Part shown: piece by piece, positions 1 through 59,722 of the stretch
Layout: each line of letters starts with the position of its first letter
Position numbering within the stretch: position 1 is the stretch's first letter
Assembly (NCBI GenBank): GCA_021787665.1
Contig: JAJYLN010000015.1
Coordinates: 1 to 59,722 of the forward strand
Source of the DNA: a bacterium
Lineage (GTDB): Bacteria > JAMCPX01
DNA: 59,722 nt
Direction of reading: 5' to 3'
Translations under genes and position numbers: made by a program
Notes under the pieces: generated by a model
What the model was told of the DNA's origin: nothing
The model's database searches: none
Seen by the model: only the letters and a program-made list of their open reading frames with translations

Positions 1-1
1 G

Positions 2-145
2 CATGTGGAAGTCTTACAGATACGGGACGCAAGTATAGAAATCGTTTACAAGGGGCACGTGGTCGCTCGGTTTAGCTCTGATGCCGTGGCACGCATGATG
101 AACGCTACCTTAAGAGAGCATTCTCAATTAAAAATGGCTGTATGA
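2..145 (+). pseudogene. C-terminal end of an insertion-sequence transposase (cut by the window edge)
   Basis: An open frame runs from the first bases to a TGA at 143-145 and gives 47 residues ending in LKMAV. The gene enters from outside the window, so its start cannot be judged. It is taken as a transposase tail because, 11 bases after the stop, two near-identical 18-bp units (157-174 and 181-198) follow, as expected at the terminus of ISNCY-like elements whose ends read TGACAT. The family is inferred from that arrangement rather than from a catalytic motif. Beyond the end lies a broken antitoxin gene, so the element probably landed in or beside it. Confidence 0.45.
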
Positions 146-156
146 TGAATAGCCTT

Positions 157-198
157 ACTGACATTTTCACGTGGTAATTAACTGACATATTGACGTGG
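157..198. repeat. Two tandem 18-bp units, probable insertion-sequence terminus
   Basis: Positions 157-174 and 181-198 read ACTGACAT, then TTTC or ATTG, then ACGTGG. They match at 16 of 18 positions and are spaced 24 bp apart. Multiple short repeats just after a transposase stop are typical of transposase-binding sites at an IS end. The second copy overlaps the 3' end of the antitoxin remnant on the other strand, so the IS/host boundary is near 198. Confidence 0.5.
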
Positions 199-582
199 CT
201 TTAACACCCTTATGGTGCCCTCTACTCTATCAGCCCGGTTATCTTCTCCATGAGAAATCCAATATTGTTCTTTGCAGACCGATGGACTCATAGTACATCT
301 GCCGTACCTGCGTGTATATCCATAATATGACAATGCTGTCGTTAAAGAGATATAGGAGGGAACCTGAATTATATTCGCTATCTTGAACTTGTCTTCCGTG
401 CTTAAACCGTACCATCTTTCTTTAAGAACATACAGGTCCCTTTTCAATCTTACCCTATAGCCTCCCTTGACATAGCGGGTTGCTGTTACCTTTGCAGACG
501 CTGTACTTATATCGAGTACCTTACTGATGTCCCGGAAGGAGAAATATAATTTATTTATCCTTTTCAATTTCAGATAGTTCAT
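178..582 (-). pseudogene. AbiEi-type antitoxin (type IV toxin-antitoxin), frameshifted remnant
   Basis: The ATG at 580-582 opens a frame with the typical N-terminal wing of AbiEi-like antitoxins: an RDISKVLDIS helix, a KGGYRVRLKRDLYVL strand region and the family signature PSYISLTTALSYYGYT. After that signature the frame degenerates. The continuation expected of the family (TQVRQMYYES, GLQRT) is readable in a neighbouring frame before it meets a stop, so a frameshift lies near 300-310. The C-terminal half is gone, replaced by sequence running into the insertion-sequence end. No AbiEii toxin follows. Codon use is AT-rich compared with nearby genes, which fits acquisition by transfer. The antitoxin half would have been a DNA-binding repressor of its own operon. 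Confidence 0.6.
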
Positions 583-678
583 CTTGTTAAGAAACAGCAC
601 ATTAACATTTATGTTAATGTACTTATACGTAACATATTCACGGAAGTTAATAAATAATGGAGAAGGATGAAAGTAAAA

Positions 679-750
679 AGGGGCGTGGCGATACCACACC
701 CCGTAACATTTAGGCTTCAATAGTAGGGGCGAGGTTACCTTGCCCCTACT
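679..750. repeat. Two hairpins downstream of the first propeller lipoprotein
   Basis: An inverted repeat at 722-750 pairs AGTAGGGGC with GCCCCTACT around an AGGT/ACCT inner stem. A second, GGGG-GTGG paired with CCAC-CCCC, lies at 679-701. Neither is followed by a T-run, so they look like REP-type intergenic hairpins or 3' mRNA stabilisers rather than intrinsic terminators. Confidence 0.45.
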
Positions 751-754
751 TATC

Positions 755-2584
755 AACCCCCTACGGCGCGATCTCCCACATCCTCGAAGTCGTACTGCCT
801 CCTTCGACTGTGTAGATAAGCTGCGACGGCGGTATCGCAATGCCGTTGGGCCCCACCATGGGGCTCGTTGCTGCCGGTACGAGGACTGTTACATGTCCTT
901 GCGGATCTACACGGATCAGAGAGTGGTCGCCGTAATTCGGAACATAGAAGTTCCCATACATGTCGAAACCTATGCCTTCGGGACCGTTAGATGCAATCCC
1001 GGCCGAGGACGGTACATATACGCTTACCGGGCCGCCGGTGGAGGCATTCACGATATCGACTGTGCCCTTGCTATAGTCGCTTATATAGATGTTCCCATTG
1101 TGATACGCTATTTGATAACAATCCGTTCCTGTTGCAAAGGTCTGGTTAAGTGTCGTGCCATTCCACTTGGCGATGGTCCCGCAGTTGTTTATGAACAGGT
1201 TACCGCTGTTGTCGTAGGCAAGGCCGGAGGCACCTGAGTTAAAGGTACCCGATGGGAACACCGTGCTCGTAACACCCGTCGAAGAAACATTGATCACCCC
1301 GCCTGCCCATGAGCCCACGGTAATGTTCCCTGTAGGGTTCGCTATGACCGAGGCACCCTGACCCACAATCTGTGCAAGTACCTTCATGGCCCCGTCGGGC
1401 CTTATCTCCAATATAGCATCGCCATAGACCAAAGAATTGAACCAGCCGTTTACCGCATAGATGTCTCCGTTGGCATACCCCGTATCGTACGGGTCTGCGA
1501 ACCCCGCCGCATACGTATTGACATTGCAGGCGCTGTTGACATGGTACACTAGCCCGTCGTTTGGCTCTCCGACGAACATGCCGTTCGAGCCGTCTGATAC
1601 GATAGAAGATGCCCTATGAGAAGCGCTTTCCCATGGGAATGTTGCACAGGCAATCTGGCTGGCAGTCCCGCCGCTCAATCCTGCGGTATACAAGAGGGGA
1701 CTTGCTGCTCTCGTCACCAGCATGGACGTACCGGATATACCTATACCATAGGGCCCGGTTATGCCGGTAACATAGCCATTGGTGACCGTGCCGTTGGTGC
1801 CTACTACGACAATCTTTGACACGGTGTTGTTTGTTTGACATGCGACATAAAGGTTCCCGCCTGCGTCTGACGTAATGCCGTACGGTGCCGATGGTAGGGC
1901 AACGTTGAGCGTCAGAATGACCGCATTTAACGTCGTGGTGCTGATCTGCGTGATGGCGCTTGAGCCGCTGTCCGCCACATACAGGTACCCGTTCGAATAG
2001 GTCACCCCGATAGGGCTTTTGAGCAAGTTATTGCCGGGACCGAGTACATACCATGTTTCGCTTGTACTCGGGTTGATGCCGACAAGGGTATTGTTGTAGC
2101 TGTCTGTTACTATGAGGTTTCCATTATTGTCCATGGTGATGCCTGCGGGATTTGCAAGCGTGCAGGTCGCACATGACGCGGTTGCCGGAACGAGCTTCGT
2201 CGTCCAGCCCGTCGCGTTGTCCACCGAGAATACGCCCGCGTTATCTGCGATATAGAGTTTGCCGGTAGCGCTGTCGTATACCTCGCCCTGCGGCCCGGTC
2301 AGGGACGCTGCCGGGAACTGTACGATGTAGCCGGAAGGTACGATCCATTCATTGACGTTATTGCTCATCTGTGCATTTATAAGGACCGCCACGTTCGCCT
2401 GATATGGGGCCTGCACATTGGTGCTGCCGCACCCTGTGACCTCGACCTGCGTCGCACTGTGGCTCACCAGCATGGCAGGAGTACCGTCGCAGTATACCGT
2501 GGGCGTTGTCGTGAAGTTCGAGCCTGAGATCGTTATGACCGTGTTGAACGATGCCATGGTCGGGTCGAGACCGGTGATGACCGG
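755..2584. repeat. Copy 1 of a 1.83-kb tandem duplication
   Basis: This block matches 2873-4702 at a constant offset of 2118 bp. The stretches compared, and the translations in several frames, show no difference. It starts 6 bases beyond the stop codon of the lipoprotein gene and ends at the first mismatch, just upstream of the IPT domain. The two gene starts and leaders outside it are clearly different. Confidence 0.9.
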
Positions 2585-2755
2585 TGCCGGGCTCAGTACG
2601 CCTGAGGTACCTGTCGGCCCTGACGGGCCCGCTGTACCCGTCGTCCCTGCTGCCCCGGCCGGGCCGTTGCTCCCATTTTTTGCGCATCCTGCCACTATCA
2701 GCACGGCAAGCATGCCGACCATCGTTAATCCGAATAATGCTCTTTTTATCTTCAT
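761..2755 (-). CDS. Lipoprotein with collagen-like stretch, IPT/TIG domain and NHL-type propeller (copy 1)
   Basis: This 664-residue protein starts with a lipoprotein signal whose lipobox VAGC puts the acylated Cys at about residue 24. A short Gly-Pro-Ala/Thr collagen-like segment follows (about 28-50), then an IPT/TIG-like Ig domain (about 57-140) and a long series of repeats with the pattern DNNGNL, GYLYVAD, GNLFINN, which is typical of NHL beta-propellers. It should be anchored at the outer membrane or facing the periplasm, with the propeller exposed. No catalytic motif is visible; binding or surface-display roles are guesses. The start is supported by AGGAG 7 bases upstream. The last 600 or so residues equal those of the neighbouring copy, while the signal peptide and linker differ. 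Confidence 0.85.
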   Translation of the reverse strand: MKIKRALFGLTMVGMLAVLIVAGCAKNGSNGPAGAAGTTGTAGPSGPTGTSGVLSPAPVITGLDPTMASFNTVITISGSNFTTTPTVYCDGTPAMLVSHSATQVEVTGCGSTNVQAPYQANVAVLINAQMSNNVNEWIVPSGYIVQFPAASLTGPQGEVYDSATGKLYIADNAGVFSVDNATGWTTKLVPATASCATCTLANPAGITMDNNGNLIVTDSYNNTLVGINPSTSETWYVLGPGNNLLKSPIGVTYSNGYLYVADSGSSAITQISTTTLNAVILTLNVALPSAPYGITSDAGGNLYVACQTNNTVSKIVVVGTNGTVTNGYVTGITGPYGIGISGTSMLVTRAASPLLYTAGLSGGTASQIACATFPWESASHRASSIVSDGSNGMFVGEPNDGLVYHVNSACNVNTYAAGFADPYDTGYANGDIYAVNGWFNSLVYGDAILEIRPDGAMKVLAQIVGQGASVIANPTGNITVGSWAGGVINVSSTGVTSTVFPSGTFNSGASGLAYDNSGNLFINNCGTIAKWNGTTLNQTFATGTDCYQIAYHNGNIYISDYSKGTVDIVNASTGGPVSVYVPSSAGIASNGPEGIGFDMYGNFYVPNYGDHSLIRVDPQGHVTVLVPAATSPMVGPNGIAIPPSQLIYTVEGGSTTSRMWEIAP

Positions 2756-2784
2756 AGCGTCTCCTTTTTACTCTTATTATTTAT

Positions 2785-2806
2785 ATCCCTCTTACATAAG
2801 AGGGAT
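2785..2806. repeat. Perfect 10-bp-stem hairpin in the leader of the first propeller gene
   Basis: ATCCCTCTTA and TAAGAGGGAT are separated by two bases. The hairpin sits 30 bases upstream of the ATG at 2755 and overlaps a candidate -10 box. The stem sequence belongs to the CCTCTTA/TAAGAGG family also seen at 2849-2871 and 11193-11213. Confidence 0.6.
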
Positions 2807-2821
2807 GAAAGGGTGTTACAA
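2793..2821 (-). promoter_or_regulatory. Candidate sigma70-type promoter for the first propeller lipoprotein
   Basis: Read on the minus strand, TTGTAA (2821-2816) and TATGTA (2798-2793) are 17 bases apart and lie upstream of the AGGAG and ATG. The -10 box falls in the centre of the perfect hairpin at 2785-2806. This is sequence likeness only. Confidence 0.35.
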
Positions 2822-2831
2822 TTATTTTGTT

Positions 2832-2871
2832 TCATAACGCCCCCTTCTCCCCCTCTTATCTTAAGAGGGGG
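2832..2871. repeat. Interspersed hairpin repeat (CCCCCTCTTA stem), between the twin lipoprotein genes
   Basis: A 10-bp stem (2849-2858 with 2862-2871, loop of three) is preceded by ATAACGCCCCC. Almost the same 39-40 bp appear in reverse orientation at 11192-11230, differing mainly by a small change between stem and flank. It lies just past the stop of the second lipoprotein gene and has no T-run. Confidence 0.65.
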
Positions 2872-2872
2872 T

Positions 2873-4702
2873 AACCCCCTACGGCGCGATCTCCCACATC
2901 CTCGAAGTCGTACTGCCTCCTTCGACTGTGTAGATAAGCTGCGACGGCGGTATCGCAATGCCGTTGGGCCCCACCATGGGGCTCGTTGCTGCCGGTACGA
3001 GGACTGTTACATGTCCTTGCGGATCTACACGGATCAGAGAGTGGTCGCCGTAATTCGGAACATAGAAGTTCCCATACATGTCGAAACCTATGCCTTCGGG
3101 ACCGTTAGATGCAATCCCGGCCGAGGACGGTACATATACGCTTACCGGGCCGCCGGTGGAGGCATTCACGATATCGACTGTGCCCTTGCTATAGTCGCTT
3201 ATATAGATGTTCCCATTGTGATACGCTATTTGATAACAATCCGTTCCTGTTGCAAAGGTCTGGTTAAGTGTCGTGCCATTCCACTTGGCGATGGTCCCGC
3301 AGTTGTTTATGAACAGGTTACCGCTGTTGTCGTAGGCAAGGCCGGAGGCACCTGAGTTAAAGGTACCCGATGGGAACACCGTGCTCGTAACACCCGTCGA
3401 AGAAACATTGATCACCCCGCCTGCCCATGAGCCCACGGTAATGTTCCCTGTAGGGTTCGCTATGACCGAGGCACCCTGACCCACAATCTGTGCAAGTACC
3501 TTCATGGCCCCGTCGGGCCTTATCTCCAATATAGCATCGCCATAGACCAAAGAATTGAACCAGCCGTTTACCGCATAGATGTCTCCGTTGGCATACCCCG
3601 TATCGTACGGGTCTGCGAACCCCGCCGCATACGTATTGACATTGCAGGCGCTGTTGACATGGTACACTAGCCCGTCGTTTGGCTCTCCGACGAACATGCC
3701 GTTCGAGCCGTCTGATACGATAGAAGATGCCCTATGAGAAGCGCTTTCCCATGGGAATGTTGCACAGGCAATCTGGCTGGCAGTCCCGCCGCTCAATCCT
3801 GCGGTATACAAGAGGGGACTTGCTGCTCTCGTCACCAGCATGGACGTACCGGATATACCTATACCATAGGGCCCGGTTATGCCGGTAACATAGCCATTGG
3901 TGACCGTGCCGTTGGTGCCTACTACGACAATCTTTGACACGGTGTTGTTTGTTTGACATGCGACATAAAGGTTCCCGCCTGCGTCTGACGTAATGCCGTA
4001 CGGTGCCGATGGTAGGGCAACGTTGAGCGTCAGAATGACCGCATTTAACGTCGTGGTGCTGATCTGCGTGATGGCGCTTGAGCCGCTGTCCGCCACATAC
4101 AGGTACCCGTTCGAATAGGTCACCCCGATAGGGCTTTTGAGCAAGTTATTGCCGGGACCGAGTACATACCATGTTTCGCTTGTACTCGGGTTGATGCCGA
4201 CAAGGGTATTGTTGTAGCTGTCTGTTACTATGAGGTTTCCATTATTGTCCATGGTGATGCCTGCGGGATTTGCAAGCGTGCAGGTCGCACATGACGCGGT
4301 TGCCGGAACGAGCTTCGTCGTCCAGCCCGTCGCGTTGTCCACCGAGAATACGCCCGCGTTATCTGCGATATAGAGTTTGCCGGTAGCGCTGTCGTATACC
4401 TCGCCCTGCGGCCCGGTCAGGGACGCTGCCGGGAACTGTACGATGTAGCCGGAAGGTACGATCCATTCATTGACGTTATTGCTCATCTGTGCATTTATAA
4501 GGACCGCCACGTTCGCCTGATATGGGGCCTGCACATTGGTGCTGCCGCACCCTGTGACCTCGACCTGCGTCGCACTGTGGCTCACCAGCATGGCAGGAGT
4601 ACCGTCGCAGTATACCGTGGGCGTTGTCGTGAAGTTCGAGCCTGAGATCGTTATGACCGTGTTGAACGATGCCATGGTCGGGTCGAGACCGGTGATGACC
4701 GG
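2873..4702. repeat. Copy 2 of the 1.83-kb tandem duplication
   Basis: Partner of 755-2584. It covers the IPT and propeller coding region of the second lipoprotein gene and stops at 4703, where the proline/glycine linker sequences begin to differ. Confidence 0.9.
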
Positions 4703-4876
4703 CGCCGGGGTCGTCGGGCCGGTGGCGCCGGTCGGCCCTGACGGGCCCGCTGTACCCGTCGTCCCTGCTGCCCCGGCCGGCCCGGCAGAGCCGTTCTTGC
4801 CAGAGCACCCCGCCATTACAAGCATCGAGAGCACACCTACAATAAATGGTGTGAAAAGCGTCTTTATCTTCATCAA
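2879..4876 (-). CDS. Lipoprotein with collagen-like stretch, IPT/TIG domain and NHL-type propeller (copy 2)
   Basis: This 665-residue twin of the gene at 761-2755 has a different signal peptide (lipobox MAGC, Cys at about 23). The collagen-like linker is similar but carries GATGPTTP in place of GTSGVLSP. From the IPT domain to the last residue (EIAP) the two proteins read the same. AAGGAG precedes the ATG-ATG start. The two genes are separated by 123 bp containing a hairpin repeat and a candidate promoter, so they may be expressed independently. The contrast between a diverged N-terminus and an identical body suggests recent gene conversion. Function is unknown; a surface or periplasmic binding scaffold is the best inference. 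Confidence 0.85.
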   Translation of the reverse strand: MMKIKTLFTPFIVGVLSMLVMAGCSGKNGSAGPAGAAGTTGTAGPSGPTGATGPTTPAPVITGLDPTMASFNTVITISGSNFTTTPTVYCDGTPAMLVSHSATQVEVTGCGSTNVQAPYQANVAVLINAQMSNNVNEWIVPSGYIVQFPAASLTGPQGEVYDSATGKLYIADNAGVFSVDNATGWTTKLVPATASCATCTLANPAGITMDNNGNLIVTDSYNNTLVGINPSTSETWYVLGPGNNLLKSPIGVTYSNGYLYVADSGSSAITQISTTTLNAVILTLNVALPSAPYGITSDAGGNLYVACQTNNTVSKIVVVGTNGTVTNGYVTGITGPYGIGISGTSMLVTRAASPLLYTAGLSGGTASQIACATFPWESASHRASSIVSDGSNGMFVGEPNDGLVYHVNSACNVNTYAAGFADPYDTGYANGDIYAVNGWFNSLVYGDAILEIRPDGAMKVLAQIVGQGASVIANPTGNITVGSWAGGVINVSSTGVTSTVFPSGTFNSGASGLAYDNSGNLFINNCGTIAKWNGTTLNQTFATGTDCYQIAYHNGNIYISDYSKGTVDIVNASTGGPVSVYVPSSAGIASNGPEGIGFDMYGNFYVPNYGDHSLIRVDPQGHVTVLVPAATSPMVGPNGIAIPPSQLIYTVEGGSTTSRMWEIAP

Positions 4877-4897
4877 AGTCTCCTTTTATTCGTAAAT

Positions 4898-4926
4898 TGA
4901 ATATCCCTACCGTTTACAAAAGTCAA
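4898..4926 (-). promoter_or_regulatory. Promoter for the second propeller lipoprotein
   Basis: On the minus strand TTGACT (4926-4921) and TATTCA (4903-4898) are separated by 17 bases. They lie 22 bases upstream of the start codon, with AAGGAG in between. Confidence 0.5.
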
Positions 4927-4945
4927 CAAAAATCGGGTTATGGAG

Positions 4946-4991
4946 GGACAGCGCCTCATTTTTAAAAATAGGGCGCTGTCCTAGTTTTTTT
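4946..4991 (+). terminator. Terminator-like hairpin in the leader of the radical SAM gene
   Basis: GGACAGCGCC (4946-4955) pairs with GGCGCTGTCC (4972-4981) around a TTTTTAAAAA centre, and TTTTTTT follows at 4985-4991. This is a near-ideal intrinsic terminator on the plus strand, yet no plus-strand gene lies upstream and the start codon at 5006 is only 14 bases away. It could be an attenuator-like leader hairpin, or the collapsed inverted ends of a small mobile element. Confidence 0.5.
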
Positions 4992-5005
4992 GCTATAAGG
5001 GTGTC

Positions 5006-6124
5006 ATGAACACTACGGAGAAATTGAAGGTCCTTTCCGGAGACGCACAGTACGACCTTGCGTGCGCGTGCGCTACCGGGAAGGACGAGCACCGGAGGCG
5101 GGGGCCGGAGGGTAGATGGCTCTACCCGGTAACGCTCCCGAACGGCGGCCGCTCCGTGCTCCTGAAGACCCTGCTCTCCAACGCGTGCGCCAACGACTGC
5201 AAGTACTGTCCCCTGAGGTCCGGTACCGACATCAGGCGGTGTACGCTCCAGCCGGAGGAGACGGCCCGCGTGTTCATGGAGCACGTCTCGCAAAAGAAGG
5301 CATTCGGCCTGTTCCTGAGCTCCGGCGTCATCGACACCCCGGACCATACGATGTACAGGATCAACGCCGTCGCACGCATCCTCAGGTACCGGTATCGGTA
5401 CAGGGGCTACATACACCTGAAGGTGATACCGGGTGCCTCGGACGCTGCCGTGGAGGACTCAGTCTCCCTTGCGAGCGCCATATCGTTGAACATAGAGACG
5501 CCCGGGCACGGCCGCTTCCGCGCCCTTTCCGACAGGAAGGACTATATGGACGATATCATCCGGCCGATAAAGCTCATGAGCAAGCTGACGTCCCGGGGCA
5601 GCAGGTTCTCGAGGGTAAAATGCACCACTCAGTTCATCGTCGGCGCCTCCGACGAGAGGGACTCCGAGATCATCGAGTACACCTTCGGGCTGTACGATAG
5701 GCTGGGCTTCCAGAGGGTGTATTTCTCCGCCTACCAGAGGGGGCTCGGGACCGGAGACATACCCGGGGAGCGGAGGTTTGCCCTGGATCCGAACGAGAAC
5801 TTCGTGCGCGAGCACCGGCTGTATCAGGTCGACTTCCTGATCCGGCGGTACGGGTTCCGGTACGGCGACATCGTGCTCGACGATACCGGCAACCTGAAGC
5901 TCGACAAAGACCCGAAAGAGCAGTGGGTCGAGCGGCACCCGGAGTTTTACCCGGTCAGGATCAATACGGCCGACAAGGGGTCGCTCCTGCGGGTACCGGG
6001 ACTGGGGCCGGTTACGGTCGGCTCGATCCTCGGTGCGCGCAGGTCAGGCAGGATTACCAGCCTCGAGGACATCGGACTCAGAGGCAGAAGGCTCGAGAAA
6101 GCACGAAGATATGTAATCTTTTAA
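5006..6124 (+). CDS. Radical SAM protein with C-terminal helix-hairpin-helix (TIGR03916-like, putative DNA modification/repair)
   Basis: This 372-residue protein has the radical SAM cluster ligands Cys61, Cys65 and Cys68 (CANDCKYC), which would bind a 4Fe-4S cluster for SAM cleavage. The barrel contains the expected INAV and NIETPG-like strands. A helix-hairpin-helix region (RVPGLGPVTVGSI and RITSLEDIG, about 325-360) suggests contact with nucleic acid. The arrangement matches the radical SAM family usually encoded beside a uracil-DNA-glycosylase-like protein, but no such partner is present here. Its substrate is unknown. An AAGGG sequence precedes the ATG. The gene stands alone between divergent and convergent lipoprotein genes. 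Confidence 0.8.
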   Translation: MNTTEKLKVLSGDAQYDLACACATGKDEHRRRGPEGRWLYPVTLPNGGRSVLLKTLLSNACANDCKYCPLRSGTDIRRCTLQPEETARVFMEHVSQKKAFGLFLSSGVIDTPDHTMYRINAVARILRYRYRYRGYIHLKVIPGASDAAVEDSVSLASAISLNIETPGHGRFRALSDRKDYMDDIIRPIKLMSKLTSRGSRFSRVKCTTQFIVGASDERDSEIIEYTFGLYDRLGFQRVYFSAYQRGLGTGDIPGERRFALDPNENFVREHRLYQVDFLIRRYGFRYGDIVLDDTGNLKLDKDPKEQWVERHPEFYPVRINTADKGSLLRVPGLGPVTVGSILGARRSGRITSLEDIGLRGRRLEKARRYVIF

Positions 6125-6187
6125 CGCACACCGATCCTGCGTCAGAATGCCTTCCTGAGGAACGTGCTTGGCGCTGAAGGAAACAAG

Positions 6188-6252
6188 AGGGCTGTGGCGT
6201 CCCGGATGTCGTCACCGCCCTGCCTATTCTGAACGAGCTATTGCACAGCCCT
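6188..6252. repeat. 9-bp inverted repeat between convergent genes
   Basis: AGGGCTGTG (6188-6196) is complementary to CACAGCCCT (6244-6252), with a loop of 47 bases between the stops of the radical SAM and lipoprotein genes. There is no T-run, so its role as a terminator is doubtful. Confidence 0.3.
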
Positions 6253-7640
6253 TACAGAGGTATGAAGGTTATCACGTGATTGGCCACGAGATCGAAGCTC
6301 GGCGAGACCTGGTTCGTAGACGGCTCTTTGGGCGCAGCGAGCAGGGCTTTGAGGTCGATTATCGCCATGCACGACTTGGACCCGTCGATCAGCAGCCCCA
6401 TGGGCTTGCCGCCGATGATACTGGTGAACGAGGACAGGCCGTGAGGATCTCCGACATTGTCCCAGTACGACAGGCCCGGGCAGTATGCTGTCGCGGTCGG
6501 GATCTCTGCCGATGTATAGGACGTCACGGAGACGCTCCCGGCCGCAGCCGCGGAGGGCAATTGTACCGCGCCGATGGCGTCGCCGAACTCCTCCTCGAGG
6601 AACATGATGTGGCTCGTGGGCTCGATCACCATGCCGGTGGTAAGCAGATTGCCGGACGAATAGACGCCCCGCAGCGGTACGACCGCGTACGGCGCATCGA
6701 ACGTGCCGGTCGAGTCGTTGAACGTCGCGGCGTTCATGTTGACGATCAACAGGAGCGGTGACCATTCGTGTCCGATGGTAACGAGGCCCGTGGACGGGTC
6801 GACCGAGACCGCGTCCGCCGTGAGCGAGCTCACATTGTCGCTGGTGAGCTCCGGCAGGCCGTTCACCGGGTCCGTGTTCGTGTCCACCATCCTTTTAGAC
6901 CAGCGGTACACCTTGCCCCTGGTCACGTTCACGACCCAGAGATAGTCGTTCGTGGTCTCGTACTCTGGCGATATAATCATGTCGTTGACCGGGTCGTAGC
7001 CGAAGTTCTCGGTGGAGAGGTCGACTGGCGTGGTGGCCGTGGGGTCGGAAAGGAACGATTTGAGGACGTTTCCGGAGAAATTGACGATCCTGTACCCGTC
7101 CCCGGACGAAACGATAAACCCCTTGTCCGTGGTGTCCAGAAGCACGCCGCAGTCGAGGCACCCGCCGCCGCTGAAGCTCGCGGTAACGGTGTTGCCGAGA
7201 TCGTACTCGCTTACCGTTGGAGCGGTACCGCCCGATATATAGCCCGACACGTCGATGATAGCTACCTTGGAGCTGTTGTAGCCGACGCAGATGATCTTGA
7301 GGTCCGCTGCGTCCGCTGCGCAGCTATCCACCTCGAACGAGGTCGTTATGGTGATCGGCGATGCCGTAGTCGACATTCCGTGAAGCCGTCCGACGCTGTA
7401 TGAGGCTGAGGAGAACGAAGTACCCTGCTGCGATATCGGCACGACATTGACGCCCGTTCCGTTAGGAATAAAAGCGATCACGAGGCTTCCTGTGTTTATG
7501 GTGGCAAGACCGCCAGAGGTGGTTGCAGAGGGCGGGGGTGAGACCGTTTGCTTGTTTCCACCACTGCTCCCGCAGCCTGACAATGCGATAACCACGCCCA
7601 CCAGTACCATTGTTATCAAACGAACAATTGACCTTTTCAT
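6252..7640 (-). CDS. Lipoprotein of unknown function, probably beta-propeller-like
   Basis: The product has 462 residues. The ATG at 7640 is chosen because AGGAGG lies 9 bases upstream and a lipoprotein signal follows at once (MKRSIVRL, lipobox ALSGC, Cys at about 22). A Ser/Gly/Pro-rich linker leads to a domain with repeated blocks such as KVAIIDVSGYI, GYRIVNFSG, DYLWVVNVTRGK and PLLLIVNMN, which look like propeller blades. No enzyme motif is visible. A strong promoter lies directly upstream, so it is probably monocistronic. It joins the other exported propeller-type lipoproteins of the window, but I see no close sequence relation to the twin genes. Confidence 0.75.
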   Translation of the reverse strand: MKRSIVRLITMVLVGVVIALSGCGSSGGNKQTVSPPPSATTSGGLATINTGSLVIAFIPNGTGVNVVPISQQGTSFSSASYSVGRLHGMSTTASPITITTSFEVDSCAADAADLKIICVGYNSSKVAIIDVSGYISGGTAPTVSEYDLGNTVTASFSGGGCLDCGVLLDTTDKGFIVSSGDGYRIVNFSGNVLKSFLSDPTATTPVDLSTENFGYDPVNDMIISPEYETTNDYLWVVNVTRGKVYRWSKRMVDTNTDPVNGLPELTSDNVSSLTADAVSVDPSTGLVTIGHEWSPLLLIVNMNAATFNDSTGTFDAPYAVVPLRGVYSSGNLLTTGMVIEPTSHIMFLEEEFGDAIGAVQLPSAAAAGSVSVTSYTSAEIPTATAYCPGLSYWDNVGDPHGLSSFTSIIGGKPMGLLIDGSKSCMAIIDLKALLAAPKEPSTNQVSPSFDLVANHVITFIPL

Positions 7641-7682
7641 GGGGAGTTCCTCCTTTAATTTATAAATTGGAATTATTAGCAT

Positions 7683-7710
7683 AACATAGACTTGTTTTTT
7701 AGTTTGTCAA
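7683..7710 (-). promoter_or_regulatory. Sigma70-type promoter for the lipoprotein gene at 7640
   Basis: On the minus strand a perfect TTGACA (7710-7705) and TATGTT (7688-7683) are separated by 16 bases in an AT-rich leader. The start codon is 42 bases downstream. Confidence 0.65.
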
Positions 7711-7951
7711 GGATTTACAGCCAGTTGTTGACAATTGCATTTTTGCGGTTCATATACCTTTTCTATTTTTCTCAACCCAAGCGATCCAGGACCAGGGAAT
7801 AGCGGGTTGGAAAATGTATGCAGCGGGTCCTCGAGGAGAAAGGATTGGATGATTAGCCGACCGACGCCGGCAGTGACTAACTAAAAACAGCCGCACGGCA
7901 GTGCCTCGGTCATGTTGTTGCGGGGTCGATGATCGTGTGGGCGCCGAGCCA
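7711..7951. other. Intergenic stretch without a recognisable gene
   Basis: It lies between the lipoprotein promoter and the end of the ABC operon. A short GCCG-TG-CGGC hairpin followed by TGTTTTT on the minus strand (about 7882-7898) could be a weak terminator for the ABC operon. Nothing else was recognised. Confidence 0.3.
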
Positions 7952-9085
7952 TTATCCGATCCGCTTCTTGAACCTCGCGGCGCTGAGCAGGAAGAGCGCG
8001 ACCCCGAACGCGGCAAGGGCGAGGGCGTACGGCCACAGCACGGACAGACCCGCACCCTTCATGAAGATGTAGCGGACTATCACGATGAAGTACCTGAGCG
8101 GGATCAGGTAGGTGAAGTACTGGACCGAGACGGGCATGTTGTCTATCGGCGAGAACACGCCGGAGAGCAGGATGATCGGCATGATCAGGAGCATGGATAT
8201 CATCATCGCCTGCTGCTGTGTCTTCGATACGGTCGAGATGAGCAGGCCCAGGCCGAGCGTGGTGAGCAGGAAGAGCGCGGACAGGAGGAACAGGAGCACG
8301 AAGCTGCCGTGGAGCGGTATCCCGAACCAGAACACCGCGACGAGCGTGACGAGCACGATGTCGATGAAGCTTATGATCGCGAAGGGCAGGAGCTTGCCCG
8401 CGATGAGCTCCACCGGCCGTATGGGGGTGACGATGAGCTGCTCGATGGTGCCCCGCTCCTTCTCTTTCACGATGGCCATGGACGTGAGCACGGTGCTGAT
8501 GATCATGAGCACCAGAGCGAACACGCCCGGCACCATGAAGTCCCTGCTCTTCAGGGTGGGGTTGTACCACACCCGCGGCCGGACGTCGAGGGGCACTACC
8601 GGCTTCAGGCCGCTCCTCGAGATCCGCGCGTCCGAGAGCTCCAGCGCCCTGTGGGCGATGATCTGCTCCAGGTACGACCTGACCATCGTCGCATAGATGG
8701 CGTTTGACCCGTCGATCACGGTCTGTACCACGGCCCGCCTGCCCCGGTCGATGTCCCTCTCGAGCCCCTCGGGTATGACGATACCGACCATGTCCGAATT
8801 GTCGTCGATGTCCGCACGCACGGCGGACAGGGAGGACACGCTGTCCCGTATGACGAAGTAGCCGGACGCGGTAAGGTCGCTCAGGATGGCCCTGCTCTGC
8901 ATGCTCCTGTCCAGATCGCACACCACGACAGGCACCGCGGTCACGTCGAGCGTCGCCGCGTACCCGAACAGGGTGAGCTGGATGATCGGGGCCATGAACG
9001 CGATGAACAGCATGCGCCTATCGCGCCTGAGCTGGATGAGCTCCTTGCGCGCTATCGCCTTGACCCGCAATAAAAATATCTTCAA
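7952..9085 (-). CDS. ABC-2 type permease, YbhR-like subunit of a multidrug efflux transporter
   Basis: About 377 residues. The layout is that of ABC-2 exporters: one N-terminal membrane helix (about 20-40), a large periplasmic domain, then five helices towards the C-terminus with the conserved ELIVTPIRPVELI-like cytoplasmic loop. The TTG at 9085 overlaps the TGA of the upstream permease and has GAAGAG 6 bases before it. A GTG at 9115 in the same frame is the alternative and would add ten residues. It should pair with the permease at 9082-10227 to form the membrane channel driven by the two ATPases upstream. Confidence 0.85.
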   Translation of the reverse strand: MKIFLLRVKAIARKELIQLRRDRRMLFIAFMAPIIQLTLFGYAATLDVTAVPVVVCDLDRSMQSRAILSDLTASGYFVIRDSVSSLSAVRADIDDNSDMVGIVIPEGLERDIDRGRRAVVQTVIDGSNAIYATMVRSYLEQIIAHRALELSDARISRSGLKPVVPLDVRPRVWYNPTLKSRDFMVPGVFALVLMIISTVLTSMAIVKEKERGTIEQLIVTPIRPVELIAGKLLPFAIISFIDIVLVTLVAVFWFGIPLHGSFVLLFLLSALFLLTTLGLGLLISTVSKTQQQAMMISMLLIMPIILLSGVFSPIDNMPVSVQYFTYLIPLRYFIVIVRYIFMKGAGLSVLWPYALALAAFGVALFLLSAARFKKRIG

Positions 9086-10227
9086 TCGAGGCTCTTCTTC
9101 GTCCTGAGTATGCACAGGGCGAGCACGATGGCGGAGATCAGGACCATGATCAGGAGCTGGACCCAGAGCACGGATATGCCCATGTCCTTCAGGAAGATGC
9201 CCCTCAGAACGACGAGGAAGTACCTGGCCGGCACCACGTACGAGAATACCCTGAGTGCGAGGGGCATGCTACTGATGGGGTAGATGAACCCGGACAGCAG
9301 GAGCGAGGGCAGCATGGTGCCCACGAATGACATTTGCATCGCCACCTGCTGCGACTTCGTAATGGCGGAGAACAGGAACCCTATGCCCATGGCGCTTACG
9401 AGGAACAGGAAGGTGCTGAAGGTCAGGAGCAGGAGGCTCCCCTTGAGTGGCACGTGGAACACGGAGACCGCTACGAGCGTGACGAGCGCCACCTGCACGA
9501 AGCCTATCGCGATGTACGGCACGAGCTTGCCCACGATGAGCTCCTCCACCCTCACCGGGGACACGATGAGCTGCTCCATGGTCCCCCGCTCGTACTCCCG
9601 TGCCACGCTCTGCGACGTCATGAGCACCCCGAGTATCATGAGTATCGTCGCGATGAGGCCGGGCACGATGAAGTTCTCCGTGCGCAGGGTCTGGTTGTAC
9701 CAGATGCGAAGCCTTTCGGACAGGAGCGGGAAGTTGCGCAGGAGCCCGGAGGCGCCCTGCCGGTCGAGGACGCGCCTCGTGAGGTCCAGGGAGTACCCCT
9801 GTGCAGCGGCAATGAAGTATCCGAGCGCGACGCCGCCGACGTTCGCGTCCGTCCCGTCGATGAGGAGCTGGACGCTCGCGGTCCTGCCGGCGTCGATCTC
9901 CCGGGCGAAGTCCGGCGGGACGATGACCCCGATCTTTATGTCTCCCCTCTCAAGCGCGCGCGTTATGCCCGCCCTGCTGTCCGGAGTGTCTTTGACGACG
10001 AAGTAGGACGAGGCCGTCACCGCGCTCATGAGCTGCCTGCTCTCCTGCGTGCGCGATTGGTCGAAGACGCCCATGGGTATGTGCCTGATATCGAAGCTGA
10101 CCGCGTAGCCGAACAGCAGGAGCTGAATGATGGGGATCATGATGACCGCGGCGAGGCTTATCGGGTCCCGCATGATCTGGATGAGCTCCTTCTTCATGAT
10201 GGGGCCGAGCAGGCTATGCCTTCCCAT
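9082..10227 (-). CDS. ABC-2 type permease, YbhS-like subunit
   Basis: 381 residues, with the same topology as its downstream neighbour: first helix near residues 25-45, a periplasmic domain of about 130 residues, and five C-terminal helices with the motif YERGTMEQLIVSPV before the second helix. GGAGG lies 9 bases upstream of the ATG. It overlaps the ATPase gene by 14 bases and the next permease by 4, which indicates translational coupling. In YbhFSR-type exporters two different permeases form a heterodimer; the substrate here is unknown. Confidence 0.87.
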   Translation of the reverse strand: MGRHSLLGPIMKKELIQIMRDPISLAAVIMIPIIQLLLFGYAVSFDIRHIPMGVFDQSRTQESRQLMSAVTASSYFVVKDTPDSRAGITRALERGDIKIGVIVPPDFAREIDAGRTASVQLLIDGTDANVGGVALGYFIAAAQGYSLDLTRRVLDRQGASGLLRNFPLLSERLRIWYNQTLRTENFIVPGLIATILMILGVLMTSQSVAREYERGTMEQLIVSPVRVEELIVGKLVPYIAIGFVQVALVTLVAVSVFHVPLKGSLLLLTFSTFLFLVSAMGIGFLFSAITKSQQVAMQMSFVGTMLPSLLLSGFIYPISSMPLALRVFSYVVPARYFLVVLRGIFLKDMGISVLWVQLLIMVLISAIVLALCILRTKKSLD

Positions 10228-11173
10228 GATTGGTGTCCTCCTGCCGGATCAGGCTTATGAATATGTCTTCCAGCGACGGCGGGATGGTGTCGATCCTGCG
10301 CACCGCTATGCCGCTTTTGGCCAGTAGTCCGGACACCGCCTTTATCACCGGGCCGGCCTCTCCGGCGGGTGACGGGGTGACGGCGTGGATGAGCCTGCCG
10401 AAGAAGGAGACCTCCTCCATCGTCTCCAGGGTCTTGATGAGCCCGAGCGCCTCCGAGGGGGAGTCCGTGTCGATCTCCACGATCGTCCCATGCATCCGCG
10501 TGCGCTTTATCTCGAGCGGCGTGCCCTCGGCCACGAGCCTGCCGTTATAGACGAAGCCCAGCCTCTTGCAGTTCTCGGCCTCGTCCATGTAGTGGGTCGT
10601 CACGAACATGGTCATGCCTCCCTGCGCGAGGATGTAGATGAGGTCCCAGAACATCCGGCGCGAGTCCGGGTCCACCCCGGCCGTGGGCTCGTCGAGGAAC
10701 AGTATCCTGGGCCCGTGGATCACCGAGCACCCGAGCGCGAGCCTCTGCTTCCACCCCACCGAGAGGGACGAGGTCATGGCACGCCCTCTCCCCTCGAGCC
10801 CCACCAGCCCGAGTATCTCCCGCTTCCTCGCCCTCAGTGTGCTGTCGTCCACGCCGTAGATGTTCCCGAAGAAGTCTATGTTCTCCGAGACCGTGAGGTC
10901 GTTGTAGAGGGAGAACTTCTGGGACATGTAGCCAATGGAGCTCTTCACATCGTCCGGCCGCCGCGCGACGTCGAACCCGGCCACGGTGGCGGAGCCGGAG
11001 CTCGGCATGAGCAGCCCGCACAGCATCTTCACGGTCGTGGTCTTGCCGGCGCCGTTCGGGCCCAGGAACCCGAACACCTCCCCCTTCCCGACGGTGAGCG
11101 TAATACCGTCGACCGCGACGAAGTCGCCGAAGCGCTTCCCGAGGCTTACCGCGTCGATGACCGGCACCGTCAT
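10214..11173 (-). CDS. ABC transporter ATPase (YbhF-like half), with degenerate signature motif
   Basis: 319 residues. Walker A GPNGAGKT is at 38-45, the Q-loop YMSQKFSLY at about 82-90 and Walker B ILFLDEP at 157-163, followed by a D-loop and an H-loop (FVTTHYMDEAE). The signature motif reads SLSVGWKQR (about 136-144) instead of LSGGMKQR, so the Gly pair is replaced by Val-Gly-Trp. The partner ATPase at 11262 has a canonical LSGG. Together they look like the two halves of the fused YbhF ATPase, encoded separately. The C-terminal 90 residues form the DUF4162-type regulatory tail. AGGAG precedes the ATG. Confidence 0.87.
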   Translation of the reverse strand: MTVPVIDAVSLGKRFGDFVAVDGITLTVGKGEVFGFLGPNGAGKTTTVKMLCGLLMPSSGSATVAGFDVARRPDDVKSSIGYMSQKFSLYNDLTVSENIDFFGNIYGVDDSTLRARKREILGLVGLEGRGRAMTSSLSVGWKQRLALGCSVIHGPRILFLDEPTAGVDPDSRRMFWDLIYILAQGGMTMFVTTHYMDEAENCKRLGFVYNGRLVAEGTPLEIKRTRMHGTIVEIDTDSPSEALGLIKTLETMEEVSFFGRLIHAVTPSPAGEAGPVIKAVSGLLAKSGIAVRRIDTIPPSLEDIFISLIRQEDTNHGKA

Positions 11174-11191
11174 GCCCGCTCCTTCTTGATC

Positions 11192-11230
11192 CCCCCTCTT
11201 AAGATAAGAGGGGCATAGGGGGCGTTATGA
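11192..11230. repeat. Interspersed hairpin repeat between the two ABC ATPase genes
   Basis: The stem CCCCTCTTA (11193-11201) pairs with TAAGAGGGG (11205-11213) and is followed by GGGGGCGTTATGA. It is the reverse complement of the element at 2832-2871. It sits inside an otherwise tight operon. Confidence 0.65.
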
Positions 11231-11261
11231 TATGGCCGGTTTTCTGTAATTCCCGAAGATC

Positions 11262-12206
11262 TCATACCTGCTCCTTCTTGATGATGGACACGAAGACGTC
11301 CTCGAGCGTCGCGGGTACGAATCCGGTCCGGTCCACCGGGACGCCGCTGCCGGCGAGTATCCGCCTCACATCGTCCGCGTAGGCTGTGTCCGGCCTGTCC
11401 ACGCGGATGTGGACCCTATCACCGAGTATGTGGACCCTGCTGTAGGCGCCGGTGGTGCCGTCCGGGCCCGGCCGGGCAAGCACCTGTTTTGCGCGCAGGG
11501 GGTCCGACAGCACCACCTCGAGCATCGTGCCCCTGACGAGAGTCCTGATGTGCTGTGGCGTATCGACGACCGGGAGAACGCCGTCGCTCATGAGCGCGAT
11601 CGTCGTGCACCGGTCCGCCTCGTCCATGTACGGCGTCGACAGGAAGATCGTCATGCCCCGGTGCAGGAAGGAGTCGAGAATCTGCCAGAACTCGCGTCTC
11701 GATACCGGATCCACCCCGGTCGTGGGCTCGTCGAGGATGAGCAGCCGCGGCTGATGGATGAGCGTGCAGGCCAGCCCGAGCTTCTGCTTCATGCCCCCGG
11801 AGAGCTTGCCGGCGAGCCTCTTCGTGAAGCGGTCAAGGCCCGTGAACTTCAGGAGGTAATCCCGTTGCCGGGTGAAGTCCTCCCTGCCGACCGAGCGCAG
11901 CTTCGCGAAGAACTCCAGGTTCTCGTCTACGGTGAGCTCCTCGTAAAGGCTGAACCTCTGGGGCATGTACCCGACCATCATGCCGGCATCAGACTTTCGG
12001 GCCACCGCATCCACGCCGAACACCCTTACGGAGCCGCTGTCCGGGGACATGACGCCGGTCAGGAGCCTCATGAGCGTGGTCTTGCCGGCGCCGTCCGGGC
12101 CGATCAGCCCGAAGAGCTCGCCGGTGTCTATACGGAGGTCGACGCCGGCCACCGCGTGCATGTCGCCGAAGGATCTTCTCAGTCCGGAGGTCTCGACCGC
12201 GAGCAT
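11262..12206 (-). CDS. ABC transporter ATPase (YbhF-like half), canonical
   Basis: 314 residues. Walker A GPDGAGKT is at 36-43, the Q-loop MPQRFSLYEEL at about 81-91, the signature LSGGMKQ at 135-141 and Walker B LLILDEP at 155-161, with H-loop FLSTPYMDEAD, where Pro takes the place of the usual His. The C-terminal tail is DUF4162-like. It lies upstream of the second ATPase and two permeases. The adaptor gene that would normally precede it is separated by about 2.2 kb of inserted material. An AGGAT sequence lies 6 bases before the ATG. Confidence 0.87.
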   Translation of the reverse strand: MLAVETSGLRRSFGDMHAVAGVDLRIDTGELFGLIGPDGAGKTTLMRLLTGVMSPDSGSVRVFGVDAVARKSDAGMMVGYMPQRFSLYEELTVDENLEFFAKLRSVGREDFTRQRDYLLKFTGLDRFTKRLAGKLSGGMKQKLGLACTLIHQPRLLILDEPTTGVDPVSRREFWQILDSFLHRGMTIFLSTPYMDEADRCTTIALMSDGVLPVVDTPQHIRTLVRGTMLEVVLSDPLRAKQVLARPGPDGTTGAYSRVHILGDRVHIRVDRPDTAYADDVRRILAGSGVPVDRTGFVPATLEDVFVSIIKKEQV

Positions 12207-12216
12207 ACGTTATCCT

Positions 12217-12385
12217 AAAGCGGCTTTCAGCCGCATCCAAAAAGCCCTCACCCTATCCCTCTCCCAAAGGGCGAGGGAATTGAATCCCTTCCCCCATTGG
12301 GGTAAGGTTAGGATGAGGACTTTCTTTGCATTTTTCATAGAAGTTACAATGTAAGATTCTAACCCTGCCTCCGGAAGGGAGGCAG
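12217..12385. repeat. Composite intergenic repeat, copy 1
   Basis: In order it holds: GCGGCTTTCAGCCGC (small hairpin, about 12222-12236); CCTCACCCTAT with CTCTCCCAAAGGGCGAGG (12246-12278); a TGCATT-TTCATAGAAGTTACAAT block (12327-12350); and a CTGCCTCC/GGAGGCAG hairpin (12365-12385). The first and third blocks recur in the same order at 50343-50531, and the second recurs at 59319-59351. The right-hand edge cuts into an AlbA_2 gene fragment. Confidence 0.6.
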
Positions 12386-12477
12386 CAATCTCTTTATCGG
12401 GGTCACGCAACCCTCCCTTAAACTCGATCGTATCCTTCGCCTTCCTTCAGGGTTATGATTAGTTCCTTCTTATCCAT
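12375..12477 (-). pseudogene. N-terminal fragment of an AlbA_2 (Schlafen-like) ATP-binding protein, frameshifted
   Basis: From the ATG at 12477, preceded by AAGGA, the frame reads MDKKELIITLKEGEG. After a one-base shift it continues as DTIEFKGGLRDPDKEIAAS, matching the opening of AlbA_2/Schlafen-type helix-turn-helix proteins (usual pattern EGE-x-x-x-EFKxSL). The fragment ends where the composite repeat begins. Such genes are common between hsdM and hsdS in type I restriction loci, and an hsdM 5' fragment lies just upstream on the same strand, so both are probably relics of one locus. Confidence 0.6.
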
Positions 12478-12530
12478 TTTGTCCTTACAAATTATTTCGT
12501 CTAATAGGCGCTGCTTTCATTTCCCCTTTG

Positions 12531-12653
12531 TCAAATGTGTAGACTTGGTCCCGGTTTCCTCTCCTTCTTAATTTCTCCCTGAAACAAAAAGCCCATAGAT
12601 TCTACTAAATTTGAAATATATGTAAAAGCATAAATATCTATATATTCTTCCAT
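12531..12653 (-). other. Short open fragment of 40 codons, unrecognised
   Basis: An AT-rich frame opening at the ATG at 12653, and open further upstream to the IS edge, reads MEEYIDIYAFTYISNLVES and ends PGPSLHI. It has the feel of real coding sequence (hydrophobic/charged alternation, no low complexity) but no ribosome-binding site and no family I can name. It lies between the decayed IS and the AlbA_2 fragment and is probably the 3' end of a gene cut by the IS. Confidence 0.3.
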
Positions 12654-12675
12654 ATTTTTATCATATTTTACTACT

Positions 12676-13517
12676 ACATAGAGGAGACCCTACTTGTATA
12701 GACATATGTTATGCCGCATATTTCGTTGTTTCCCTGTTAAACAATGCGCGAATCTTTTCTGGATTTTTAGCAAGGCTACGTAAAACACCGATGGTCGTGG
12801 ACTTCATTTCACGAAAACTGAACTGTCCAGCATGCCCACGATTGCCAGACTTCACTGCACGACGCATATGCAATCGGTATCGTGCCCCCGTAGCCGTGAT
12901 GACGGGTGTCTTCCCTTTGCGTCCCCAAGTAGTTCCCGCATGATAATCGCTCCTTATACCAGATTCGTCACCAAACCATATTTCTGCTCTTTCCTGACGC
13001 GCTTCTTGTTCTATCTCGGGATATTCTTCATGGAGCCAGCGCTGAACCAGTTCAGGGTCCTGCTGATAGGCTCGCCACCATGGCTCTTGTGGCGTTATTC
13101 CCAGTTGGGCCAGCTGCCGCCTTACTGAGTTTACGCTCAATTTGATCCCGTATCTCCGATGTATCAGAACGGCAAGTGCACTTCGTGTCCCTAGGGCAAA
13201 GGGAAACGTATACTGTCGAGGTTCTCCCTGCGTTACTACCCTGTATACCCAAGCTATCATCCGTCCCGTCAGCCTGTGGAGACGCCCCCCTCGCTTCTTT
13301 GCACCAAGCGCATCCCAGCCACCACTACGGTACAGTGCAAGCCAATTATAACTACACGCCCGACAAAAACCCATTGCCTTACTTACCTGCTCCGGACTTT
13401 GCCCGCTTTGTACCTGCGCTACTGCACACTTTCTCATCCCGGTTACAACAGCATGCTTTAATCGCCTTCCATCAACTTTCTTCATGCCTATAATACCAGT
13501 ACATCCTTTAACTATGT
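12676..13517 (-). mobile_element. IS630-type insertion sequence, internally deleted (about 0.84 kb)
   Basis: Imperfect inverted ends can be aligned: ACATAG-AGGA-TACTTGTATAG on the left (from about 12676) against ACATAG-AGGA-TACTGGTATTATAG on the right (from about 13517, reversed). Between them lies one transposase gene lacking its catalytic middle. The element truncates hsdM on its right side. Exact ends are uncertain by some 10-25 bases, and I could not identify a clear TA duplication. Confidence 0.55.
12709..13485 (-). pseudogene. IS630-family transposase with internal deletion
   Basis: The 258-residue frame begins with the helix-turn-helix region typical of IS630 (SPEQVSKAMGF, RSGGWDALGAKKRGGR), continues through the winged-helix linker and reaches the first catalytic Asp in IWFGDESGIRSDY. 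It then jumps from ARYRLHM straight to the C-terminal region SFREMKSTTIGVLRSL ending KYAA. The block that should carry the second Asp (DGHPxH) and the Glu (PPYSPxLNPxE) is absent, some 80-90 residues short of the usual 340 or so. The reading frame is preserved, but the product cannot be an active DDE enzyme. Confidence 0.75.
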
Positions 13518-13682
13518 CATTACTATTATGGACTGATGAGGAAGTCCAAGAACAACGTGCTTGTACTCGGCAGCATCCATGTTGTTGCGCAGCTTATCAG
13601 CAGCCTTCCAGAGCTTTTCTTCGAACCCGAGGATTGCACCGTTACCATTCTGTTGTTTGCGGGTTTTTGCCTTTTTTTGCAT
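13512..13682 (-). pseudogene. hsdM: hsdM 5' fragment (type I restriction-modification methyltransferase)
   Basis: The ATG at 13682 starts a 56-codon frame. After a Lys-rich opening its residues [14 protein letters not shown] and [21 protein letters not shown] match the beginning of type I DNA methyltransferase M subunits very closely. At about 13545 the similarity stops (the family continues IFLKYISD) and sequence of the IS630 end takes over, giving PHQSIIVMT and a stop. No methylase catalytic motif, hsdS or hsdR remains in the window. It starts five bases after the stop of the YecA/SEC-C gene. Confidence 0.8.
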
Positions 13683-13687
13683 TTTAT

Positions 13688-14398
13688 TCAATTTGGCTTT
13701 CCACAGCAATGCTTGTATTTCTTGCCGCTCCCGCAAGGACAGGGGGCATTCCTTTCTATATTTTTACTCGCGAAAGATGCAAATGCCCGCATTTCATGTG
13801 CTGTCCGGATTCTTGCACACTTCAAATCTATATGTATCCTTGCTATACAATCTGCGACGACACCCACAGCCTGATGGATCGATTCCCGGGTTTTATCCAA
13901 CTCTTTATCTTCGCCTTCTTTTTCATAAAGCTCTTTTATGTTGTTTACAATAGCCTCCATCTTAAAGAGCCCTTCAATAGCATTATTGCCTTCTTTGGAA
14001 AGATCCTGTTCAGCGGTTCTTCCTAAGTCGAGTCCTCTTGCAAACCTGGATACCAGTGAACAAATATCGGTCAAGAATCTTTTTGTATCATCGAAGGTGG
14101 GAAGATATTCGATGTCCGGCAACAACAGAGGCTCTTTTCCGGCTTCCCACGCGCCAAGTATATTCCAGAGGGATAAAATGTTTCCTATGACTAATTCTAC
14201 CGTTTCTTTAGAAAGACGATCTGGTTCGTGGTCGCCAAAAATCTCCGGTATAAGCTGGGAGGGTAGAACCATTTTGGGCGCTGCCAGGCAGCCATAGAGC
14301 AGTCCATATACCTCCGTGACGGAAAGCATTGCTCCAGACTTTATTAAGTACTCTGCCATCAACCTGTCGCCGCAATATTCGTGTAATGGAACATTCAT
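13688..14398 (-). CDS. YecA/UPF0149-family protein with C-terminal SEC-C zinc motif
   Basis: 236 residues. The N-terminal part (about 20-170) has the all-helical pattern of UPF0149/YecA proteins ([28 protein letters not shown]). The last 25 residues form a SEC-C motif, [18 protein letters not shown], which binds one zinc and occurs in SecA and many loosely defined adaptor proteins. Its precise job is unknown. It starts nine bases after the stop of the adaptor gene, with no clear ribosome-binding site, and ATG codons at 14359 or 14326 are alternatives. It may belong to the inserted segment that separates the efflux adaptor from its ATPases. Confidence 0.75.
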
Positions 14399-14407
14399 AG
14401 CAGATTT

Positions 14408-15289
14408 TCATTTCGCCTCGAACACCGCGTCCGCCGGCATACCCGGCCTCAGCAGCATCCGCTCGTTGTCGATGGAGACCTTTACCGCGAACACGAGCGA
14501 TGTCCTGTCTTCCTTCGTCTGCACGTCGTGCGGCGTAAACTCCGCCTTGTCGGCTATCCGCTCGACCCTGCCCTCGAAGGTCGTGTGCGGGAAACCGTCC
14601 ACCTTCAGCGCGATGCGCTGCCCCAGCCATACCCTGCCGAGGTCGAGGTCGCTTACGTATATCTTTATCCAGGGCCTGTGCAGGTCACCGAGCGTGAACA
14701 CCGTTGAGCCCGGCATGACGACGTCCCCCCGCTCGTAGTTTTTCGTCAGGACGACGCCCGTGATGGGCGATGCGATCGATGCTTCGTCGAGCTCGACGTC
14801 CGCAAGCCGCAGCGTGTTCTGCGCCTCCCGACTCATCGCCACGGCTGCCTTCAACTGCGCGCGCGCCGCGTCTGTCCGGGACTGGACGAGGTCGAGCTGC
14901 TGGCGCGAGGCGCCGCCCTTCCCGTAGAGCGCCCGGACCCTCACGAGGTCCCTTTCTATGTACCCGAGCTGGGCCTGTGCGGCCCTGATCTGCTCGGACG
15001 CGGCGTCGAGGCCTGCCAGGGCCCTGTCCTTCTGGGCGGTCAGGTCGCGGGTCGTCAGCCTCACGATGACCTCGCCCCGGTCGACCCGGTCACCCTCGTC
15101 TACCCCGAGCCACGCGATGCGTCCCGGGATCTTCGAGGCAACGTCGTACTCCGTGACCTCGATGGTGCCGCTGCCGGTCACCGGGCCGGCGCCCCTGCCC
15201 GAGCAAGAAGCCACGAGCATGCCGAGCATGCCTGCGAGCACAAAGAGCGGTCGTCGTGCATGTTGGAATATCACCCTCATCTCCTCCAT
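14408..15289 (-). CDS. HlyD/YbhG-like membrane fusion (adaptor) lipoprotein of the ABC efflux system
   Basis: 293 residues. A signal peptide with lipobox LVASC (Cys at about 29) anchors it in the inner membrane. Then come a first lipoyl half-domain (KIPGRIAWLGVDEGDRVDRGE), a coiled-coil hairpin (about 75-165), the second lipoyl half (ASPITGVVLTKNYERGDVV) and a beta-barrel domain. The ATG at 15289 or that at 15280 (MRVIF) could be the start; purine-rich sequence precedes both. It probably joins the YbhFSR-like ATPases and permeases at 7.9-12.2 kb to an outer-membrane channel, despite the 2.2-kb interruption. Confidence 0.83.
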   Translation of the reverse strand: MEEMRVIFQHARRPLFVLAGMLGMLVASCSGRGAGPVTGSGTIEVTEYDVASKIPGRIAWLGVDEGDRVDRGEVIVRLTTRDLTAQKDRALAGLDAASEQIRAAQAQLGYIERDLVRVRALYGKGGASRQQLDLVQSRTDAARAQLKAAVAMSREAQNTLRLADVELDEASIASPITGVVLTKNYERGDVVMPGSTVFTLGDLHRPWIKIYVSDLDLGRVWLGQRIALKVDGFPHTTFEGRVERIADKAEFTPHDVQTKEDRTSLVFAVKVSIDNERMLLRPGMPADAVFEAK

Positions 15290-15428
15290 CTCCCTTTACC
15301 CTCTTTTGTCCTTTTTCGGGAGCGACAAGTCAACTGTTTGGGCACCCACGGCATAACGTGGCGTCGGGTTATGCTTGACAAGGCGCAGCGCCTGCGGAAA
15401 CAATGACGGACCAAAAAGGAAGGTCACG

Positions 15429-15875
15429 ATGGACAGGAAGCGCATTTTTTCGTTTGTGACGGTACTATCGATATTGTTGCTCGGTACGGGGTGCCATAGG
15501 TCGGGCGCTCCGGCCATGGTCATAAACATAACGCCGGGGCTGTGGCAGATAACGGCCACGGAAGGCATGAAGGGCATGCCCGGCACGCAGCAAAGTAAGA
15601 CCATGACGCACTGTATTACGGCGAGCGACCTCAGGAAGAGCGCAGACAAGTGGATCCTCGGCATGGAAGGCTGCAAGAACGAGAACTTCGTCCCCTCGGG
15701 CAATACCGTGACCTGGCAGGTGAAGTGCACGGGCACTTGGGCAGGCAGCGGGACGGGGAGTGCCGATTTCGAGGGCGACACCTATACTAGCGAGGTCTCG
15801 GTCCCTATCATCTACGACGGTCACCCGACCGGCCAGGTCGAGTTCAAGGGCAGGCGACTCGGCGACTGTCAGTGA
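15429..15875 (+). CDS. DUF3617 family lipoprotein
   Basis: 148 residues. The ATG at 15429 is chosen because GGAAGG lies just upstream and a lipoprotein signal follows (lipobox LGTGC, Cys at about 23). The mature part shows the DUF3617 pattern: PGLWQITATEGMKGMPG, a Cys-containing THCITASD segment, MEGCKNENF, a VTWQVKCTG strand and a final KGRRLGDC. Proteins of this family are small exported beta-rich proteins of unknown role. It is transcribed away from the efflux operon. A TTGACA at 15374-15379 might be its -35 box, but no convincing -10 was seen. Confidence 0.8.
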   Translation: MDRKRIFSFVTVLSILLLGTGCHRSGAPAMVINITPGLWQITATEGMKGMPGTQQSKTMTHCITASDLRKSADKWILGMEGCKNENFVPSGNTVTWQVKCTGTWAGSGTGSADFEGDTYTSEVSVPIIYDGHPTGQVEFKGRRLGDCQ

Positions 15876-15917
15876 CCCGAAAAATGCGTCTGTAAAATAA
15901 GGACGACCCCTCAGAAT

Positions 15918-16013
15918 AAATCCCCCCTTTCTTCCGAAAATCCCCCTTACGCCCTTTGTCAAAGGGGGCGGGGTACCCGAGCGAAGTCGGGCACACAGCG
16001 AAGCTGGGTCGCG
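15918..16013. repeat. Hairpin repeat plus GCGGGGYACCC/CACACAGCGAAGC block upstream of uppS
   Basis: CCCTTTG-t-CAAAGGG forms a 7-bp stem within a C-rich/G-rich tract. It is followed by GCGGGGTACCC and CGGGCACACAGCGAAGCTG. The second block recurs, slightly changed, at about 58772-58812. No promoter for uppS is evident here. Confidence 0.5.
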
Positions 16014-16055
16014 GGGAATTTTGCGGTTGAATTCAGTAGGGTTGTGTGTTAGCTT

Positions 16056-16850
16056 ATGCGCATGTTCGGATACAGAGAGCTTTCGAAAAAACTCGATAAG
16101 AGGAACCTGCCAAAACACATTGCGATCATCATGGATGGTAACGGCAGATGGGCCAGGAAGAGGGGCCTCGGCCGCGTGAAGGGGCACGAACAGGGATCGA
16201 AGGTCGTGAAACGCATCGTCGAGGCCTCAGCACGGCTCGGTGTCCGGGTGCTATCCCTGTACGCCTTTTCAAAGGAAAACTGGAACAGGCCCCATGAGGA
16301 GGTCGATGCCCTGATGCACCTGCTCCACAAGTACCTCCTTTCGGAGAGCGACAATCTCATCAAGAACGGCATCAGGATAACGGTCATCGGAGACCTCAAC
16401 AGCCTCTCCCCCACCCTGAGAGATCTGATAGCTGACGTGCGCCGGCGCTCCGGGAAGAACACCGGTATGCTGGTCATCATTGCGCTCAGCTACGGCGGCA
16501 GGTACGAGATCGTGGAAGCGGTAAAAGCCATGGTAAAGGACGTGCAGGCAGGCAGGCTCGGCATCGATGGTATCACGGAGGAGTCGTTCGGTGGGTACCT
16601 ATTCACGAAGGGCACCCCGGACCCGGACCTGCTGATACGGACGAGCGGGGAGAAACGCATAAGCAACTTCATGCTGTGGCAGATTGCGTACACGGAGCTC
16701 TACATTACGAAGACCCTCTGGCCGGACTTTACCAGGGAGGAGCTCATCAGATCGATAATAGACTTTCAGAAGAGGCAGAGGCGTTTCGGAATGACCGGCG
16801 AGCAGATAGCAGTGCCCGAACAGGGGAAAGCCGGCGTCAGGGGTGCATGA
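16056..16850 (+). CDS. uppS: Undecaprenyl diphosphate synthase
   Basis: 264 residues. It condenses isopentenyl diphosphate units onto farnesyl diphosphate to make the C55 carrier lipid for peptidoglycan and O-antigen. The catalytic segment IIMDGNGRWA (Asp27) is complete, as are SLYAFSKENW, SYGGRYEI and the C-terminal DLLIRTSGEKRISNFMLWQ with the dimer-interface arginines. The ribosome-binding site is weak, and ATG codons at 16056 and 16062 both fit. Its last four bases overlap the start of dxr (ATGA). In most relatives cdsA lies between these two genes; here it is missing. Confidence 0.95.
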   Translation: MRMFGYRELSKKLDKRNLPKHIAIIMDGNGRWARKRGLGRVKGHEQGSKVVKRIVEASARLGVRVLSLYAFSKENWNRPHEEVDALMHLLHKYLLSESDNLIKNGIRITVIGDLNSLSPTLRDLIADVRRRSGKNTGMLVIIALSYGGRYEIVEAVKAMVKDVQAGRLGIDGITEESFGGYLFTKGTPDPDLLIRTSGEKRISNFMLWQIAYTELYITKTLWPDFTREELIRSIIDFQKRQRRFGMTGEQIAVPEQGKAGVRGA

Positions 16851-17995
16851 CGAACATAGCCGTATTCGGATCGACCGGTAGCATCGGCAGGACCACGCTG
16901 TCTATCGTGGAGAAACACCCGGACCGGTTCAGGGTCAGGGCATTGGCAGCTGGCCGCAACATCGACATCTTCAGGAGACAGGTGAAGACCTTCCGTCCGG
17001 CATATGCCTCGGTCGTGGACGAGAAAGACGCTGCCTTGCTACGGAGTGAATTCCCTGACGTAGAGTTCTTCTCCGGTCAGGAAGGGCTCAACGCCCTGGC
17101 GCACATCACCGCGGTCGACCTTGTGGTCATGGCAGTCCTCGGTCTGGACGCACTCATGCCGACCTGTCTGGCGCTCCAGGCCGGGAGGAAGGTCGCGCTC
17201 GCGAGCAAGGAGGTCCTGGTCGCCGGCGGGAGGGTGATAAAACGGATTAAGCGCAGCGACAGCCTGCTTGTTCCGGTCGATAGCGAGCACAGCGCTATAT
17301 ATCAGGTGCTCCGCGGAGAAACGGACAACGCGCTGAGCAGGGTAATCCTGACCGCGTCCGGAGGACCGTTCCTCGATCTTCCGTCCGGGGACCTGAGAAA
17401 CATCACACCCCGGCAAGCGCTGAAGCACCCGAAATGGAAGATGGGCAGGAAGATAACCATAGACTCCGCAACGATGATGAACAAGGGCCTCGAGATGATA
17501 GAGGCGCGGTGGCTGTTCGACCTGCGGCCGGATCAGATAGACGTCATCGTCCATCCGCAGAGCATCGTCCACTCGATGGTGGAGTTTGCGGACGGCGCCG
17601 TGCTCGCGCAGATGGGCGCCCCTGACATGAAGCTGCCCATCGCTTATGCCATGAATGCCGGGAAGAGACTCGACATCGGCATAAAGCGGCTGGATTTCCG
17701 GAAACTGGGATCGCTGAACTTCCGGGCGCCGGACACGAAGAAGTTCAGGTGTCTGGGGATCGCTATGGACGTGGCGAGGCGGGACGACGGTTCCCCGGTC
17801 GTCATGAATGCGGCGAACGATGTCGCGGTGGACGCGTTCCTCAGAGGCAGGATCGGGTTTGCTGAGATAGCTGACATCGTTGCATATGCCGTGGACCGAC
17901 ATTATTATAGGCCTGTCAATTCCGTTGACGGTGTGATAGCCATGGACAGGGAAGTCAAACGATACGTGAGTGAAAGAATGGATGCGTCGTGTTGA
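16847..17995 (+). CDS. dxr: 1-deoxy-D-xylulose 5-phosphate reductoisomerase
   Basis: 382 residues. It catalyses the NADPH-dependent second step of the MEP isoprenoid pathway, so it supplies the substrate of the neighbouring UppS. The start ATG at 16847 overlaps the uppS stop and begins directly with the nucleotide-binding loop FGSTGSIGRTT (7-17). The metal and substrate loops SKEVLVAGG, PVDSEHSAIYQ and TASGGPF are present, as is the flexible loop region MNKGLEMIEARWLF. A longer upstream reading exists but runs through uppS in another frame. Its end overlaps the rseP start by seven bases. Confidence 0.95.
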   Translation: MTNIAVFGSTGSIGRTTLSIVEKHPDRFRVRALAAGRNIDIFRRQVKTFRPAYASVVDEKDAALLRSEFPDVEFFSGQEGLNALAHITAVDLVVMAVLGLDALMPTCLALQAGRKVALASKEVLVAGGRVIKRIKRSDSLLVPVDSEHSAIYQVLRGETDNALSRVILTASGGPFLDLPSGDLRNITPRQALKHPKWKMGRKITIDSATMMNKGLEMIEARWLFDLRPDQIDVIVHPQSIVHSMVEFADGAVLAQMGAPDMKLPIAYAMNAGKRLDIGIKRLDFRKLGSLNFRAPDTKKFRCLGIAMDVARRDDGSPVVMNAANDVAVDAFLRGRIGFAEIADIVAYAVDRHYYRPVNSVDGVIAMDREVKRYVSERMDASC

Positions 17996-19065
17996 GCGTA
18001 GTCGCAGCTATCGTCGTGATATCGCTCCTCATCTTCGTCCACGAGCTGGGGCACTTCACCTTCGCGAAGCTGTTCAACGTCAAGGTACTCATCTTCTCCC
18101 TGGGGTTCGGCCCTGCCCTGCTGAAGAAGAAGGTGGGTGAGACTGAGTATCGGATCTCGGCGCTGCCGCTGGGCGGGTACGTCAAGATGCTCGGAGAGAG
18201 CTACGACGACGAGGAGCCCGTGCCGGCAGAGGAACAGGCAAGGAGCTATGCAACCCAGGCGAACTGGAAGAAGCTCATTATCCTGGTTGCGGGCCCCCTG
18301 TCCAACTGGGTGTTTGCGTTCCTGATGCTCGTGGTCGTGTTCCTTCACGGGGTGCCTTACCTTACCACGAAGGTCGGCGAGATAAAGAAAGGAAGCCCGG
18401 CATACAGCGCAGGCATCCGGAAAGGCGACCTGATCACCGCGATCAACGGCGTGCCGGTCAGGGAGTGGGACGACATGAAGCGCATCATCGTCGCAAACCC
18501 TGGCAGGGAGCTCCCGGTCACCATCGACAGGAACGGCAGGGTGCTCGTCGTGAGGGTCACCCCGGTCGTCACGCCGGAAAAAGACGTGTTCGGGGAGACC
18601 GTCAGGGTACCGGTCATCGGCATTACCCCGTACGGCGACTTCGGGGTCACCAACACCAGTCCGGTCCATTCCCTCGTGCTGGCCTTCAGAGAGTCGATCA
18701 ACATATCGTCACTCGTGGCTATCTCCCTGGTCAAGCTCGTCGAGGGAAGAATCCCGGCAAAAGACCTCGGCGGCCCCATCCTGATCGCGCAGCAGGCAGC
18801 GCACCAGGCACGGAGGGGCATCATGTCGCTGCTGTATTTTACCGCGTTGCTGGGGATAAATTTCGCCCTGCTGAACATCCTTCCCATCCCGGTGCTCGAC
18901 GGCGGCAATGCGGCATTTACGCTCGTAGAGGCAGTCATCAGAAGGCCTTTGAACAAAAAGGTTAAGCTTGCCATCATGGAATTCGGCGTTCTGTTCATTG
19001 TCCTGCTCATGGTGTTCGCGTTCTACAACGACATCAGCAGGATCATCGTCGCTCACCACCGCTAA
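17989..19065 (+). CDS. rseP: Site-2 intramembrane metalloprotease RseP
   Basis: 358 residues. It cuts anti-sigma factors and remnant signal peptides in the inner membrane. The zinc site HELGH lies at 18-22 in the first helix, with the third ligand in NILPIPVLDGG near residue 300. One PDZ domain is visible (about 125-190; GSPAYSAGIRKGDLITAINGV). GTG at 17989 is the only sensible start, overlapping the end of dxr. The RIP1-type layout matches the bacterial family, with one PDZ instead of E. coli's two. TsaB follows with no gap. Confidence 0.93.
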   Translation: MLSVVAAIVVISLLIFVHELGHFTFAKLFNVKVLIFSLGFGPALLKKKVGETEYRISALPLGGYVKMLGESYDDEEPVPAEEQARSYATQANWKKLIILVAGPLSNWVFAFLMLVVVFLHGVPYLTTKVGEIKKGSPAYSAGIRKGDLITAINGVPVREWDDMKRIIVANPGRELPVTIDRNGRVLVVRVTPVVTPEKDVFGETVRVPVIGITPYGDFGVTNTSPVHSLVLAFRESINISSLVAISLVKLVEGRIPAKDLGGPILIAQQAAHQARRGIMSLLYFTALLGINFALLNILPIPVLDGGNAAFTLVEAVIRRPLNKKVKLAIMEFGVLFIVLLMVFAFYNDISRIIVAHHR

Positions 19066-19761
19066 ATGCTCAGGCTCATTATCGATACGGCGCTCGGGTA
19101 CATGGGCATGGGTATCGCGGAGGATTCGAGCGTGCTCGCCTCGGCCATCATCGAGAAGCCCTCGACCTTGACGACACTCGGCGTAAAGACCGTGGACGCT
19201 CTGCTCCGGACCTCCGGCCGCGACAGGCACGAGCTGCGGGAGATCGCGGTCTCGGCCGGCCCCGGCACATTCACGAGCCTGCGGGTCGGCGTCAGCCTTG
19301 CGAAGGGCATGAGCATGGGGCTCGCTGTTCCGATTGTCGGGGTATCGACGCTCGATGCCATGGCCGTCACGGTTGGGCCGGGTGTCGGCTACCTTGCTTG
19401 CGCGACAGACGGCAAGAACAACACGGCATACCTCGCGGTGTACAGGCTGCTACCCGGGACTGCCGAGAAGGTGGTACCGGACACGCTCATCATGGTCGGA
19501 CCGGTCGATAGCGCGGCCGGAGGGCCGCAGATCCTGCGGCAGCATCCGGTACGGGTGCTGGGCTTTGGGGTTGAGAGGTACCGGGAATTTTTGACCGGCC
19601 TCTGCGACCGGGTCGAGGCATGGGACAGGCTCGAGATTAGCCGCATGATCGGCTCGCTGGCCCGCATCGCCGCCGGCAGGCTGTACGGCGCTGCGCCGTG
19701 TCCGGCCGTCACGTTCACGCCCGAGTATCTCCGGGCGCCGGCAGTCAACATCAAAAAATAG
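19066..19761 (+). CDS. tsaB: tRNA threonylcarbamoyladenosine biosynthesis protein TsaB
   Basis: 231 residues, an ASKHA-fold partner of TsaD in making t6A37 of ANN-decoding tRNAs. The N-terminal strand LRLIIDTALG and the segment VSAGPGTFTSLRVGVSLAKGM (about 62-82) are diagnostic. It begins immediately after the rseP stop codon and so is read in the same transcript as uppS-dxr-rseP. No gene for TsaE, TsaD or TsaC is visible in the window. Confidence 0.9.
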   Translation: MLRLIIDTALGYMGMGIAEDSSVLASAIIEKPSTLTTLGVKTVDALLRTSGRDRHELREIAVSAGPGTFTSLRVGVSLAKGMSMGLAVPIVGVSTLDAMAVTVGPGVGYLACATDGKNNTAYLAVYRLLPGTAEKVVPDTLIMVGPVDSAAGGPQILRQHPVRVLGFGVERYREFLTGLCDRVEAWDRLEISRMIGSLARIAAGRLYGAAPCPAVTFTPEYLRAPAVNIKK

Positions 19762-19770
19762 GAGCAGGGA

Positions 19771-20577
19771 TTACTTGAGGCCGTTACTGACCAGGAAGTC
19801 ACGTATCTTTCTGTTCGTGATGCGGGGCTGCTCCAGGATGCCCATGTGACCAGCCCTTGGGATCACCGCGAGCCTCGAATGCCGGATCCCCAGGCGCATG
19901 GTCAGGGCGTGGCGTAGGTCCGTGTAGATATCCGATATTCCCACGATGATGAGCGTAGGAACCTGGATCTCCCGGAGTCTCCTCTGCACGTTGAAGCTGT
20001 TGATTCCACGCAAGACCTCGGTAAAGACATCCTCGGAAACTTTATCGGCCTCCGCCTTGATGAACCTCCTTGTACGGAGGCCGCAAAAGGGATGGACGGC
20101 GGTAAGATCGATACCCGTGTTCTTCGCCCTCTTGGTTAACAGTGGTGAAACCAGCAGGGCAAGGGGCGTGGCAATGTCCTGTCCGAGGTGTCCCCTCAGG
20201 TTACTCGATGTATCTATCAGGATCAGGGCCCGTATCCTTCCCGCGTTGTCCAAAGCGGTCTGCATGGCCGTCATGCCGCCGAGGCTGTGACCCACCAGGA
20301 TGAACCGGTGTCCCTTGAACGATGGCTGGCGCATGAAGGCAGAGACGATCTCTGAGAACGGCACCGGGCCATACTCGCCTGTTCTGTCCGATAGCCCATG
20401 ACCGGGCAGATCGAACGATATACAGGTGAAGTCCTTTTCGAGCATCGCGACCTGGTGCTTGTAGAAGCTGTGGCTGCCCAGCCAGCAGTGCAGGAAGATG
20501 ATAGGCTCACCCTTCCCTGTCTGCTGGTAAAATATTTTCTTCCCTTTCCATGTGAATACCCGCGATACTTTCTTCAT
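19771..20577 (-). CDS. Alpha/beta hydrolase
   Basis: 268 residues. The ATG at 20577 follows a strong AGGAGG. The fold is clear: an oxyanion segment IIFLHCWLGS (about 31-40), nucleophile elbow VGHSLGGM, an acid near GISDIYTD and the catalytic His in PRAGHMGILEQP close to the end. The substrate cannot be told; esterase, lipase or C-C hydrolase are all possible. It ends ten bases from the convergent tsaB and lies 249 bp beyond the end of the FN3 lipoprotein gene, a gap in which I saw no gene or terminator. Confidence 0.82.
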   Translation of the reverse strand: MKKVSRVFTWKGKKIFYQQTGKGEPIIFLHCWLGSHSFYKHQVAMLEKDFTCISFDLPGHGLSDRTGEYGPVPFSEIVSAFMRQPSFKGHRFILVGHSLGGMTAMQTALDNAGRIRALILIDTSSNLRGHLGQDIATPLALLVSPLLTKRAKNTGIDLTAVHPFCGLRTRRFIKAEADKVSEDVFTEVLRGINSFNVQRRLREIQVPTLIIVGISDIYTDLRHALTMRLGIRHSRLAVIPRAGHMGILEQPRITNRKIRDFLVSNGLK

Positions 20578-20825
20578 CAGCCCTCCTTTTTCTCTTCCTG
20601 CAATACGCAGGGACCCCTCCCGGAAACGCCCACAGGGCCCCATTCATAGCATAGGACACGGATCTCTGCAAACCTCCCGGATCATGGGTGTATTTTTCAT
20701 GATTTGACAGGATTTCCTGACCGTTATCAGTGGTCACCGTCGGGCGACCTTGTCACAGGGCGTATTGTTCTGAGGGCGCCACGGCTTTACCCTGACCGTC
20801 CCGAGGCAATGGTGCCAAAGGTTGT

Positions 20826-21461
20826 CTACGGAATGGTCGCTGTTACGGGAGCACCCACCCGGATGTCCGGCGGTAAATTGGGGATCTCCGCTGTTACCGT
20901 AAAAGTGTATGCCCCGGGCGTAAGCGACGAAAAGGTGTACGTGGAAGCCGAGGCAGTGACCGAAGTGCCGGATACCGGGGTGTCCTGGCCCTGGACGTAA
21001 TATAGGGTATAGTACGACGGTGCCGTCGGGGACGTCACCGCGGACCACGTTAAACTGATGCCTGCTGTGAAGGTGGTCGACGTCATGAAGGAGGGTATGG
21101 CAATGATCTCGGAAGGCAGGCTTGCACCCGCACCATTGGAAGCAGTCACAAAATAGTCGTAGGGGACACCGTCCGTAATAGAGAACTGTGTGTAGGTCGT
21201 GGACGTCGTCGTGGCCAGGAGCTGCCTGTTGCCGCGGATAGAGCTGTTCTCGGGATAGAAATAGAGGTAGTACGCGATCGCGCCCGGCGACGGGTCCCAG
21301 GCAAGGGTAACCTGCTGATCCCCGGGATAGGCGGTCAGGTTCGCAGGCGCTATCGACGGCGTGGTCGGAGAAGGCAGAGAACTTGACTTTGATGAGCTTC
21401 CGCAGCCTGCGATAACGATCGCTATCAGCATGATCGCCAGAATGAACGATGTCTTCATCAT
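20826..21461 (-). CDS. Lipoprotein with fibronectin type III-like repeats
   Basis: 211 residues. The ATG at 21461 (ATG-ATG) follows GGAG at good spacing. A lipoprotein signal ends in VIAGC (Cys at about 20), then a Ser/Pro linker, then two FN3-like beta-sandwiches: the first has VTLAWDPSPGAIAYYLYFY, YTQFSITDGVPYDYFVTASNGAG; the second ISLTWSAVTSPTAPSYYTLYY and YTFSSLTPGAYTFTVTA. It lies 19 bases after metG on the same strand, so it may be expressed at the end of that housekeeping operon. The role is unknown, probably an exported adhesion or binding module. Confidence 0.78.
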   Translation of the reverse strand: MMKTSFILAIMLIAIVIAGCGSSSKSSSLPSPTTPSIAPANLTAYPGDQQVTLAWDPSPGAIAYYLYFYPENSSIRGNRQLLATTTSTTYTQFSITDGVPYDYFVTASNGAGASLPSEIIAIPSFMTSTTFTAGISLTWSAVTSPTAPSYYTLYYVQGQDTPVSGTSVTASASTYTFSSLTPGAYTFTVTAEIPNLPPDIRVGAPVTATIP

Positions 21462-21480
21462 GTTCTGTCTCCTTAAAATC

Positions 21481-23424
21481 TTACTTGATCCTCGTTCCAT
21501 TGGGCACATCTCTATCCAGGCTGAGCAGACCGAGGTGGTCCGCGTCCCCGGCCGCGAGCAGCATGCCCTGCGATAGTATTCCGAACAAGTGAGCCGGCTG
21601 GAGATTCGCAACGACGATGATCCGCTTGCCCGGAAGCTCTTCCGGCGTATAGGACCTGCCGATGCCCGCCACAATGGTCCTCTTCTCCCCTATGTCCACT
21701 TCGAGCTTGATCAGCTTATGCGATCCTTCCACCCTCATGGCGCTCAGGATGGTCCCGACCTTCAGCTCGGTCCTCTTGAACTCGTCTATGCTGACGAGCT
21801 GCGGTGCCGGCTGTTCAGCCTGCGACGCGGACAGCCCATTACTGTTTTCCTTGTCCGTCTGTCCCCTGGGCTCCGTCCGTTTTTCAAACAGCGGCTGCGA
21901 CGGGGCGATCCCGACGAAGGGCACAGCCAATCCCCATTTCGACAATTGACCGAGAGTCATGCCCCTGGTATCCTGTGAAAGCGCAGTGAGGATCTTGCTG
22001 GCCGTGTCCGGCATGAACGGCAGGAGGTACACCGCTGCGATGCGTGTCGCCTCGATGGTGTTGTACAGCCGGGTGTTGAGCCGTTCCGTGTCGCCTGCTT
22101 TCGCGTTCTGCCAGGGCTTAGTCCTGTCGACGTACCTGTTTGCCTCGCCGATAAACTCCCACAGAGCCGTGAGCGCGCTATGGAACTCCCTACCCTCCAT
22201 CGCCGTGGTGTATGCATCGTAGAGGGCCGATGCTTTCTGTTGCAGCACAAGGTCAAACTGATCGGATGTTCCGCTCGCCGGCAAAAGGCCGCTGCCGGCG
22301 AACCTCGAAACCATGCCCGTTGCTCTCGAGAGCAGGTTGCCGAGGTCGTTCGCGAGGTCGCTGTTGATGCGCTTCAGCATGGCGGCGTCGGAGAAATTGC
22401 CGTCGAGGCCGAACGGGACCTCCCTCATCAGGAAGTACCGTGTCGCATCGGTGCCGTAGGCACTTACGAGTGATGACGGGGAAACGACATTGCCCAGAGA
22501 CTTGCTCATCTTCGTGCCTTCGATCGTCCACCAGCCGTGCGCGAATATCTGCTTCGGCAGATCCAGTCCCGCCGACATGAGGATCGCCGGCCAGTATACG
22601 GCGTGGAACTTCAGGATGTCCTTGCCCACGAACTGAACGTCCGGGGGCCAGAAGGCGTCGAACGAGCCGTTATCGCTGAGATAGCCGGCAGCGGTAAGAT
22701 AGTTCAGAAGCGCATCGAGCCAAACGTAAATCACGAGCTTCGGATCTCCGGGCACCTTGATGCCCCAGTCAAACCCCATCCTCGTGATGCTCAGGTCATT
22801 GAGCCCGCCCTTTACGAAGCTGAGGACCTCGTTCCTCCTGGAAAGCGGCAGGATGAAGCCCTCGTTCGCCTCGATGTGCCTGAGCAGGGGCGCCTGGTAC
22901 TTCGACAGCCGGAAGAAGTAGCTCTCTTCCTTTATCCGCTCGACCTCCCTGCCGCACGAGGGGCATTTCCCGTCTACGAGCTCTTTCTCGGTCCAGTACG
23001 ACTCGTCCGGGGTGCAGTACCAACCCTCGTAAGGCCCCGGATAGATATCTCCCCTGGCCTGCATCTTTGCCCAGACCTCGCTCACGACCCGGGCATGGCG
23101 CTCTTCTGTTGTCCTGATAAAGACGTCGTTTTTTATGGCGAGGAGCTTCCACGCATCCTTGAATTTTGTGACTACTTCGTCGGCCAGCGCCTGCGGCGCT
23201 ATACCGCGCTCCTCGGCGGAGCGCTGGATCTTCTTGCCGTGCTCGTCCGTGCCCGTGACGAACAGCACGTCCTGTCCGGAGAGCCTCCGGTAACGTGCGA
23301 GCACGTCGGCTGCGACGGTCGTGTACGCGTGGCCGATGTGCGGCACGTCGTTCACGTAGTATATGGGCGTCGTTACATAGAAGCCCTTGTCCCTTTTCCC
23401 GGAGCCCGGTCCCGTCCCCACCAT
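21481..23424 (-). CDS. metG: Methionyl-tRNA synthetase with C-terminal tRNA-binding domain
   Basis: 647 residues. The class I catalytic domain carries the HIGH motif at 29-32 (PHIGHAYTT) and KMSKS near 305 (GTKMSKSLG). A zinc-knuckle region (WYCTPDE, KCPSCGREVE) follows the first half of the Rossmann fold. After the anticodon-binding helices, a Ser/Glu-rich linker (about 520-545) joins a C-terminal EMAP/Trbp111-like OB domain (FKRTELKVGTI to the end) that helps dimerisation and tRNA binding. The gene is in the rpe-tmk-holB-PSP1-metG order, seven bases after the PSP1 gene. Confidence 0.95.
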   Translation of the reverse strand: MVGTGPGSGKRDKGFYVTTPIYYVNDVPHIGHAYTTVAADVLARYRRLSGQDVLFVTGTDEHGKKIQRSAEERGIAPQALADEVVTKFKDAWKLLAIKNDVFIRTTEERHARVVSEVWAKMQARGDIYPGPYEGWYCTPDESYWTEKELVDGKCPSCGREVERIKEESYFFRLSKYQAPLLRHIEANEGFILPLSRRNEVLSFVKGGLNDLSITRMGFDWGIKVPGDPKLVIYVWLDALLNYLTAAGYLSDNGSFDAFWPPDVQFVGKDILKFHAVYWPAILMSAGLDLPKQIFAHGWWTIEGTKMSKSLGNVVSPSSLVSAYGTDATRYFLMREVPFGLDGNFSDAAMLKRINSDLANDLGNLLSRATGMVSRFAGSGLLPASGTSDQFDLVLQQKASALYDAYTTAMEGREFHSALTALWEFIGEANRYVDRTKPWQNAKAGDTERLNTRLYNTIEATRIAAVYLLPFMPDTASKILTALSQDTRGMTLGQLSKWGLAVPFVGIAPSQPLFEKRTEPRGQTDKENSNGLSASQAEQPAPQLVSIDEFKRTELKVGTILSAMRVEGSHKLIKLEVDIGEKRTIVAGIGRSYTPEELPGKRIIVVANLQPAHLFGILSQGMLLAAGDADHLGLLSLDRDVPNGTRIK

Positions 23425-23431
23425 ATCCTCC

Positions 23432-24259
23432 TCAGCCGAACAGCCCCTTCGATTTTATCTGATCATGGCTCAGCCGTATCTTCTCTCCGTTATCGAGCAG
23501 AACGATGACCTCCATGCTCAGGACGTTGTGCCCCACGACCTCGCCGGGGCCGAGCGGCGTTGTTATCCGCTTGTTGAGCTTCGGGAGGATATTGAGCCCT
23601 TCGACATAGGTGTCATACTCGTACGTGAGGCAGCACATGAACTTCCCGCAGACGCCGGAGAGCTTGTGGTAGGTCTGCGGCAGGCCCTGCGGCTTGACGT
23701 GTCTCATCGTCACCGGCACGAAGGACTTCAGGAAGGTGCTGCAGCAGAGCTCGCGCCCACAGGGCCCCACGCCGCATATCATCTTGGATCGGTCCCGCGC
23801 GCCTATCTGTTTCATCTCTATGTGGATGTGGAAGCGCTTCGCGAGATCTTTGATGAGCTCCCTGAAATCGATCCTTGTTTCGGCGACAAAATAAAACATT
23901 GCACCACTGCCATCGAAGTAGAACCTCGCGTCGACCACTGTGAGCTTGAGGCCCGACTCGTCCGCCCTGTTCTGGCAGTATATCTTCGCCTCTTTCGCCC
24001 GCTGGAAAAGGATCTGCTCCTTCTCCGCATCTTCCACGGAAAAGGGCCTGATCACCTTCAGCAGGTTCCTGATCTCCTCCTCCTGCATTTCTGCGAGGTA
24101 GGGCTCAATTCTCACCCTGCCCGTGGAGAAGCCGCCCCTGGTCTCTATCACGACCCTTTGTCCCTTTTGCAGCCTGAGATCAGAGGCATCGTACAGCAGA
24201 AATTCGTCCAAAAAATCGGACTGCACCTTTGCAATTCTATGAGTCTGCATACTCGTCAT
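23432..24259 (-). CDS. PSP1/RicT (YaaT)-like protein
   Basis: 275 residues. The PSP1 domain contains the characteristic Cys clusters CGVGPCGRELCC and CGKFMCC. In the RicT proteins of Firmicutes these help bind iron-sulfur clusters in the RicAFT complex that affects RNA maturation. The N-terminal part carries RVVIETRGGFSTGRV. The Gram-negative function is not established. It overlaps holB by 23 bases (14 if the ATG at 24250 is used), the conserved linkage holB-PSP1-metG. Confidence 0.85.
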   Translation of the reverse strand: MTSMQTHRIAKVQSDFLDEFLLYDASDLRLQKGQRVVIETRGGFSTGRVRIEPYLAEMQEEEIRNLLKVIRPFSVEDAEKEQILFQRAKEAKIYCQNRADESGLKLTVVDARFYFDGSGAMFYFVAETRIDFRELIKDLAKRFHIHIEMKQIGARDRSKMICGVGPCGRELCCSTFLKSFVPVTMRHVKPQGLPQTYHKLSGVCGKFMCCLTYEYDTYVEGLNILPKLNKRITTPLGPGEVVGHNVLSMEVIVLLDNGEKIRLSHDQIKSKGLFG

Positions 24260-25229
24260 GTATCAATTCAAACAGCACGTGTTCCATTATCATCTGAGGG
24301 CTGACATTCAGCTCGTACGCGGACCGCGCCTCTTCGAGCATGAGAGCAGCGTTTATCAGAGCATCCCGGTCGAACTTTCCGGCAAAGGACTGCACCGGTG
24401 CCGAAAGCCCTTTGTTCCTTAGCATACCGGTGCCTGCCTTAGCAAGGATCGCGTCTATGAGGAACGAGAGCGTGATGTCGATGATGCGATCGAACCGCTC
24501 CCGGTACGGGCCGGCCTTGAACCTCTCCGCCACCCGTACGATGGAGGCCGGACCCTTAATGTCCGCGAGCAGATCTATGACCCTCCTGACATCCTCCTGC
24601 AGGTCGTCAGGAGACAGGTACCTTATCCTGCCGTCCGAAATCAGGCCCAGAGATTCGATCTCTTCGTCCTTCAGGCGCGTGACCGAGTGCAGGACCTGTA
24701 TGACAGCTTCCGCGGACAGCCTGTTAAACCCTACCCGTATCAGCCTCGACTGGACCGTGGTCAGGAGCCTCGTGTAGCTCGACGCGATCAGAACGATGGT
24801 TGCCCACCGGGGGGGCTCCTCGAGTGTCTTGAGCAGCGCATTCTGCGCATGGATGTTCAGTTCCGAGGCGTCGTCTATGATGAGTATCTTCTGCCTTCCC
24901 TCGAACAGGGGCAGACCCAGCCATTCGATGGTCCGCACCACGGTTTCCATCTGCGACGCATCGTCCGCTACGGGTATCGTGAGTTCCACGACATCCGGGT
25001 GGATGGACTTTTCGATCTTCTTACAGCTCACGCACACGTCGTCCGACCGGCAGGGATCGTCGCCGTTCCCCGTACAGTTCAAAGCCTTGGCCAGGTTCAG
25101 GGCAGCGGTGTGCTTCCCGATGCCGCTGCTCCCGAAGAAGAGGAAGGAACTGTTGACGGCGTCGCCCCCGATGAACTTCCGTATCATGGTTATCGCCCTC
25201 TCCTGTCCCTTAATATCGAGCAGTGACAT
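24237..25229 (-). CDS. holB: DNA polymerase III delta-prime subunit
   Basis: 330 residues. A AAA+ clamp-loader fold with phosphate-binding loop GSSGIGKHT (about 32-40), a zinc-binding segment (CTGNGDDPC, CVSCKKI) typical of clamp-loader subunits, the LIIDDASELNIHAQNALLKTLEEPP box and sensor 1 region IASSYTRLLTTVQSR. The ATG at 25229 (MSLLDIKGQERAI) matches the family opening; an earlier ATG at 25259 would lie inside tmk. It follows tmk by 14 bases. Confidence 0.92.
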   Translation of the reverse strand: MSLLDIKGQERAITMIRKFIGGDAVNSSFLFFGSSGIGKHTAALNLAKALNCTGNGDDPCRSDDVCVSCKKIEKSIHPDVVELTIPVADDASQMETVVRTIEWLGLPLFEGRQKILIIDDASELNIHAQNALLKTLEEPPRWATIVLIASSYTRLLTTVQSRLIRVGFNRLSAEAVIQVLHSVTRLKDEEIESLGLISDGRIRYLSPDDLQEDVRRVIDLLADIKGPASIVRVAERFKAGPYRERFDRIIDITLSFLIDAILAKAGTGMLRNKGLSAPVQSFAGKFDRDALINAALMLEEARSAYELNVSPQMIMEHVLFELIHDEYADS

Positions 25230-25243
25230 GCGGCATCCCGGGC

Positions 25244-25870
25244 CTAGTATCCCGCCCATCTTAAAAAATCATCCTTGATGAGCTTATGGACGGCGTCGAT
25301 GCGGCGGCCCCCATCCATGACGACCACACGACCGGGCTCAGACTTCGCGATGTCCCTATAGCCTTTCCGCACCCTATCGAAGAACGTCCGGTCCATGGAC
25401 TCGATCCGCTCCTTTGCAGCTCTCGACATCATCCTCTTTTGTGCCGTCACGTACGAACAGTCTAGCAGATAGGTCCTGTCGGGGCGAACGCGGCCGACGA
25501 ACATCCGTTCGAGCATGGCTATGGCATTCCTTGATAGCCCCCTGCCGTATCCCTGGTATGCGACGGTAGCGTCGTGGAACCTGTCGCACAAGACTACCTG
25601 TCCCTCTTCGATCGCCGGCCGTATCAGCGACTCCACGAGCTGTACCCTGCTCGAGAAGAACAGCAGGAGCTCCGTACTCGGGAGTATGTCGAGGCACCGG
25701 TCAGCGAGCAGTGTCCGGACCTTTTCCCCGAGCGCCGTGCCGCCCGGCTCACGGGTCCTGACCGGCGTTATGCCCTTTTTCCGAAGATCGCCGTAGAGCA
25801 GCTCGAGCTGCGTCGTCTTGCCGGACCCATCGATACCCTCGAAGGTTATGAATAAGCCCTTTGTCCCCAT
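25244..25870 (-). CDS. tmk: Thymidylate kinase
   Basis: 208 residues, phosphorylating dTMP to dTDP. The P-loop FEGIDGSGKTTQ (8-19), the DR(Y/F)H-like DRFHDATVAYQG and the lid segment are intact. The ATG at 25870 lies 32 bases after the rpe stop; a longer reading upstream only represents rpe in another frame. The length agrees with the bacterial family. Confidence 0.94.
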   Translation of the reverse strand: MGTKGLFITFEGIDGSGKTTQLELLYGDLRKKGITPVRTREPGGTALGEKVRTLLADRCLDILPSTELLLFFSSRVQLVESLIRPAIEEGQVVLCDRFHDATVAYQGYGRGLSRNAIAMLERMFVGRVRPDRTYLLDCSYVTAQKRMMSRAAKERIESMDRTFFDRVRKGYRDIAKSEPGRVVVMDGGRRIDAVHKLIKDDFLRWAGY

Positions 25871-25902
25871 ACGGTTTGCTCTCTGCCCGCACGTGCCTTT
25901 TG

Positions 25903-26559
25903 CTAGGGCACGCACTTCAGTCTTTTGATGGCCTGCGTGTAGTTCTTCGCACCAAATATCGCGGTACCGGCAACGATGATGTCCGCCCCGGCCCTTATGA
26001 CTCCGGCCACGTTCTGCGCATTGATGCCGCCGTCGGCCTCGATAAGCAGCGGAACATTCCTGGACCGCCTGATACCGTCGAGCTCCTGAATCTTGCCCAG
26101 GGTCGACCGGATGAACTGCTGTCCTCCGAACCCCGGACTCACCGTCATTACCAGCACGAGATAGAGCTCGTGTATGATGTCGCTCAGCATGGCGATCGGT
26201 GTCGCAGGGTTGATGGACACCCCGGCGTGCCTGCCCGCGTCTTTGATCGTCGCCACCGCCCTGTAGAGGTGGCTGCACGCTTCGACGTGCACGGTGACTA
26301 TGTCCGCACCTGCTTCGATGAAGCCCTTGATGTGGTCCAGGGGCTCGACGATCATCAGATGGACGTCGAGGGGTAGTTTCGTTATCTTCCGCAGCGAGCT
26401 TACGACGGGCTGGCCCACCGTAATGCTCGGCACAAACCTGCCGTCCATAACATCGATGTGCAGCATATCGGCGCCGGCCTTTTCCACCGCCCGGGCCTCC
26501 TCGGCGAGCCTTGAAAAGTCCGAGGCGAGCAAAGATGGGGCTATTTGTATGCGTCTCAT
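25903..26559 (-). CDS. rpe: Ribulose-phosphate 3-epimerase
   Basis: 218 residues, a TIM barrel that interconverts ribulose 5-phosphate and xylulose 5-phosphate. The metal-binding and catalytic motifs are present: APSLLASDF, HIDVMDGRFVP, DVHLMI, VHVEA, MTVSPGFGGQQF and IEADGGI. The ATG at 26559 is chosen; GGGGTGG precedes it by some 10 bases. It is the first gene of the rpe-tmk-holB-PSP1-metG run. No clear promoter was seen between it and the divergent cold-shock gene. Confidence 0.95.
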   Translation of the reverse strand: MRRIQIAPSLLASDFSRLAEEARAVEKAGADMLHIDVMDGRFVPSITVGQPVVSSLRKITKLPLDVHLMIVEPLDHIKGFIEAGADIVTVHVEACSHLYRAVATIKDAGRHAGVSINPATPIAMLSDIIHELYLVLVMTVSPGFGGQQFIRSTLGKIQELDGIRRSRNVPLLIEADGGINAQNVAGVIRAGADIIVAGTAIFGAKNYTQAIKRLKCVP

Positions 26560-26641
26560 GTCATGTCCACCCCGGCCCATAAGACAATAAAGAAGGGGAA
26601 AATGCAACAGAAATCAATTTTCGTCGACAAAAAAATAATTG

Positions 26642-26669
26642 TTGACAAATCTTTTTATTGCATTATGCT
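26642..26669 (+). promoter_or_regulatory. Sigma70-type promoter of the cold-shock gene
   Basis: A perfect TTGACA (26642-26647) and TATGCT (26664-26669) are 16 bases apart in an AT-rich tract. The predicted start near 26676 leaves a leader of about 110 bases before the ATG, the long untranslated leader seen in many cold-shock genes. Confidence 0.7.
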
Positions 26670-26787
26670 TTAGATATTAAAGTCATCGGGTAACCTCGTT
26701 ACAAAATACAAACTGAATGCTTGGATGGGGTTATACGCTTCGTTGTCAAAACCAACGGGGTCGACTGAGAAAGGAGGGTACAAAGTA

Positions 26788-26988
26788 ATGGCAAGTGGAA
26801 AGGTAAAATGGTTCAGTGATGCCAAGGGTTACGGTTTCATTGAACAGGATAATGGACAGGATATATTCGTCCATTATTCGGCAGTAGAAGGAGACGGATT
26901 CAAGTCTCTAAAGGCAGGAGATCAAGTCAGCTTTGAGGTAGTATCGGGTCCCAAGGGCCCACAGGCTTCAAAAGTTACGAAAGCGTAG
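26788..26988 (+). CDS. Cold-shock domain protein (Csp)
   Basis: 66 residues, a single OB-fold cold-shock domain. RNP1 KGYGFI and RNP2 DIFVHY are intact, with [11 protein letters not shown] at the N-terminus. It binds single-stranded RNA and DNA and acts as an RNA chaperone. The ATG at 26788 has AGGAGG 9 bases upstream; a longer upstream reading would consume the leader and is rejected. It is monocistronic, framed by a strong promoter and a strong terminator. Confidence 0.95.
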
Positions 26989-27028
26989 TCTTTACGTAAG
27001 ATTTCACGGCCTTTTACGAAAGGTTTCA

Positions 27029-27057
27029 CCTCAGTCCGAACAGGACTGAGGTTTTTT
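27029..27057 (+). terminator. Intrinsic terminator of the cold-shock gene
   Basis: CCTCAGTCC (27029-27037) and GGACTGAGG (27043-27051) form a perfect 9-bp stem with a 5-base loop, followed by TTTTTT. It ends 9 bases from the stop codon of the convergent UbiD gene. Confidence 0.92.
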
Positions 27058-27065
27058 ATTGCCGG

Positions 27066-28508
27066 CTAACCCAATCCGTACGCTTTCCAGTTCATGGTAA
27101 CGAGATCCTGGACCTCTTTCGGCATCTCGATCACCGGGGGCCACACGCGGGTGTATCCCTCTTCCTTCAGCTTCTTCGTCGCGTCGATGCCCATTTTGGA
27201 GCCAAAGCCTATCGCCGGCGATGCATGGTCCAAGACGTCGACGGGCCCTTGCTGGATTACGACGTCCCGCTGCGGATCGACGTTGTTCCCGAGCCTCCAG
27301 ATCACGTCCCTCAGGTCCTGTACATCCACGTCCCTGTCGAAAACGACCACGATCTTGGTGAACATGAACTGCCCCAGCCCCCAGAGAGCGCTGATCACCT
27401 TGCGCGCATGGCCGGGGAAGGCCTTGTCGATGCTCACGAACGCCATGTTATGGAACACACCCTCGACGGGAAGGTTGACGTCCACGATCTCCGGCAGCAG
27501 CTTCTGAACCAGAGGCAGGAAGAGCCTCTCCGTTGCCTTCCCGAGGTAGCAGTCTTCCATGGGCGGTTTGCCGACAATGGTGGCTGTATACAGCGGATCT
27601 CTGCGGTGCGTTATGACCGTCACGTGGAACACCGGGTATTGGTCCTCCATCGAGTAGTACCCGGTGTGATCGCCGAACGGACCTTCCGTCCGCAGCTCCG
27701 CTGGATCCACATAGCCTTCGAGTACAAATTCGGCATGCGCAGGCACCTCGAGGTCGGCATGGACACATCGTACGAGCTCCACAGGCACCTGTCTGAGAAA
27801 ACCCGCAAAGATCATTTCGTCGATCCCTTCCGGAAGAGGGGCAGTAGCAGCGTAGAGCGTCTGCGGATCGATCCCTATCGCAACGGCCACGTCCATACGC
27901 CTGCCGAGTTGCCTGTACTTCCTGAAATGCCCTGCGCCGTGGTGGTGCATGTGCCAGTGCATACCCGTGGTGTTCCCGTCATATACCTGCATACGGTACA
28001 TGCCGGTGTTCCGTTCGCCTGTGATCGGGTCCTTCGTAAACACGAGTGGCAGAGTTATGAACTTCCCGCCGTCGAGCGGCCAGGTCTTGAGGATCGGGAG
28101 TGCACCGAGGTCAGGCGACTCAATGACGACCTCGTGGCAGGGACCGTCCTTCAGAACCCTCGGAAGCATGTCCGAGAACTGCTTGAGCTTCGGCAGCATC
28201 TTGAGCTTTTCCCACAGCGATTCCGGGGGCTTCTGGTCGAGCAGGGCCCTCATGCTGTCCCGAAGACTATTAAGGCTTTCAACACCCAGCGCAAGTGCCG
28301 TCCTCGACTCCGTCCCGAACAGGTTCATCACAAGCGGGAACGCACTGCCGGCGACGTGCTTGAAGAGCAGTGCCGGCCCGCCCGTCTTGACCGCCCTGTC
28401 CGCTATCTCCGCGGCCTCCAGGAGCGGTGAGACCTCCTTTTCTATGGTCTTGAGCTGGCCCCGCTGTTCGAGAGCGGTCAGGTAGTCCCGCAGGTCCTTA
28501 AAATGCAT
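27066..28508 (-). CDS. UbiD-family decarboxylase
   Basis: 480 residues. UbiD enzymes use prenylated FMN for non-oxidative (de)carboxylation of unsaturated or aromatic acids. The family core is recognisable: NTGMYRMQVYDGNTTGMHWHMHHHG, AVAIGIDP, a catalytic Glu region ELRTEGPFGDHTGYYS and the C-terminal WPPVIEMP. Start ATG 28508, two bases after the stop of the radical SAM gene, implies translational coupling. The size fits UbiD/MqnP-like proteins of quinone pathways, but no UbiX or other quinone gene is in the window, so the substrate is open. Confidence 0.88.
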   Translation of the reverse strand: MHFKDLRDYLTALEQRGQLKTIEKEVSPLLEAAEIADRAVKTGGPALLFKHVAGSAFPLVMNLFGTESRTALALGVESLNSLRDSMRALLDQKPPESLWEKLKMLPKLKQFSDMLPRVLKDGPCHEVVIESPDLGALPILKTWPLDGGKFITLPLVFTKDPITGERNTGMYRMQVYDGNTTGMHWHMHHHGAGHFRKYRQLGRRMDVAVAIGIDPQTLYAATAPLPEGIDEMIFAGFLRQVPVELVRCVHADLEVPAHAEFVLEGYVDPAELRTEGPFGDHTGYYSMEDQYPVFHVTVITHRRDPLYTATIVGKPPMEDCYLGKATERLFLPLVQKLLPEIVDVNLPVEGVFHNMAFVSIDKAFPGHARKVISALWGLGQFMFTKIVVVFDRDVDVQDLRDVIWRLGNNVDPQRDVVIQQGPVDVLDHASPAIGFGSKMGIDATKKLKEEGYTRVWPPVIEMPKEVQDLVTMNWKAYGLG

Positions 28509-28510
28509 CG

Positions 28511-29926
28511 TTAAAACACATTCAGGCGTACCGCCTGGGCCGATTTCCTTACGCTCGTCTTGAGCTGGACGAGATAGCGCATATATTCCCGGTTGAGCCT
28601 GTGCCACTTCTTTATGATATGATTTGCAACAATCTTTATGAACAACGTCGAAGAAGGGTACTGCCGGTAATTGATCAGCCCCACTACCCTGCCGACTGTT
28701 TTATCATACACGATATTGATCGCATCATTCAATAACCTTGTATACGCATAAAAATCTTCGAATGCTTCAAGCATACCGCGCTGCAGCTCAAAAGGCGTCA
28801 TGTTCCTGGGCTGGAATACGGCGTGCAGGCCGTCGTAGTAATGCCACATTTTGTGGAGGAGCCTGCCTTCCGACTCGAGCTTCTGATATGTTTCAGTGCC
28901 GGGCAGGGGCGTCAAGACCATGTATTGGACCGTGTCGATCTTGTTCTTTACGGAGAAATCAACGGTCTCCTTGAATATGCTTTTATCGTCCTCATCGCCA
29001 CCGAAAATGAACATGCCGTGTATACGTATGCTGTTCTCATGGAACACCTCTATGGCGCGCTGAATGTCATCGATGGTCTGGTGTTTGCTCAAGCCGTCGA
29101 GGGTCGCATTGCTTACGGATTCAAAGCCAATGTACACGGTATCGCAGCCGGCCTTTTTCATATCTTTGACAAGATCCGGATAGCGCGTGATGTCCGTACG
29201 GACCTGTGCAGACCAGTTGAACCTGAACCCTTCCTTCGCTATACGCTCCATCAGCTCGTGCGTCCTGTTGATATTGGCCGTGAAGTTGTCGTCGTAGAAG
29301 AACACAAAGTCCGTCGTTATGCGCCGCAGCTCTTCCATGACCCTTTCGATAGGCAGTGTCCTGTACCCCTGTCCGAACATCTTGGTAACGGAGCAGAAAT
29401 TGCAGTCGTAGGGACAGCCCCGCGATGTCATGACCGGCGTAATGGTCATTCTTTTGCTGTTGGTAAGAAGATCGAAATCCGGGAGCGGCAGGTTATCAAG
29501 TTTATGCAGCAGTTTTCCTTCCAGAATACGCTGATCTGACCCGTTCTTCAAAAGGTCGACAATGACTTCTTCGCCTTCTCCTGTTACCACGTAATCGACA
29601 TACCTGAGGGCCTCGTCCTTCAGGAAGGTCGCATGGATACCGCCCATGATTACCATGGAATGCGGGTTCTTCTGCTTGAATTGCCTGGCCAGCTCATAGG
29701 CCCTTTCAGAGGTCGATGTCAGCGAGGTCAGCAGCAAAAAATCGCCCTCGAGTTCATTCATGGTCAATTGTCTGCCGAGAAGGTTCTCATTGACGATCTT
29801 TACATCGAAACCCGCGTCCCGTATCAGGGTTCCGAGATACAGCGGCCCCAGCAGGGGCAGGTTCATAAATTTTGCGAATACATTCGCTTCCACTGCCTTT
29901 GGTTCAACGAACAAAACTTTTTTCAT
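28511..29926 (-). CDS. B12-binding-domain radical SAM protein
   Basis: 471 residues. The N-terminal 130 residues form a cobalamin-binding-like Rossmann domain (GPLYLGTLIRDAGFDVKIV, LLLTSLTSTSERAYELA, VIMGGIHATF). The radical SAM motif CPYDCNFC lies at about 172-179 and the SAM-binding GFES, FFYDDNFT and IFGGDEDD strands follow. The C-terminal 120 residues (from about 350) are the helical DUF4070-like tail found in such proteins. Members perform methylations or ring rearrangements; the substrate is unknown. It overlaps the upstream membrane protein gene by four bases (ATGA) and is followed by UbiD after two bases. Confidence 0.88.
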   Translation of the reverse strand: MKKVLFVEPKAVEANVFAKFMNLPLLGPLYLGTLIRDAGFDVKIVNENLLGRQLTMNELEGDFLLLTSLTSTSERAYELARQFKQKNPHSMVIMGGIHATFLKDEALRYVDYVVTGEGEEVIVDLLKNGSDQRILEGKLLHKLDNLPLPDFDLLTNSKRMTITPVMTSRGCPYDCNFCSVTKMFGQGYRTLPIERVMEELRRITTDFVFFYDDNFTANINRTHELMERIAKEGFRFNWSAQVRTDITRYPDLVKDMKKAGCDTVYIGFESVSNATLDGLSKHQTIDDIQRAIEVFHENSIRIHGMFIFGGDEDDKSIFKETVDFSVKNKIDTVQYMVLTPLPGTETYQKLESEGRLLHKMWHYYDGLHAVFQPRNMTPFELQRGMLEAFEDFYAYTRLLNDAINIVYDKTVGRVVGLINYRQYPSSTLFIKIVANHIIKKWHRLNREYMRYLVQLKTSVRKSAQAVRLNVF

Positions 29927-30411
29927 GACTTGTTAAACTCCTTTATTAACAAAATACTTATTCCGAACAGCACGAGCGAGATGGGCCAGAGCCTGTAGTC
30001 CACGGAAAACACCATGAAAAAGACAATGCACAATCCGACGAGGAACACGCCGAGGTGGAAAAAGATCGTGCCCCTTTTCGTACTGACATAGACCGACAGG
30101 AACGATACACCGAGAAACCCGATATAGAACGGCCACAGGTACTCCATGCTGGCCCAGGACGTGTAGTTTGCGTAGAAGGCAAGGGCACTGAACTGTATCA
30201 GATATACCCCAATTGCAAGAATGGTGGGGTTTCTTCCTTCCCGTTCTGCATAGAGCAGGTACAGGCCTACGCCCAGTATCAGGGTGAGGACCGGCCAGAA
30301 GTGGTACATCCCGTTGATGTAGCCGTAGTTCTCCAGTATCAGCAGTGCGCCTACGACAATACACAACAGGGCGAGTACGTTGTATCTGCTCTTGCCCAGG
30401 GTATTTTCCAT
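29923..30411 (-). CDS. Small integral membrane protein, LiaI/DUF5668-like
   Basis: 162 residues with about six hydrophobic helices in three pairs (for example ALLCIVVGALLILENYGYI, FWPVLTLILGVGLYLLYA and RLWPISLVLFGISILLI). The repeated pattern of a helix pair with a central FWP or LWP motif is that of LiaI/F-like or DUF5668 membrane domains. No enzymatic residue is apparent. It starts the operon that continues with the radical SAM and UbiD genes, so it may anchor or sense for that pathway, which is inference. Confidence 0.7.
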   Translation of the reverse strand: MENTLGKSRYNVLALLCIVVGALLILENYGYINGMYHFWPVLTLILGVGLYLLYAEREGRNPTILAIGVYLIQFSALAFYANYTSWASMEYLWPFYIGFLGVSFLSVYVSTKRGTIFFHLGVFLVGLCIVFFMVFSVDYRLWPISLVLFGISILLIKEFNKS

Positions 30412-30678
30412 GCGCCCAATATAGTGCCTTTCCCTCCTCTTGTAAACCCTTCTCTCGATGTTTCGTACCTATCCCGTGGAGGTGTTCCATAAACAAATCC
30501 AACCGACCCGATGTCCTCGAAGACGCTATCATCAGTTATAACAGCGGTGAACACAGTGATGCGAAGGGTGTAAGTGCATAAAGAGCTCAAAATGACCCAG
30601 CGATATGCACACCGTGCACCTGAAAATCTGAGAACAGCGATGATTTTAAGAACAGCCATAAAACTGCCCTACCACCGG
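30412..30678. other. Intergenic stretch without recognisable gene
   Basis: It separates the divergent membrane-protein operon from the tRNA-Arg promoter. Short open frames are present on both strands but none has a ribosome-binding site and family resemblance. I saw no hairpin followed by a T-run. Confidence 0.4.
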
Positions 30679-30707
30679 TTGACAGGAGCGAGAGAAGCAG
30701 CTACATA
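30679..30707 (+). promoter_or_regulatory. Promoter of tRNA-Arg and perhaps the downstream envelope operon
   Basis: TTGACA (30679-30684) and TACATA (30702-30707) are 17 bases apart and 18 bases before the first tRNA base. No terminator was seen between the tRNA and the gene at 30823, so read-through into that operon is possible. Confidence 0.7.
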
Positions 30708-30725
30708 GGGGTGAATATAATTTGT

Positions 30726-30799
30726 GCCCCCGTAGCTCAGTTGGATAGAGCAAGGGATTCCTAATCCCTGTGCCGCAGGTTCGACTCCTGTCGGGGGCA
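30726..30799 (+). tRNA. tRNA-Arg (anticodon CCT)
   Basis: The acceptor arms GCCCCCG (30726-30732) and CGGGGGC (30792-30798) pair fully, with discriminator A. The D-arm is TAGCTCAGTTGGATAGAGCA, the anticodon stem AGGGA/TCCCT encloses TTCCTAA, and the T-arm holds GTTCGACTC. The anticodon CCT reads AGG. CCA is not encoded. Confidence 0.95.
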
Positions 30800-30822
30800 T
30801 TATGACAGAGAGGAGGTACGGA

Positions 30823-31344
30823 ATGTTCATAAGCAGTGATTCGGTACGGAACTTAGTTCCCTTCATCTCCGACGTGTGGGAGATCCATAGCTCCGTGAAC
30901 AAGCCCGTCATAGCCCTGCCGGACAAGGCGCCTGAGTCGACATGGGCGTATGTCATAGCGATAAAGAAAGAGAAAAAGATGCAGGTGTTCATATACCTGT
31001 TCAGGGAGCAGAGCAGGGAAGGCTTCTTCTATGTCAACGATCAGGGCGAGATAGAGCTCGCGCACGCCAAGGCCGTCTTCAACGAAGCGCTTGATTTTAC
31101 AGGCAGTATGGGCTTTATTATGGAACGGATAGAGCTCAGCGATGTGAAAGAGCAGCGCGAGAAAACGATACAGTCTATTCCCGCCTTTATGGCTGACCTG
31201 AAGCTGTATAAGGGCGGTTCAGAAGTTGACGCGCTCGTACTCGACTCCATGTACGAGGGGACAACGCACGACGTGTCCAGAGAGGAGATATTGAAAATTA
31301 AGGGAGGAAAACAGTGGTCAGCAAAGATTTTAAGCTTGTTCTGA
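30823..31344 (+). CDS. Conserved-looking cytoplasmic protein of unknown function (173 aa)
   Basis: The ATG at 30823 has AGGAGGT at ideal distance, so an upstream ATG at 30802 is less likely. The protein has no signal peptide or membrane helix and alternates beta segments (WAYVIAIKKEKKMQVFIYLF, GFFYVNDQGEIELAHA) with helices; the middle third is rich in Glu and Lys. I do not recognise a family. Its 3' end overlaps the next gene, a TPR lipoprotein, by 31 bases, so it belongs to the same operon as the TPR, RodZ and lytic transglycosylase genes. Confidence 0.75.
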   Translation: MFISSDSVRNLVPFISDVWEIHSSVNKPVIALPDKAPESTWAYVIAIKKEKKMQVFIYLFREQSREGFFYVNDQGEIELAHAKAVFNEALDFTGSMGFIMERIELSDVKEQREKTIQSIPAFMADLKLYKGGSEVDALVLDSMYEGTTHDVSREEILKIKGGKQWSAKILSLF

Positions 31345-32069
31345 TTTCGCTACTTGCTCTGCTCGTCGTATCGTGTGCTGGCAAAAACCCCGGAGACATA
31401 CGACAGGCGGGACTGAGCTACGACATCGGCCTGATGCTGCTTAACAAGAGTGACTTCGGCGGCGCCATTCAGCAGTTGACGAGGTCCCGGGACCTGAACC
31501 CGGATGATGCTTACACCTACAATGCACTGGGGCTTGCATACTACGGCGAAGGTATGAAGCCCCAGGCTGAGCAGTCTTACAAGAGGGCCGTGGCCTTGAA
31601 AAAGGGCTACTCCGAAGCGTATAGCAACTTAGGGGTCCTGTACCTGAGCGAGTCCAAATGGGACCTTGCGGTAAGCGCATTCCGCTCGGCACTCGCCAAC
31701 CCACTCTATATGTCTCCACAGATCACCTGGGCCAACTTGGGCTGGGCCTACTACCAGGAGGGCAAGCTCGACCTGGCCGAGAGCTCGTGTCGCAGCGCCA
31801 TCGGTCTATCGCCGGACATGCCCCTTGCTCACAACGATCTGGGGCTCATCTATCTGAAAAAGGGCCTGCTGCAGCAGGCGGAGACCGAGTTCAAGACGGC
31901 CATCTTCTACTTCAAGGGCTACACGCAGGCATACCTGAACCTTGGCATAACCTACCTGCGGGAAAAGGATACTCACAAGGCAAGGAAGCAGTTTGAGATG
32001 GTCCTGAAGATGTCCCCGGATTCATCCGCTGCAACGAACGCCAGGAACTACATCAGATCGCTGAGATAA
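31314..32069 (+). CDS. TPR-repeat lipoprotein, PilF/PilW-like
   Basis: 251 residues from the GTG at 31314, preceded by GGAGG. The signal ends in lipobox VVSC (Cys at about 21). Five to six TPR units follow (such as AYTYNALGLAYYGEGMKPQA, AYSNLGVLYLSESKWDLAV, AHNDLGLIYLKKGLLQQAE and AYLNLGITYLREKDTHKAR). This plan matches PilF/PilW, the outer-membrane pilotin for the type IV pilus secretin, but other TPR lipoproteins have the same plan and no pilus gene is nearby. It is followed after one base by rodZ. Confidence 0.8.
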   Translation: MVSKDFKLVLISLLALLVVSCAGKNPGDIRQAGLSYDIGLMLLNKSDFGGAIQQLTRSRDLNPDDAYTYNALGLAYYGEGMKPQAEQSYKRAVALKKGYSEAYSNLGVLYLSESKWDLAVSAFRSALANPLYMSPQITWANLGWAYYQEGKLDLAESSCRSAIGLSPDMPLAHNDLGLIYLKKGLLQQAETEFKTAIFYFKGYTQAYLNLGITYLREKDTHKARKQFEMVLKMSPDSSAATNARNYIRSLR

Positions 32070-32070
32070 A

Positions 32071-32829
32071 ATGGACAGCTTCGGGGAATTCCTGAGAAGA
32101 GAAAGAGAGCTGAGGCACGTTGATCTCAACGAGATAGCAAAGATAACGAGGATCAAGAAGTCCTATCTCCAGGCTATAGAGACGGACAACTACGATGAGC
32201 TTCCGGACATCGCCTTTGTCAAGGGATTTATACGCGCCTATTGCAGCTATATCGGACTCGACCCCGAGCAGACGGTAAATCATTTCCAACAGTTTTATAA
32301 CGAAAGCTTCCAGCAGTCCGGTCAGCCCGTCAGGAAGAAGGCCTTCCTTGGGCTGCAGGGCAGCAGGCTGTACTTAACGATCTCCGCGCTCGTGATCGCA
32401 GCAGCCGTTGTGCTGATAGTCCGCTCCCCGGGCGTACGGGAGACCGGAGAACGGCAGAGGGCAAGGCCTGTACGGCATACCGTTTTTAAAGGTACTTCGC
32501 CGGTAAGCCCGGCCATACCGTACGCCGGGCTCATCACCCAGACCACGGCTGAAACGATGACCTCGGCGGGCGAGCTGTTCACACAGTCAGAGAAGTCGCA
32601 CACCTTGCTCCTGAAGGCCACCGAAGACTCCTGGGTACGGCTCGAACAGGACAACGCCCGTGCGAATGCTCAGGAGGCACTCCTGAAGGCCGGACAGCAC
32701 GTCCTCTGGGAGTTCACGGGCTCGGCCACCCTGACGGTCGGGAACGCAGCAGGCATAGAGATCCTGCTCGACAACAGGAAGGTCCACCACGACCATATCC
32801 AGGCAGAGGTGATTCGCCTCAGGCTATAG
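32071..32829 (+). CDS. rodZ: RodZ-like cell-shape protein
   Basis: 252 residues. An N-terminal Cro-like helix-turn-helix (about 1-70; FGEFLRRERELRHVDLNEIAK, RIKKSYLQAIETDNY) is followed by a single membrane helix near 112-130 (YLTISALVIAAAVVLIV), a low-complexity periplasmic stretch and a C-terminal DUF4115 beta domain (about 175-252; TLLLKATEDSWVRLEQD, LTVGNAAGIEILLDN). RodZ links MreB to the elongasome in rod-shaped cells. No mreB is in the window. Neighbours include a lytic transglycosylase, which supports a role in wall growth. Confidence 0.85.
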   Translation: MDSFGEFLRRERELRHVDLNEIAKITRIKKSYLQAIETDNYDELPDIAFVKGFIRAYCSYIGLDPEQTVNHFQQFYNESFQQSGQPVRKKAFLGLQGSRLYLTISALVIAAAVVLIVRSPGVRETGERQRARPVRHTVFKGTSPVSPAIPYAGLITQTTAETMTSAGELFTQSEKSHTLLLKATEDSWVRLEQDNARANAQEALLKAGQHVLWEFTGSATLTVGNAAGIEILLDNRKVHHDHIQAEVIRLRL

Positions 32830-32845
32830 CCGTCGCTGCAACGGT

Positions 32846-35062
32846 ATGTCATTCTTTTCCGGCAATAGGCCGTTCAGAACGGCCCTGTTTATCTTCATGA
32901 CGTCAGCGTCCCTGTCGTGCGGCGCCGTACGTCCTGCACTCAGGGGTGGGCGGTATGCCGTCAGCGATGCGGTCAACGCCCTGTCGGCCGGCAGCTACGC
33001 GACCGCCTATCAGGAGGTACAATCCCTCGACTTGTCCGGGCTGGGGGAGCAGCAACGGACCGCCATAGATTTTATGCGGGCCTTCCTCAGCTACAGGACG
33101 GGCCGATACAGAAAAGCTGTATCAGGTTTCAGGGGGCTGATCCGGAAGCAGAGCGGCCTTCAGGACTATGTCGACTGGTACCTTGCGAAGAGCTACGTGC
33201 GTCTCGGAAACTTCAAGGACGCCATACCCCACCTTGAGACGATCGCTGCGGAATATACCGAGAGCGTATTCTATGGCCGATCCGTGGAGCTGCACGCACA
33301 ATGCCTCGCCGCGCTGAAGCACTACGGCAAAGCGCGGGACTTCTATGCCGGGTATATAACAGTCCCGGCCTTCTACAGACGTCTCCCGGCCATGCTGACC
33401 GGCATAGCGGCCCTGGACATAAGCGCCGGGGACCTTCAGGCCGGCATCGATAGGTATACCGAGGTCTACACCCGGTTCCCGGGATCCAGCTATGCGGCCA
33501 TGGCGTTCAGCGCGCTTGCCGCCATCACGGATACGAGCCGCCTGAAGATCGATCACTACCAGATGGCAAAGCTGATGATGATTGACGGCAGGTATCGCAA
33601 AGCCCGGGACTGCCTCCTCGAGGCCATCAGCGAAACATCCCTGGGATCCGACCGGGACAGGACCGTCCAGATCTACCGCGAGCTCGGCATTGCGGATTTC
33701 GATATCGGCAGGTACCGCGATGCGGTACATGCCCTGAAAACGGCTATCTATTACGATACCGGGAAGCGGCGCTATACGGATGTGCTGTTCTGGCTCGGGA
33801 AGTCTTACCTGAGACGGGGACAGGACGACTACGCGATAAACACCTTCATGCAGGTGGCGTACATGAAGGGGGACTATGCTCCGCAGGCCATGGAAACGCT
33901 CGCTGCTCTGTATCATCAGAGCAACGATACGGGGCGCGAGAAACAGTGGCTGCTCAAGCTCGCCGATGTGGACACACCATTCATACTGTTCGCCTACTGG
34001 CACCTCGGATGGCTATGCTACACGTCCGGCGACTTCAAGGGGGCCATCGCCTACTTCCGCAAATTGAAAAACTCGGAGTATTGCGATCAATACGACGCCA
34101 CCAAGGCAGACTACTGGATCGCAAAGGCACTGCTCAAACAGGGCAGGTCCGACGCGGCCAACGCCGCGTTCTTCACCTTAGCCAACTCCATGCCCCTGGA
34201 TTACTACACCGTCATGGCGAACATGTGGATCGGCGTCGATACGCTGACTTACGATCCGACCCGTGTCGCCGTCCCGGTACCATCGCACGTCGGGTCCGGC
34301 TTCGCATACCATTATTCACGGTACCTGCTGCTCAGATCCATGGGCATGGTCACGGAAGCCGCAGGCGAGCTCTCGTCGCTGGCACCCTCGAAGCTGACCG
34401 ACAAAGAAGCCCTTCTGCTGTGCCGCGAGTTCTACGCCAACGGAGATTACTACCACAGCCTATCCATCGCGCGGCTCCAGCTCGGGAACATGCTCCAGAC
34501 CTTCACGGTTTCCACCGTGCCGGTGTGGTACTACAGCTATCCCTCCGGCTATTCCTCCGTAATAAAGGACTACGCCGAACGATACGGACTCGATCCGGTC
34601 GTCGTATACTCCATCATCCTGCAGGAGAGCAAGTACAAGCCGGATGCCGTCTCCGGCTCAGGCGCCATCGGCATCATGCAGATCATGCCGTTCACCGGCG
34701 CAAAGGTCGCACAGGCCATATCCCTTATGTCGTTCTCGGCACCGATGCTGCTCGACCCACAGATAAACATCGGCATAGGCGTTTGGTATTTCAAGCAGCT
34801 CCTGATACGGTACAAGGGCAACTACGTCCTCGCGCTCGCGGCGTACAACGCCGGCTCAAAGGCCGTAGACCGGTGGCTTGCCGCCTCCAAAGCGTGCAAC
34901 ACGGACGAGTTTATCGAGGAGATACCCTACACCGAGACGAGACGCTATGTGAAGGGCATCATCGCGGACATCGCGGCGTACACCATGATCTACGGCGGCA
35001 AGTTCTCGCTCGGGAAACACGTCTACATGGAAGGCAGCTTCCTGAAGGGCTGTGCCAGATGA
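32846..35062 (+). CDS. Soluble-type lytic murein transglycosylase with long TPR superhelix
   Basis: 738 residues. A probable lipoprotein signal (SASLSC, Cys at about 25) precedes some 500 residues of TPR-like helical repeats similar to the Slt70 superhelix. The C-terminal SLT domain (about 570-700) has the catalytic Glu in IILQESKYKPDAVS, then GAIGIMQIMPFTGAKVA, NIGIGVWYFKQLL, ALAAYNAGSKAVDRWL and the final RRYVKGIIADIAAY. It cleaves the MurNAc-GlcNAc bond to 1,6-anhydro products in the periplasm. The gene lies 16 bases after rodZ and ends 19 bases from the convergent tlyA. Confidence 0.9.
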   Translation: MSFFSGNRPFRTALFIFMTSASLSCGAVRPALRGGRYAVSDAVNALSAGSYATAYQEVQSLDLSGLGEQQRTAIDFMRAFLSYRTGRYRKAVSGFRGLIRKQSGLQDYVDWYLAKSYVRLGNFKDAIPHLETIAAEYTESVFYGRSVELHAQCLAALKHYGKARDFYAGYITVPAFYRRLPAMLTGIAALDISAGDLQAGIDRYTEVYTRFPGSSYAAMAFSALAAITDTSRLKIDHYQMAKLMMIDGRYRKARDCLLEAISETSLGSDRDRTVQIYRELGIADFDIGRYRDAVHALKTAIYYDTGKRRYTDVLFWLGKSYLRRGQDDYAINTFMQVAYMKGDYAPQAMETLAALYHQSNDTGREKQWLLKLADVDTPFILFAYWHLGWLCYTSGDFKGAIAYFRKLKNSEYCDQYDATKADYWIAKALLKQGRSDAANAAFFTLANSMPLDYYTVMANMWIGVDTLTYDPTRVAVPVPSHVGSGFAYHYSRYLLLRSMGMVTEAAGELSSLAPSKLTDKEALLLCREFYANGDYYHSLSIARLQLGNMLQTFTVSTVPVWYYSYPSGYSSVIKDYAERYGLDPVVVYSIILQESKYKPDAVSGSGAIGIMQIMPFTGAKVAQAISLMSFSAPMLLDPQINIGIGVWYFKQLLIRYKGNYVLALAAYNAGSKAVDRWLAASKACNTDEFIEEIPYTETRRYVKGIIADIAAYTMIYGGKFSLGKHVYMEGSFLKGCAR

Positions 35063-35081
35063 CATACCATGCTCGCACGGG

Positions 35082-35786
35082 TCATGGCTTTCTGAGATAG
35101 ATAAAGAACTCCTGGTTACCCTTCGATCCTTTCACGGGCGAGGGGAGAACTCCTATGACCGCAAGGCCAAGCCCCTCGGCTGCGCGCCGCACCTTGTCGA
35201 CGGCCTTTGCGTGCATGCCCGGCGATCGCACGACGCCCCCCCTGCCGACCTCCTTCTTATCGAGCTCGAACTGCGGCTTTATCAGCGCAAGGAGGATGCC
35301 CGACTGCCTGAGGCACGGCATGATCTTCGGGAGCATGAGCTCCAGCGAGATAAACGAGACGTCCACGGTCGCGATATCTATCGCGGACAAAAGCCCGCCG
35401 GGCTCGAAGTACCTGAAGTTCGTGCCCTCCATCAGGACGACCCTCTCGTCCCGCCTCAGCGTATAGTCGAGCAGCCCCCTGCCCACATCGATGGCGTATA
35501 CCCTCTGGACGCCGTGCTGCAGCAGGCAGTCCGTAAAGCCGCCCGTGGAGGCACCCACGTCCATCGCCGTCATGGACCGTGCGTCTATCCGGAACGCCTC
35601 CAGTGCCCCCTGCAGCTTATGACCTGCCCTGCTCACGTAGCTGTATGCCGGAAGATCGAGCGCCAAGTGCGCCTCTGCCGGCACCAGACACCCCGGCTTG
35701 TCTATTACAGCACCTTCGACCGTTACCCTGCCTTCGAGGACATAGGCCGCGGCAAGTCGCAGGGAGCCTACCAGGCCCCTGTCCAC
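35082..35786 (-). CDS. tlyA: TlyA-family rRNA 2'-O-methyltransferase
   Basis: 234 residues from GTG 35786. An S4 RNA-binding domain lies at the N-terminus and an FtsJ-like SAM domain after it: MDVGASTGGFTDCLLQHG (SAM loop), AIDVGRGLLDYTLR, DIATVDVSFISLELMLP and the catalytic Lys in LIKPQFELDKKEVG, with GNQEFFIYL at the end. It methylates rRNA (cytidine 2'-O) in the ribosomal subunit interface. Codons just upstream of the GTG read KKRIDQALV, exactly what the S4 domain should start with, but contain no ATG, GTG or TTG. The true start may therefore be an ATT at 35801, or the gene has lost its first residues. Confidence 0.85.
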   Translation of the reverse strand: MDRGLVGSLRLAAAYVLEGRVTVEGAVIDKPGCLVPAEAHLALDLPAYSYVSRAGHKLQGALEAFRIDARSMTAMDVGASTGGFTDCLLQHGVQRVYAIDVGRGLLDYTLRRDERVVLMEGTNFRYFEPGGLLSAIDIATVDVSFISLELMLPKIMPCLRQSGILLALIKPQFELDKKEVGRGGVVRSPGMHAKAVDKVRRAAEGLGLAVIGVLPSPVKGSKGNQEFFIYLRKP

Positions 35787-35823
35787 AAGGGCCTGGTCAA
35801 TCCTCTTCTTAGGGCCTGTGCTT

Positions 35824-37821
35824 CTACGGCGTCGTGCTGGTATACGTGCACCCGTCGGTGGAGTAGAGGCAGGTCTGCTGGACCTGGCCGGACGGCGTGA
35901 AGAACAGGCCGATCTGCTGGATGACCTGGGGAAGCCGGCGTATGTCCTCGTGGACGCCGTTGTCCTTCGCCGGCATCGTGTTCGTCGAAGGCGGTACGTA
36001 CGTGGACGAGTCCGGCACGTCCCACAGGGTGAACGCAGAGGCGAGCGGCGCCGACTGCTCGCTTACGCCATAGATCGAAAGCGGCAGCGGGCTCAGTGCC
36101 GGAATGCCCATGGTCCTCACCAGCACCTCAGTCGCGATGTTCGGGACCTGGCAGTCGTTGACCCCGGCCTGTATCAGGATGCGCTTTGCAGGCGTTTTCT
36201 CCAGCGGGTTGTTCAAAAGGTGCGGCGCGAACGATATCGGGTCGGTAAAGTCCCAGAAGTATTGTGTGAGGGAAAGCAGCTCGAGCCTGTCCAGCGGGTC
36301 CGGGTATGCGATGTCAAAGAGCGCGCTCATGTCCGCAAAATCGTGGCTCCTCTGGATCATCAGGCTCCATTCGCCCCCGGGCACGCCGAGTACGCCCCTT
36401 ATTATGTCTGGGTCTATGCTCATGAAGGTCGTGCCCTGGATGCCGCCGTCGGATATACCGTAATAGTAGATCTCGCTGCCTATGATGGGGTGCGAGTACT
36501 GAAGCTCCGGGTCACTCTGCAGCGCGCCGAGGGCGAGCCTCGTCATGACAACGAAGTTTATCTGTGCCTGCTGCAGCCTGTCGGTGATCAGAGGGAACTG
36601 GTTCATGTCCTCGATCGCGAATATCGGATAGCCGCTGAGGACGTCGTTCAGGCTCAGGCCGATCCAGTCCGTGCCAATCTGTACCATGCAGAGCTGGTTT
36701 ATCAACGATTCCTGGTACGAGGTATCCATCTCGCTCTGTGCACTGCCGAAAAGCCCGTGCCCGTAGATCATGATAGGCACCGGCCCGGTCGTCTGGGTCA
36801 CACACGCCGGTATATGCACGACAAGGGGGTACGGGGACTGGCCCACGTACTTCGGTAGGCCGGTGGCGGGGTCTATCGCGAGATAGCCGGTCGAGTCGGT
36901 GAAGGTCGGCGCCGTAAACTCGCCGATAAGCTCCTTGTACAGGTAGGCGTTATAGCCCGCCCCACCGGAAACTGAAGCCGGCGTAAAGGTATTTATCGTG
37001 GAGAACGAATACGGGATGCCGATCGATGATATCTTTGCGAGTGCCTGGTCCCTCATGGACAGCAGGTGGTCGGTGATGAACTGGTCCGAGGCGGTCGTGA
37101 AGTCCCATGCAAGCACGACGTCCTTTCTGCTGATGCCCTGGCCGGAGAGGAAGGAGAACAAGTCCTCGTAGTGCTGTCGTACGCCCTCCACGATGCTGTT
37201 GTCCGTAGCGATCTTGTCCCTGAGGTACCTGAACGGAACCGGCGCCTGCAGCGGGAGGCCGTTGGTGCCCTTCACACTATCGAGTATGACGACCGCGTAC
37301 CGCGCGGAGGTGTCGAGCCTCATCATGGGCCGTATGATCAGCCCCTGCCTCTGGCCTGCAGACGCATTCGCATCGAGCTCCGCGAACAGCGGCACCCTCT
37401 GTCCAGAGGGGTACTGGATTATCTGTATGGAGCTGGTGGTCAGGGTGGAGGAGCCGATGCTGTCGATAGAAGGCAGAGACGCAGGCGAGATGGGCTGGGT
37501 GAAGTACGCGAGGATCTGGCTCGCCGGACTGAACCCGTCCTCCGTGTTGAAGGCGGTGGGGCTGAGCGGTACGCCCGCGTTGTTCGCCGGGAGCACGCCG
37601 TTGGGGTAGTCCACACGCCAGCCCGTTGCAGTCGAGGGGTCCTGTACCGTGTAATAGAAGGATGGATACGGCAGAAAACAGTCGTCAGTCGAAAGCGGCT
37701 GGCAGCCCTGACCAATGACGACGTGCTGTGCGCCGCTGCCCCCGCTGCCGCTGCACCCGAAAGGCGACAGCGAAAATAGCGCAAGCACCAAACTACCCGC
37801 AATACCGATATACCTTTTCAT
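35824..37821 (-). CDS. Large lipase-like exported lipoprotein (alpha/beta hydrolase)
   Basis: 665 residues. The ATG at 37821 has GGAGGAG upstream and opens a signal with lipobox SPFGC (Cys at about 23), then a Gly/Ser linker. The N-terminal half (about 35-330) resembles the N-terminal domain of bacterial virulence-factor lipases (CFLPYPSFYYT, GFSPASQILAYF, SARYAVVIL). The second half is an alpha/beta hydrolase: oxyanion region IMIYGHGLFGS (about 365-375), nucleophile elbow YGISDGGIQG, an Asp in IQAGVNDCQVP and a final His in DNGVHEDIRR. It may hydrolyse exogenous lipid or polyester; the substrate is unknown. Its stop lies 15-23 bases before tlyA. Confidence 0.8.
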   Translation of the reverse strand: MKRYIGIAGSLVLALFSLSPFGCSGSGGSGAQHVVIGQGCQPLSTDDCFLPYPSFYYTVQDPSTATGWRVDYPNGVLPANNAGVPLSPTAFNTEDGFSPASQILAYFTQPISPASLPSIDSIGSSTLTTSSIQIIQYPSGQRVPLFAELDANASAGQRQGLIIRPMMRLDTSARYAVVILDSVKGTNGLPLQAPVPFRYLRDKIATDNSIVEGVRQHYEDLFSFLSGQGISRKDVVLAWDFTTASDQFITDHLLSMRDQALAKISSIGIPYSFSTINTFTPASVSGGAGYNAYLYKELIGEFTAPTFTDSTGYLAIDPATGLPKYVGQSPYPLVVHIPACVTQTTGPVPIMIYGHGLFGSAQSEMDTSYQESLINQLCMVQIGTDWIGLSLNDVLSGYPIFAIEDMNQFPLITDRLQQAQINFVVMTRLALGALQSDPELQYSHPIIGSEIYYYGISDGGIQGTTFMSIDPDIIRGVLGVPGGEWSLMIQRSHDFADMSALFDIAYPDPLDRLELLSLTQYFWDFTDPISFAPHLLNNPLEKTPAKRILIQAGVNDCQVPNIATEVLVRTMGIPALSPLPLSIYGVSEQSAPLASAFTLWDVPDSSTYVPPSTNTMPAKDNGVHEDIRRLPQVIQQIGLFFTPSGQVQQTCLYSTDGCTYTSTTP

Positions 37822-37942
37822 AGCATTTACTCCTCCAAACAAGATTTGTGCTCATACCCGATAAGCATGGAAAAGCATTATCAAATTATTGGAGCTAATT
37901 CAACAAGAAAGGGGAAGCATCAGGGGACGAACGCCTGCGACG

Positions 37943-38977
37943 TTACCCAGCCGGTATCCGGTCGATGACCTCGGCGATGACTTCCAGCGCCGGGTCCGAG
38001 CGGTAGGACAGGGAGAGCTGCTTCACCCGTCTGAGCAGGCCGGGGATGTAGCGCATAAACTTGTCGTTGCCCTTCACGAGCTTGATATACCTGAACCTGC
38101 CCGCTGCCTTGAGCATACGCTGGATACTGAGCAGCGTAAAGACGTCCCTGAACCCTGCGGACGCATGCGGGCTCTTCGATAGGTAGTATTCGACCATCCG
38201 GTCCACGAAGTCGTCGGTGAGCTCCACGTACGCGTCCCTGAGCAGGGAGGCGAGGTCGTACTGCGGCGCGCCGATCAGCGCGTCCTGAAAGTCTATGGTG
38301 TACAACTGCCCCGTACAGTACAGGAGGTTCCTCGAATGGTAGTCCCGGTGGACGAATACGGTGGCGTACCGTTCGAACAGGACCGAGAGCCTGTGGAAGA
38401 GCTTTTGGAGCTTCGAGAGGACATTATTCGGCAGCACGACGCCGACCTTTGCGATGCCGTACTCCACGAAGTGGCCGAACTCGAAGTCGTAGAGACTGCT
38501 GTTGAACCTGTTGAGCCTCGCGTAGCACCATGCCGGGACCTGCTCTTCCCTGACCTGGAACTGCAGCATCATGTCTATCGCCTTCTGGTAGAGCTCGTCA
38601 GAAGGGCCGGAGCTGTTGATGATGTCGCCGAGCAGCGCGTCACCGAGGTCTTCGAGTATCAGGATACCCGCTTCCCGATCGTTGTAATGGATCGCCGGCA
38701 CACGAACGCGCAGGTGGGCCAGGTACCTTTGGATGTTGATGAACGGCATTTCCTCGAAGCCGCGAGCGTGTGCCGCGATCTCCTCCGAGACGATGGCCTT
38801 GTCCGGCGCGGCGTTGACCATGGCGATGTAACTCATATCGCTGTCGACCATGCAGCGGTAGTAGCTCCTGTTCGATGCGTCGCCGGCAAGCCCCCGTATC
38901 GCGGTAACGCGGGGAAGACCCGCAACGGCGAAGACAGACCGTATCCTTTGATCGATTGACTCCGTACTGTTTTCCAT
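37943..38977 (-). CDS. APH-fold kinase, AmgK-like (anomeric amino-sugar kinase)
   Basis: About 344 residues. The aminoglycoside-phosphotransferase fold is recognised by GDASNRSYYR near the N-terminus, the hinge ILILEDLGD, the catalytic loop VFVHRDYHSRNLL and the metal-binding IDFQDALIGAPQYDLASLL. This set is characteristic of AmgK-like kinases that phosphorylate MurNAc/GlcNAc at C1 in cell-wall recycling. The usual partner MurU is not in the window. ATG 38977 is used; a GTG at 39004 in the same frame overlaps the stop of a 23-codon open frame (GTGA) and is a real alternative. Confidence 0.82.
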   Translation of the reverse strand: MENSTESIDQRIRSVFAVAGLPRVTAIRGLAGDASNRSYYRCMVDSDMSYIAMVNAAPDKAIVSEEIAAHARGFEEMPFINIQRYLAHLRVRVPAIHYNDREAGILILEDLGDALLGDIINSSGPSDELYQKAIDMMLQFQVREEQVPAWCYARLNRFNSSLYDFEFGHFVEYGIAKVGVVLPNNVLSKLQKLFHRLSVLFERYATVFVHRDYHSRNLLYCTGQLYTIDFQDALIGAPQYDLASLLRDAYVELTDDFVDRMVEYYLSKSPHASAGFRDVFTLLSIQRMLKAAGRFRYIKLVKGNDKFMRYIPGLLRRVKQLSLSYRSDPALEVIAEVIDRIPAG

Positions 38978-39000
38978 CGTCGTGCCCGCCCCAGGTGCCG

Positions 39001-39072
39001 TCACAGCTCCGGCAGGACCCCGGTCATCAGCGGTCCTGCGTAACGCATCAGCCCATCTTCCGTGAGCGTCAT
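39001..39072 (-). other. 23-codon open frame directly upstream of the kinase gene
   Basis: ATG 39072 to TGA 39001 reads MTLTEDGLMRYAGPL and ends VLPEL. Its stop overlaps a possible GTG start of the kinase gene. It might be a leader peptide or the tail of a lost gene. There is no independent support, and no ribosome-binding site of note. Confidence 0.2.
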
Positions 39073-39094
39073 GACAGATAACATCATGGGAAAA

Positions 39095-39167
39095 TGGAGC
39101 AGAAGGGGATCGAACCCTCGGCCTCCACGTTGCGAACGTGGCGCTCTCCCAGCTGAGCTACTGCCCC
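39095..39167 (-). tRNA. tRNA-Ala (anticodon CGC)
   Basis: On the minus strand the acceptor GGGGCAG pairs with CTGCTCC (one G-U), with discriminator A. The D-arm is TAGCTCAGCTGGGAGAGCG, the anticodon stem CCACG/CGTGG encloses TTCGCAA, and the T-arm holds GTTCGATCC. It starts seven bases after the stop of the 138-aa gene and has no promoter of its own that I can see, so it may be processed from the lnt operon transcript. Confidence 0.95.
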
Positions 39168-39174
39168 ATACACT

Positions 39175-39591
39175 TCAGTCCCCGGACGGTATAACGGACG
39201 GCGGCTCCAGATACCAGCGGCCGTCCCTGTTCGTCCAGCGGGTCCTTACCATAGCATGTTTTTTCAAAAAAAACAGCTCTCCCTTCCCGGTGATATCGAA
39301 CACCGCCTGCACATGCGCGTCACTGCTGCTCACGCTCCTTATCCGGCAGCCTTCGACGACAAAACTCGTGAAGCCCGCACGCTTCATCTCGACATCCATA
39401 TACACGATGAAGTTCGACAGGTCGTCGTCCGTGAAGAAGAACCGCTTGATCGTGTCCCTCGTGTACACGCTCGTTATGTCCTTGTGGACGAGTACCGAGC
39501 AGAGGCCCCCGATGTCTTTCCTGTAAGACTGGGCGTGTCCGGTAACGGCCCAGGACAGGAAGACCAGCACCTGCAGGGACACTTTAAACAT
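39175..39591 (-). CDS. Small exported protein of unknown function (138 aa)
   Basis: A signal peptide (VSLQVLVFLSWAVTGHAQS, cleavage after AQ-like site about residue 21) precedes a mature domain of about 115 residues with a mixed pattern: helix DIGGLCSVLVHKDITSVY, then strands NFIVYMDVEMKRAGF, FVVEGCRIRSV, VQAVFDITGKGELFFL and VRTRWTNRDGRWYLEPP. This helix-then-sheet order, ending in GRWYL, is reminiscent of NTF2-like (SnoaL/DUF4878) domains. Its start overlaps the end of the 79-aa membrane gene by eight bases. Confidence 0.65.
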   Translation of the reverse strand: MFKVSLQVLVFLSWAVTGHAQSYRKDIGGLCSVLVHKDITSVYTRDTIKRFFFTDDDLSNFIVYMDVEMKRAGFTSFVVEGCRIRSVSSSDAHVQAVFDITGKGELFFLKKHAMVRTRWTNRDGRWYLEPPSVIPSGD

Positions 39592-39823
39592 TGAACCCTC
39601 CCGCTGAGTATATCACCGACAGCAGATAGACGATGCCCGCGAGCACGAGGGAAACGAGGACCATGCGGACCAGCCGTGTGCCGCCGTTTCTCATATAGAT
39701 CGGGAAGAGCAGCAGCGAAACGCCCGAGAAGAACAGCAGGAAATACACCAGCGTTATTTTCCCCGGATTGTGCGCAAGGGCCGGGAGCCAATGATCGAGT
39801 ATGTCGTTTATCTGGACAAGCAT
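39584..39823 (-). CDS. Small membrane protein (79 aa) after lnt
   Basis: ATG 39823 opens a product with two strong hydrophobic helices (ITLVYFLLFFSGVSLLLFPI and MVLVSLVLAGIVYLLSVIY) separated by the basic loop YMRNGGTRLVR. This is a hairpin-in-membrane topology. It lies 44 bases after lnt and overlaps the next gene by eight bases. It is not a family I recognise. Longer readings from upstream codons would overlap lnt in another frame and are not supported. Confidence 0.6.
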   Translation of the reverse strand: MLVQINDILDHWLPALAHNPGKITLVYFLLFFSGVSLLLFPIYMRNGGTRLVRMVLVSLVLAGIVYLLSVIYSAGGFNV

Positions 39824-39867
39824 GGACCGCTTTATAGCACACGTCGGCCCGCCGGGGAAACGTTTCT

Positions 39868-41436
39868 TTACAGCGACCGCCGCGATATCCGCTTGTACGC
39901 CATGGAGAGGACAAGCACGCAGAACACCGCCATGCACAACAGGACGAACACGTCGCCGTGCAGCGTATAGAATGTCTTTGTATCGATGGGCCGGACCGTT
40001 GCGTCGATAAAGGCGGGGACGAACAGCCCGGTGGCCGAGAGTATCCTCCCGGTCGGCGCTATAACGGCCGATATACCGGTGTTGGCCGCCCTCACCACGA
40101 ACCGGTCGTTCTCCACTGCACGGAACACGGCCATAGACAGGTGCTGGTACGGCGCCGAGGTGTCTCCGAACCATGCATCGTCCGTGATCGTGACGAGCAG
40201 GTTGGCGCCGCTCCTCGCATCGTCCGCAGAGAGTTGCGGAAAGATTATTTCATAGCAGATGAGGGTCCCGATCCTGATACCGTCGAAACGGAGCATGACC
40301 GGACCGCTGCCGGGGGTGAACGCCCCGATACTGTCGGTCAGCTTCTTCATGAAAGAAAAGATGCGCTTCAGGGGCAGGTACTCTCCGAATGGGACAAGGT
40401 GCCTCTTGTCGTACACCCCCTGTACCCTGCCGTCGCTGGATATGAGCAGCGCGCTGTTGAAGTATTTGACGCCCGTGTCCGTATACCGGTAGGTTGGGCT
40501 GCCGATCAGCAGATGGGTGTCATGGGCGCGGGCAAAGCTGCTGATCATGTCCGTATAGCGGGGCTCCGACTGGAAGAAGAACGGGGTGGCCGTCTCCGGC
40601 CAGACGATCAGCTCCGGGCGCGAGTGCTCGTACGCCCGTAGACTCAGGGATAGATAGTCTTTCATCGTCGTTTCCTGAAACGCGGGGTCCCATTTCTGAC
40701 TCTGGTCTACATCACCCTGGATCAGGGCGACACGAAGGTCACGGCCCGGCGCCTTGAGTGCGGCGTTCGTTCTGTTCATCGTTACATCGCCGTACACGAT
40801 AATCCCGGTCATCAGCGACAGTACCGCCACCGTCTTGGCAAAAAGGAAAGGGTACCTGGCCGTCCTGATGCTTCTGACCTCGTACCACCATGCGATGACC
40901 TCATAGAGCAGCGTATTGAAAAGCATAATCAGGAAGGAAAGACCGTACACCGCAGTGAACCGGGAAATCTGGATCAGCGGCAGGTCCCTGTACTGCGAGT
41001 AGCCGAGCAGCTCCCAGGGAAACCCGGAGAACAGATACGTCCTCGCGTACTCGAGCAGGACCCACGTCACAGGCACGAAGAGGATCTCCCCGGACAAACG
41101 ACTGTCCCGGAACAGGCGGACGAGGAGCGTAAACGTGCCGGTGTACAACATGCTGAGCAGCGTGGAAAGCATGAGCAGCGCGGCTATGCTCGCAAAGACA
41201 CCGATATTGCCGTAGCGGTGCATCGCCACCACGATCCAGTAGAGCAGGATGACGTTGGTGACGAGCCCGGATACAAACCCGTACGCATAGCTCTTCAGGA
41301 GGGTGTACCTGCCGGTGACCTTTGCTATCGAGCACAAAAGCGGGACATACGCTACCCACGCCAGAAGAGGAAGACCGTATCGGGGGAAGCTCAGTCCTGC
41401 CAGTACCCCGGACACTATGGACAAGAATAGCGGCAT
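39868..41436 (-). CDS. lnt: Apolipoprotein N-acyltransferase
   Basis: 522 residues. It adds the third acyl chain to lipoproteins in the inner membrane, so it acts on the many lipobox proteins of this window. The N-terminal 200 or so residues contain the membrane helices. The nitrilase-like periplasmic domain has the catalytic Glu in LIVWPETATPFF, the Lys in YDKRHLVPFGEYLP and the Cys in TLICYEIIFPQ. A last helix follows at the C-terminus. It begins two bases after the ybeY stop. Confidence 0.95.
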   Translation of the reverse strand: MPLFLSIVSGVLAGLSFPRYGLPLLAWVAYVPLLCSIAKVTGRYTLLKSYAYGFVSGLVTNVILLYWIVVAMHRYGNIGVFASIAALLMLSTLLSMLYTGTFTLLVRLFRDSRLSGEILFVPVTWVLLEYARTYLFSGFPWELLGYSQYRDLPLIQISRFTAVYGLSFLIMLFNTLLYEVIAWWYEVRSIRTARYPFLFAKTVAVLSLMTGIIVYGDVTMNRTNAALKAPGRDLRVALIQGDVDQSQKWDPAFQETTMKDYLSLSLRAYEHSRPELIVWPETATPFFFQSEPRYTDMISSFARAHDTHLLIGSPTYRYTDTGVKYFNSALLISSDGRVQGVYDKRHLVPFGEYLPLKRIFSFMKKLTDSIGAFTPGSGPVMLRFDGIRIGTLICYEIIFPQLSADDARSGANLLVTITDDAWFGDTSAPYQHLSMAVFRAVENDRFVVRAANTGISAVIAPTGRILSATGLFVPAFIDATVRPIDTKTFYTLHGDVFVLLCMAVFCVLVLSMAYKRISRRSL

Positions 41437-41438
41437 TG

Positions 41439-41897
41439 TCAGTGCTTCCGGGGCCTCTTCCGGCCCTGCATAGCGAGCAGTTCCATGATCGTGCCCTCCT
41501 TCTCCCTCATACGCAGTGCCATCCTGCCGCCCTTCTCGTGGTCGTAGCCGAGCAGGTGGACAAAACCGTGGACGAACAGGGCCTCGATCCTCCTTTCAAG
41601 AGGCATCCCGGCAGCCTCCGCCTCCCGCGCCGCCGTGTCCACGGATATGACGATCTCTCCGAGGATGAGCCTGCCGTCTTCAGGGTCGGCCTGGTCCAGC
41701 GAAAAAGAGAGCACGTTCGTCGCGGCGTCCTTATGCCTGAACCGCAGGTTCAACTCCCGCACCACAGGATCGCCGGCAAACACGACGTACACCTTGACCG
41801 CGTCGTCAAAGACCGCGGCGAACCTCCTGAGTCTGACCGCTACGGCCCTGAGGCTGCCGCTATTTTTTCTGCATCGGGACGATATTTGAATATCCAT
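41439..41897 (-). CDS. ybeY: Endoribonuclease/rRNA maturation factor YbeY
   Basis: 152 residues. The zinc site HGFVHLLGYDHEKGG (three His) near the C-terminus, the TNVLSF motif and the LGEIVIS strand are diagnostic. YbeY is needed for maturation of the 16S rRNA 3' end and ribosome quality control. The ATG at 41897 lies 38 bases inside the preceding 7TM-HD gene in another frame. The neighbours phoH (YbeZ) and lnt are conserved around ybeY in many bacteria. Confidence 0.94.
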   Translation of the reverse strand: MDIQISSRCRKNSGSLRAVAVRLRRFAAVFDDAVKVYVVFAGDPVVRELNLRFRHKDAATNVLSFSLDQADPEDGRLILGEIVISVDTAAREAEAAGMPLERRIEALFVHGFVHLLGYDHEKGGRMALRMREKEGTIMELLAMQGRKRPRKH

Positions 41898-44169
41898 TGG
41901 GCTTTGCGGAAGGGGTATGGAATGTGAAGCCGGGATAGTCGACTCTCTTGTGGAATATGGCCGAGAGCACTTTGATGAAGCTCTTCTTGATCTCGTTGAG
42001 GTCGCTGAGAGCGAGCGTACATTCATCGAGCTGACCGTCCACGAACCGTGCGTTGACTATCTTTTCGACCATGGCCTTTATCTGTGCCGGGGTCGGCTCG
42101 GTGAGCGTCCTGGAGGCAGCCTCGACTGCATCGGCGAGCATCACGATCCCGGCCTCCCTGGTCTGGGGCTTGGGCCCCGGGTAATGGTATTCCTCTTCCT
42201 GGATGTTCGCACCGTTCTTCTCTTTCGCCTTCTCGTAGAAGTACTTCACCAGGCTCGTACCGTGGTGTTGCATGATAATATCGATGAGCTTCTGCGGCAC
42301 CTTGTTGGTCTTCGCGAGCTCCTTGCCTTCCTTGACGTGGGATATGATGATGAGACTGCTCATACTCGGCGACAGTTTGTCGTGCTTGTTCGTCATATAC
42401 TGCTGGTTCTCTATGAAGTAATCCGGCATCTTTATCTTCCCGATATCATGGTAGTAAGACGCAACCCTCGTCAGCAGCGGGTTTGCGTGGATGGAAGCGG
42501 CCGCGGCCTCGGCAAGCGTCGCCGTCATCATGCTGTGGCTATAGCTCCCGGGCGCGGTCACGAACAGGTCCTTGAGCAGGGGGTTTTCGAGGTTCGCGAG
42601 CTCCAGGAGCTTGATGTCCGTAGCATAGCCGAAGAGGGACTCGAACATCGGGGTAAGGCCGGTCACCAGCACGGCGGAGGTGATGCCGCTGAAGAACGCC
42701 ATGAAGAGATTTATCAGGAAGATGTTCGTCGGCTCGTTACCCTGGATGATCATGAAGGTGCCGGCGAGGAACATATCCACGCCTGATACGACGAGCCCGC
42801 CCTTTATTATCGACGACCTCTGCTCGCACTTGGAAAGCATGTGCGCACCCACGATACCGCTGATGATGTAGTAGAGCGCCATGAAGACATTGCTCGATAC
42901 GGCTATCGCTCCCGCAAGACCGGCAACGATGCCGAAGCCTATCGCTATCTCGGAGTTCAGAATCAGTCTCACGATCATGCCGGTAAAGGCCAGGGGCACC
43001 GCGTACGAGTAGGCCTCCTGGGGAATGCTGAACGACCCGATTTCGCTGATGCCTGACATCATCGTGGACAACCGTGCGACCAGGACCGCCAGGATCAGGA
43101 TGATCGAGAGGAAGACACCGTCCTTGAGCGTTATGGTAAACTTCCGTATGTTCCTCTGGGAGAACTCGAGCACCGAGAAAATCACGATAAAGATAATCGA
43201 GGCATAGAACAACACGAACACATACCAATTCTTGACGACCTCGCTGCCGCTGAGGACCTTCAGCTTCGCGAAGATGTCATTGTCTATCCTCTCCCCCTCC
43301 CTGACGATGAGCTCCCCCTTTTTCAGGTGCATGGTCGTCGGCTTGATGGACGCCTTCACCTTCGCTATCGTTTCCTCGGTGAGCGCCCTGTTGTATCTGA
43401 CGTCAGGCGCGATGAAGCTGATCAGGAAGTTCGTCAGCAGGATGTGGTCCTGGATGGAGATGAACGGGAAGGCCTCGGATATATAGTCGAACATAATGTT
43501 TTTGGTATCCTGGACGTCCACGAAGTTGTTGATGTCATGGATGAACAATCTTCCGATGCCCGGCGTTATGAGCAGGATGCCGGTGGATGCGTACTTCTGG
43601 ACGTTCGTATCGTTCTTTACCACCCTGTAGCGGTCATAGAACTTTTGTATCACTTCGAGCAGGGCGTCCTCGTACATCCTGCTGAAGCCCTTATTACTGA
43701 GAAGGGCGATGGCATCCGGGGACACGGACAGGCCTGAGACCTTTACCATGTTGCTGGTGATAACTTTTATGATGTCCGCGGTGTCCCTGTGCGCCACGAG
43801 CATGTTCCTGCCAATCACGAAGATCGTAATGAGGGCACTGTACATGCGAGGCCTGACGAAGGGATCGTATCTGAAGATCGGGGGCAGCGACTGTATCAGC
43901 TTCTCCGTGTTCTTCTCCGTACCCACGACATCCGGGGCCTCGATGTCCTGCGGCGAGTAGAGCGTTTGCTTGGCGATGTCCCCCTGATGGTAGCGGGAGA
44001 TCGACCGTATGTTTATTACCGGCGCTATGATGAAGCCTACGATGAGGCTCACCAGTGCCACGAGTACCGTCTTGACGACGTAGGGGTGCCCCTTCAACAG
44101 GGCCATTTTGTTAAGAAGTCCGGTGTAGTTGTCTTTGACAGCCGCTTTTGCCGTGGTGAGCAGGTTCAT
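41860..44169 (-). CDS. 7TM receptor with intracellular HD hydrolase domain (PgpH-like)
   Basis: 769 residues. A first membrane helix near residue 30-55 is followed by an extracellular 7TMR-HDED domain (about 60-300), about seven helices (310-500) and an HD phosphohydrolase domain with HSMMTATLAEAAAASIHANPL-type first helix, YYHDIGKIKMPDYF and QHHGTSL (roughly 530-700). PgpH of Listeria degrades cyclic di-AMP; homologues in Gram-negatives may act on other cyclic dinucleotides. It overlaps phoH by four bases (ATGA) and ybeY by 38, so this is a tightly coupled set. Confidence 0.9.
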   Translation of the reverse strand: MNLLTTAKAAVKDNYTGLLNKMALLKGHPYVVKTVLVALVSLIVGFIIAPVINIRSISRYHQGDIAKQTLYSPQDIEAPDVVGTEKNTEKLIQSLPPIFRYDPFVRPRMYSALITIFVIGRNMLVAHRDTADIIKVITSNMVKVSGLSVSPDAIALLSNKGFSRMYEDALLEVIQKFYDRYRVVKNDTNVQKYASTGILLITPGIGRLFIHDINNFVDVQDTKNIMFDYISEAFPFISIQDHILLTNFLISFIAPDVRYNRALTEETIAKVKASIKPTTMHLKKGELIVREGERIDNDIFAKLKVLSGSEVVKNWYVFVLFYASIIFIVIFSVLEFSQRNIRKFTITLKDGVFLSIILILAVLVARLSTMMSGISEIGSFSIPQEAYSYAVPLAFTGMIVRLILNSEIAIGFGIVAGLAGAIAVSSNVFMALYYIISGIVGAHMLSKCEQRSSIIKGGLVVSGVDMFLAGTFMIIQGNEPTNIFLINLFMAFFSGITSAVLVTGLTPMFESLFGYATDIKLLELANLENPLLKDLFVTAPGSYSHSMMTATLAEAAAASIHANPLLTRVASYYHDIGKIKMPDYFIENQQYMTNKHDKLSPSMSSLIIISHVKEGKELAKTNKVPQKLIDIIMQHHGTSLVKYFYEKAKEKNGANIQEEEYHYPGPKPQTREAGIVMLADAVEAASRTLTEPTPAQIKAMVEKIVNARFVDGQLDECTLALSDLNEIKKSFIKVLSAIFHKRVDYPGFTFHTPSAKPNGYSNIVPMQKK

Positions 44170-45152
44170 CGATAGCTTTTGTAGTAGTCCTTCTTGCCGA
44201 TCTCTTTCGACTCGTACGCCCTGATTATCTCCTGGACGAGCTTGTGCCTTACGATATCGACCTCGGAAAACCGAATGAACTTTATGCCCTCGATGCCGGA
44301 GAGCACCTCTATGCTCTCGACAAGGCCGGACTGCCTCTCCTTCGGGAGGTCTATCTGGGTTATGTCACCGGTCACGACCGCCCGCGAGCTGAACCCTATC
44401 CTGGTCAGGAACATCTTCATCTGCTCTGAGGTCGTGTTCTGTGCCTCATCGAGTATGATGAAGGAGTCGTTCAGAGTCCTCCCTCTCATGAACGCGAGGG
44501 GAGCCACCTCTATGACGCCCTTGTATATCAAGTCGTTCGCCCGGTCCTGATCCATCATATCGTAGAGCGCGTCGTAGAGCGGCCTGAGGTACGGAGAGAC
44601 CTTCTCGAACATGTCGCCGGGCAGGAAGCCGAGCTTCTCCCCTGCCTCTATGGCGGGCCTCGTGAGGATGATCCTGTCCACCTCTTTCCTGATCAGCATG
44701 ATGAGGGCCATCGCCATGGCGAGGTACGTCTTCCCTGTGCCGGCCGGACCTATGGCTATAACGATATCGTATTTCTTTATGGCTTCGAGGTACAGCTTCT
44801 GGTTGAGGCTCTTGGGGATGATCTTGCGTTTTTTGAGATTGATGAGCGAGTTGTCGAGGAATAGGGAGATCAGGTCCACGGACTGGTCCTCCCGCAGGAT
44901 GTCTATTGCGTGCAGGACGTCCCTGGGCCCCACCGCATATCCCCTGTCCACGACCGTGTAGAGCTCGGTGAGGATCCTATTCGCAAGCTCGATCGCGCTG
45001 TCCTCGCCGCTGTAGTTAACGATGTTCCCCCTCACATTGAGCCTGATCCCGAGATTGTTCTCGATGACTTTGAGGTTCTCGTTATTGACACCGAAGAGTA
45101 CCCTGGCAAGTTCGTTCGACTCGAACACCTGTGTCGATTCTTTTTCACTCAT
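44166..45152 (-). CDS. phoH: PhoH-like (YbeZ) ATPase
   Basis: 328 residues. An N-terminal KH-like region precedes the ATPase: Walker A IAIGPAGTGKTYLA (about 131-144), LTRPAIEAGEKLGFLPGDM, Walker B FIILDEAQNTT and the segment VVTGDITQIDLP. PhoH/YbeZ is an RNA-associated NTPase that works with YbeY in ribosome and RNA metabolism. It lies 20 bases after the DUF4388 gene and overlaps the HD gene. Confidence 0.93.
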   Translation of the reverse strand: MSEKESTQVFESNELARVLFGVNNENLKVIENNLGIRLNVRGNIVNYSGEDSAIELANRILTELYTVVDRGYAVGPRDVLHAIDILREDQSVDLISLFLDNSLINLKKRKIIPKSLNQKLYLEAIKKYDIVIAIGPAGTGKTYLAMAMALIMLIRKEVDRIILTRPAIEAGEKLGFLPGDMFEKVSPYLRPLYDALYDMMDQDRANDLIYKGVIEVAPLAFMRGRTLNDSFIILDEAQNTTSEQMKMFLTRIGFSSRAVVTGDITQIDLPKERQSGLVESIEVLSGIEGIKFIRFSEVDIVRHKLVQEIIRAYESKEIGKKDYYKSYR

Positions 45153-45172
45153 AGTTTCGCCGCACCCCGTGC

Positions 45173-46360
45173 CTACGGATACCGCGGTACGAGCAGTATA
45201 TACCTCGTACCCTCTACCGTATAATAGTATTCATTGCCATACGGGAATGTCAAATCCTTGCTCTGGACGATCCGCCTGTCAACCAATGCCTTCAGGGATT
45301 GAGGGTATGAGCCGTACTCCAGCCGGTAGATCTCGATAGCGTTCGACAGCATGATCTGCTGGTACCTGCCCAGGTACTGCAGGACATTCGCGTACGCTAC
45401 ATTGACCCTCGTTGGGGCCTGCCTGAGTGGGTTTATGTCCGAGTAGTAGAGGACCGCAGCCGCCACGCAGACCGTCAGAAGCAACATAAGAATGGACCGT
45501 GAGACGGCGAAGATACCGGCAGCGAACGAGCTCCGGCGCCTCCGGGCAACGGATGAGCCTTTTGACAGGATACCTATCTTGCCGGAGCTCAGGAGGCTGT
45601 CGATCTCCAGGATGACTGCGCCCCTGCTCAGCAAGCTCCTGTAATAGATGTCCCGCAGCGTACGGCTGCCGTCGACGAGCCCGAGCACGGCGTCCTGCGG
45701 AGACAGGGGCTCCTTGGGGGCAGGCCCCGGTGACACGGATGCCCCCTCCGCCACGGGGCCCTCAGTGCCGGTACCGCGTGTGTCTCTGTTGTCCTGGGGT
45801 GGCCCGGCCCTGCTGAGCACGAGGGCGTCGCCGTAGCTCCTGTTGATATGCGCTATCTCGTCGTAAACCCTCGATGACTCCATCAGAATGAACTCGGCGT
45901 TCACGGGCTCGCAGAACTTTGTGTCATATTCTATTGCATGGGGCTCGAACTCGTACGAGCCTGCCTTCATACCGTGCATCCGGTGCAGGCACTCGTAGGT
46001 TATCGTCGTTATCAGCTTTTTCACCACAGCCGCCGGCACCGGGGACCGCTCCGGGATCAGGTACTCGCTCAGTCCCTCTTTCTTTGCCGCGTCGAGCAGT
46101 GACTTCGTCTGGCGGTCATCGATCAGCCCCGCTTTTGCCAGCCTGTCCAGGATATACCTGACCGCTGCGCCAGGCGCCCGCCTCTTTGAATGTCCGGAAA
46201 GCGGCACGATTCTGACCAGCATCCCGTTGTCAATCAGTATGTCAAAGGCCTCCCTCGTATCGCCGGCCGTGATATGAAGGACACCTGTTGCCTGCTGGGA
46301 CGTGATCATCTGGATGATCGAGACGATATCGAATGTGCCGAGCGAGCCTTTCAGTACCAT
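45173..46360 (-). CDS. DUF4388 (PATAN-like) protein with membrane helix and pseudopilin-like tail
   Basis: 395 residues. The N-terminal 100 or so match DUF4388, known from signalling proteins (LKGSLGTFDIVSIIQMITSQ, GVLHITAGDTREAFDILID). A second helical region follows to about 165, then a Pro/Gly/Thr-rich linker and a short winged region (AVLGLVDGSRTLRDIYYRS). A single membrane helix (about 295-315; ILMLLLTVCVAAAVLYY) separates these from 80 C-terminal residues with LSNAIEIYRLEYGSYPQSLKAL and YYYTVEGTRYILLVP. That is the pattern of the globular end of type II pseudopilins, but placed after a C-terminal helix. It overlaps the TPR/zinc-ribbon gene by ten bases. The function is unknown. Confidence 0.75.
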   Translation of the reverse strand: MVLKGSLGTFDIVSIIQMITSQQATGVLHITAGDTREAFDILIDNGMLVRIVPLSGHSKRRAPGAAVRYILDRLAKAGLIDDRQTKSLLDAAKKEGLSEYLIPERSPVPAAVVKKLITTITYECLHRMHGMKAGSYEFEPHAIEYDTKFCEPVNAEFILMESSRVYDEIAHINRSYGDALVLSRAGPPQDNRDTRGTGTEGPVAEGASVSPGPAPKEPLSPQDAVLGLVDGSRTLRDIYYRSLLSRGAVILEIDSLLSSGKIGILSKGSSVARRRRSSFAAGIFAVSRSILMLLLTVCVAAAVLYYSDINPLRQAPTRVNVAYANVLQYLGRYQQIMLSNAIEIYRLEYGSYPQSLKALVDRRIVQSKDLTFPYGNEYYYTVEGTRYILLVPRYP

Positions 46361-48378
46361 TCAGCATTGCTCCTTGCAGCGGCGATGATGTTGATCAGGT
46401 ACAGGGCCGCTGCACCAGCGAGCGTTGCCGACCGCAGCATCGGGACGAACGGGTTGTCCGGCGGAAATACGGAAGCAATCAGACCGAATGAGCTCACATA
46501 CTCCGTCACGAGGTAGACGAACATGGAGAGCGTCAACACGCCCTTCACCGTCTCTCCCCGCAGGATCTGCCCCCCGCCCGGCACAAGGGCCGAGACAACG
46601 GTGTTCAGCACTTTCAGACCCACCTTCCACCTGCGGATGCGCCGGGTTATCTCGACTTTCTTTATGGTATCTTTCACCTCGTTTTTTATGTGGAACCTGA
46701 GGCAGTCCGTGCAGAGAAGCCGCACGTACCCATCGTCCCTTCTCCCGGTGCTGTAGATCCTGCCGCACGACGTACACCTGCGGTGCGACCTGAGCCGGGC
46801 GGAGAAGGCCGTTGCAATGAGGAACACGACAGCGAAGCACAGAGCGAGGTACGGCAGGTGACCGGCACCCGGCCACGCTATGATTTTGCCAAGAATGATC
46901 CCGGAGACCTCTGCGGCCTCCCGGTCGGATAGGGTGTTCCTGAACATGGTGTATGCAAGCGCCTTCGGGCCCGGCAGGGCATCAGCAAATATCCTGTTGA
47001 TATTCGACTTGTCGTAGATCGTAGCGTAGTATGCAAAGGCATTCGGGTCTGCCTCCTTCGCCTTATCGAGCTCGCTGGTACCTTCGAAGTTTACCTGCAT
47101 CAGATAGAGCTGGCCCAGGTCGTAGTGCGCGGAAAACGAGCCGCTATCCAGTGACACGGCCTTCCGGTAGGACTGCTCAGCGGCTGCCGTGTTGCCCATC
47201 GCGAAATCGAGGTTCCCGGCATCGCACATCACGGCGGGTATGTCGCCGTATCCGTTATCCTCCAGTCTCTTGTAGTACACGGACGCCCGTCCGTACGCCC
47301 CGGTCCTCTTGTAGTATATGCCGGTGTAAAGGTTACTGTAGAAATCCGACGCGTGAGTGTCAGCATAGGAGATGAGCCCGTCAATCAAGCCGCCCGACAG
47401 GTCGCCGTAGTTCATGGCCATGATGCCGGTAAAGGGCTGCTCTGCCGGCTCCCTGATAGTGGCGACGGCGATGAGGGCGATGTTGGCCAGCAGCGCGATG
47501 ATAACGATAACCATCATGCTGAAGACACGCTCCGGCCATTTCTGGAACACCGCCGTGGCCATGAGCCAGAAGAGCAGGAGCCAGACTGGCCCCATGCCGA
47601 AGAGCAGCGGTACGGCGATAGCGAGCAGAGAAAAGAGGTCGATGGTATACCCGGGGACATACTCCGGCAGCGCATTCCGCAGAACGGCGTGAACTTCCCT
47701 GGAGTATCGCACGATCAGCAAGGCTGCAAAAATGAGGAACACGATGAGCACCGTGATGGTCAGGTTGATGAGCCTGTTGGAAACGAACCGCAGTATGTTA
47801 TAGGGGTCGTCGAAAAAGGACGTGATGCCTTTTACAAGGTACGCGACAGCATCCGAGTACCTGGCTATGCCGGACCCGAACATGCGGTACGACATGACGA
47901 AGTAAGGCTCCGGCATGGACGGGGACAAGTCTACCGCATACCGGAGGAGCTTTTCCGAATGACTGCGGCCATATTCGTAGAGCAGGGCTGCGCTGTACGT
48001 ATAGAGATCCATGAAGCCGCTATCCAGCTTTATCTCGTTCAGCCTCCTGATGGATGGTCCGACAGCGCTGGCCCGACCTGCGGAAAAGGTACCGCCGGTG
48101 ATCCCGGAGTCGCTCCATACGCTGCGCAGGGTGTCCGCCAACACGCCAGGAGCGACCGGGAACACGGACGTGGTACAGGTCGTCCCGGGCAGGGTCCCGG
48201 TAGTAACGCCGGACACAGCTCCCGGCGCGGACGGGGCGAATCCGGCGGTCCCGGTGATCGCAGGGTATTCCCGGGATCCGGCAGACACGGGGAGCACTGG
48301 AGAACACAGAGCGCCGGTGGCCAGCAAGAGGCCCCAGGGCCCGGTAAGGGCAGCAACGATAAGCAGCTTCCTCATCAC
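46351..48378 (-). CDS. Multi-pass membrane protein with TPR repeats and zinc ribbon
   Basis: 675 residues. A signal-like hydrophobic start is followed by a Thr/Gly/Pro-rich exported segment, a TPR-like region (about 110-190), a cluster of helices (about 200-310), a second TPR block (about 330-460; NTAAAEQSYRKAVSLDSGSF, FSAHYDLGQLYLMQVNFEG) and a helix. Then comes a four-Cys zinc ribbon, CTSCGRIY and LLCTDCLRF (about 540-570), and finally two helices. The ribbon should face the cytoplasm. No catalytic motif is apparent. It begins one base after the MBL gene stop and overlaps the DUF4388 gene, which suggests the two proteins act together. Confidence 0.75.
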   Translation of the reverse strand: MMRKLLIVAALTGPWGLLLATGALCSPVLPVSAGSREYPAITGTAGFAPSAPGAVSGVTTGTLPGTTCTTSVFPVAPGVLADTLRSVWSDSGITGGTFSAGRASAVGPSIRRLNEIKLDSGFMDLYTYSAALLYEYGRSHSEKLLRYAVDLSPSMPEPYFVMSYRMFGSGIARYSDAVAYLVKGITSFFDDPYNILRFVSNRLINLTITVLIVFLIFAALLIVRYSREVHAVLRNALPEYVPGYTIDLFSLLAIAVPLLFGMGPVWLLLFWLMATAVFQKWPERVFSMMVIVIIALLANIALIAVATIREPAEQPFTGIMAMNYGDLSGGLIDGLISYADTHASDFYSNLYTGIYYKRTGAYGRASVYYKRLEDNGYGDIPAVMCDAGNLDFAMGNTAAAEQSYRKAVSLDSGSFSAHYDLGQLYLMQVNFEGTSELDKAKEADPNAFAYYATIYDKSNINRIFADALPGPKALAYTMFRNTLSDREAAEVSGIILGKIIAWPGAGHLPYLALCFAVVFLIATAFSARLRSHRRCTSCGRIYSTGRRDDGYVRLLCTDCLRFHIKNEVKDTIKKVEITRRIRRWKVGLKVLNTVVSALVPGGGQILRGETVKGVLTLSMFVYLVTEYVSSFGLIASVFPPDNPFVPMLRSATLAGAAALYLINIIAAARSNAEWY

Positions 48379-48379
48379 G

Positions 48380-49267
48380 CTACAGCCCTCTGAACTTCTT
48401 CCAGTACCGGATCAGCCCGAGGGCATTCATGTATGCCGGGTCTGCAAGGTCATAGAGATCGAGCAATTCCCTGTCGCTGCTCGCACTCAGGATCAGCCCG
48501 CGAAAATACGGGATGAACTCTTTGACGATCTCCTCGTCCTGCTTGCCATGTCTTAGCCTTGTGCCGATCCAGTCTGTCCATTGCAGTAACATGTCTTCGA
48601 GCCTCCGGAGATGCTCGTTCACGTCCCTGTATACGCCGAAGTGCGTGAGGTAGAGCGCCGACGGGCCTGCGTCGCGGATTATGCGAAGCGATGCCTGCCA
48701 GGTCTCGACGTTGATGTCGGGCGGCGGCGTAGGCGCAAAGACCGGGCCGCCCATGATCCTGATCCCCCCTATATCGCCGGTGAACATGTTGCCGTCTATC
48801 ATATAGACATTATGGTGCGACGCGTGGCCGGGAGTCGCGAGCACCTGCACCCTGATCCCTCCTATCTCTATGATCTCCCGGTCTGACGTCGGATGAATAC
48901 GGTCCTGCGGTAGGGGCTTGAACTGCCCCCACAACCGGTCCATATCATCCTGGTAAATCTGTTTTGCAGACGCGAGCAGCCTGGAGGGATCGGCGAGATG
49001 CCGTGCGCCGTTGCTGTTGACGAACACCGTAGCACCCGCTTCCGCAAGGTGCCATGCAGCGCCGGCGTGGTCCAGATGGATATGGCTGACGAACACGCCC
49101 CTGACGTCCTTCTCCACGTAGCCGTACCTTCGCAATGTCTCGGTAAGGCTCCTGTACACGGTGTCCGGACCTGTTTCGATCAGTATCGGTCCCTCCCCGG
49201 TCTCTATCAGGAAGCTCGCTATGGTCTGCGGCCCGAAGAAGCCGAGGTCCATGACCTTAATGTCCAT
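48380..49267 (-). CDS. Metallo-beta-lactamase-fold hydrolase
   Basis: 295 residues from ATG 49267. The metal ligands are clear: SHIHLDHAG (HxHxDH, about 78-84), TPGHASHHN, TGDIGGIR and a late THFGVY. The C-terminal 60 residues are helical. Such proteins hydrolyse thioesters, lactones, phosphodiesters or similar bonds, and the substrate cannot be told. An earlier ATG-like reading would lie within rlmN. The start overlaps the end of rlmN by 11 bases. Confidence 0.85.
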   Translation of the reverse strand: MDIKVMDLGFFGPQTIASFLIETGEGPILIETGPDTVYRSLTETLRRYGYVEKDVRGVFVSHIHLDHAGAAWHLAEAGATVFVNSNGARHLADPSRLLASAKQIYQDDMDRLWGQFKPLPQDRIHPTSDREIIEIGGIRVQVLATPGHASHHNVYMIDGNMFTGDIGGIRIMGGPVFAPTPPPDINVETWQASLRIIRDAGPSALYLTHFGVYRDVNEHLRRLEDMLLQWTDWIGTRLRHGKQDEEIVKEFIPYFRGLILSASSDRELLDLYDLADPAYMNALGLIRYWKKFRGL

Positions 49268-50342
49268 GGACGCCCTCCCGCACGCCCACCGGGGGCAGCG
49301 GCACCGGCCGGGTAGCTTCATCACCAACGCAACCGAGCTGACCGCACGCAGCGTCTATCTCCTCGCCGTGCGTGGTCCTTACCATACAGGCTATGCCGTG
49401 ACCAAGGAGGTATTCCTGAAACACCCGCACCTTTGCATCGTCCGGTCTCTCGTAGTCTGCCCCCTGGTGGCTGTTGAACGGGATCAGGTTCACCTTGAAC
49501 GGAAACTCCTTGAGGAGCTTTGCGAGTTGTATGGCGTGCGCAATGCCGTCGTTGACGTTCTTGATCATGACGTACTCGAACGTGATCCAGCTCTTCCTCT
49601 TCCTGTGGTAGTCCTTCAAGGCTCCGATGAGATCGCGCAGGGGATACTTCTCATTGATGGGCATCAGGGAAGACCTGGTGTCGTCGTACAGGGCGTTGAT
49701 GGACACCGCAAGATGCGCCTTCGATTCGTCGATAAACTGCCGGATTTGCGGCACCATGCCGGCGGTGGACACCGTTATCCTGCGCTGCGAGTACTGGTAA
49801 CCGTACTCGGACGTCAAAACACCGATGGCCTTCAGGGTGTTGTCGTAGTTTGCGAACGGTTCACCCATGCCCATGAATACGATATGGGAGATAGAGACTT
49901 GCGGATCTGCGGCCACGACCGCATCGAGCTGGCCGGTGATCTCCTGCACACGCAACTGTCTCCTGAATCCCTTGACACCGGTCAGGCAGAACTTACACCC
50001 GAGTGCGCACCCAACCTGTGTCGATACGCACAGCGTGTGCCATCTGCCCATGGGTATCAGGACGGACTCTATGGCAGAGCCGTCGTCGAGCATGAACTGG
50101 TACTTCGTGGTCAGGTCCCGTCCCCTCTTCTCGCCCGTCAGTCGCAGTGATCGGATATCGAAGTGCTGCGCAAGGAGGGACCGGTACGGCTTGGATAGGT
50201 TCGTCATGGCGTCGAAGTCCACGGCATGCTTTCTGTAGAGCCACAAGAACACCTGCCGGGCACGGTACGCAGGCATGCCGAGCCCTGTGAGCGCCTGTTC
50301 GAGCTCATGCAAGGTCAACGATTTGATGTCGGTCTTTTTCAT
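49257..50342 (-). CDS. rlmN: Dual-specificity RNA methyltransferase RlmN
   Basis: 361 residues. This radical SAM enzyme methylates C2 of A2503 in 23S rRNA and of A37 in some tRNAs. The cluster motif CALGCKFC, the preceding CVSTQVG, FMGMGEPFANYDN, STAGMVPQI and the methyl-carrying Cys in IDAACGQLG are all present. The last 20 residues are an unusual Pro/Val-rich extension (RPVPLPPVGV). It is the first gene of the long operon and lies directly downstream of an interspersed composite repeat. Confidence 0.94.
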   Translation of the reverse strand: MKKTDIKSLTLHELEQALTGLGMPAYRARQVFLWLYRKHAVDFDAMTNLSKPYRSLLAQHFDIRSLRLTGEKRGRDLTTKYQFMLDDGSAIESVLIPMGRWHTLCVSTQVGCALGCKFCLTGVKGFRRQLRVQEITGQLDAVVAADPQVSISHIVFMGMGEPFANYDNTLKAIGVLTSEYGYQYSQRRITVSTAGMVPQIRQFIDESKAHLAVSINALYDDTRSSLMPINEKYPLRDLIGALKDYHRKRKSWITFEYVMIKNVNDGIAHAIQLAKLLKEFPFKVNLIPFNSHQGADYERPDDAKVRVFQEYLLGHGIACMVRTTHGEEIDAACGQLGCVGDEATRPVPLPPVGVREGVHGH

Positions 50343-50531
50343 TGTCCAAGGCGGCTTTCAGCCGAAACCGAAAAGCTACGAATGAAATATGCTATCATAT
50401 ATCCCCCTTTCCCGTCTTTTCCAAAGGGGGATACTCTCCATCTCTCTTTGGAGAAGAGGGGAGGGAGATTTTCTTCTATGGTACAACATCTTTATTGCAT
50501 TCTGCATAGAAGTTGTAATCTGATATTCTAC
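50343..50531. repeat. Composite intergenic repeat, copy 2
   Basis: Beginning next to the rlmN start it shows GGCGGCTTTCAGCCG, then CCCCCTTTTCCC paired loosely with CCAAAGGGGGA, then a CTCTCTTTGGAGAAGAGGGGAGGGAGA stretch, and finally TGCATTCTGCATAGAAGTTGTAAT. The first and last blocks match 12217-12350 in order and orientation. Both copies lie just upstream of a minus-strand gene. It separates ndk from rlmN. Confidence 0.6.
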
Positions 50532-50947
50532 TGCGCGTGTATCTCCATCTCCGAAAAAAAGTACGGGATCTCCGTCGCAGCACTCTCCGGCCCGTCCGAC
50601 CCGTGCACGATGTTCTTCTCGATATCGGACGCAAACGTGTTCCGTATCGTGCCCCTGTCGGCTTTCTTCGGGTCGGTCGCACCCATAATGGTCCGCACCC
50701 TGTTTATGACATCGTCTCCCTCGAGCACCATGACGACCACCGGGCCTGATGACATGAAGGTCGTAAGGCTATCGAAGAACGGCCGGTCCTTATGCACCTT
50801 GTAGAATCCCATCGCTCTCTCCTTTGTAAGGTGGAGCATCTTCAGGGCGACGGTCCGTATGCCCTTTTCCTCGAACATCGCCAACACCTTTCCGGTTACC
50901 TGCTTTCTGACGCCGTCCGGCTTTATGATCGAAAGTGTCCTCTGCAC
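50528..50947 (-). CDS. ndk: Nucleoside diphosphate kinase
   Basis: 139 residues from GTG 50947, which has AGGAGG four bases upstream; earlier in-frame codons lack this. The enzyme transfers the gamma-phosphate between nucleoside triphosphates and diphosphates through the His in [19 protein letters not shown] at the start, [21 protein letters not shown] and [14 protein letters not shown] agree with the family throughout. It stands alone between repeat-containing intergenic regions. Confidence 0.94.
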
Positions 50948-51085
50948 ATTGCCTCCTTTTATACGTACAGTTTCTATCCCTCTCTTACGGTTCCTGCCAT
51001 ACCGTATCGTATCATAGTAACCCCAAAAATGCATTTGTAATCAAGAAGAAAATGCTTTCTCCTTATCCTGGAACGTTAGAGGTGC

Positions 51086-52255
51086 CTACCCGGCCCTGAG
51101 TGCATTGACGATGTTGAGCCTCGCAGCACGGGCCGCCGGCAGGCCCCCCCCGAAGAAGCCCATGATGACCGCGAAGACGATCGATGACACGATGATGGAC
51201 GGAGACAGGACGAACGAGAAGGTAAGATCGGAAAAGGACGTGTAGTTCAGGGTCGTTATCGAAACGAGCTGGAGCAGCGATGCGAGTATCATGCCGATGA
51301 AACCGCCGCTCAGGGAGATAAGGACCGCCTCGACGAGGAAGACGATAAGGATACTTCTCCTGCTGAATCCCAGCGCCCTGAGTGTGCCGATCTCGACCGT
51401 TCGGTTTGCAACCTCGGCGTACATGGTAATCATCGCGCCTATGGCAGCTCCGATGCTGAATATGACCGTGACAAAGATGCCCAGTATTCTGATGAAGGTC
51501 GCCAGATTTTCCGACTGCTCTGCAAAATATTCCTCTTCTGGCTTGGCCTCGAATTCCGAAAGCCTCTTGTCCCTGGAGAACGCAGACTTGAACGTATGGT
51601 AATCGGAATGATTGTCCAGCTTCAGGGTTATAGACGATACGTAGTTTCCCCGGTGGAACTCTCTCTGGATCTGGTGCGTGTCGCTCCATATTTCGGAGTC
51701 GAAGCCGCTGCCGTGGTCGTCGAACACGCCCACGACCCTGTACGAGCTGGTGCCGAGCTTGATCGAGCCGCCGAGCCGGGCATCCGGATAGCGCCTCGCG
51801 ACCGAGCTGCCCACGACCACCTCGTCCAGCAGGGGGTTGAACATCCTGCCCTGAACTATGCTGACGTCCGGGTGAAGCGCGAGTATATCCGGCGATACGC
51901 CCCGCACCGTGACATTGTTCAGGCCGCCGTCCGGGGTAGTAAGGTTTATGATGACGACGGGCTGGTACGAGATGATGGGCGAGCCGTCCGCAGACTTTGC
52001 TATATACGGAAGGGCGCTAACCACGTTCTGGGTATCGCCGTCCACGATACTCGAAATCTCGCCGTTCGCACCCTGCCTGACCACGACGACATTGTCCGGC
52101 GAGCCCGTGGACACGAGAGTCTGTTTTACGCCGTGCGCCAGCATGAGGACCGCGGCAAAGACAAAGATGACGAGCGCGCTGCCCGCGATCGTGATAAGGG
52201 TGGATACACTCCTGACCTTGAAGTTCTTGATCATGTACGTAAACGGTATCTTCAT
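51086..52255 (-). CDS. ABC transporter permease, FtsX/MacB-like (second permease)
   Basis: 389 residues. One N-terminal helix (about 20-42) is followed by a large periplasmic MacB-type domain (about 50-255) and three helices near the C-terminus (about 270-385) with NRTVEIGTLRALGFSRRSILIVFLVEAVLISL and the final PAARAARLNIVNALRAG. This is the standard plan of MacB-like mechanotransmission exporters. It lies 117 bases after the first permease, with an interspersed repeat between, and completes the adaptor-ATPase-permease set. Confidence 0.88.
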   Translation of the reverse strand: MKIPFTYMIKNFKVRSVSTLITIAGSALVIFVFAAVLMLAHGVKQTLVSTGSPDNVVVVRQGANGEISSIVDGDTQNVVSALPYIAKSADGSPIISYQPVVIINLTTPDGGLNNVTVRGVSPDILALHPDVSIVQGRMFNPLLDEVVVGSSVARRYPDARLGGSIKLGTSSYRVVGVFDDHGSGFDSEIWSDTHQIQREFHRGNYVSSITLKLDNHSDYHTFKSAFSRDKRLSEFEAKPEEEYFAEQSENLATFIRILGIFVTVIFSIGAAIGAMITMYAEVANRTVEIGTLRALGFSRRSILIVFLVEAVLISLSGGFIGMILASLLQLVSITTLNYTSFSDLTFSFVLSPSIIVSSIVFAVIMGFFGGGLPAARAARLNIVNALRAG

Positions 52256-52282
52256 ATATTCACCTTATACTCGAAAATAAAA

Positions 52283-52350
52283 TCTCTCCTAACCCCTCGT
52301 TCCCAAAGAGAGGGATATGAAGTTCCTCCCTTTGAATAAGGGGGATTTTG
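52283..52350. repeat. Hairpin-forming interspersed repeat between the two permease genes
   Basis: CTCTCCTAACCCC with CCCAAAGAGAGGG, then CCTCCCTTTGAATAAGGGGGA. It has the same pyrimidine-rich arm, short loop and purine-rich arm as the repeats near 12260, 15940, 50420 and 59330. No T-run follows, so the operon is probably not stopped here. Confidence 0.5.
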
Positions 52351-52372
52351 TCTTTTAACTTCATTATTCCCT

Positions 52373-53533
52373 CTACCCGGAGAACCGGACGCCGTCCGCT
52401 ATCCGCGTGCTCAGGACGCGCTGGATCGGGAAGACTGCCGCCCCTATGCCGACCACGATGACCGCAGCCGATGCAAGCTCCAGTGTCCGGGACCCGACGC
52501 TGAGTCCCGGGAACGCCCCGGGCGGCAACATGCCCTGGAAGCTCCTGACCATGGGATAGGTCAGGGCAATGCCCAAGGCACCGCCGATGATGGAAATGAA
52601 CAGCGACTCGCCCAGTATGAGCTCCGTCAGACGACCCGCCGAGAAACCAATCGCCTTGAGCACCGCGTACTCCCTGGTCCTTTCGCGGGCGGACATAATC
52701 ATCGTATTGGCAAGGACCAGCATGATAATCCCCACGATCACGTACGACATATAGTCCATCGCGTCGATGATTGCGCTCGCGGACGTGACAAACCCTTTGA
52801 CGAATTCGCGCTCCGACTCGGTCTTTGTCTCGGCAGACGAGTTTTTGAACAACGCGTCGATGCTGCTGGCGATCCTGCCGGCGTTCGCAGGGTTATCTAT
52901 TTTGGCGATAAACCATCCGACCTGGTCCTCTCTCCCGGGAAAGACCTGTTTGACCCGCTCATTCAGGTATCTCCAATGCAGAAACATCTGCGAAGCATCG
53001 GTGGATTTTGACTTCGGTTCGTATATACCCCGTAGTACGAAGTCCCACGTGCCGGGGTAGATATCGCCTTTCAGCGTTATGGTATCGCCCAGCTTGAAGC
53101 CGTACCGCTTTGCAAGCGCACTTCCCACGATGCAAGCGTCCTGTTCCTTCATGAAGTCCGCCATTTCCTGCTTGCTCACCTCGTACCTCCGGTACACCTT
53201 GAAAAAGGTAGCGCCATCGATTGCAGACCGGGCAAAGAAGTTCTCCTTGTTTCTGTAGGTACCGCCGAACCAGTTGGCGAAAGTCACTACCTTCACGCCG
53301 GGCACCTGCTGGATCTTATCGAGATAGGCATAAGGCAGGGGCATGATGAAGCTGACCGCGTCGCGTACGATAAGCCTGTCCGTCGCGGAGGCCTGTGTTG
53401 CCGTGTTCCATATTGACACCACGGTACGCAGCAGGCCAAAGGCGGCGACCGCGATCGCCATACCGAGGATCGTAAGACATGCCCGGAGCTTACGCCTGAA
53501 GACGTTCTTGACGATCAACCGGGGTGTTCTCAT
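52373..53533 (-). CDS. ABC transporter permease, FtsX/MacB-like (first permease)
   Basis: 386 residues from ATG 53533, one base after the ATPase stop codon. The first helix is at about 15-40, followed by a MacB periplasmic domain (about 45-250) and three C-terminal helices ([40 protein letters not shown] and [20 protein letters not shown]). The segment [21 protein letters not shown] matches the coupling helix of FtsX-type permeases. It probably forms a heterodimer with the permease at 51086. Confidence 0.88.
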
Positions 53534-53534
53534 G

Positions 53535-54212
53535 TCATGCCTCGAGCAGGACGCCCTTTTCGAGGTGCCTGAGCACCTTCGCCTTTTCCGCGATGTGCGG
53601 ATCATGCGTCACCATAACGATGGTCTTCCTGAACTCGGTGTTCAGTCTCTGCATGAGGGTCATGATCTCCTCGGACGATGACTTGTCCAGATCGCCGGTA
53701 GGCTCATCCGCAATAAGCAGGGCTGGGTCCGTCACGATCGCCCGTGCTATGGCCACCCGTTGCTCCTGTCCGCCGGAAAGCTGGCCCGGGTAGTGGTCCA
53801 TCCGGTCACTCAGTCCCACGATGGCCAGCACGGTCTCCACGTGCTGTTGCCTTTCGGATTTGGAGAGCTTCGTCAGTATCAGGGGGAGCTCGACGTTCTC
53901 ATAAGCGGTCAGGACCGGTATCAGGTTATAGAACTGGAAAATGAACCCGATATTGGACGCACGCCATCGGGCGAGCTGTGATTCGCTGAGCTTCGAGATG
54001 GCAGTGCCGTTGACCACGACCTCTCCGGACGAAGGCCTGTCTATGCCGGCAATCATGTTCAGCAAGGTCGTCTTGCCGGAGCCGGAAGGGCCCATCAACG
54101 CAAGGAACTCCCCCTCGGCCACGCGGAAGTCTATATTGTCAAGGACCGGAATCTCGATCTTTTCGCGCCAGTAGGACTTCGACACCGTGTGTATTTCGAT
54201 CATATTCTGCAT
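53535..54212 (-). CDS. ABC transporter ATPase, MacB/LolD-like
   Basis: 225 residues. Walker A GPSGSGKT at 41-48, Q-loop [22 protein letters not shown], signature [14 protein letters not shown] from 144, Walker B LLIADEP at 164-170 and H-loop [12 protein letters not shown]. It is a stand-alone ATPase of the MacB/LolD group, which drives FtsX-type permeases to move lipoproteins, peptides or drugs across the envelope. It lies 14 bases after the adaptor gene. Confidence 0.92.
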
Positions 54213-54226
54213 GCCAGCCCTCCTGT

Positions 54227-55426
54227 TCAGGACTTCTGTCGTACGTTTACCTTCGTGCCGTTTTTAACGACTTTGCCCGGCGAATTCACCATCTGGTCAC
54301 CATTCTGCAGTCCGGACTTTACCTCGAAGTAGCTCTCGGAATACTTTTTCAGACTGACCGGCGTCTCCATCGCCCTGTTGTCCACTATTTTGAACACGAC
54401 CTGTTGTCCGTGTCTCATCGTTACCGCGGTCGAGGGAATGAGCAGGACCGGCGTGTTTCCGTCTGCCGTGCCGGTGGCAGTTCTTCTCAGGAACAGGACC
54501 TTCGTGCTCATCTCCGGCAATACCCTGCTGTCGTACTTCTTGAACGCTATCTTGACCCGCACCGTTCCTTTTGCCCTGTTTGCGGTGGGGATAATCTTTG
54601 CGACGCTACCGTCGTAGTGTACTTCCGGGTAAGCGTCCAGGGTGATTATGCAGGCCTGACCTACCCTGACCTCTTCGATAGTGGCCTCTGCCACGTCGGC
54701 CTCGACCTGGAGGGACCGCATGTCTGCAATGGTCACGACTGCCCCCTTCGAGGTCATGCTCGCAGCCATGGGCGCGACGATCTCTCCGACGTCTGCATTC
54801 TTGGCAAGGACGGTACCGTCGAACGGCGCCCTGATAATGGTGTTTTCAAGCGCGACTTTTGCCGCGTCGACGGACGCCTTTGCAACGTCAACAGCGGCCT
54901 TCGCTTCCTTGTACTGTGCCTTGACGCCTTCGAAGGTAAACTGGGAAACGGTGCCGGTGCGGAACAGCTTCTTGTCTGTTTTATAGTTCCATGCTGCATT
55001 GGTGAGCGCAGCCTTTTTCAATGCGAGGTCGGCCTTCGCCTCGCTGAGCACCGCACGGACGTCGTCGTCCTCCAGTCGCGCCAGGACCTCCCCCTTTTTG
55101 ACCCTATCTCCAGCCACCACGCCAAGATAAACCAGCCGTCCCGTTGCCTTCGATGCAACCTCCGCCTTGCGCTGTGCCACGACGTAGCCACTCGCGGTCA
55201 GTAATGCCTCTGTCTGTGAAGGCAATTCCAGCGCCGCAAAGGCGGCCGTTACCTTCACGGGTGCAGAGAGCCCGTGGATGAATAGCGCTATCGCCCCGGC
55301 CACGAGGAGGGCCGCTACGATCCCGATGAGCAGGGGCTTCCTCGATCTCCCGGGGGTACCCCCGGCTGGATCACGCTTGGAGCTGTCGATCTTCAAGGAG
55401 GACAGGTCAGCGTCTCTCGTGCCCAT
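54227..55426 (-). CDS. MacA-like periplasmic adaptor (membrane fusion protein)
   Basis: 399 residues from ATG 55426; a GTG at 55450 would add eight. One membrane helix (about 30-50) is followed by a lipoyl half (EVASKATGRLVYLGVVAGDRVKKGE), a coiled coil rich in Ala/Lys (about 105-175), the second lipoyl half (IIRAPFDGTVLAKNADVGEIV), a beta-barrel and a membrane-proximal domain. This is the usual order of MacA/RND-type adaptors. It is the first gene of the exporter operon and has a candidate promoter with a palindromic spacer. Confidence 0.88.
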   Translation of the reverse strand: MGTRDADLSSLKIDSSKRDPAGGTPGRSRKPLLIGIVAALLVAGAIALFIHGLSAPVKVTAAFAALELPSQTEALLTASGYVVAQRKAEVASKATGRLVYLGVVAGDRVKKGEVLARLEDDDVRAVLSEAKADLALKKAALTNAAWNYKTDKKLFRTGTVSQFTFEGVKAQYKEAKAAVDVAKASVDAAKVALENTIIRAPFDGTVLAKNADVGEIVAPMAASMTSKGAVVTIADMRSLQVEADVAEATIEEVRVGQACIITLDAYPEVHYDGSVAKIIPTANRAKGTVRVKIAFKKYDSRVLPEMSTKVLFLRRTATGTADGNTPVLLIPSTAVTMRHGQQVVFKIVDNRAMETPVSLKKYSESYFEVKSGLQNGDQMVNSPGKVVKNGTKVNVRQKS

Positions 55427-55477
55427 GCGCGCACCGTCCCTTTTTTGCACGGATGTCAGGATTCGTCATAAGAGTAA

Positions 55478-55506
55478 AGCTAATGGAACGACGCCGGCGT
55501 AGTCAA
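55478..55506 (-). promoter_or_regulatory. Candidate promoter of the MacAB-like operon, with palindromic spacer
   Basis: On the minus strand TTGACT (55506-55501) and TTAGCT (55483-55478) are 17 bases apart. The spacer begins with the perfect palindrome ACGCCGGCGT (55491-55500), a possible operator. No regulator gene is adjacent. Confidence 0.4.
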
Positions 55507-55529
55507 GGCTTTGGAGCAGGGACGCGCCC

Positions 55530-56756
55530 CTACGCGCCGAACTTCTTGAGCCGCATGCCGTTCGCGAGCATCAGGGACATGATGTCCGTGGAATGCAGGG
55601 TCCCGAGCTCGCCCTTGAGGCACTCGCGCTCCGTGAACGCCGCGGAGGTCTTTCCGAAGACGTACTTGCTTTTCAACAGCACCGGCACGGGGTGCCAGCT
55701 ATGCCCCTTGATGAGCGCCGGCGTGGAATGATCTCCGGTAATCACGAGAACGTCCGGGGCGAGCGACAGGATCCCCGGCAGGCAGGCATCGAACTCCTCT
55801 ATGACCCTGCACTTGCCCTGGAAGTTGCCGTCCTCGCCGTTCGAGTCGGTCTTCTTGACGTGGACATAGAAGAAGTCGTACCTGCCGTAGCTCTCCTTGA
55901 GCGCCTGTACCTCCTCCGCGATACCGCCGGCCACCTTCAGCGTGTCCATGCCGATCAGCTTTGTAAGGCCCAGGTACATGGGGTAGGTCGCTATGGCAAG
56001 CGACTTCAGCCCGTATACCTCGTTGAACCTCGGTATCGCGGGCACGGACGAGAAGCCCCTCAGGAGTATGTAGTTTGCCCGTTCCTGGCCCTTCAGCAAC
56101 AGGGCAGCCTTCTCCACGAACTTCAGCGCGATGTCCGCGACATGCCGTGCGGCCGATCCGGACGGCGCTGGCACCACCGGCTCAAGGCCCTCTTTCTGGG
56201 GATCGGTGTCCTCTATTGCATCGGCCCCCTGGTCGAGACGGGCAGAAAATCTCAGCACGAGGGCGAATCTGTGCTCCATGCCGGGGAGCAATAGCACCTG
56301 TGCATCGTCGATCTGACGTATCTGCTCCTGCAACATCCCGGTGATCTGCCTGCTGCGGTCGGTCGGGATCCTCCCGGCCCTCCTGTCTTTGATGATGATC
56401 TTCGTGTCATCACGAACAGCGGTCGCGTAATTGCACCGCACCGCTATATCGTTCTCTGTAAGGTGGATGCCCAGACCCAGTGCCTCCAGCACCCCCCTGC
56501 CTATTTCCCACCGGAGCGGGTCGTATCCGAATATGCCGAGGTGTCCGGGTCCGCTGCCCGGCGTTATGCCGCAGGCGACCGGCACCTGCAGGCCGCAGGC
56601 AGAGCTCGCCGCGAGCGCCGTCAGATTGGGCGCCTTAGCCCCCTCGAGTTCGCTCACCCCGTTGATCGGCATTCCGCCGACACCGTCCAGCACGACGAGC
56701 ACGAGCTTCGTGGTGTTGGATGCAATGAGTGGCCTCAGTAACTCCTGATCGTTCAT
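55530..56756 (-). CDS. apgM: 2,3-bisphosphoglycerate-independent phosphoglycerate mutase, archaeal type
   Basis: 408 residues. It interconverts 3- and 2-phosphoglycerate. The alkaline-phosphatase-like metal sites are in VLVVLDGVGGMP, GSGPGHLGIFGYDP (with the phosphorylated Ser), VHVKKTDSNGEDG and VITGDHSTPALIKGHSWHPVPVL. The length and motifs are those of the ApgM/PGAM-A family. The gene starts inside the last codons of the acyl-CoA synthetase gene (four-base overlap), an odd pairing for a glycolytic enzyme. Confidence 0.92.
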   Translation of the reverse strand: MNDQELLRPLIASNTTKLVLVVLDGVGGMPINGVSELEGAKAPNLTALAASSACGLQVPVACGITPGSGPGHLGIFGYDPLRWEIGRGVLEALGLGIHLTENDIAVRCNYATAVRDDTKIIIKDRRAGRIPTDRSRQITGMLQEQIRQIDDAQVLLLPGMEHRFALVLRFSARLDQGADAIEDTDPQKEGLEPVVPAPSGSAARHVADIALKFVEKAALLLKGQERANYILLRGFSSVPAIPRFNEVYGLKSLAIATYPMYLGLTKLIGMDTLKVAGGIAEEVQALKESYGRYDFFYVHVKKTDSNGEDGNFQGKCRVIEEFDACLPGILSLAPDVLVITGDHSTPALIKGHSWHPVPVLLKSKYVFGKTSAAFTERECLKGELGTLHSTDIMSLMLANGMRLKKFGA

Positions 56757-58474
56757 GATACCCCCTTCTTGTGTCCCGTATTCTGACCTGTCTTTGCTGC
56801 CTCTTCCCGCTCCAGCACGTTGAACGCGACCTTACCCACGAGCGTGTGTGGCAACTCGGTCCTGAACTCTATCTCCCGGGGACAGCTCCACTTGATCAGG
56901 TGCTTCCTGCAGTGCTCTATGAGCTCCTTCTCCTTGTTCGGGCCGGCAGCAGAGGGATTCTTCAATACCACGAAGCCCTTGACCCGCTGCACCTGTGCCT
57001 CGTCCGGCACGCCTATCACGCAGGCCTCCCTGACGTCCTCATGTGTGCAGAGCACGTCTTCCACCTGGTGTGGATAGACGTTCATGCCGGACGACTTGAT
57101 CATCCTCTTGAGCCTGAGCCTGAAATAGAAGAACCCGTCTTTGTCCATGGTGCCGATGTCGCCGGTATGCAGCCATGTCCTGCCATCCGCATGTCTCTTC
57201 AATGTATCGGCGGTCTCCCCGGGCTGGTCGATGTATCCGAGCATTACGGCCGGACCGCTGATGCATATCTCGCCCTCCTCGCCTGCCGGCGCTTCCTCAA
57301 TCGTACCGGGCCTGACGATCTTCGCAAGCATATCCGGGAACGGTATGCCGATGCTGCCCTCGCGGAACTCGGTAAGGGGCATCGCCATGATGGCGGTGAC
57401 CGCCTCGGTGAGGCCGTATCCCTGCATGAGCCTGACGTTGCCGCCGCGCTCCCGCACGGCCTGCTCGAACCTCTCCTTTACCGCCGAGGTAAGGGAGTCC
57501 GCGCCGCTGAACGTGGCCTTGAAGCACGACAGGTCTGCCCGCCGGAACACGGGATCGCGCGAGAGTGCATCGAAGAGGGTGGGCACGCCGACCAGGAAGT
57601 TCGGCCGCACCTTCCTGACGAGCTTTGCAACAGTCTTCGGCGTGAACTGGGGCACGAGCACGCTCTTCCCCCCTCCCATGAAAGCGGCGTTCACGCACAC
57701 GCCCAGCCCGAACCCGTGGAATATCGGCAGAATCGCCAGGATGGAGTCCCCGCCGGAAAGCTTCGCCCACGCCGACACCTGCTTGCCCTCGCTGATGAAG
57801 TTGAGGTTCGAGAGCATGATGCCCTTGGGCGTACCGGTCGTACCGCCGCTGTACAGGATCGCCGCCATATCGTCCGGGGACATCTCTGCCTTCTGAGCCG
57901 CAGGGTACTTTCCCCGGAGCAGCACGTTCCACCGTACGACGCCGCTATCGTGCACGGCCGGGACCTTCCTGCCCTTCACGAGGTAGAAGACGAGCCTCTT
58001 GGCGATGCCGAGGTAGTCGGCGATGCCGGTGATTACGACGGTCTCGAGCCGGGTCCTGCCTTTCACCTCCCTGAACTTGTCGTAGAACATATCGAGCGTC
58101 AGCGCGAACCTGCTCTTGCTGATGTTCAGGTACATGATGATCTCCGCGGGGGTAGAAAGCGGGTGGATCATGCTCGAGATCGCGCCGAGCTTGTTCGCCG
58201 CGTAGAAGCCTATGATCCCCTGCGGGCTCGTGGGCATGGCTATGGTGATGCGATCGCCCTTCCTCATCCCGATTCCTGCAAGGGCGTCCGCGCACCGGTC
58301 AATCTGCCCTGCAAAGTCCCTATAGGTCGCCGTGTACCCGAGGAAGTCGTATGCGATGTCGTCCGGGTGCTCCCGGGCGGTTTGTATCACGGCCTCGTAC
58401 ATCGTGACCCTGGGGTAGGCAATGGTGACCGGCACATCGCCGTAGAACTTCAGCCACGGCTTCTGTTCATACAT
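56753..58474 (-). CDS. AMP-dependent acyl-CoA synthetase / ligase
   Basis: 573 residues of the ANL superfamily. The P-loop YSGGTTGTPKG (about 213-223), the A5 motif QGYGLTEAV, the A7 motif WLHTGDIGTMDKDGFFYF, the hinge RLKRMIKSSGMNVYP and the catalytic Lys in ELPHTLVGKVAF are intact. It adenylates a carboxylate, probably a fatty acid, and passes it to CoA. ATG 58474 is supported by AAGGGG about 11 bases upstream. The substrate pocket cannot be judged from sequence alone. Confidence 0.92.
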   Translation of the reverse strand: MYEQKPWLKFYGDVPVTIAYPRVTMYEAVIQTAREHPDDIAYDFLGYTATYRDFAGQIDRCADALAGIGMRKGDRITIAMPTSPQGIIGFYAANKLGAISSMIHPLSTPAEIIMYLNISKSRFALTLDMFYDKFREVKGRTRLETVVITGIADYLGIAKRLVFYLVKGRKVPAVHDSGVVRWNVLLRGKYPAAQKAEMSPDDMAAILYSGGTTGTPKGIMLSNLNFISEGKQVSAWAKLSGGDSILAILPIFHGFGLGVCVNAAFMGGGKSVLVPQFTPKTVAKLVRKVRPNFLVGVPTLFDALSRDPVFRRADLSCFKATFSGADSLTSAVKERFEQAVRERGGNVRLMQGYGLTEAVTAIMAMPLTEFREGSIGIPFPDMLAKIVRPGTIEEAPAGEEGEICISGPAVMLGYIDQPGETADTLKRHADGRTWLHTGDIGTMDKDGFFYFRLRLKRMIKSSGMNVYPHQVEDVLCTHEDVREACVIGVPDEAQVQRVKGFVVLKNPSAAGPNKEKELIEHCRKHLIKWSCPREIEFRTELPHTLVGKVAFNVLEREEAAKTGQNTGHKKGVS

Positions 58475-58865
58475 GGGTAAGCCCCTTCATTTCAGCCCTT
58501 TCTGTCACAAGTAAAGTCCACAACCCGCGCCCACGTCAAGCTATCGCCCTGACAGGCCATATAGGTGCGCCCTCCTATGTCAACCCATTGCCTTACACTT
58601 ATACTCCTGCGTTATCCCTCTTACACGGGCACATGGCGCAATGGCGACAGGTCGGGCACAGAAGGGAGTTACTTTTCCCTGTCATTCTGAGAGGAACGAA
58701 GAATCTATGTCTTGCATTTTTTGTAGCATGTGCGGAGCTTGCACTTCAGCGTCACCTTTCTTAGATTATGAGGCGGGGCACCCACCGGGCACACAGCGAA
58801 GCAGGGTCGTGTGGGTCGAGGGCGCTACAGTCCACTCAGCCACGAACCACTTAATGCATTTTACC
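58475..58865. other. Repeat-rich intergenic region upstream of the acyl-CoA synthetase
   Basis: It holds the candidate promoter below, a GTCATTCTGAG-GAACGAAGAATCT block of a kind commonly scattered in bacterial genomes, and a GCGGGGCACCC/GGGCACACAGCGAAGCAG block related to that at 15970-16010. Short open frames here are built from these repeats and show no gene-like start or family. Confidence 0.5.
58510..58539 (-). promoter_or_regulatory. Candidate promoter of the acyl-CoA synthetase/apgM operon
   Basis: On the minus strand TTGACG (58539-58534) and TTTACT (58515-58510) are 18 bases apart, 35 bases upstream of the start codon. It is the only reasonable match in that leader. Confidence 0.35.
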
Positions 58866-58891
58866 AATGTCCAATGTCAAGGGCAGACCCC
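58866..58891 (-). repeat. RAYT-associated direct repeat, downstream copy
   Basis: Read on the minus strand it is GGGGTCTGCCCTTGACATTGG followed by ACATT. It is a direct-repeat partner of 59563-59586 (GGGGTCAGGCTTGACATTTG, ACAT), and the two flank the pieces of a Y1 transposase gene, as REP-like sequences do around RAYT genes. Confidence 0.55.
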
Positions 58892-59115
58892 TATGCCTCC
58901 CCCGAGACATAGCTGCTCCATAGATACAATCCGGGTTTTTCTGTAATCCCGGCCCGTACCGAATTTAAATGAACATACCTGCTTAATTCCATCAGATATG
59001 CATCCTTATCTATCACAATCGCTTTGTACCTACCCTGGAACAGGTGCCCGATCCGGGCGTGTCGACGGTTAAAATAGCCGGTGTAAACTCCGTTAATTCC
59101 ATGCATAACCTTCTG
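58891..59115 (-). pseudogene. C-terminal fragment of a REP-associated tyrosine transposase (RAYT, Y1_Tnp)
   Basis: About 74 codons reading KVMHGINGVYTGYFNRRHAR, then GHLFQGRYKAIVIDKDAYL and LSRYVHLNSVRAGI, the very conserved C-terminal part of RAYT/transposase_17 proteins. The N-terminal half with the HUH catalytic pair is missing. At 59116 the sequence passes directly into a DUF559 fragment on the opposite strand. The other end of the same kind of gene is found at 59409-59534. Confidence 0.8.
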
Positions 59116-59116
59116 T

Positions 59117-59308
59117 CAACATTATACGGATGAAGGAAGAGACAATGATAAGAAAAGGGATGCATATTTGAAAGCGCACGGCATGGAAGTTCTAAGGTTC
59201 TCAGACATTGAGGTGATGAAGAGTACCAACGATGTCATTGAAGCTATTGTCAATAAAATCAAAGAGAAGCTGGCATGCCCATCTCAAGACAACAACCAAC
59301 AGCCATAG
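59117..59308 (+). pseudogene. C-terminal fragment of a DUF559 (Vsr-like) endonuclease
   Basis: The frame starts QHYTDEGRDNDKKRDAYLKA and continues HGMEVLRFSDIEVM, ending in a short Gln/Asn-rich tail with TAG at 59306-59308. This is the typical second half of DUF559 endonuclease-like domains, including the Gln-His that follows the catalytic Asp-Gly region. The first half with the catalytic Asp is absent because the frame is cut by the RAYT remnant. AT-rich composition differs from the neighbouring core genes. Confidence 0.7.
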
Positions 59309-59318
59309 CCAAGAAAGA

Positions 59319-59351
59319 CCTCACCTTAATCCTCTCCCCAAGGGCGAGGAG
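59319..59351. repeat. Interspersed CCTCACC/CTCTCCCC-AAGGGCGAGG repeat
   Basis: It closely matches the central block at 12246-12278 (CCTCACCCTATCC-TCTCCCAAAGGGCGAGG). The arms can form a short hairpin. Confidence 0.5.
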
Positions 59352-59408
59352 ACAGGAGGAAGAATGAGCTTCACTAACTGACCCCGCACCTTTTTCGAAG
59401 AAACCGCA

Positions 59409-59534
59409 CTAATTGGGAAACTCAGGAAATTTCAACCTGTCCGCAGTGTCATGAAAAATCCTCCTCCGCTCATTGCCTCTGCTCATGATGTGATACAATG
59501 CCCCGGGATATTCTATTCTTAATGGCCGTCCCAT
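59409..59534 (-). pseudogene. N-terminal fragment of a REP-associated tyrosine transposase
   Basis: ATG 59534 opens MGRPLRIEYPGALYHIMSRG, continuing NERRRIFHDTADRLKF, a strong match to the start of RAYT proteins. It then meets a premature end, PEFPN and TAG at 59409. The central part with the catalytic HUH motif (MPNHxH region) is missing. With 58891-59115 it probably represents one gene that was interrupted and partly deleted. Confidence 0.8.
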
Positions 59535-59562
59535 GAACCTCTACTACCATTCAACCGTCCTC

Positions 59563-59586
59563 ATGTCAAATGTCAAGCCTGACCCC
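59563..59586 (-). repeat. RAYT-associated direct repeat, upstream copy
   Basis: On the minus strand it reads GGGGTCAGGCTTGACATTTG then ACAT, 29 bases upstream of the RAYT start. It matches the copy at 58866-58891 in the same orientation. Confidence 0.55.
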
Positions 59587-59722
59587 TTTATTCCCCTACC
59601 GTCTACAATGTCCTGAATAGTGAAGCGATGGTGCACCATATCCAACGATGTCCCAGAGCCAGCTCGTATATCTCTGCCCACAGTCTCTTACAGGAAGGTT
59701 TTTCCCTGCTGTGTTATGACGG
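59587..59722. other. Window edge, no recognisable feature
   Basis: Neither strand gives a reading of convincing length or family. One minus-strand frame is open to the window edge but has no recognisable motif. Confidence 0.3.

Follow-up and report, generated by a model that had tools for sequence, protein, structure and literature searches.

Tandem NHL-propeller lipoprotein genes with identical bodies and distinct 5' ends: a probable case of partial-gene concerted evolution

Near one end of the 59,722-bp contig analyzed here (the window), two adjacent genes on the same strand encode lipoproteins whose bodies are identical letter for letter while their 5' ends have diverged. These genes are probably ancient tandem NHL-propeller paralogues in concerted evolution, whose duplication would be older than the divergence between two or more genera, with the bodies homogenized later. 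The genome of the window, referred to as G000, is a draft of 35 contigs that is 92.7% complete.

The downstream member of the pair, copy A (761-2755, minus strand), is a 664-aa lipoprotein ORF with Pfam matches to NHL (E 1.3e-17) and SGL and a weak match to Collagen. Its signal peptide, which ends in LIVAG-C, is followed by a collagen-like Gly-X-Y linker, an IPT-like domain, and an NHL/SMP-30-like beta-propeller. The upstream member, copy B (2879-4873, minus strand), is likewise a 664-aa lipoprotein and has the same plan, as judged from its ORF and Pfam matches, with a signal peptide ending in LVMAG-C. The initial annotation had located the pair correctly, and the natural start of copy B is the ATG at 4873, which the TTG at 4876 merely precedes. 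It had also proposed a shared body of about 1830 bp, and this was confirmed by base-by-base alignment at an offset of 2118, which gave 0 mismatches in the 1830 bp of 755-2584 and 2873-4702 (both on the minus strand). The identical tract begins 6 bp beyond the stop codon (GGGGTT), spans the propeller and the IPT-like domain, and reaches into the linker, where its boundary at 2584/4702 is sharp. Upstream of this boundary, 28 bp of linker containing 12 mismatches are followed by a second identical block of 50 bp (2613-2662 in copy A and 4731-4780 in copy B, minus strand), which lies in the collagen-like linker and was absent from the initial annotation, and then by divergence through the signal peptide. 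The 5' ends had been described as strongly different, and the signal-peptide DNAs of copy A (2663-2755) and copy B (4781-4873), both on the minus strand, are indeed diverged, with 61% identity and agreement in 19 of 31 residues, but they are still homologous and not unrelated sequences. The identical tract contains about 448 synonymous sites and gives a dS of 0, whereas dS is about 0.67 in the first 186 coding columns. Beyond the 3' end of the tract the flanks of the two copies are unrelated, as expected if the tandem duplication junction sits there. No further close copy was found by a protein search of the 2.25-Mb G000 assembly.

Close relatives of the gene occur in four of the nine genomes that made up the search set for the whole phylum, and none were found beyond these four carriers when the order, class, and phylum were searched. 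G008, which belongs to the same genus as G000, has one full copy (JAMCVD010000024.1), as does G007, from another genus. G002, from a third genus, has a same-strand tandem pair (JAJYLM010000003.1), of which the upstream member, G002a, is cut by the contig end and the downstream member, G002b, is complete. The genomes of G008 and G002 are metagenome-assembled. Two fragments were also observed. A 5' fragment on another G002 contig, G002x (G002:C119:2-574), was considered as the missing start of G002a and rejected because of 6 mismatches in a 111-nt overlap; it is either a strain variant of G002a or a further, third copy. A lone remnant in G008, apart from the full copy of that genome, comprises the last 32 codons of a propeller gene among unrelated neighbors (G008:C89:12028-12123). 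Flank synteny was not conserved among the relatives, either around the propeller genes or around the neighboring radical-SAM gene, so that the pairs gain no support as positional orthologues, a point against our explanation.

Copies A and B are more alike than either is to its orthologues, synonymous sites included: the dS of the body is 0 between them and 1.2-2.1 between copy A and the relatives. The leaders follow a different pattern. In the first 102 alignment columns, copy A is closest to G002b, with 75% identity as against 61% to copy B, and each of these two genes lies downstream of its partner in a tandem arrangement on one strand. The grouping of the copy A leader with G002b, which suggests that the duplication is older than the homogenized tract, received FastTree bootstrap values of 90% in the nucleotide tree and 62% in the amino-acid tree, the latter counting against our explanation, as does the length of the leader signal, only about 100 nt. 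The genes of G008, G007, and G002x form a separate leader group and have an MKTKAF leader and a GGAGGT ribosome-binding site in common. The leader of copy B, which is 53-62% identical to all others, has a long branch in the tree and no clean grouping with those of the MKTKAF type. This also weighs against our explanation, along with the occurrence of a tandem pair in only one other genome and the draft or metagenome origin of the assemblies. In the second half of the body, the G000 copies group with G008 at bootstrap values of 50-56% only.

The pair in G002 provides a second mosaic. G002a and G002b differ by 12.1% before alignment column 1221 and by 31.9% after it, so that the first 720 nt or so of the available sequence are homogenized. 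This change-point, located by the maximum chi-squared method, was reached in 0 of 1000 block permutations, and the ratio of the differences before and after it is 0.38, compared with 0.77-1.21 for nine other sequence pairs. The dS between the two genes is 0.38 before the breakpoint and 1.28 after it. Before the breakpoint G002a groups with G002b (100% bootstrap), and after it with G007, from another genus (96%); the counts of the corresponding site patterns are 38:8 on the first side and 24:37 on the second (Fisher P 1e-5). The latter grouping indicates that the divergence of the G002 genes precedes the genera and that their first part was homogenized later. The tracts of G000 and G002 differ in length and age, which points to separate events, and homogenization would appear, from these sequence comparisons, to have acted independently in the two genomes, on the full body in G000 and on part of it in G002. 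The initial annotation had suggested gene conversion that keeps the propeller uniform, or unequal crossing-over between the paralogues. Conversion of this kind, or repeated unequal crossovers with an equivalent outcome, in which the propeller is homogenized and the 5' ends stay distinct, is supported by the G002 pair, with its A-like downstream 5' end and its partial, independent tract.

With regard to mechanism, tandem paralogues on one strand that have long homologous stretches recombine through the general RecA pathway, and such recombination between the two copies has probably overwritten one body with the other in G000 in recent times, in one direction or the other. Gene conversion and two successive or repeated unequal crossovers would lead to the same product, and both fit the pattern. 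The upstream limit of the tract would be set by the divergence of the linker and signal peptide, too great to allow pairing, and the downstream limit by the end of homology at the duplication junction just past the stop codon. In G002 the same process probably took place as a separate event that affected a shorter tract. A single unequal crossover, on the other hand, would yield one gene with the upstream leader; such a collapse could explain why G008 and G007 have one gene each, but a second copy may equally never have existed there. The selective reason for maintaining the pair might be the possession of two promoters or the dosage of one product.

A more elaborate form of this scenario, which we regard as conceivable but rather doubtful, is that concerted evolution is modular and under selection: the two leaders, with expression controlled separately for each, would have been kept distinct over genus-level time, while conversion keeps the exported propeller one product. 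It is the three-hairpin element found between the genes in both genera that is cited for this reading. The initial annotation had the export and anchoring part vary. A varied or selected cassette in this part finds no support in the leaders, both of which, read by eye from the ORFs, are ordinary signal peptides with a lipobox and Cys, followed after cleavage by Ala or Ser (Cys-Ala or Cys-Ser). Because the leaders are of the same class, different anchoring is not indicated.

Another explanation is that the tandem duplication is itself recent and that one copy then gained another 5' end by recombination with a different lipoprotein gene. This would account for the identical bodies and the different 5' ends in one step each, and agrees with the lack of a clear sister of the copy B leader among the relatives. 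We nevertheless judge it unlikely, because the 5' end of copy A resembles that of the same family in G002, at the same downstream tandem position, because the protein search found no close donor leader in the own genome, and because the second half of the G002 pair is older than the genera. An assembly effect, in which repeat resolution or bubble removal would have turned one gene, or two genes of moderate divergence, into two identical bodies, has some grounds in the 35-contig draft, in the position of the repeat 755 bp from a contig end, and in tandem repeats of 1.8 kb that are longer than short reads. A single-copy artefact is, however, improbable, since the 288-bp stretch between the identical tracts has repeat sequence at both ends and so needs two copies, and since the independent genome G002 has the same tandem plan with copies that are distinguishable. 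It is possible that a few SNPs between copies A and B were collapsed by the assembler, yet a divergence as great as the 39% of the 5' ends could hardly have been hidden, and we consider the assembly effect very unlikely as a whole. A switchable pair, as proposed in the initial annotation, or an antigenically varying one, in which silent 5' cassettes are recombined onto a constant propeller, can be set aside almost entirely, since it has in its favor a general resemblance only, namely a constant body with a variable 5' end, whereas both genes are intact with their own Shine-Dalgarno sequences, both leaders represent one functional class, comparison of the relatives revealed one or two (perhaps three) genes each and no cassette bank, no inverted repeats of at least 40 bp were found in 1-8000, and no silent or extra 5' cassettes, invertible repeats, or recombinase were seen at the locus in ORF scans, the repeat scan of 1-8000, and Pfam scans, which reached about 26 kb.

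The spacer between copies B and A (2756-2878, minus strand, 123 bp) consists of a dispersed palindrome (2787-2869) beside the stop codon of copy B, followed by the Shine-Dalgarno sequence of copy A, AAAAAGGAGAC. In its predicted fold the palindrome forms three hairpins (-45.5 kcal/mol, z -5.2). The element has the form CCCTCTTA-n-TAAGAGGG and is often paired at a distance of 57-117 bp, in which case an inverted repeat resembling GGGAGTTAC...GTAACTCCC lies inside. It occurs 1-18 times in 7 of the 10 genomes searched, and a reversed-pattern control gave 0 occurrences. A further site in the window is 11194-11212; another is G002:C52:1583-1670, and many exist in G003, G006, and G008. In G000 as in G002 the element is located in the spacer of the propeller gene pair, but its orientation is opposite in the two, and the spacer elements were thus rejected as orthologues and probably represent separate insertions. 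The scanned neighbors of the pair encode a radical-SAM protein, an ABC-2 transporter, a membrane-fusion protein, and housekeeping functions, and no recombinase was found among them. Adjoining the pair is an ORF for a 476-aa lipoprotein-like protein without a Pfam match (6252-7682). An ABC transporter cluster (7952-12206) contains diverged internal duplications of its own, with two ABC-2 permeases (66% over 549 nt) and two ATPases (67-72%). An ORF with winged-helix and partial DDE_3 matches (12709-13485), 8 kb from the pair, corresponds to an IS630-like transposase that is apparently incomplete.

The encoded protein is an undescribed, surface-type NHL-propeller lipoprotein. The NHL repeats score 63.3 bits against a Pfam cut-off of 20, and the NHL/SMP-30-like propeller repeats in general pass the Pfam cut-offs, while the Gly-X-Y linker is a weak Collagen match and the IPT-like region was read by eye, Pfam TIG giving no score. 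The scores for streptogramin B lyase (Vgb) fall below those required for membership (Vgb_lyase, 33.1 bits against 50; NF000022, 17.1 against 600). NHL propeller structures match by profile with E values of 1e-13 to 1e-19 at profile positions of about 196-350, and an AlphaFold model based on six sequences, of low to moderate confidence (pLDDT 65), matches only generic multi-blade propellers in the PDB. Between genera, the body shows a dN of about 0.12-0.27 and a dS of about 0.8-2, values that, as sequence comparisons, indicate purifying selection. The genome encodes two Omp85 proteins, and the host cell is thus probably diderm. In Escherichia coli, lipoproteins without Asp after the lipobox Cys are sent to the outer membrane. 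Asp is absent from this position in both leaders, and by the E. coli rule both lipoproteins would be predicted to reside in the outer membrane.

The concerted evolution of duplicated protein genes is established in prokaryotes, where 26 long-lasting cases, those of tuf and 25 others, have been reported (PMC6053082). As in copies A and B, within-genome paralogues in those cases are closer than orthologues and have identical or nearly identical synonymous sites, which was attributed to gene conversion or unequal crossing-over. That survey was restricted to full-length events, however, and named partial events as future work (PMC6053082), whereas copies A and B are homogenized over part of the gene with the 5' end spared, encode an unstudied lipoprotein, and represent a pattern that recurs in two genomes only. 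Tandem same-strand lipoprotein paralogues also make up the lpl clusters of Staphylococcus aureus (PMC4470592); the likeness drawn here is one of arrangement, and two copies without a link to pathogenicity are found here in place of a cluster. Propeller repeats are shared with other NHL-repeat beta-propellers (PF01436), such as the sensor domain of Mycobacterium PknD (1rwi) and the designed Pizza propellers, but copies A and B are lipoproteins with a collagen-like linker, an IPT-like domain, and about 500 residues of propeller, and have no kinase part. What we describe is probably an instance of gene conversion or concerted evolution, which is already well known as a process, in a protein that is not yet described, and it reveals no new mechanism. 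Its significance is that it illustrates cleanly how concerted evolution can affect part of a gene, in a phylum sampled so sparsely that the search set had nine genomes, the tract being complete in one genus and partial in another, and that genes of this sort mislead both phylogenetic trees and short-read assemblies.
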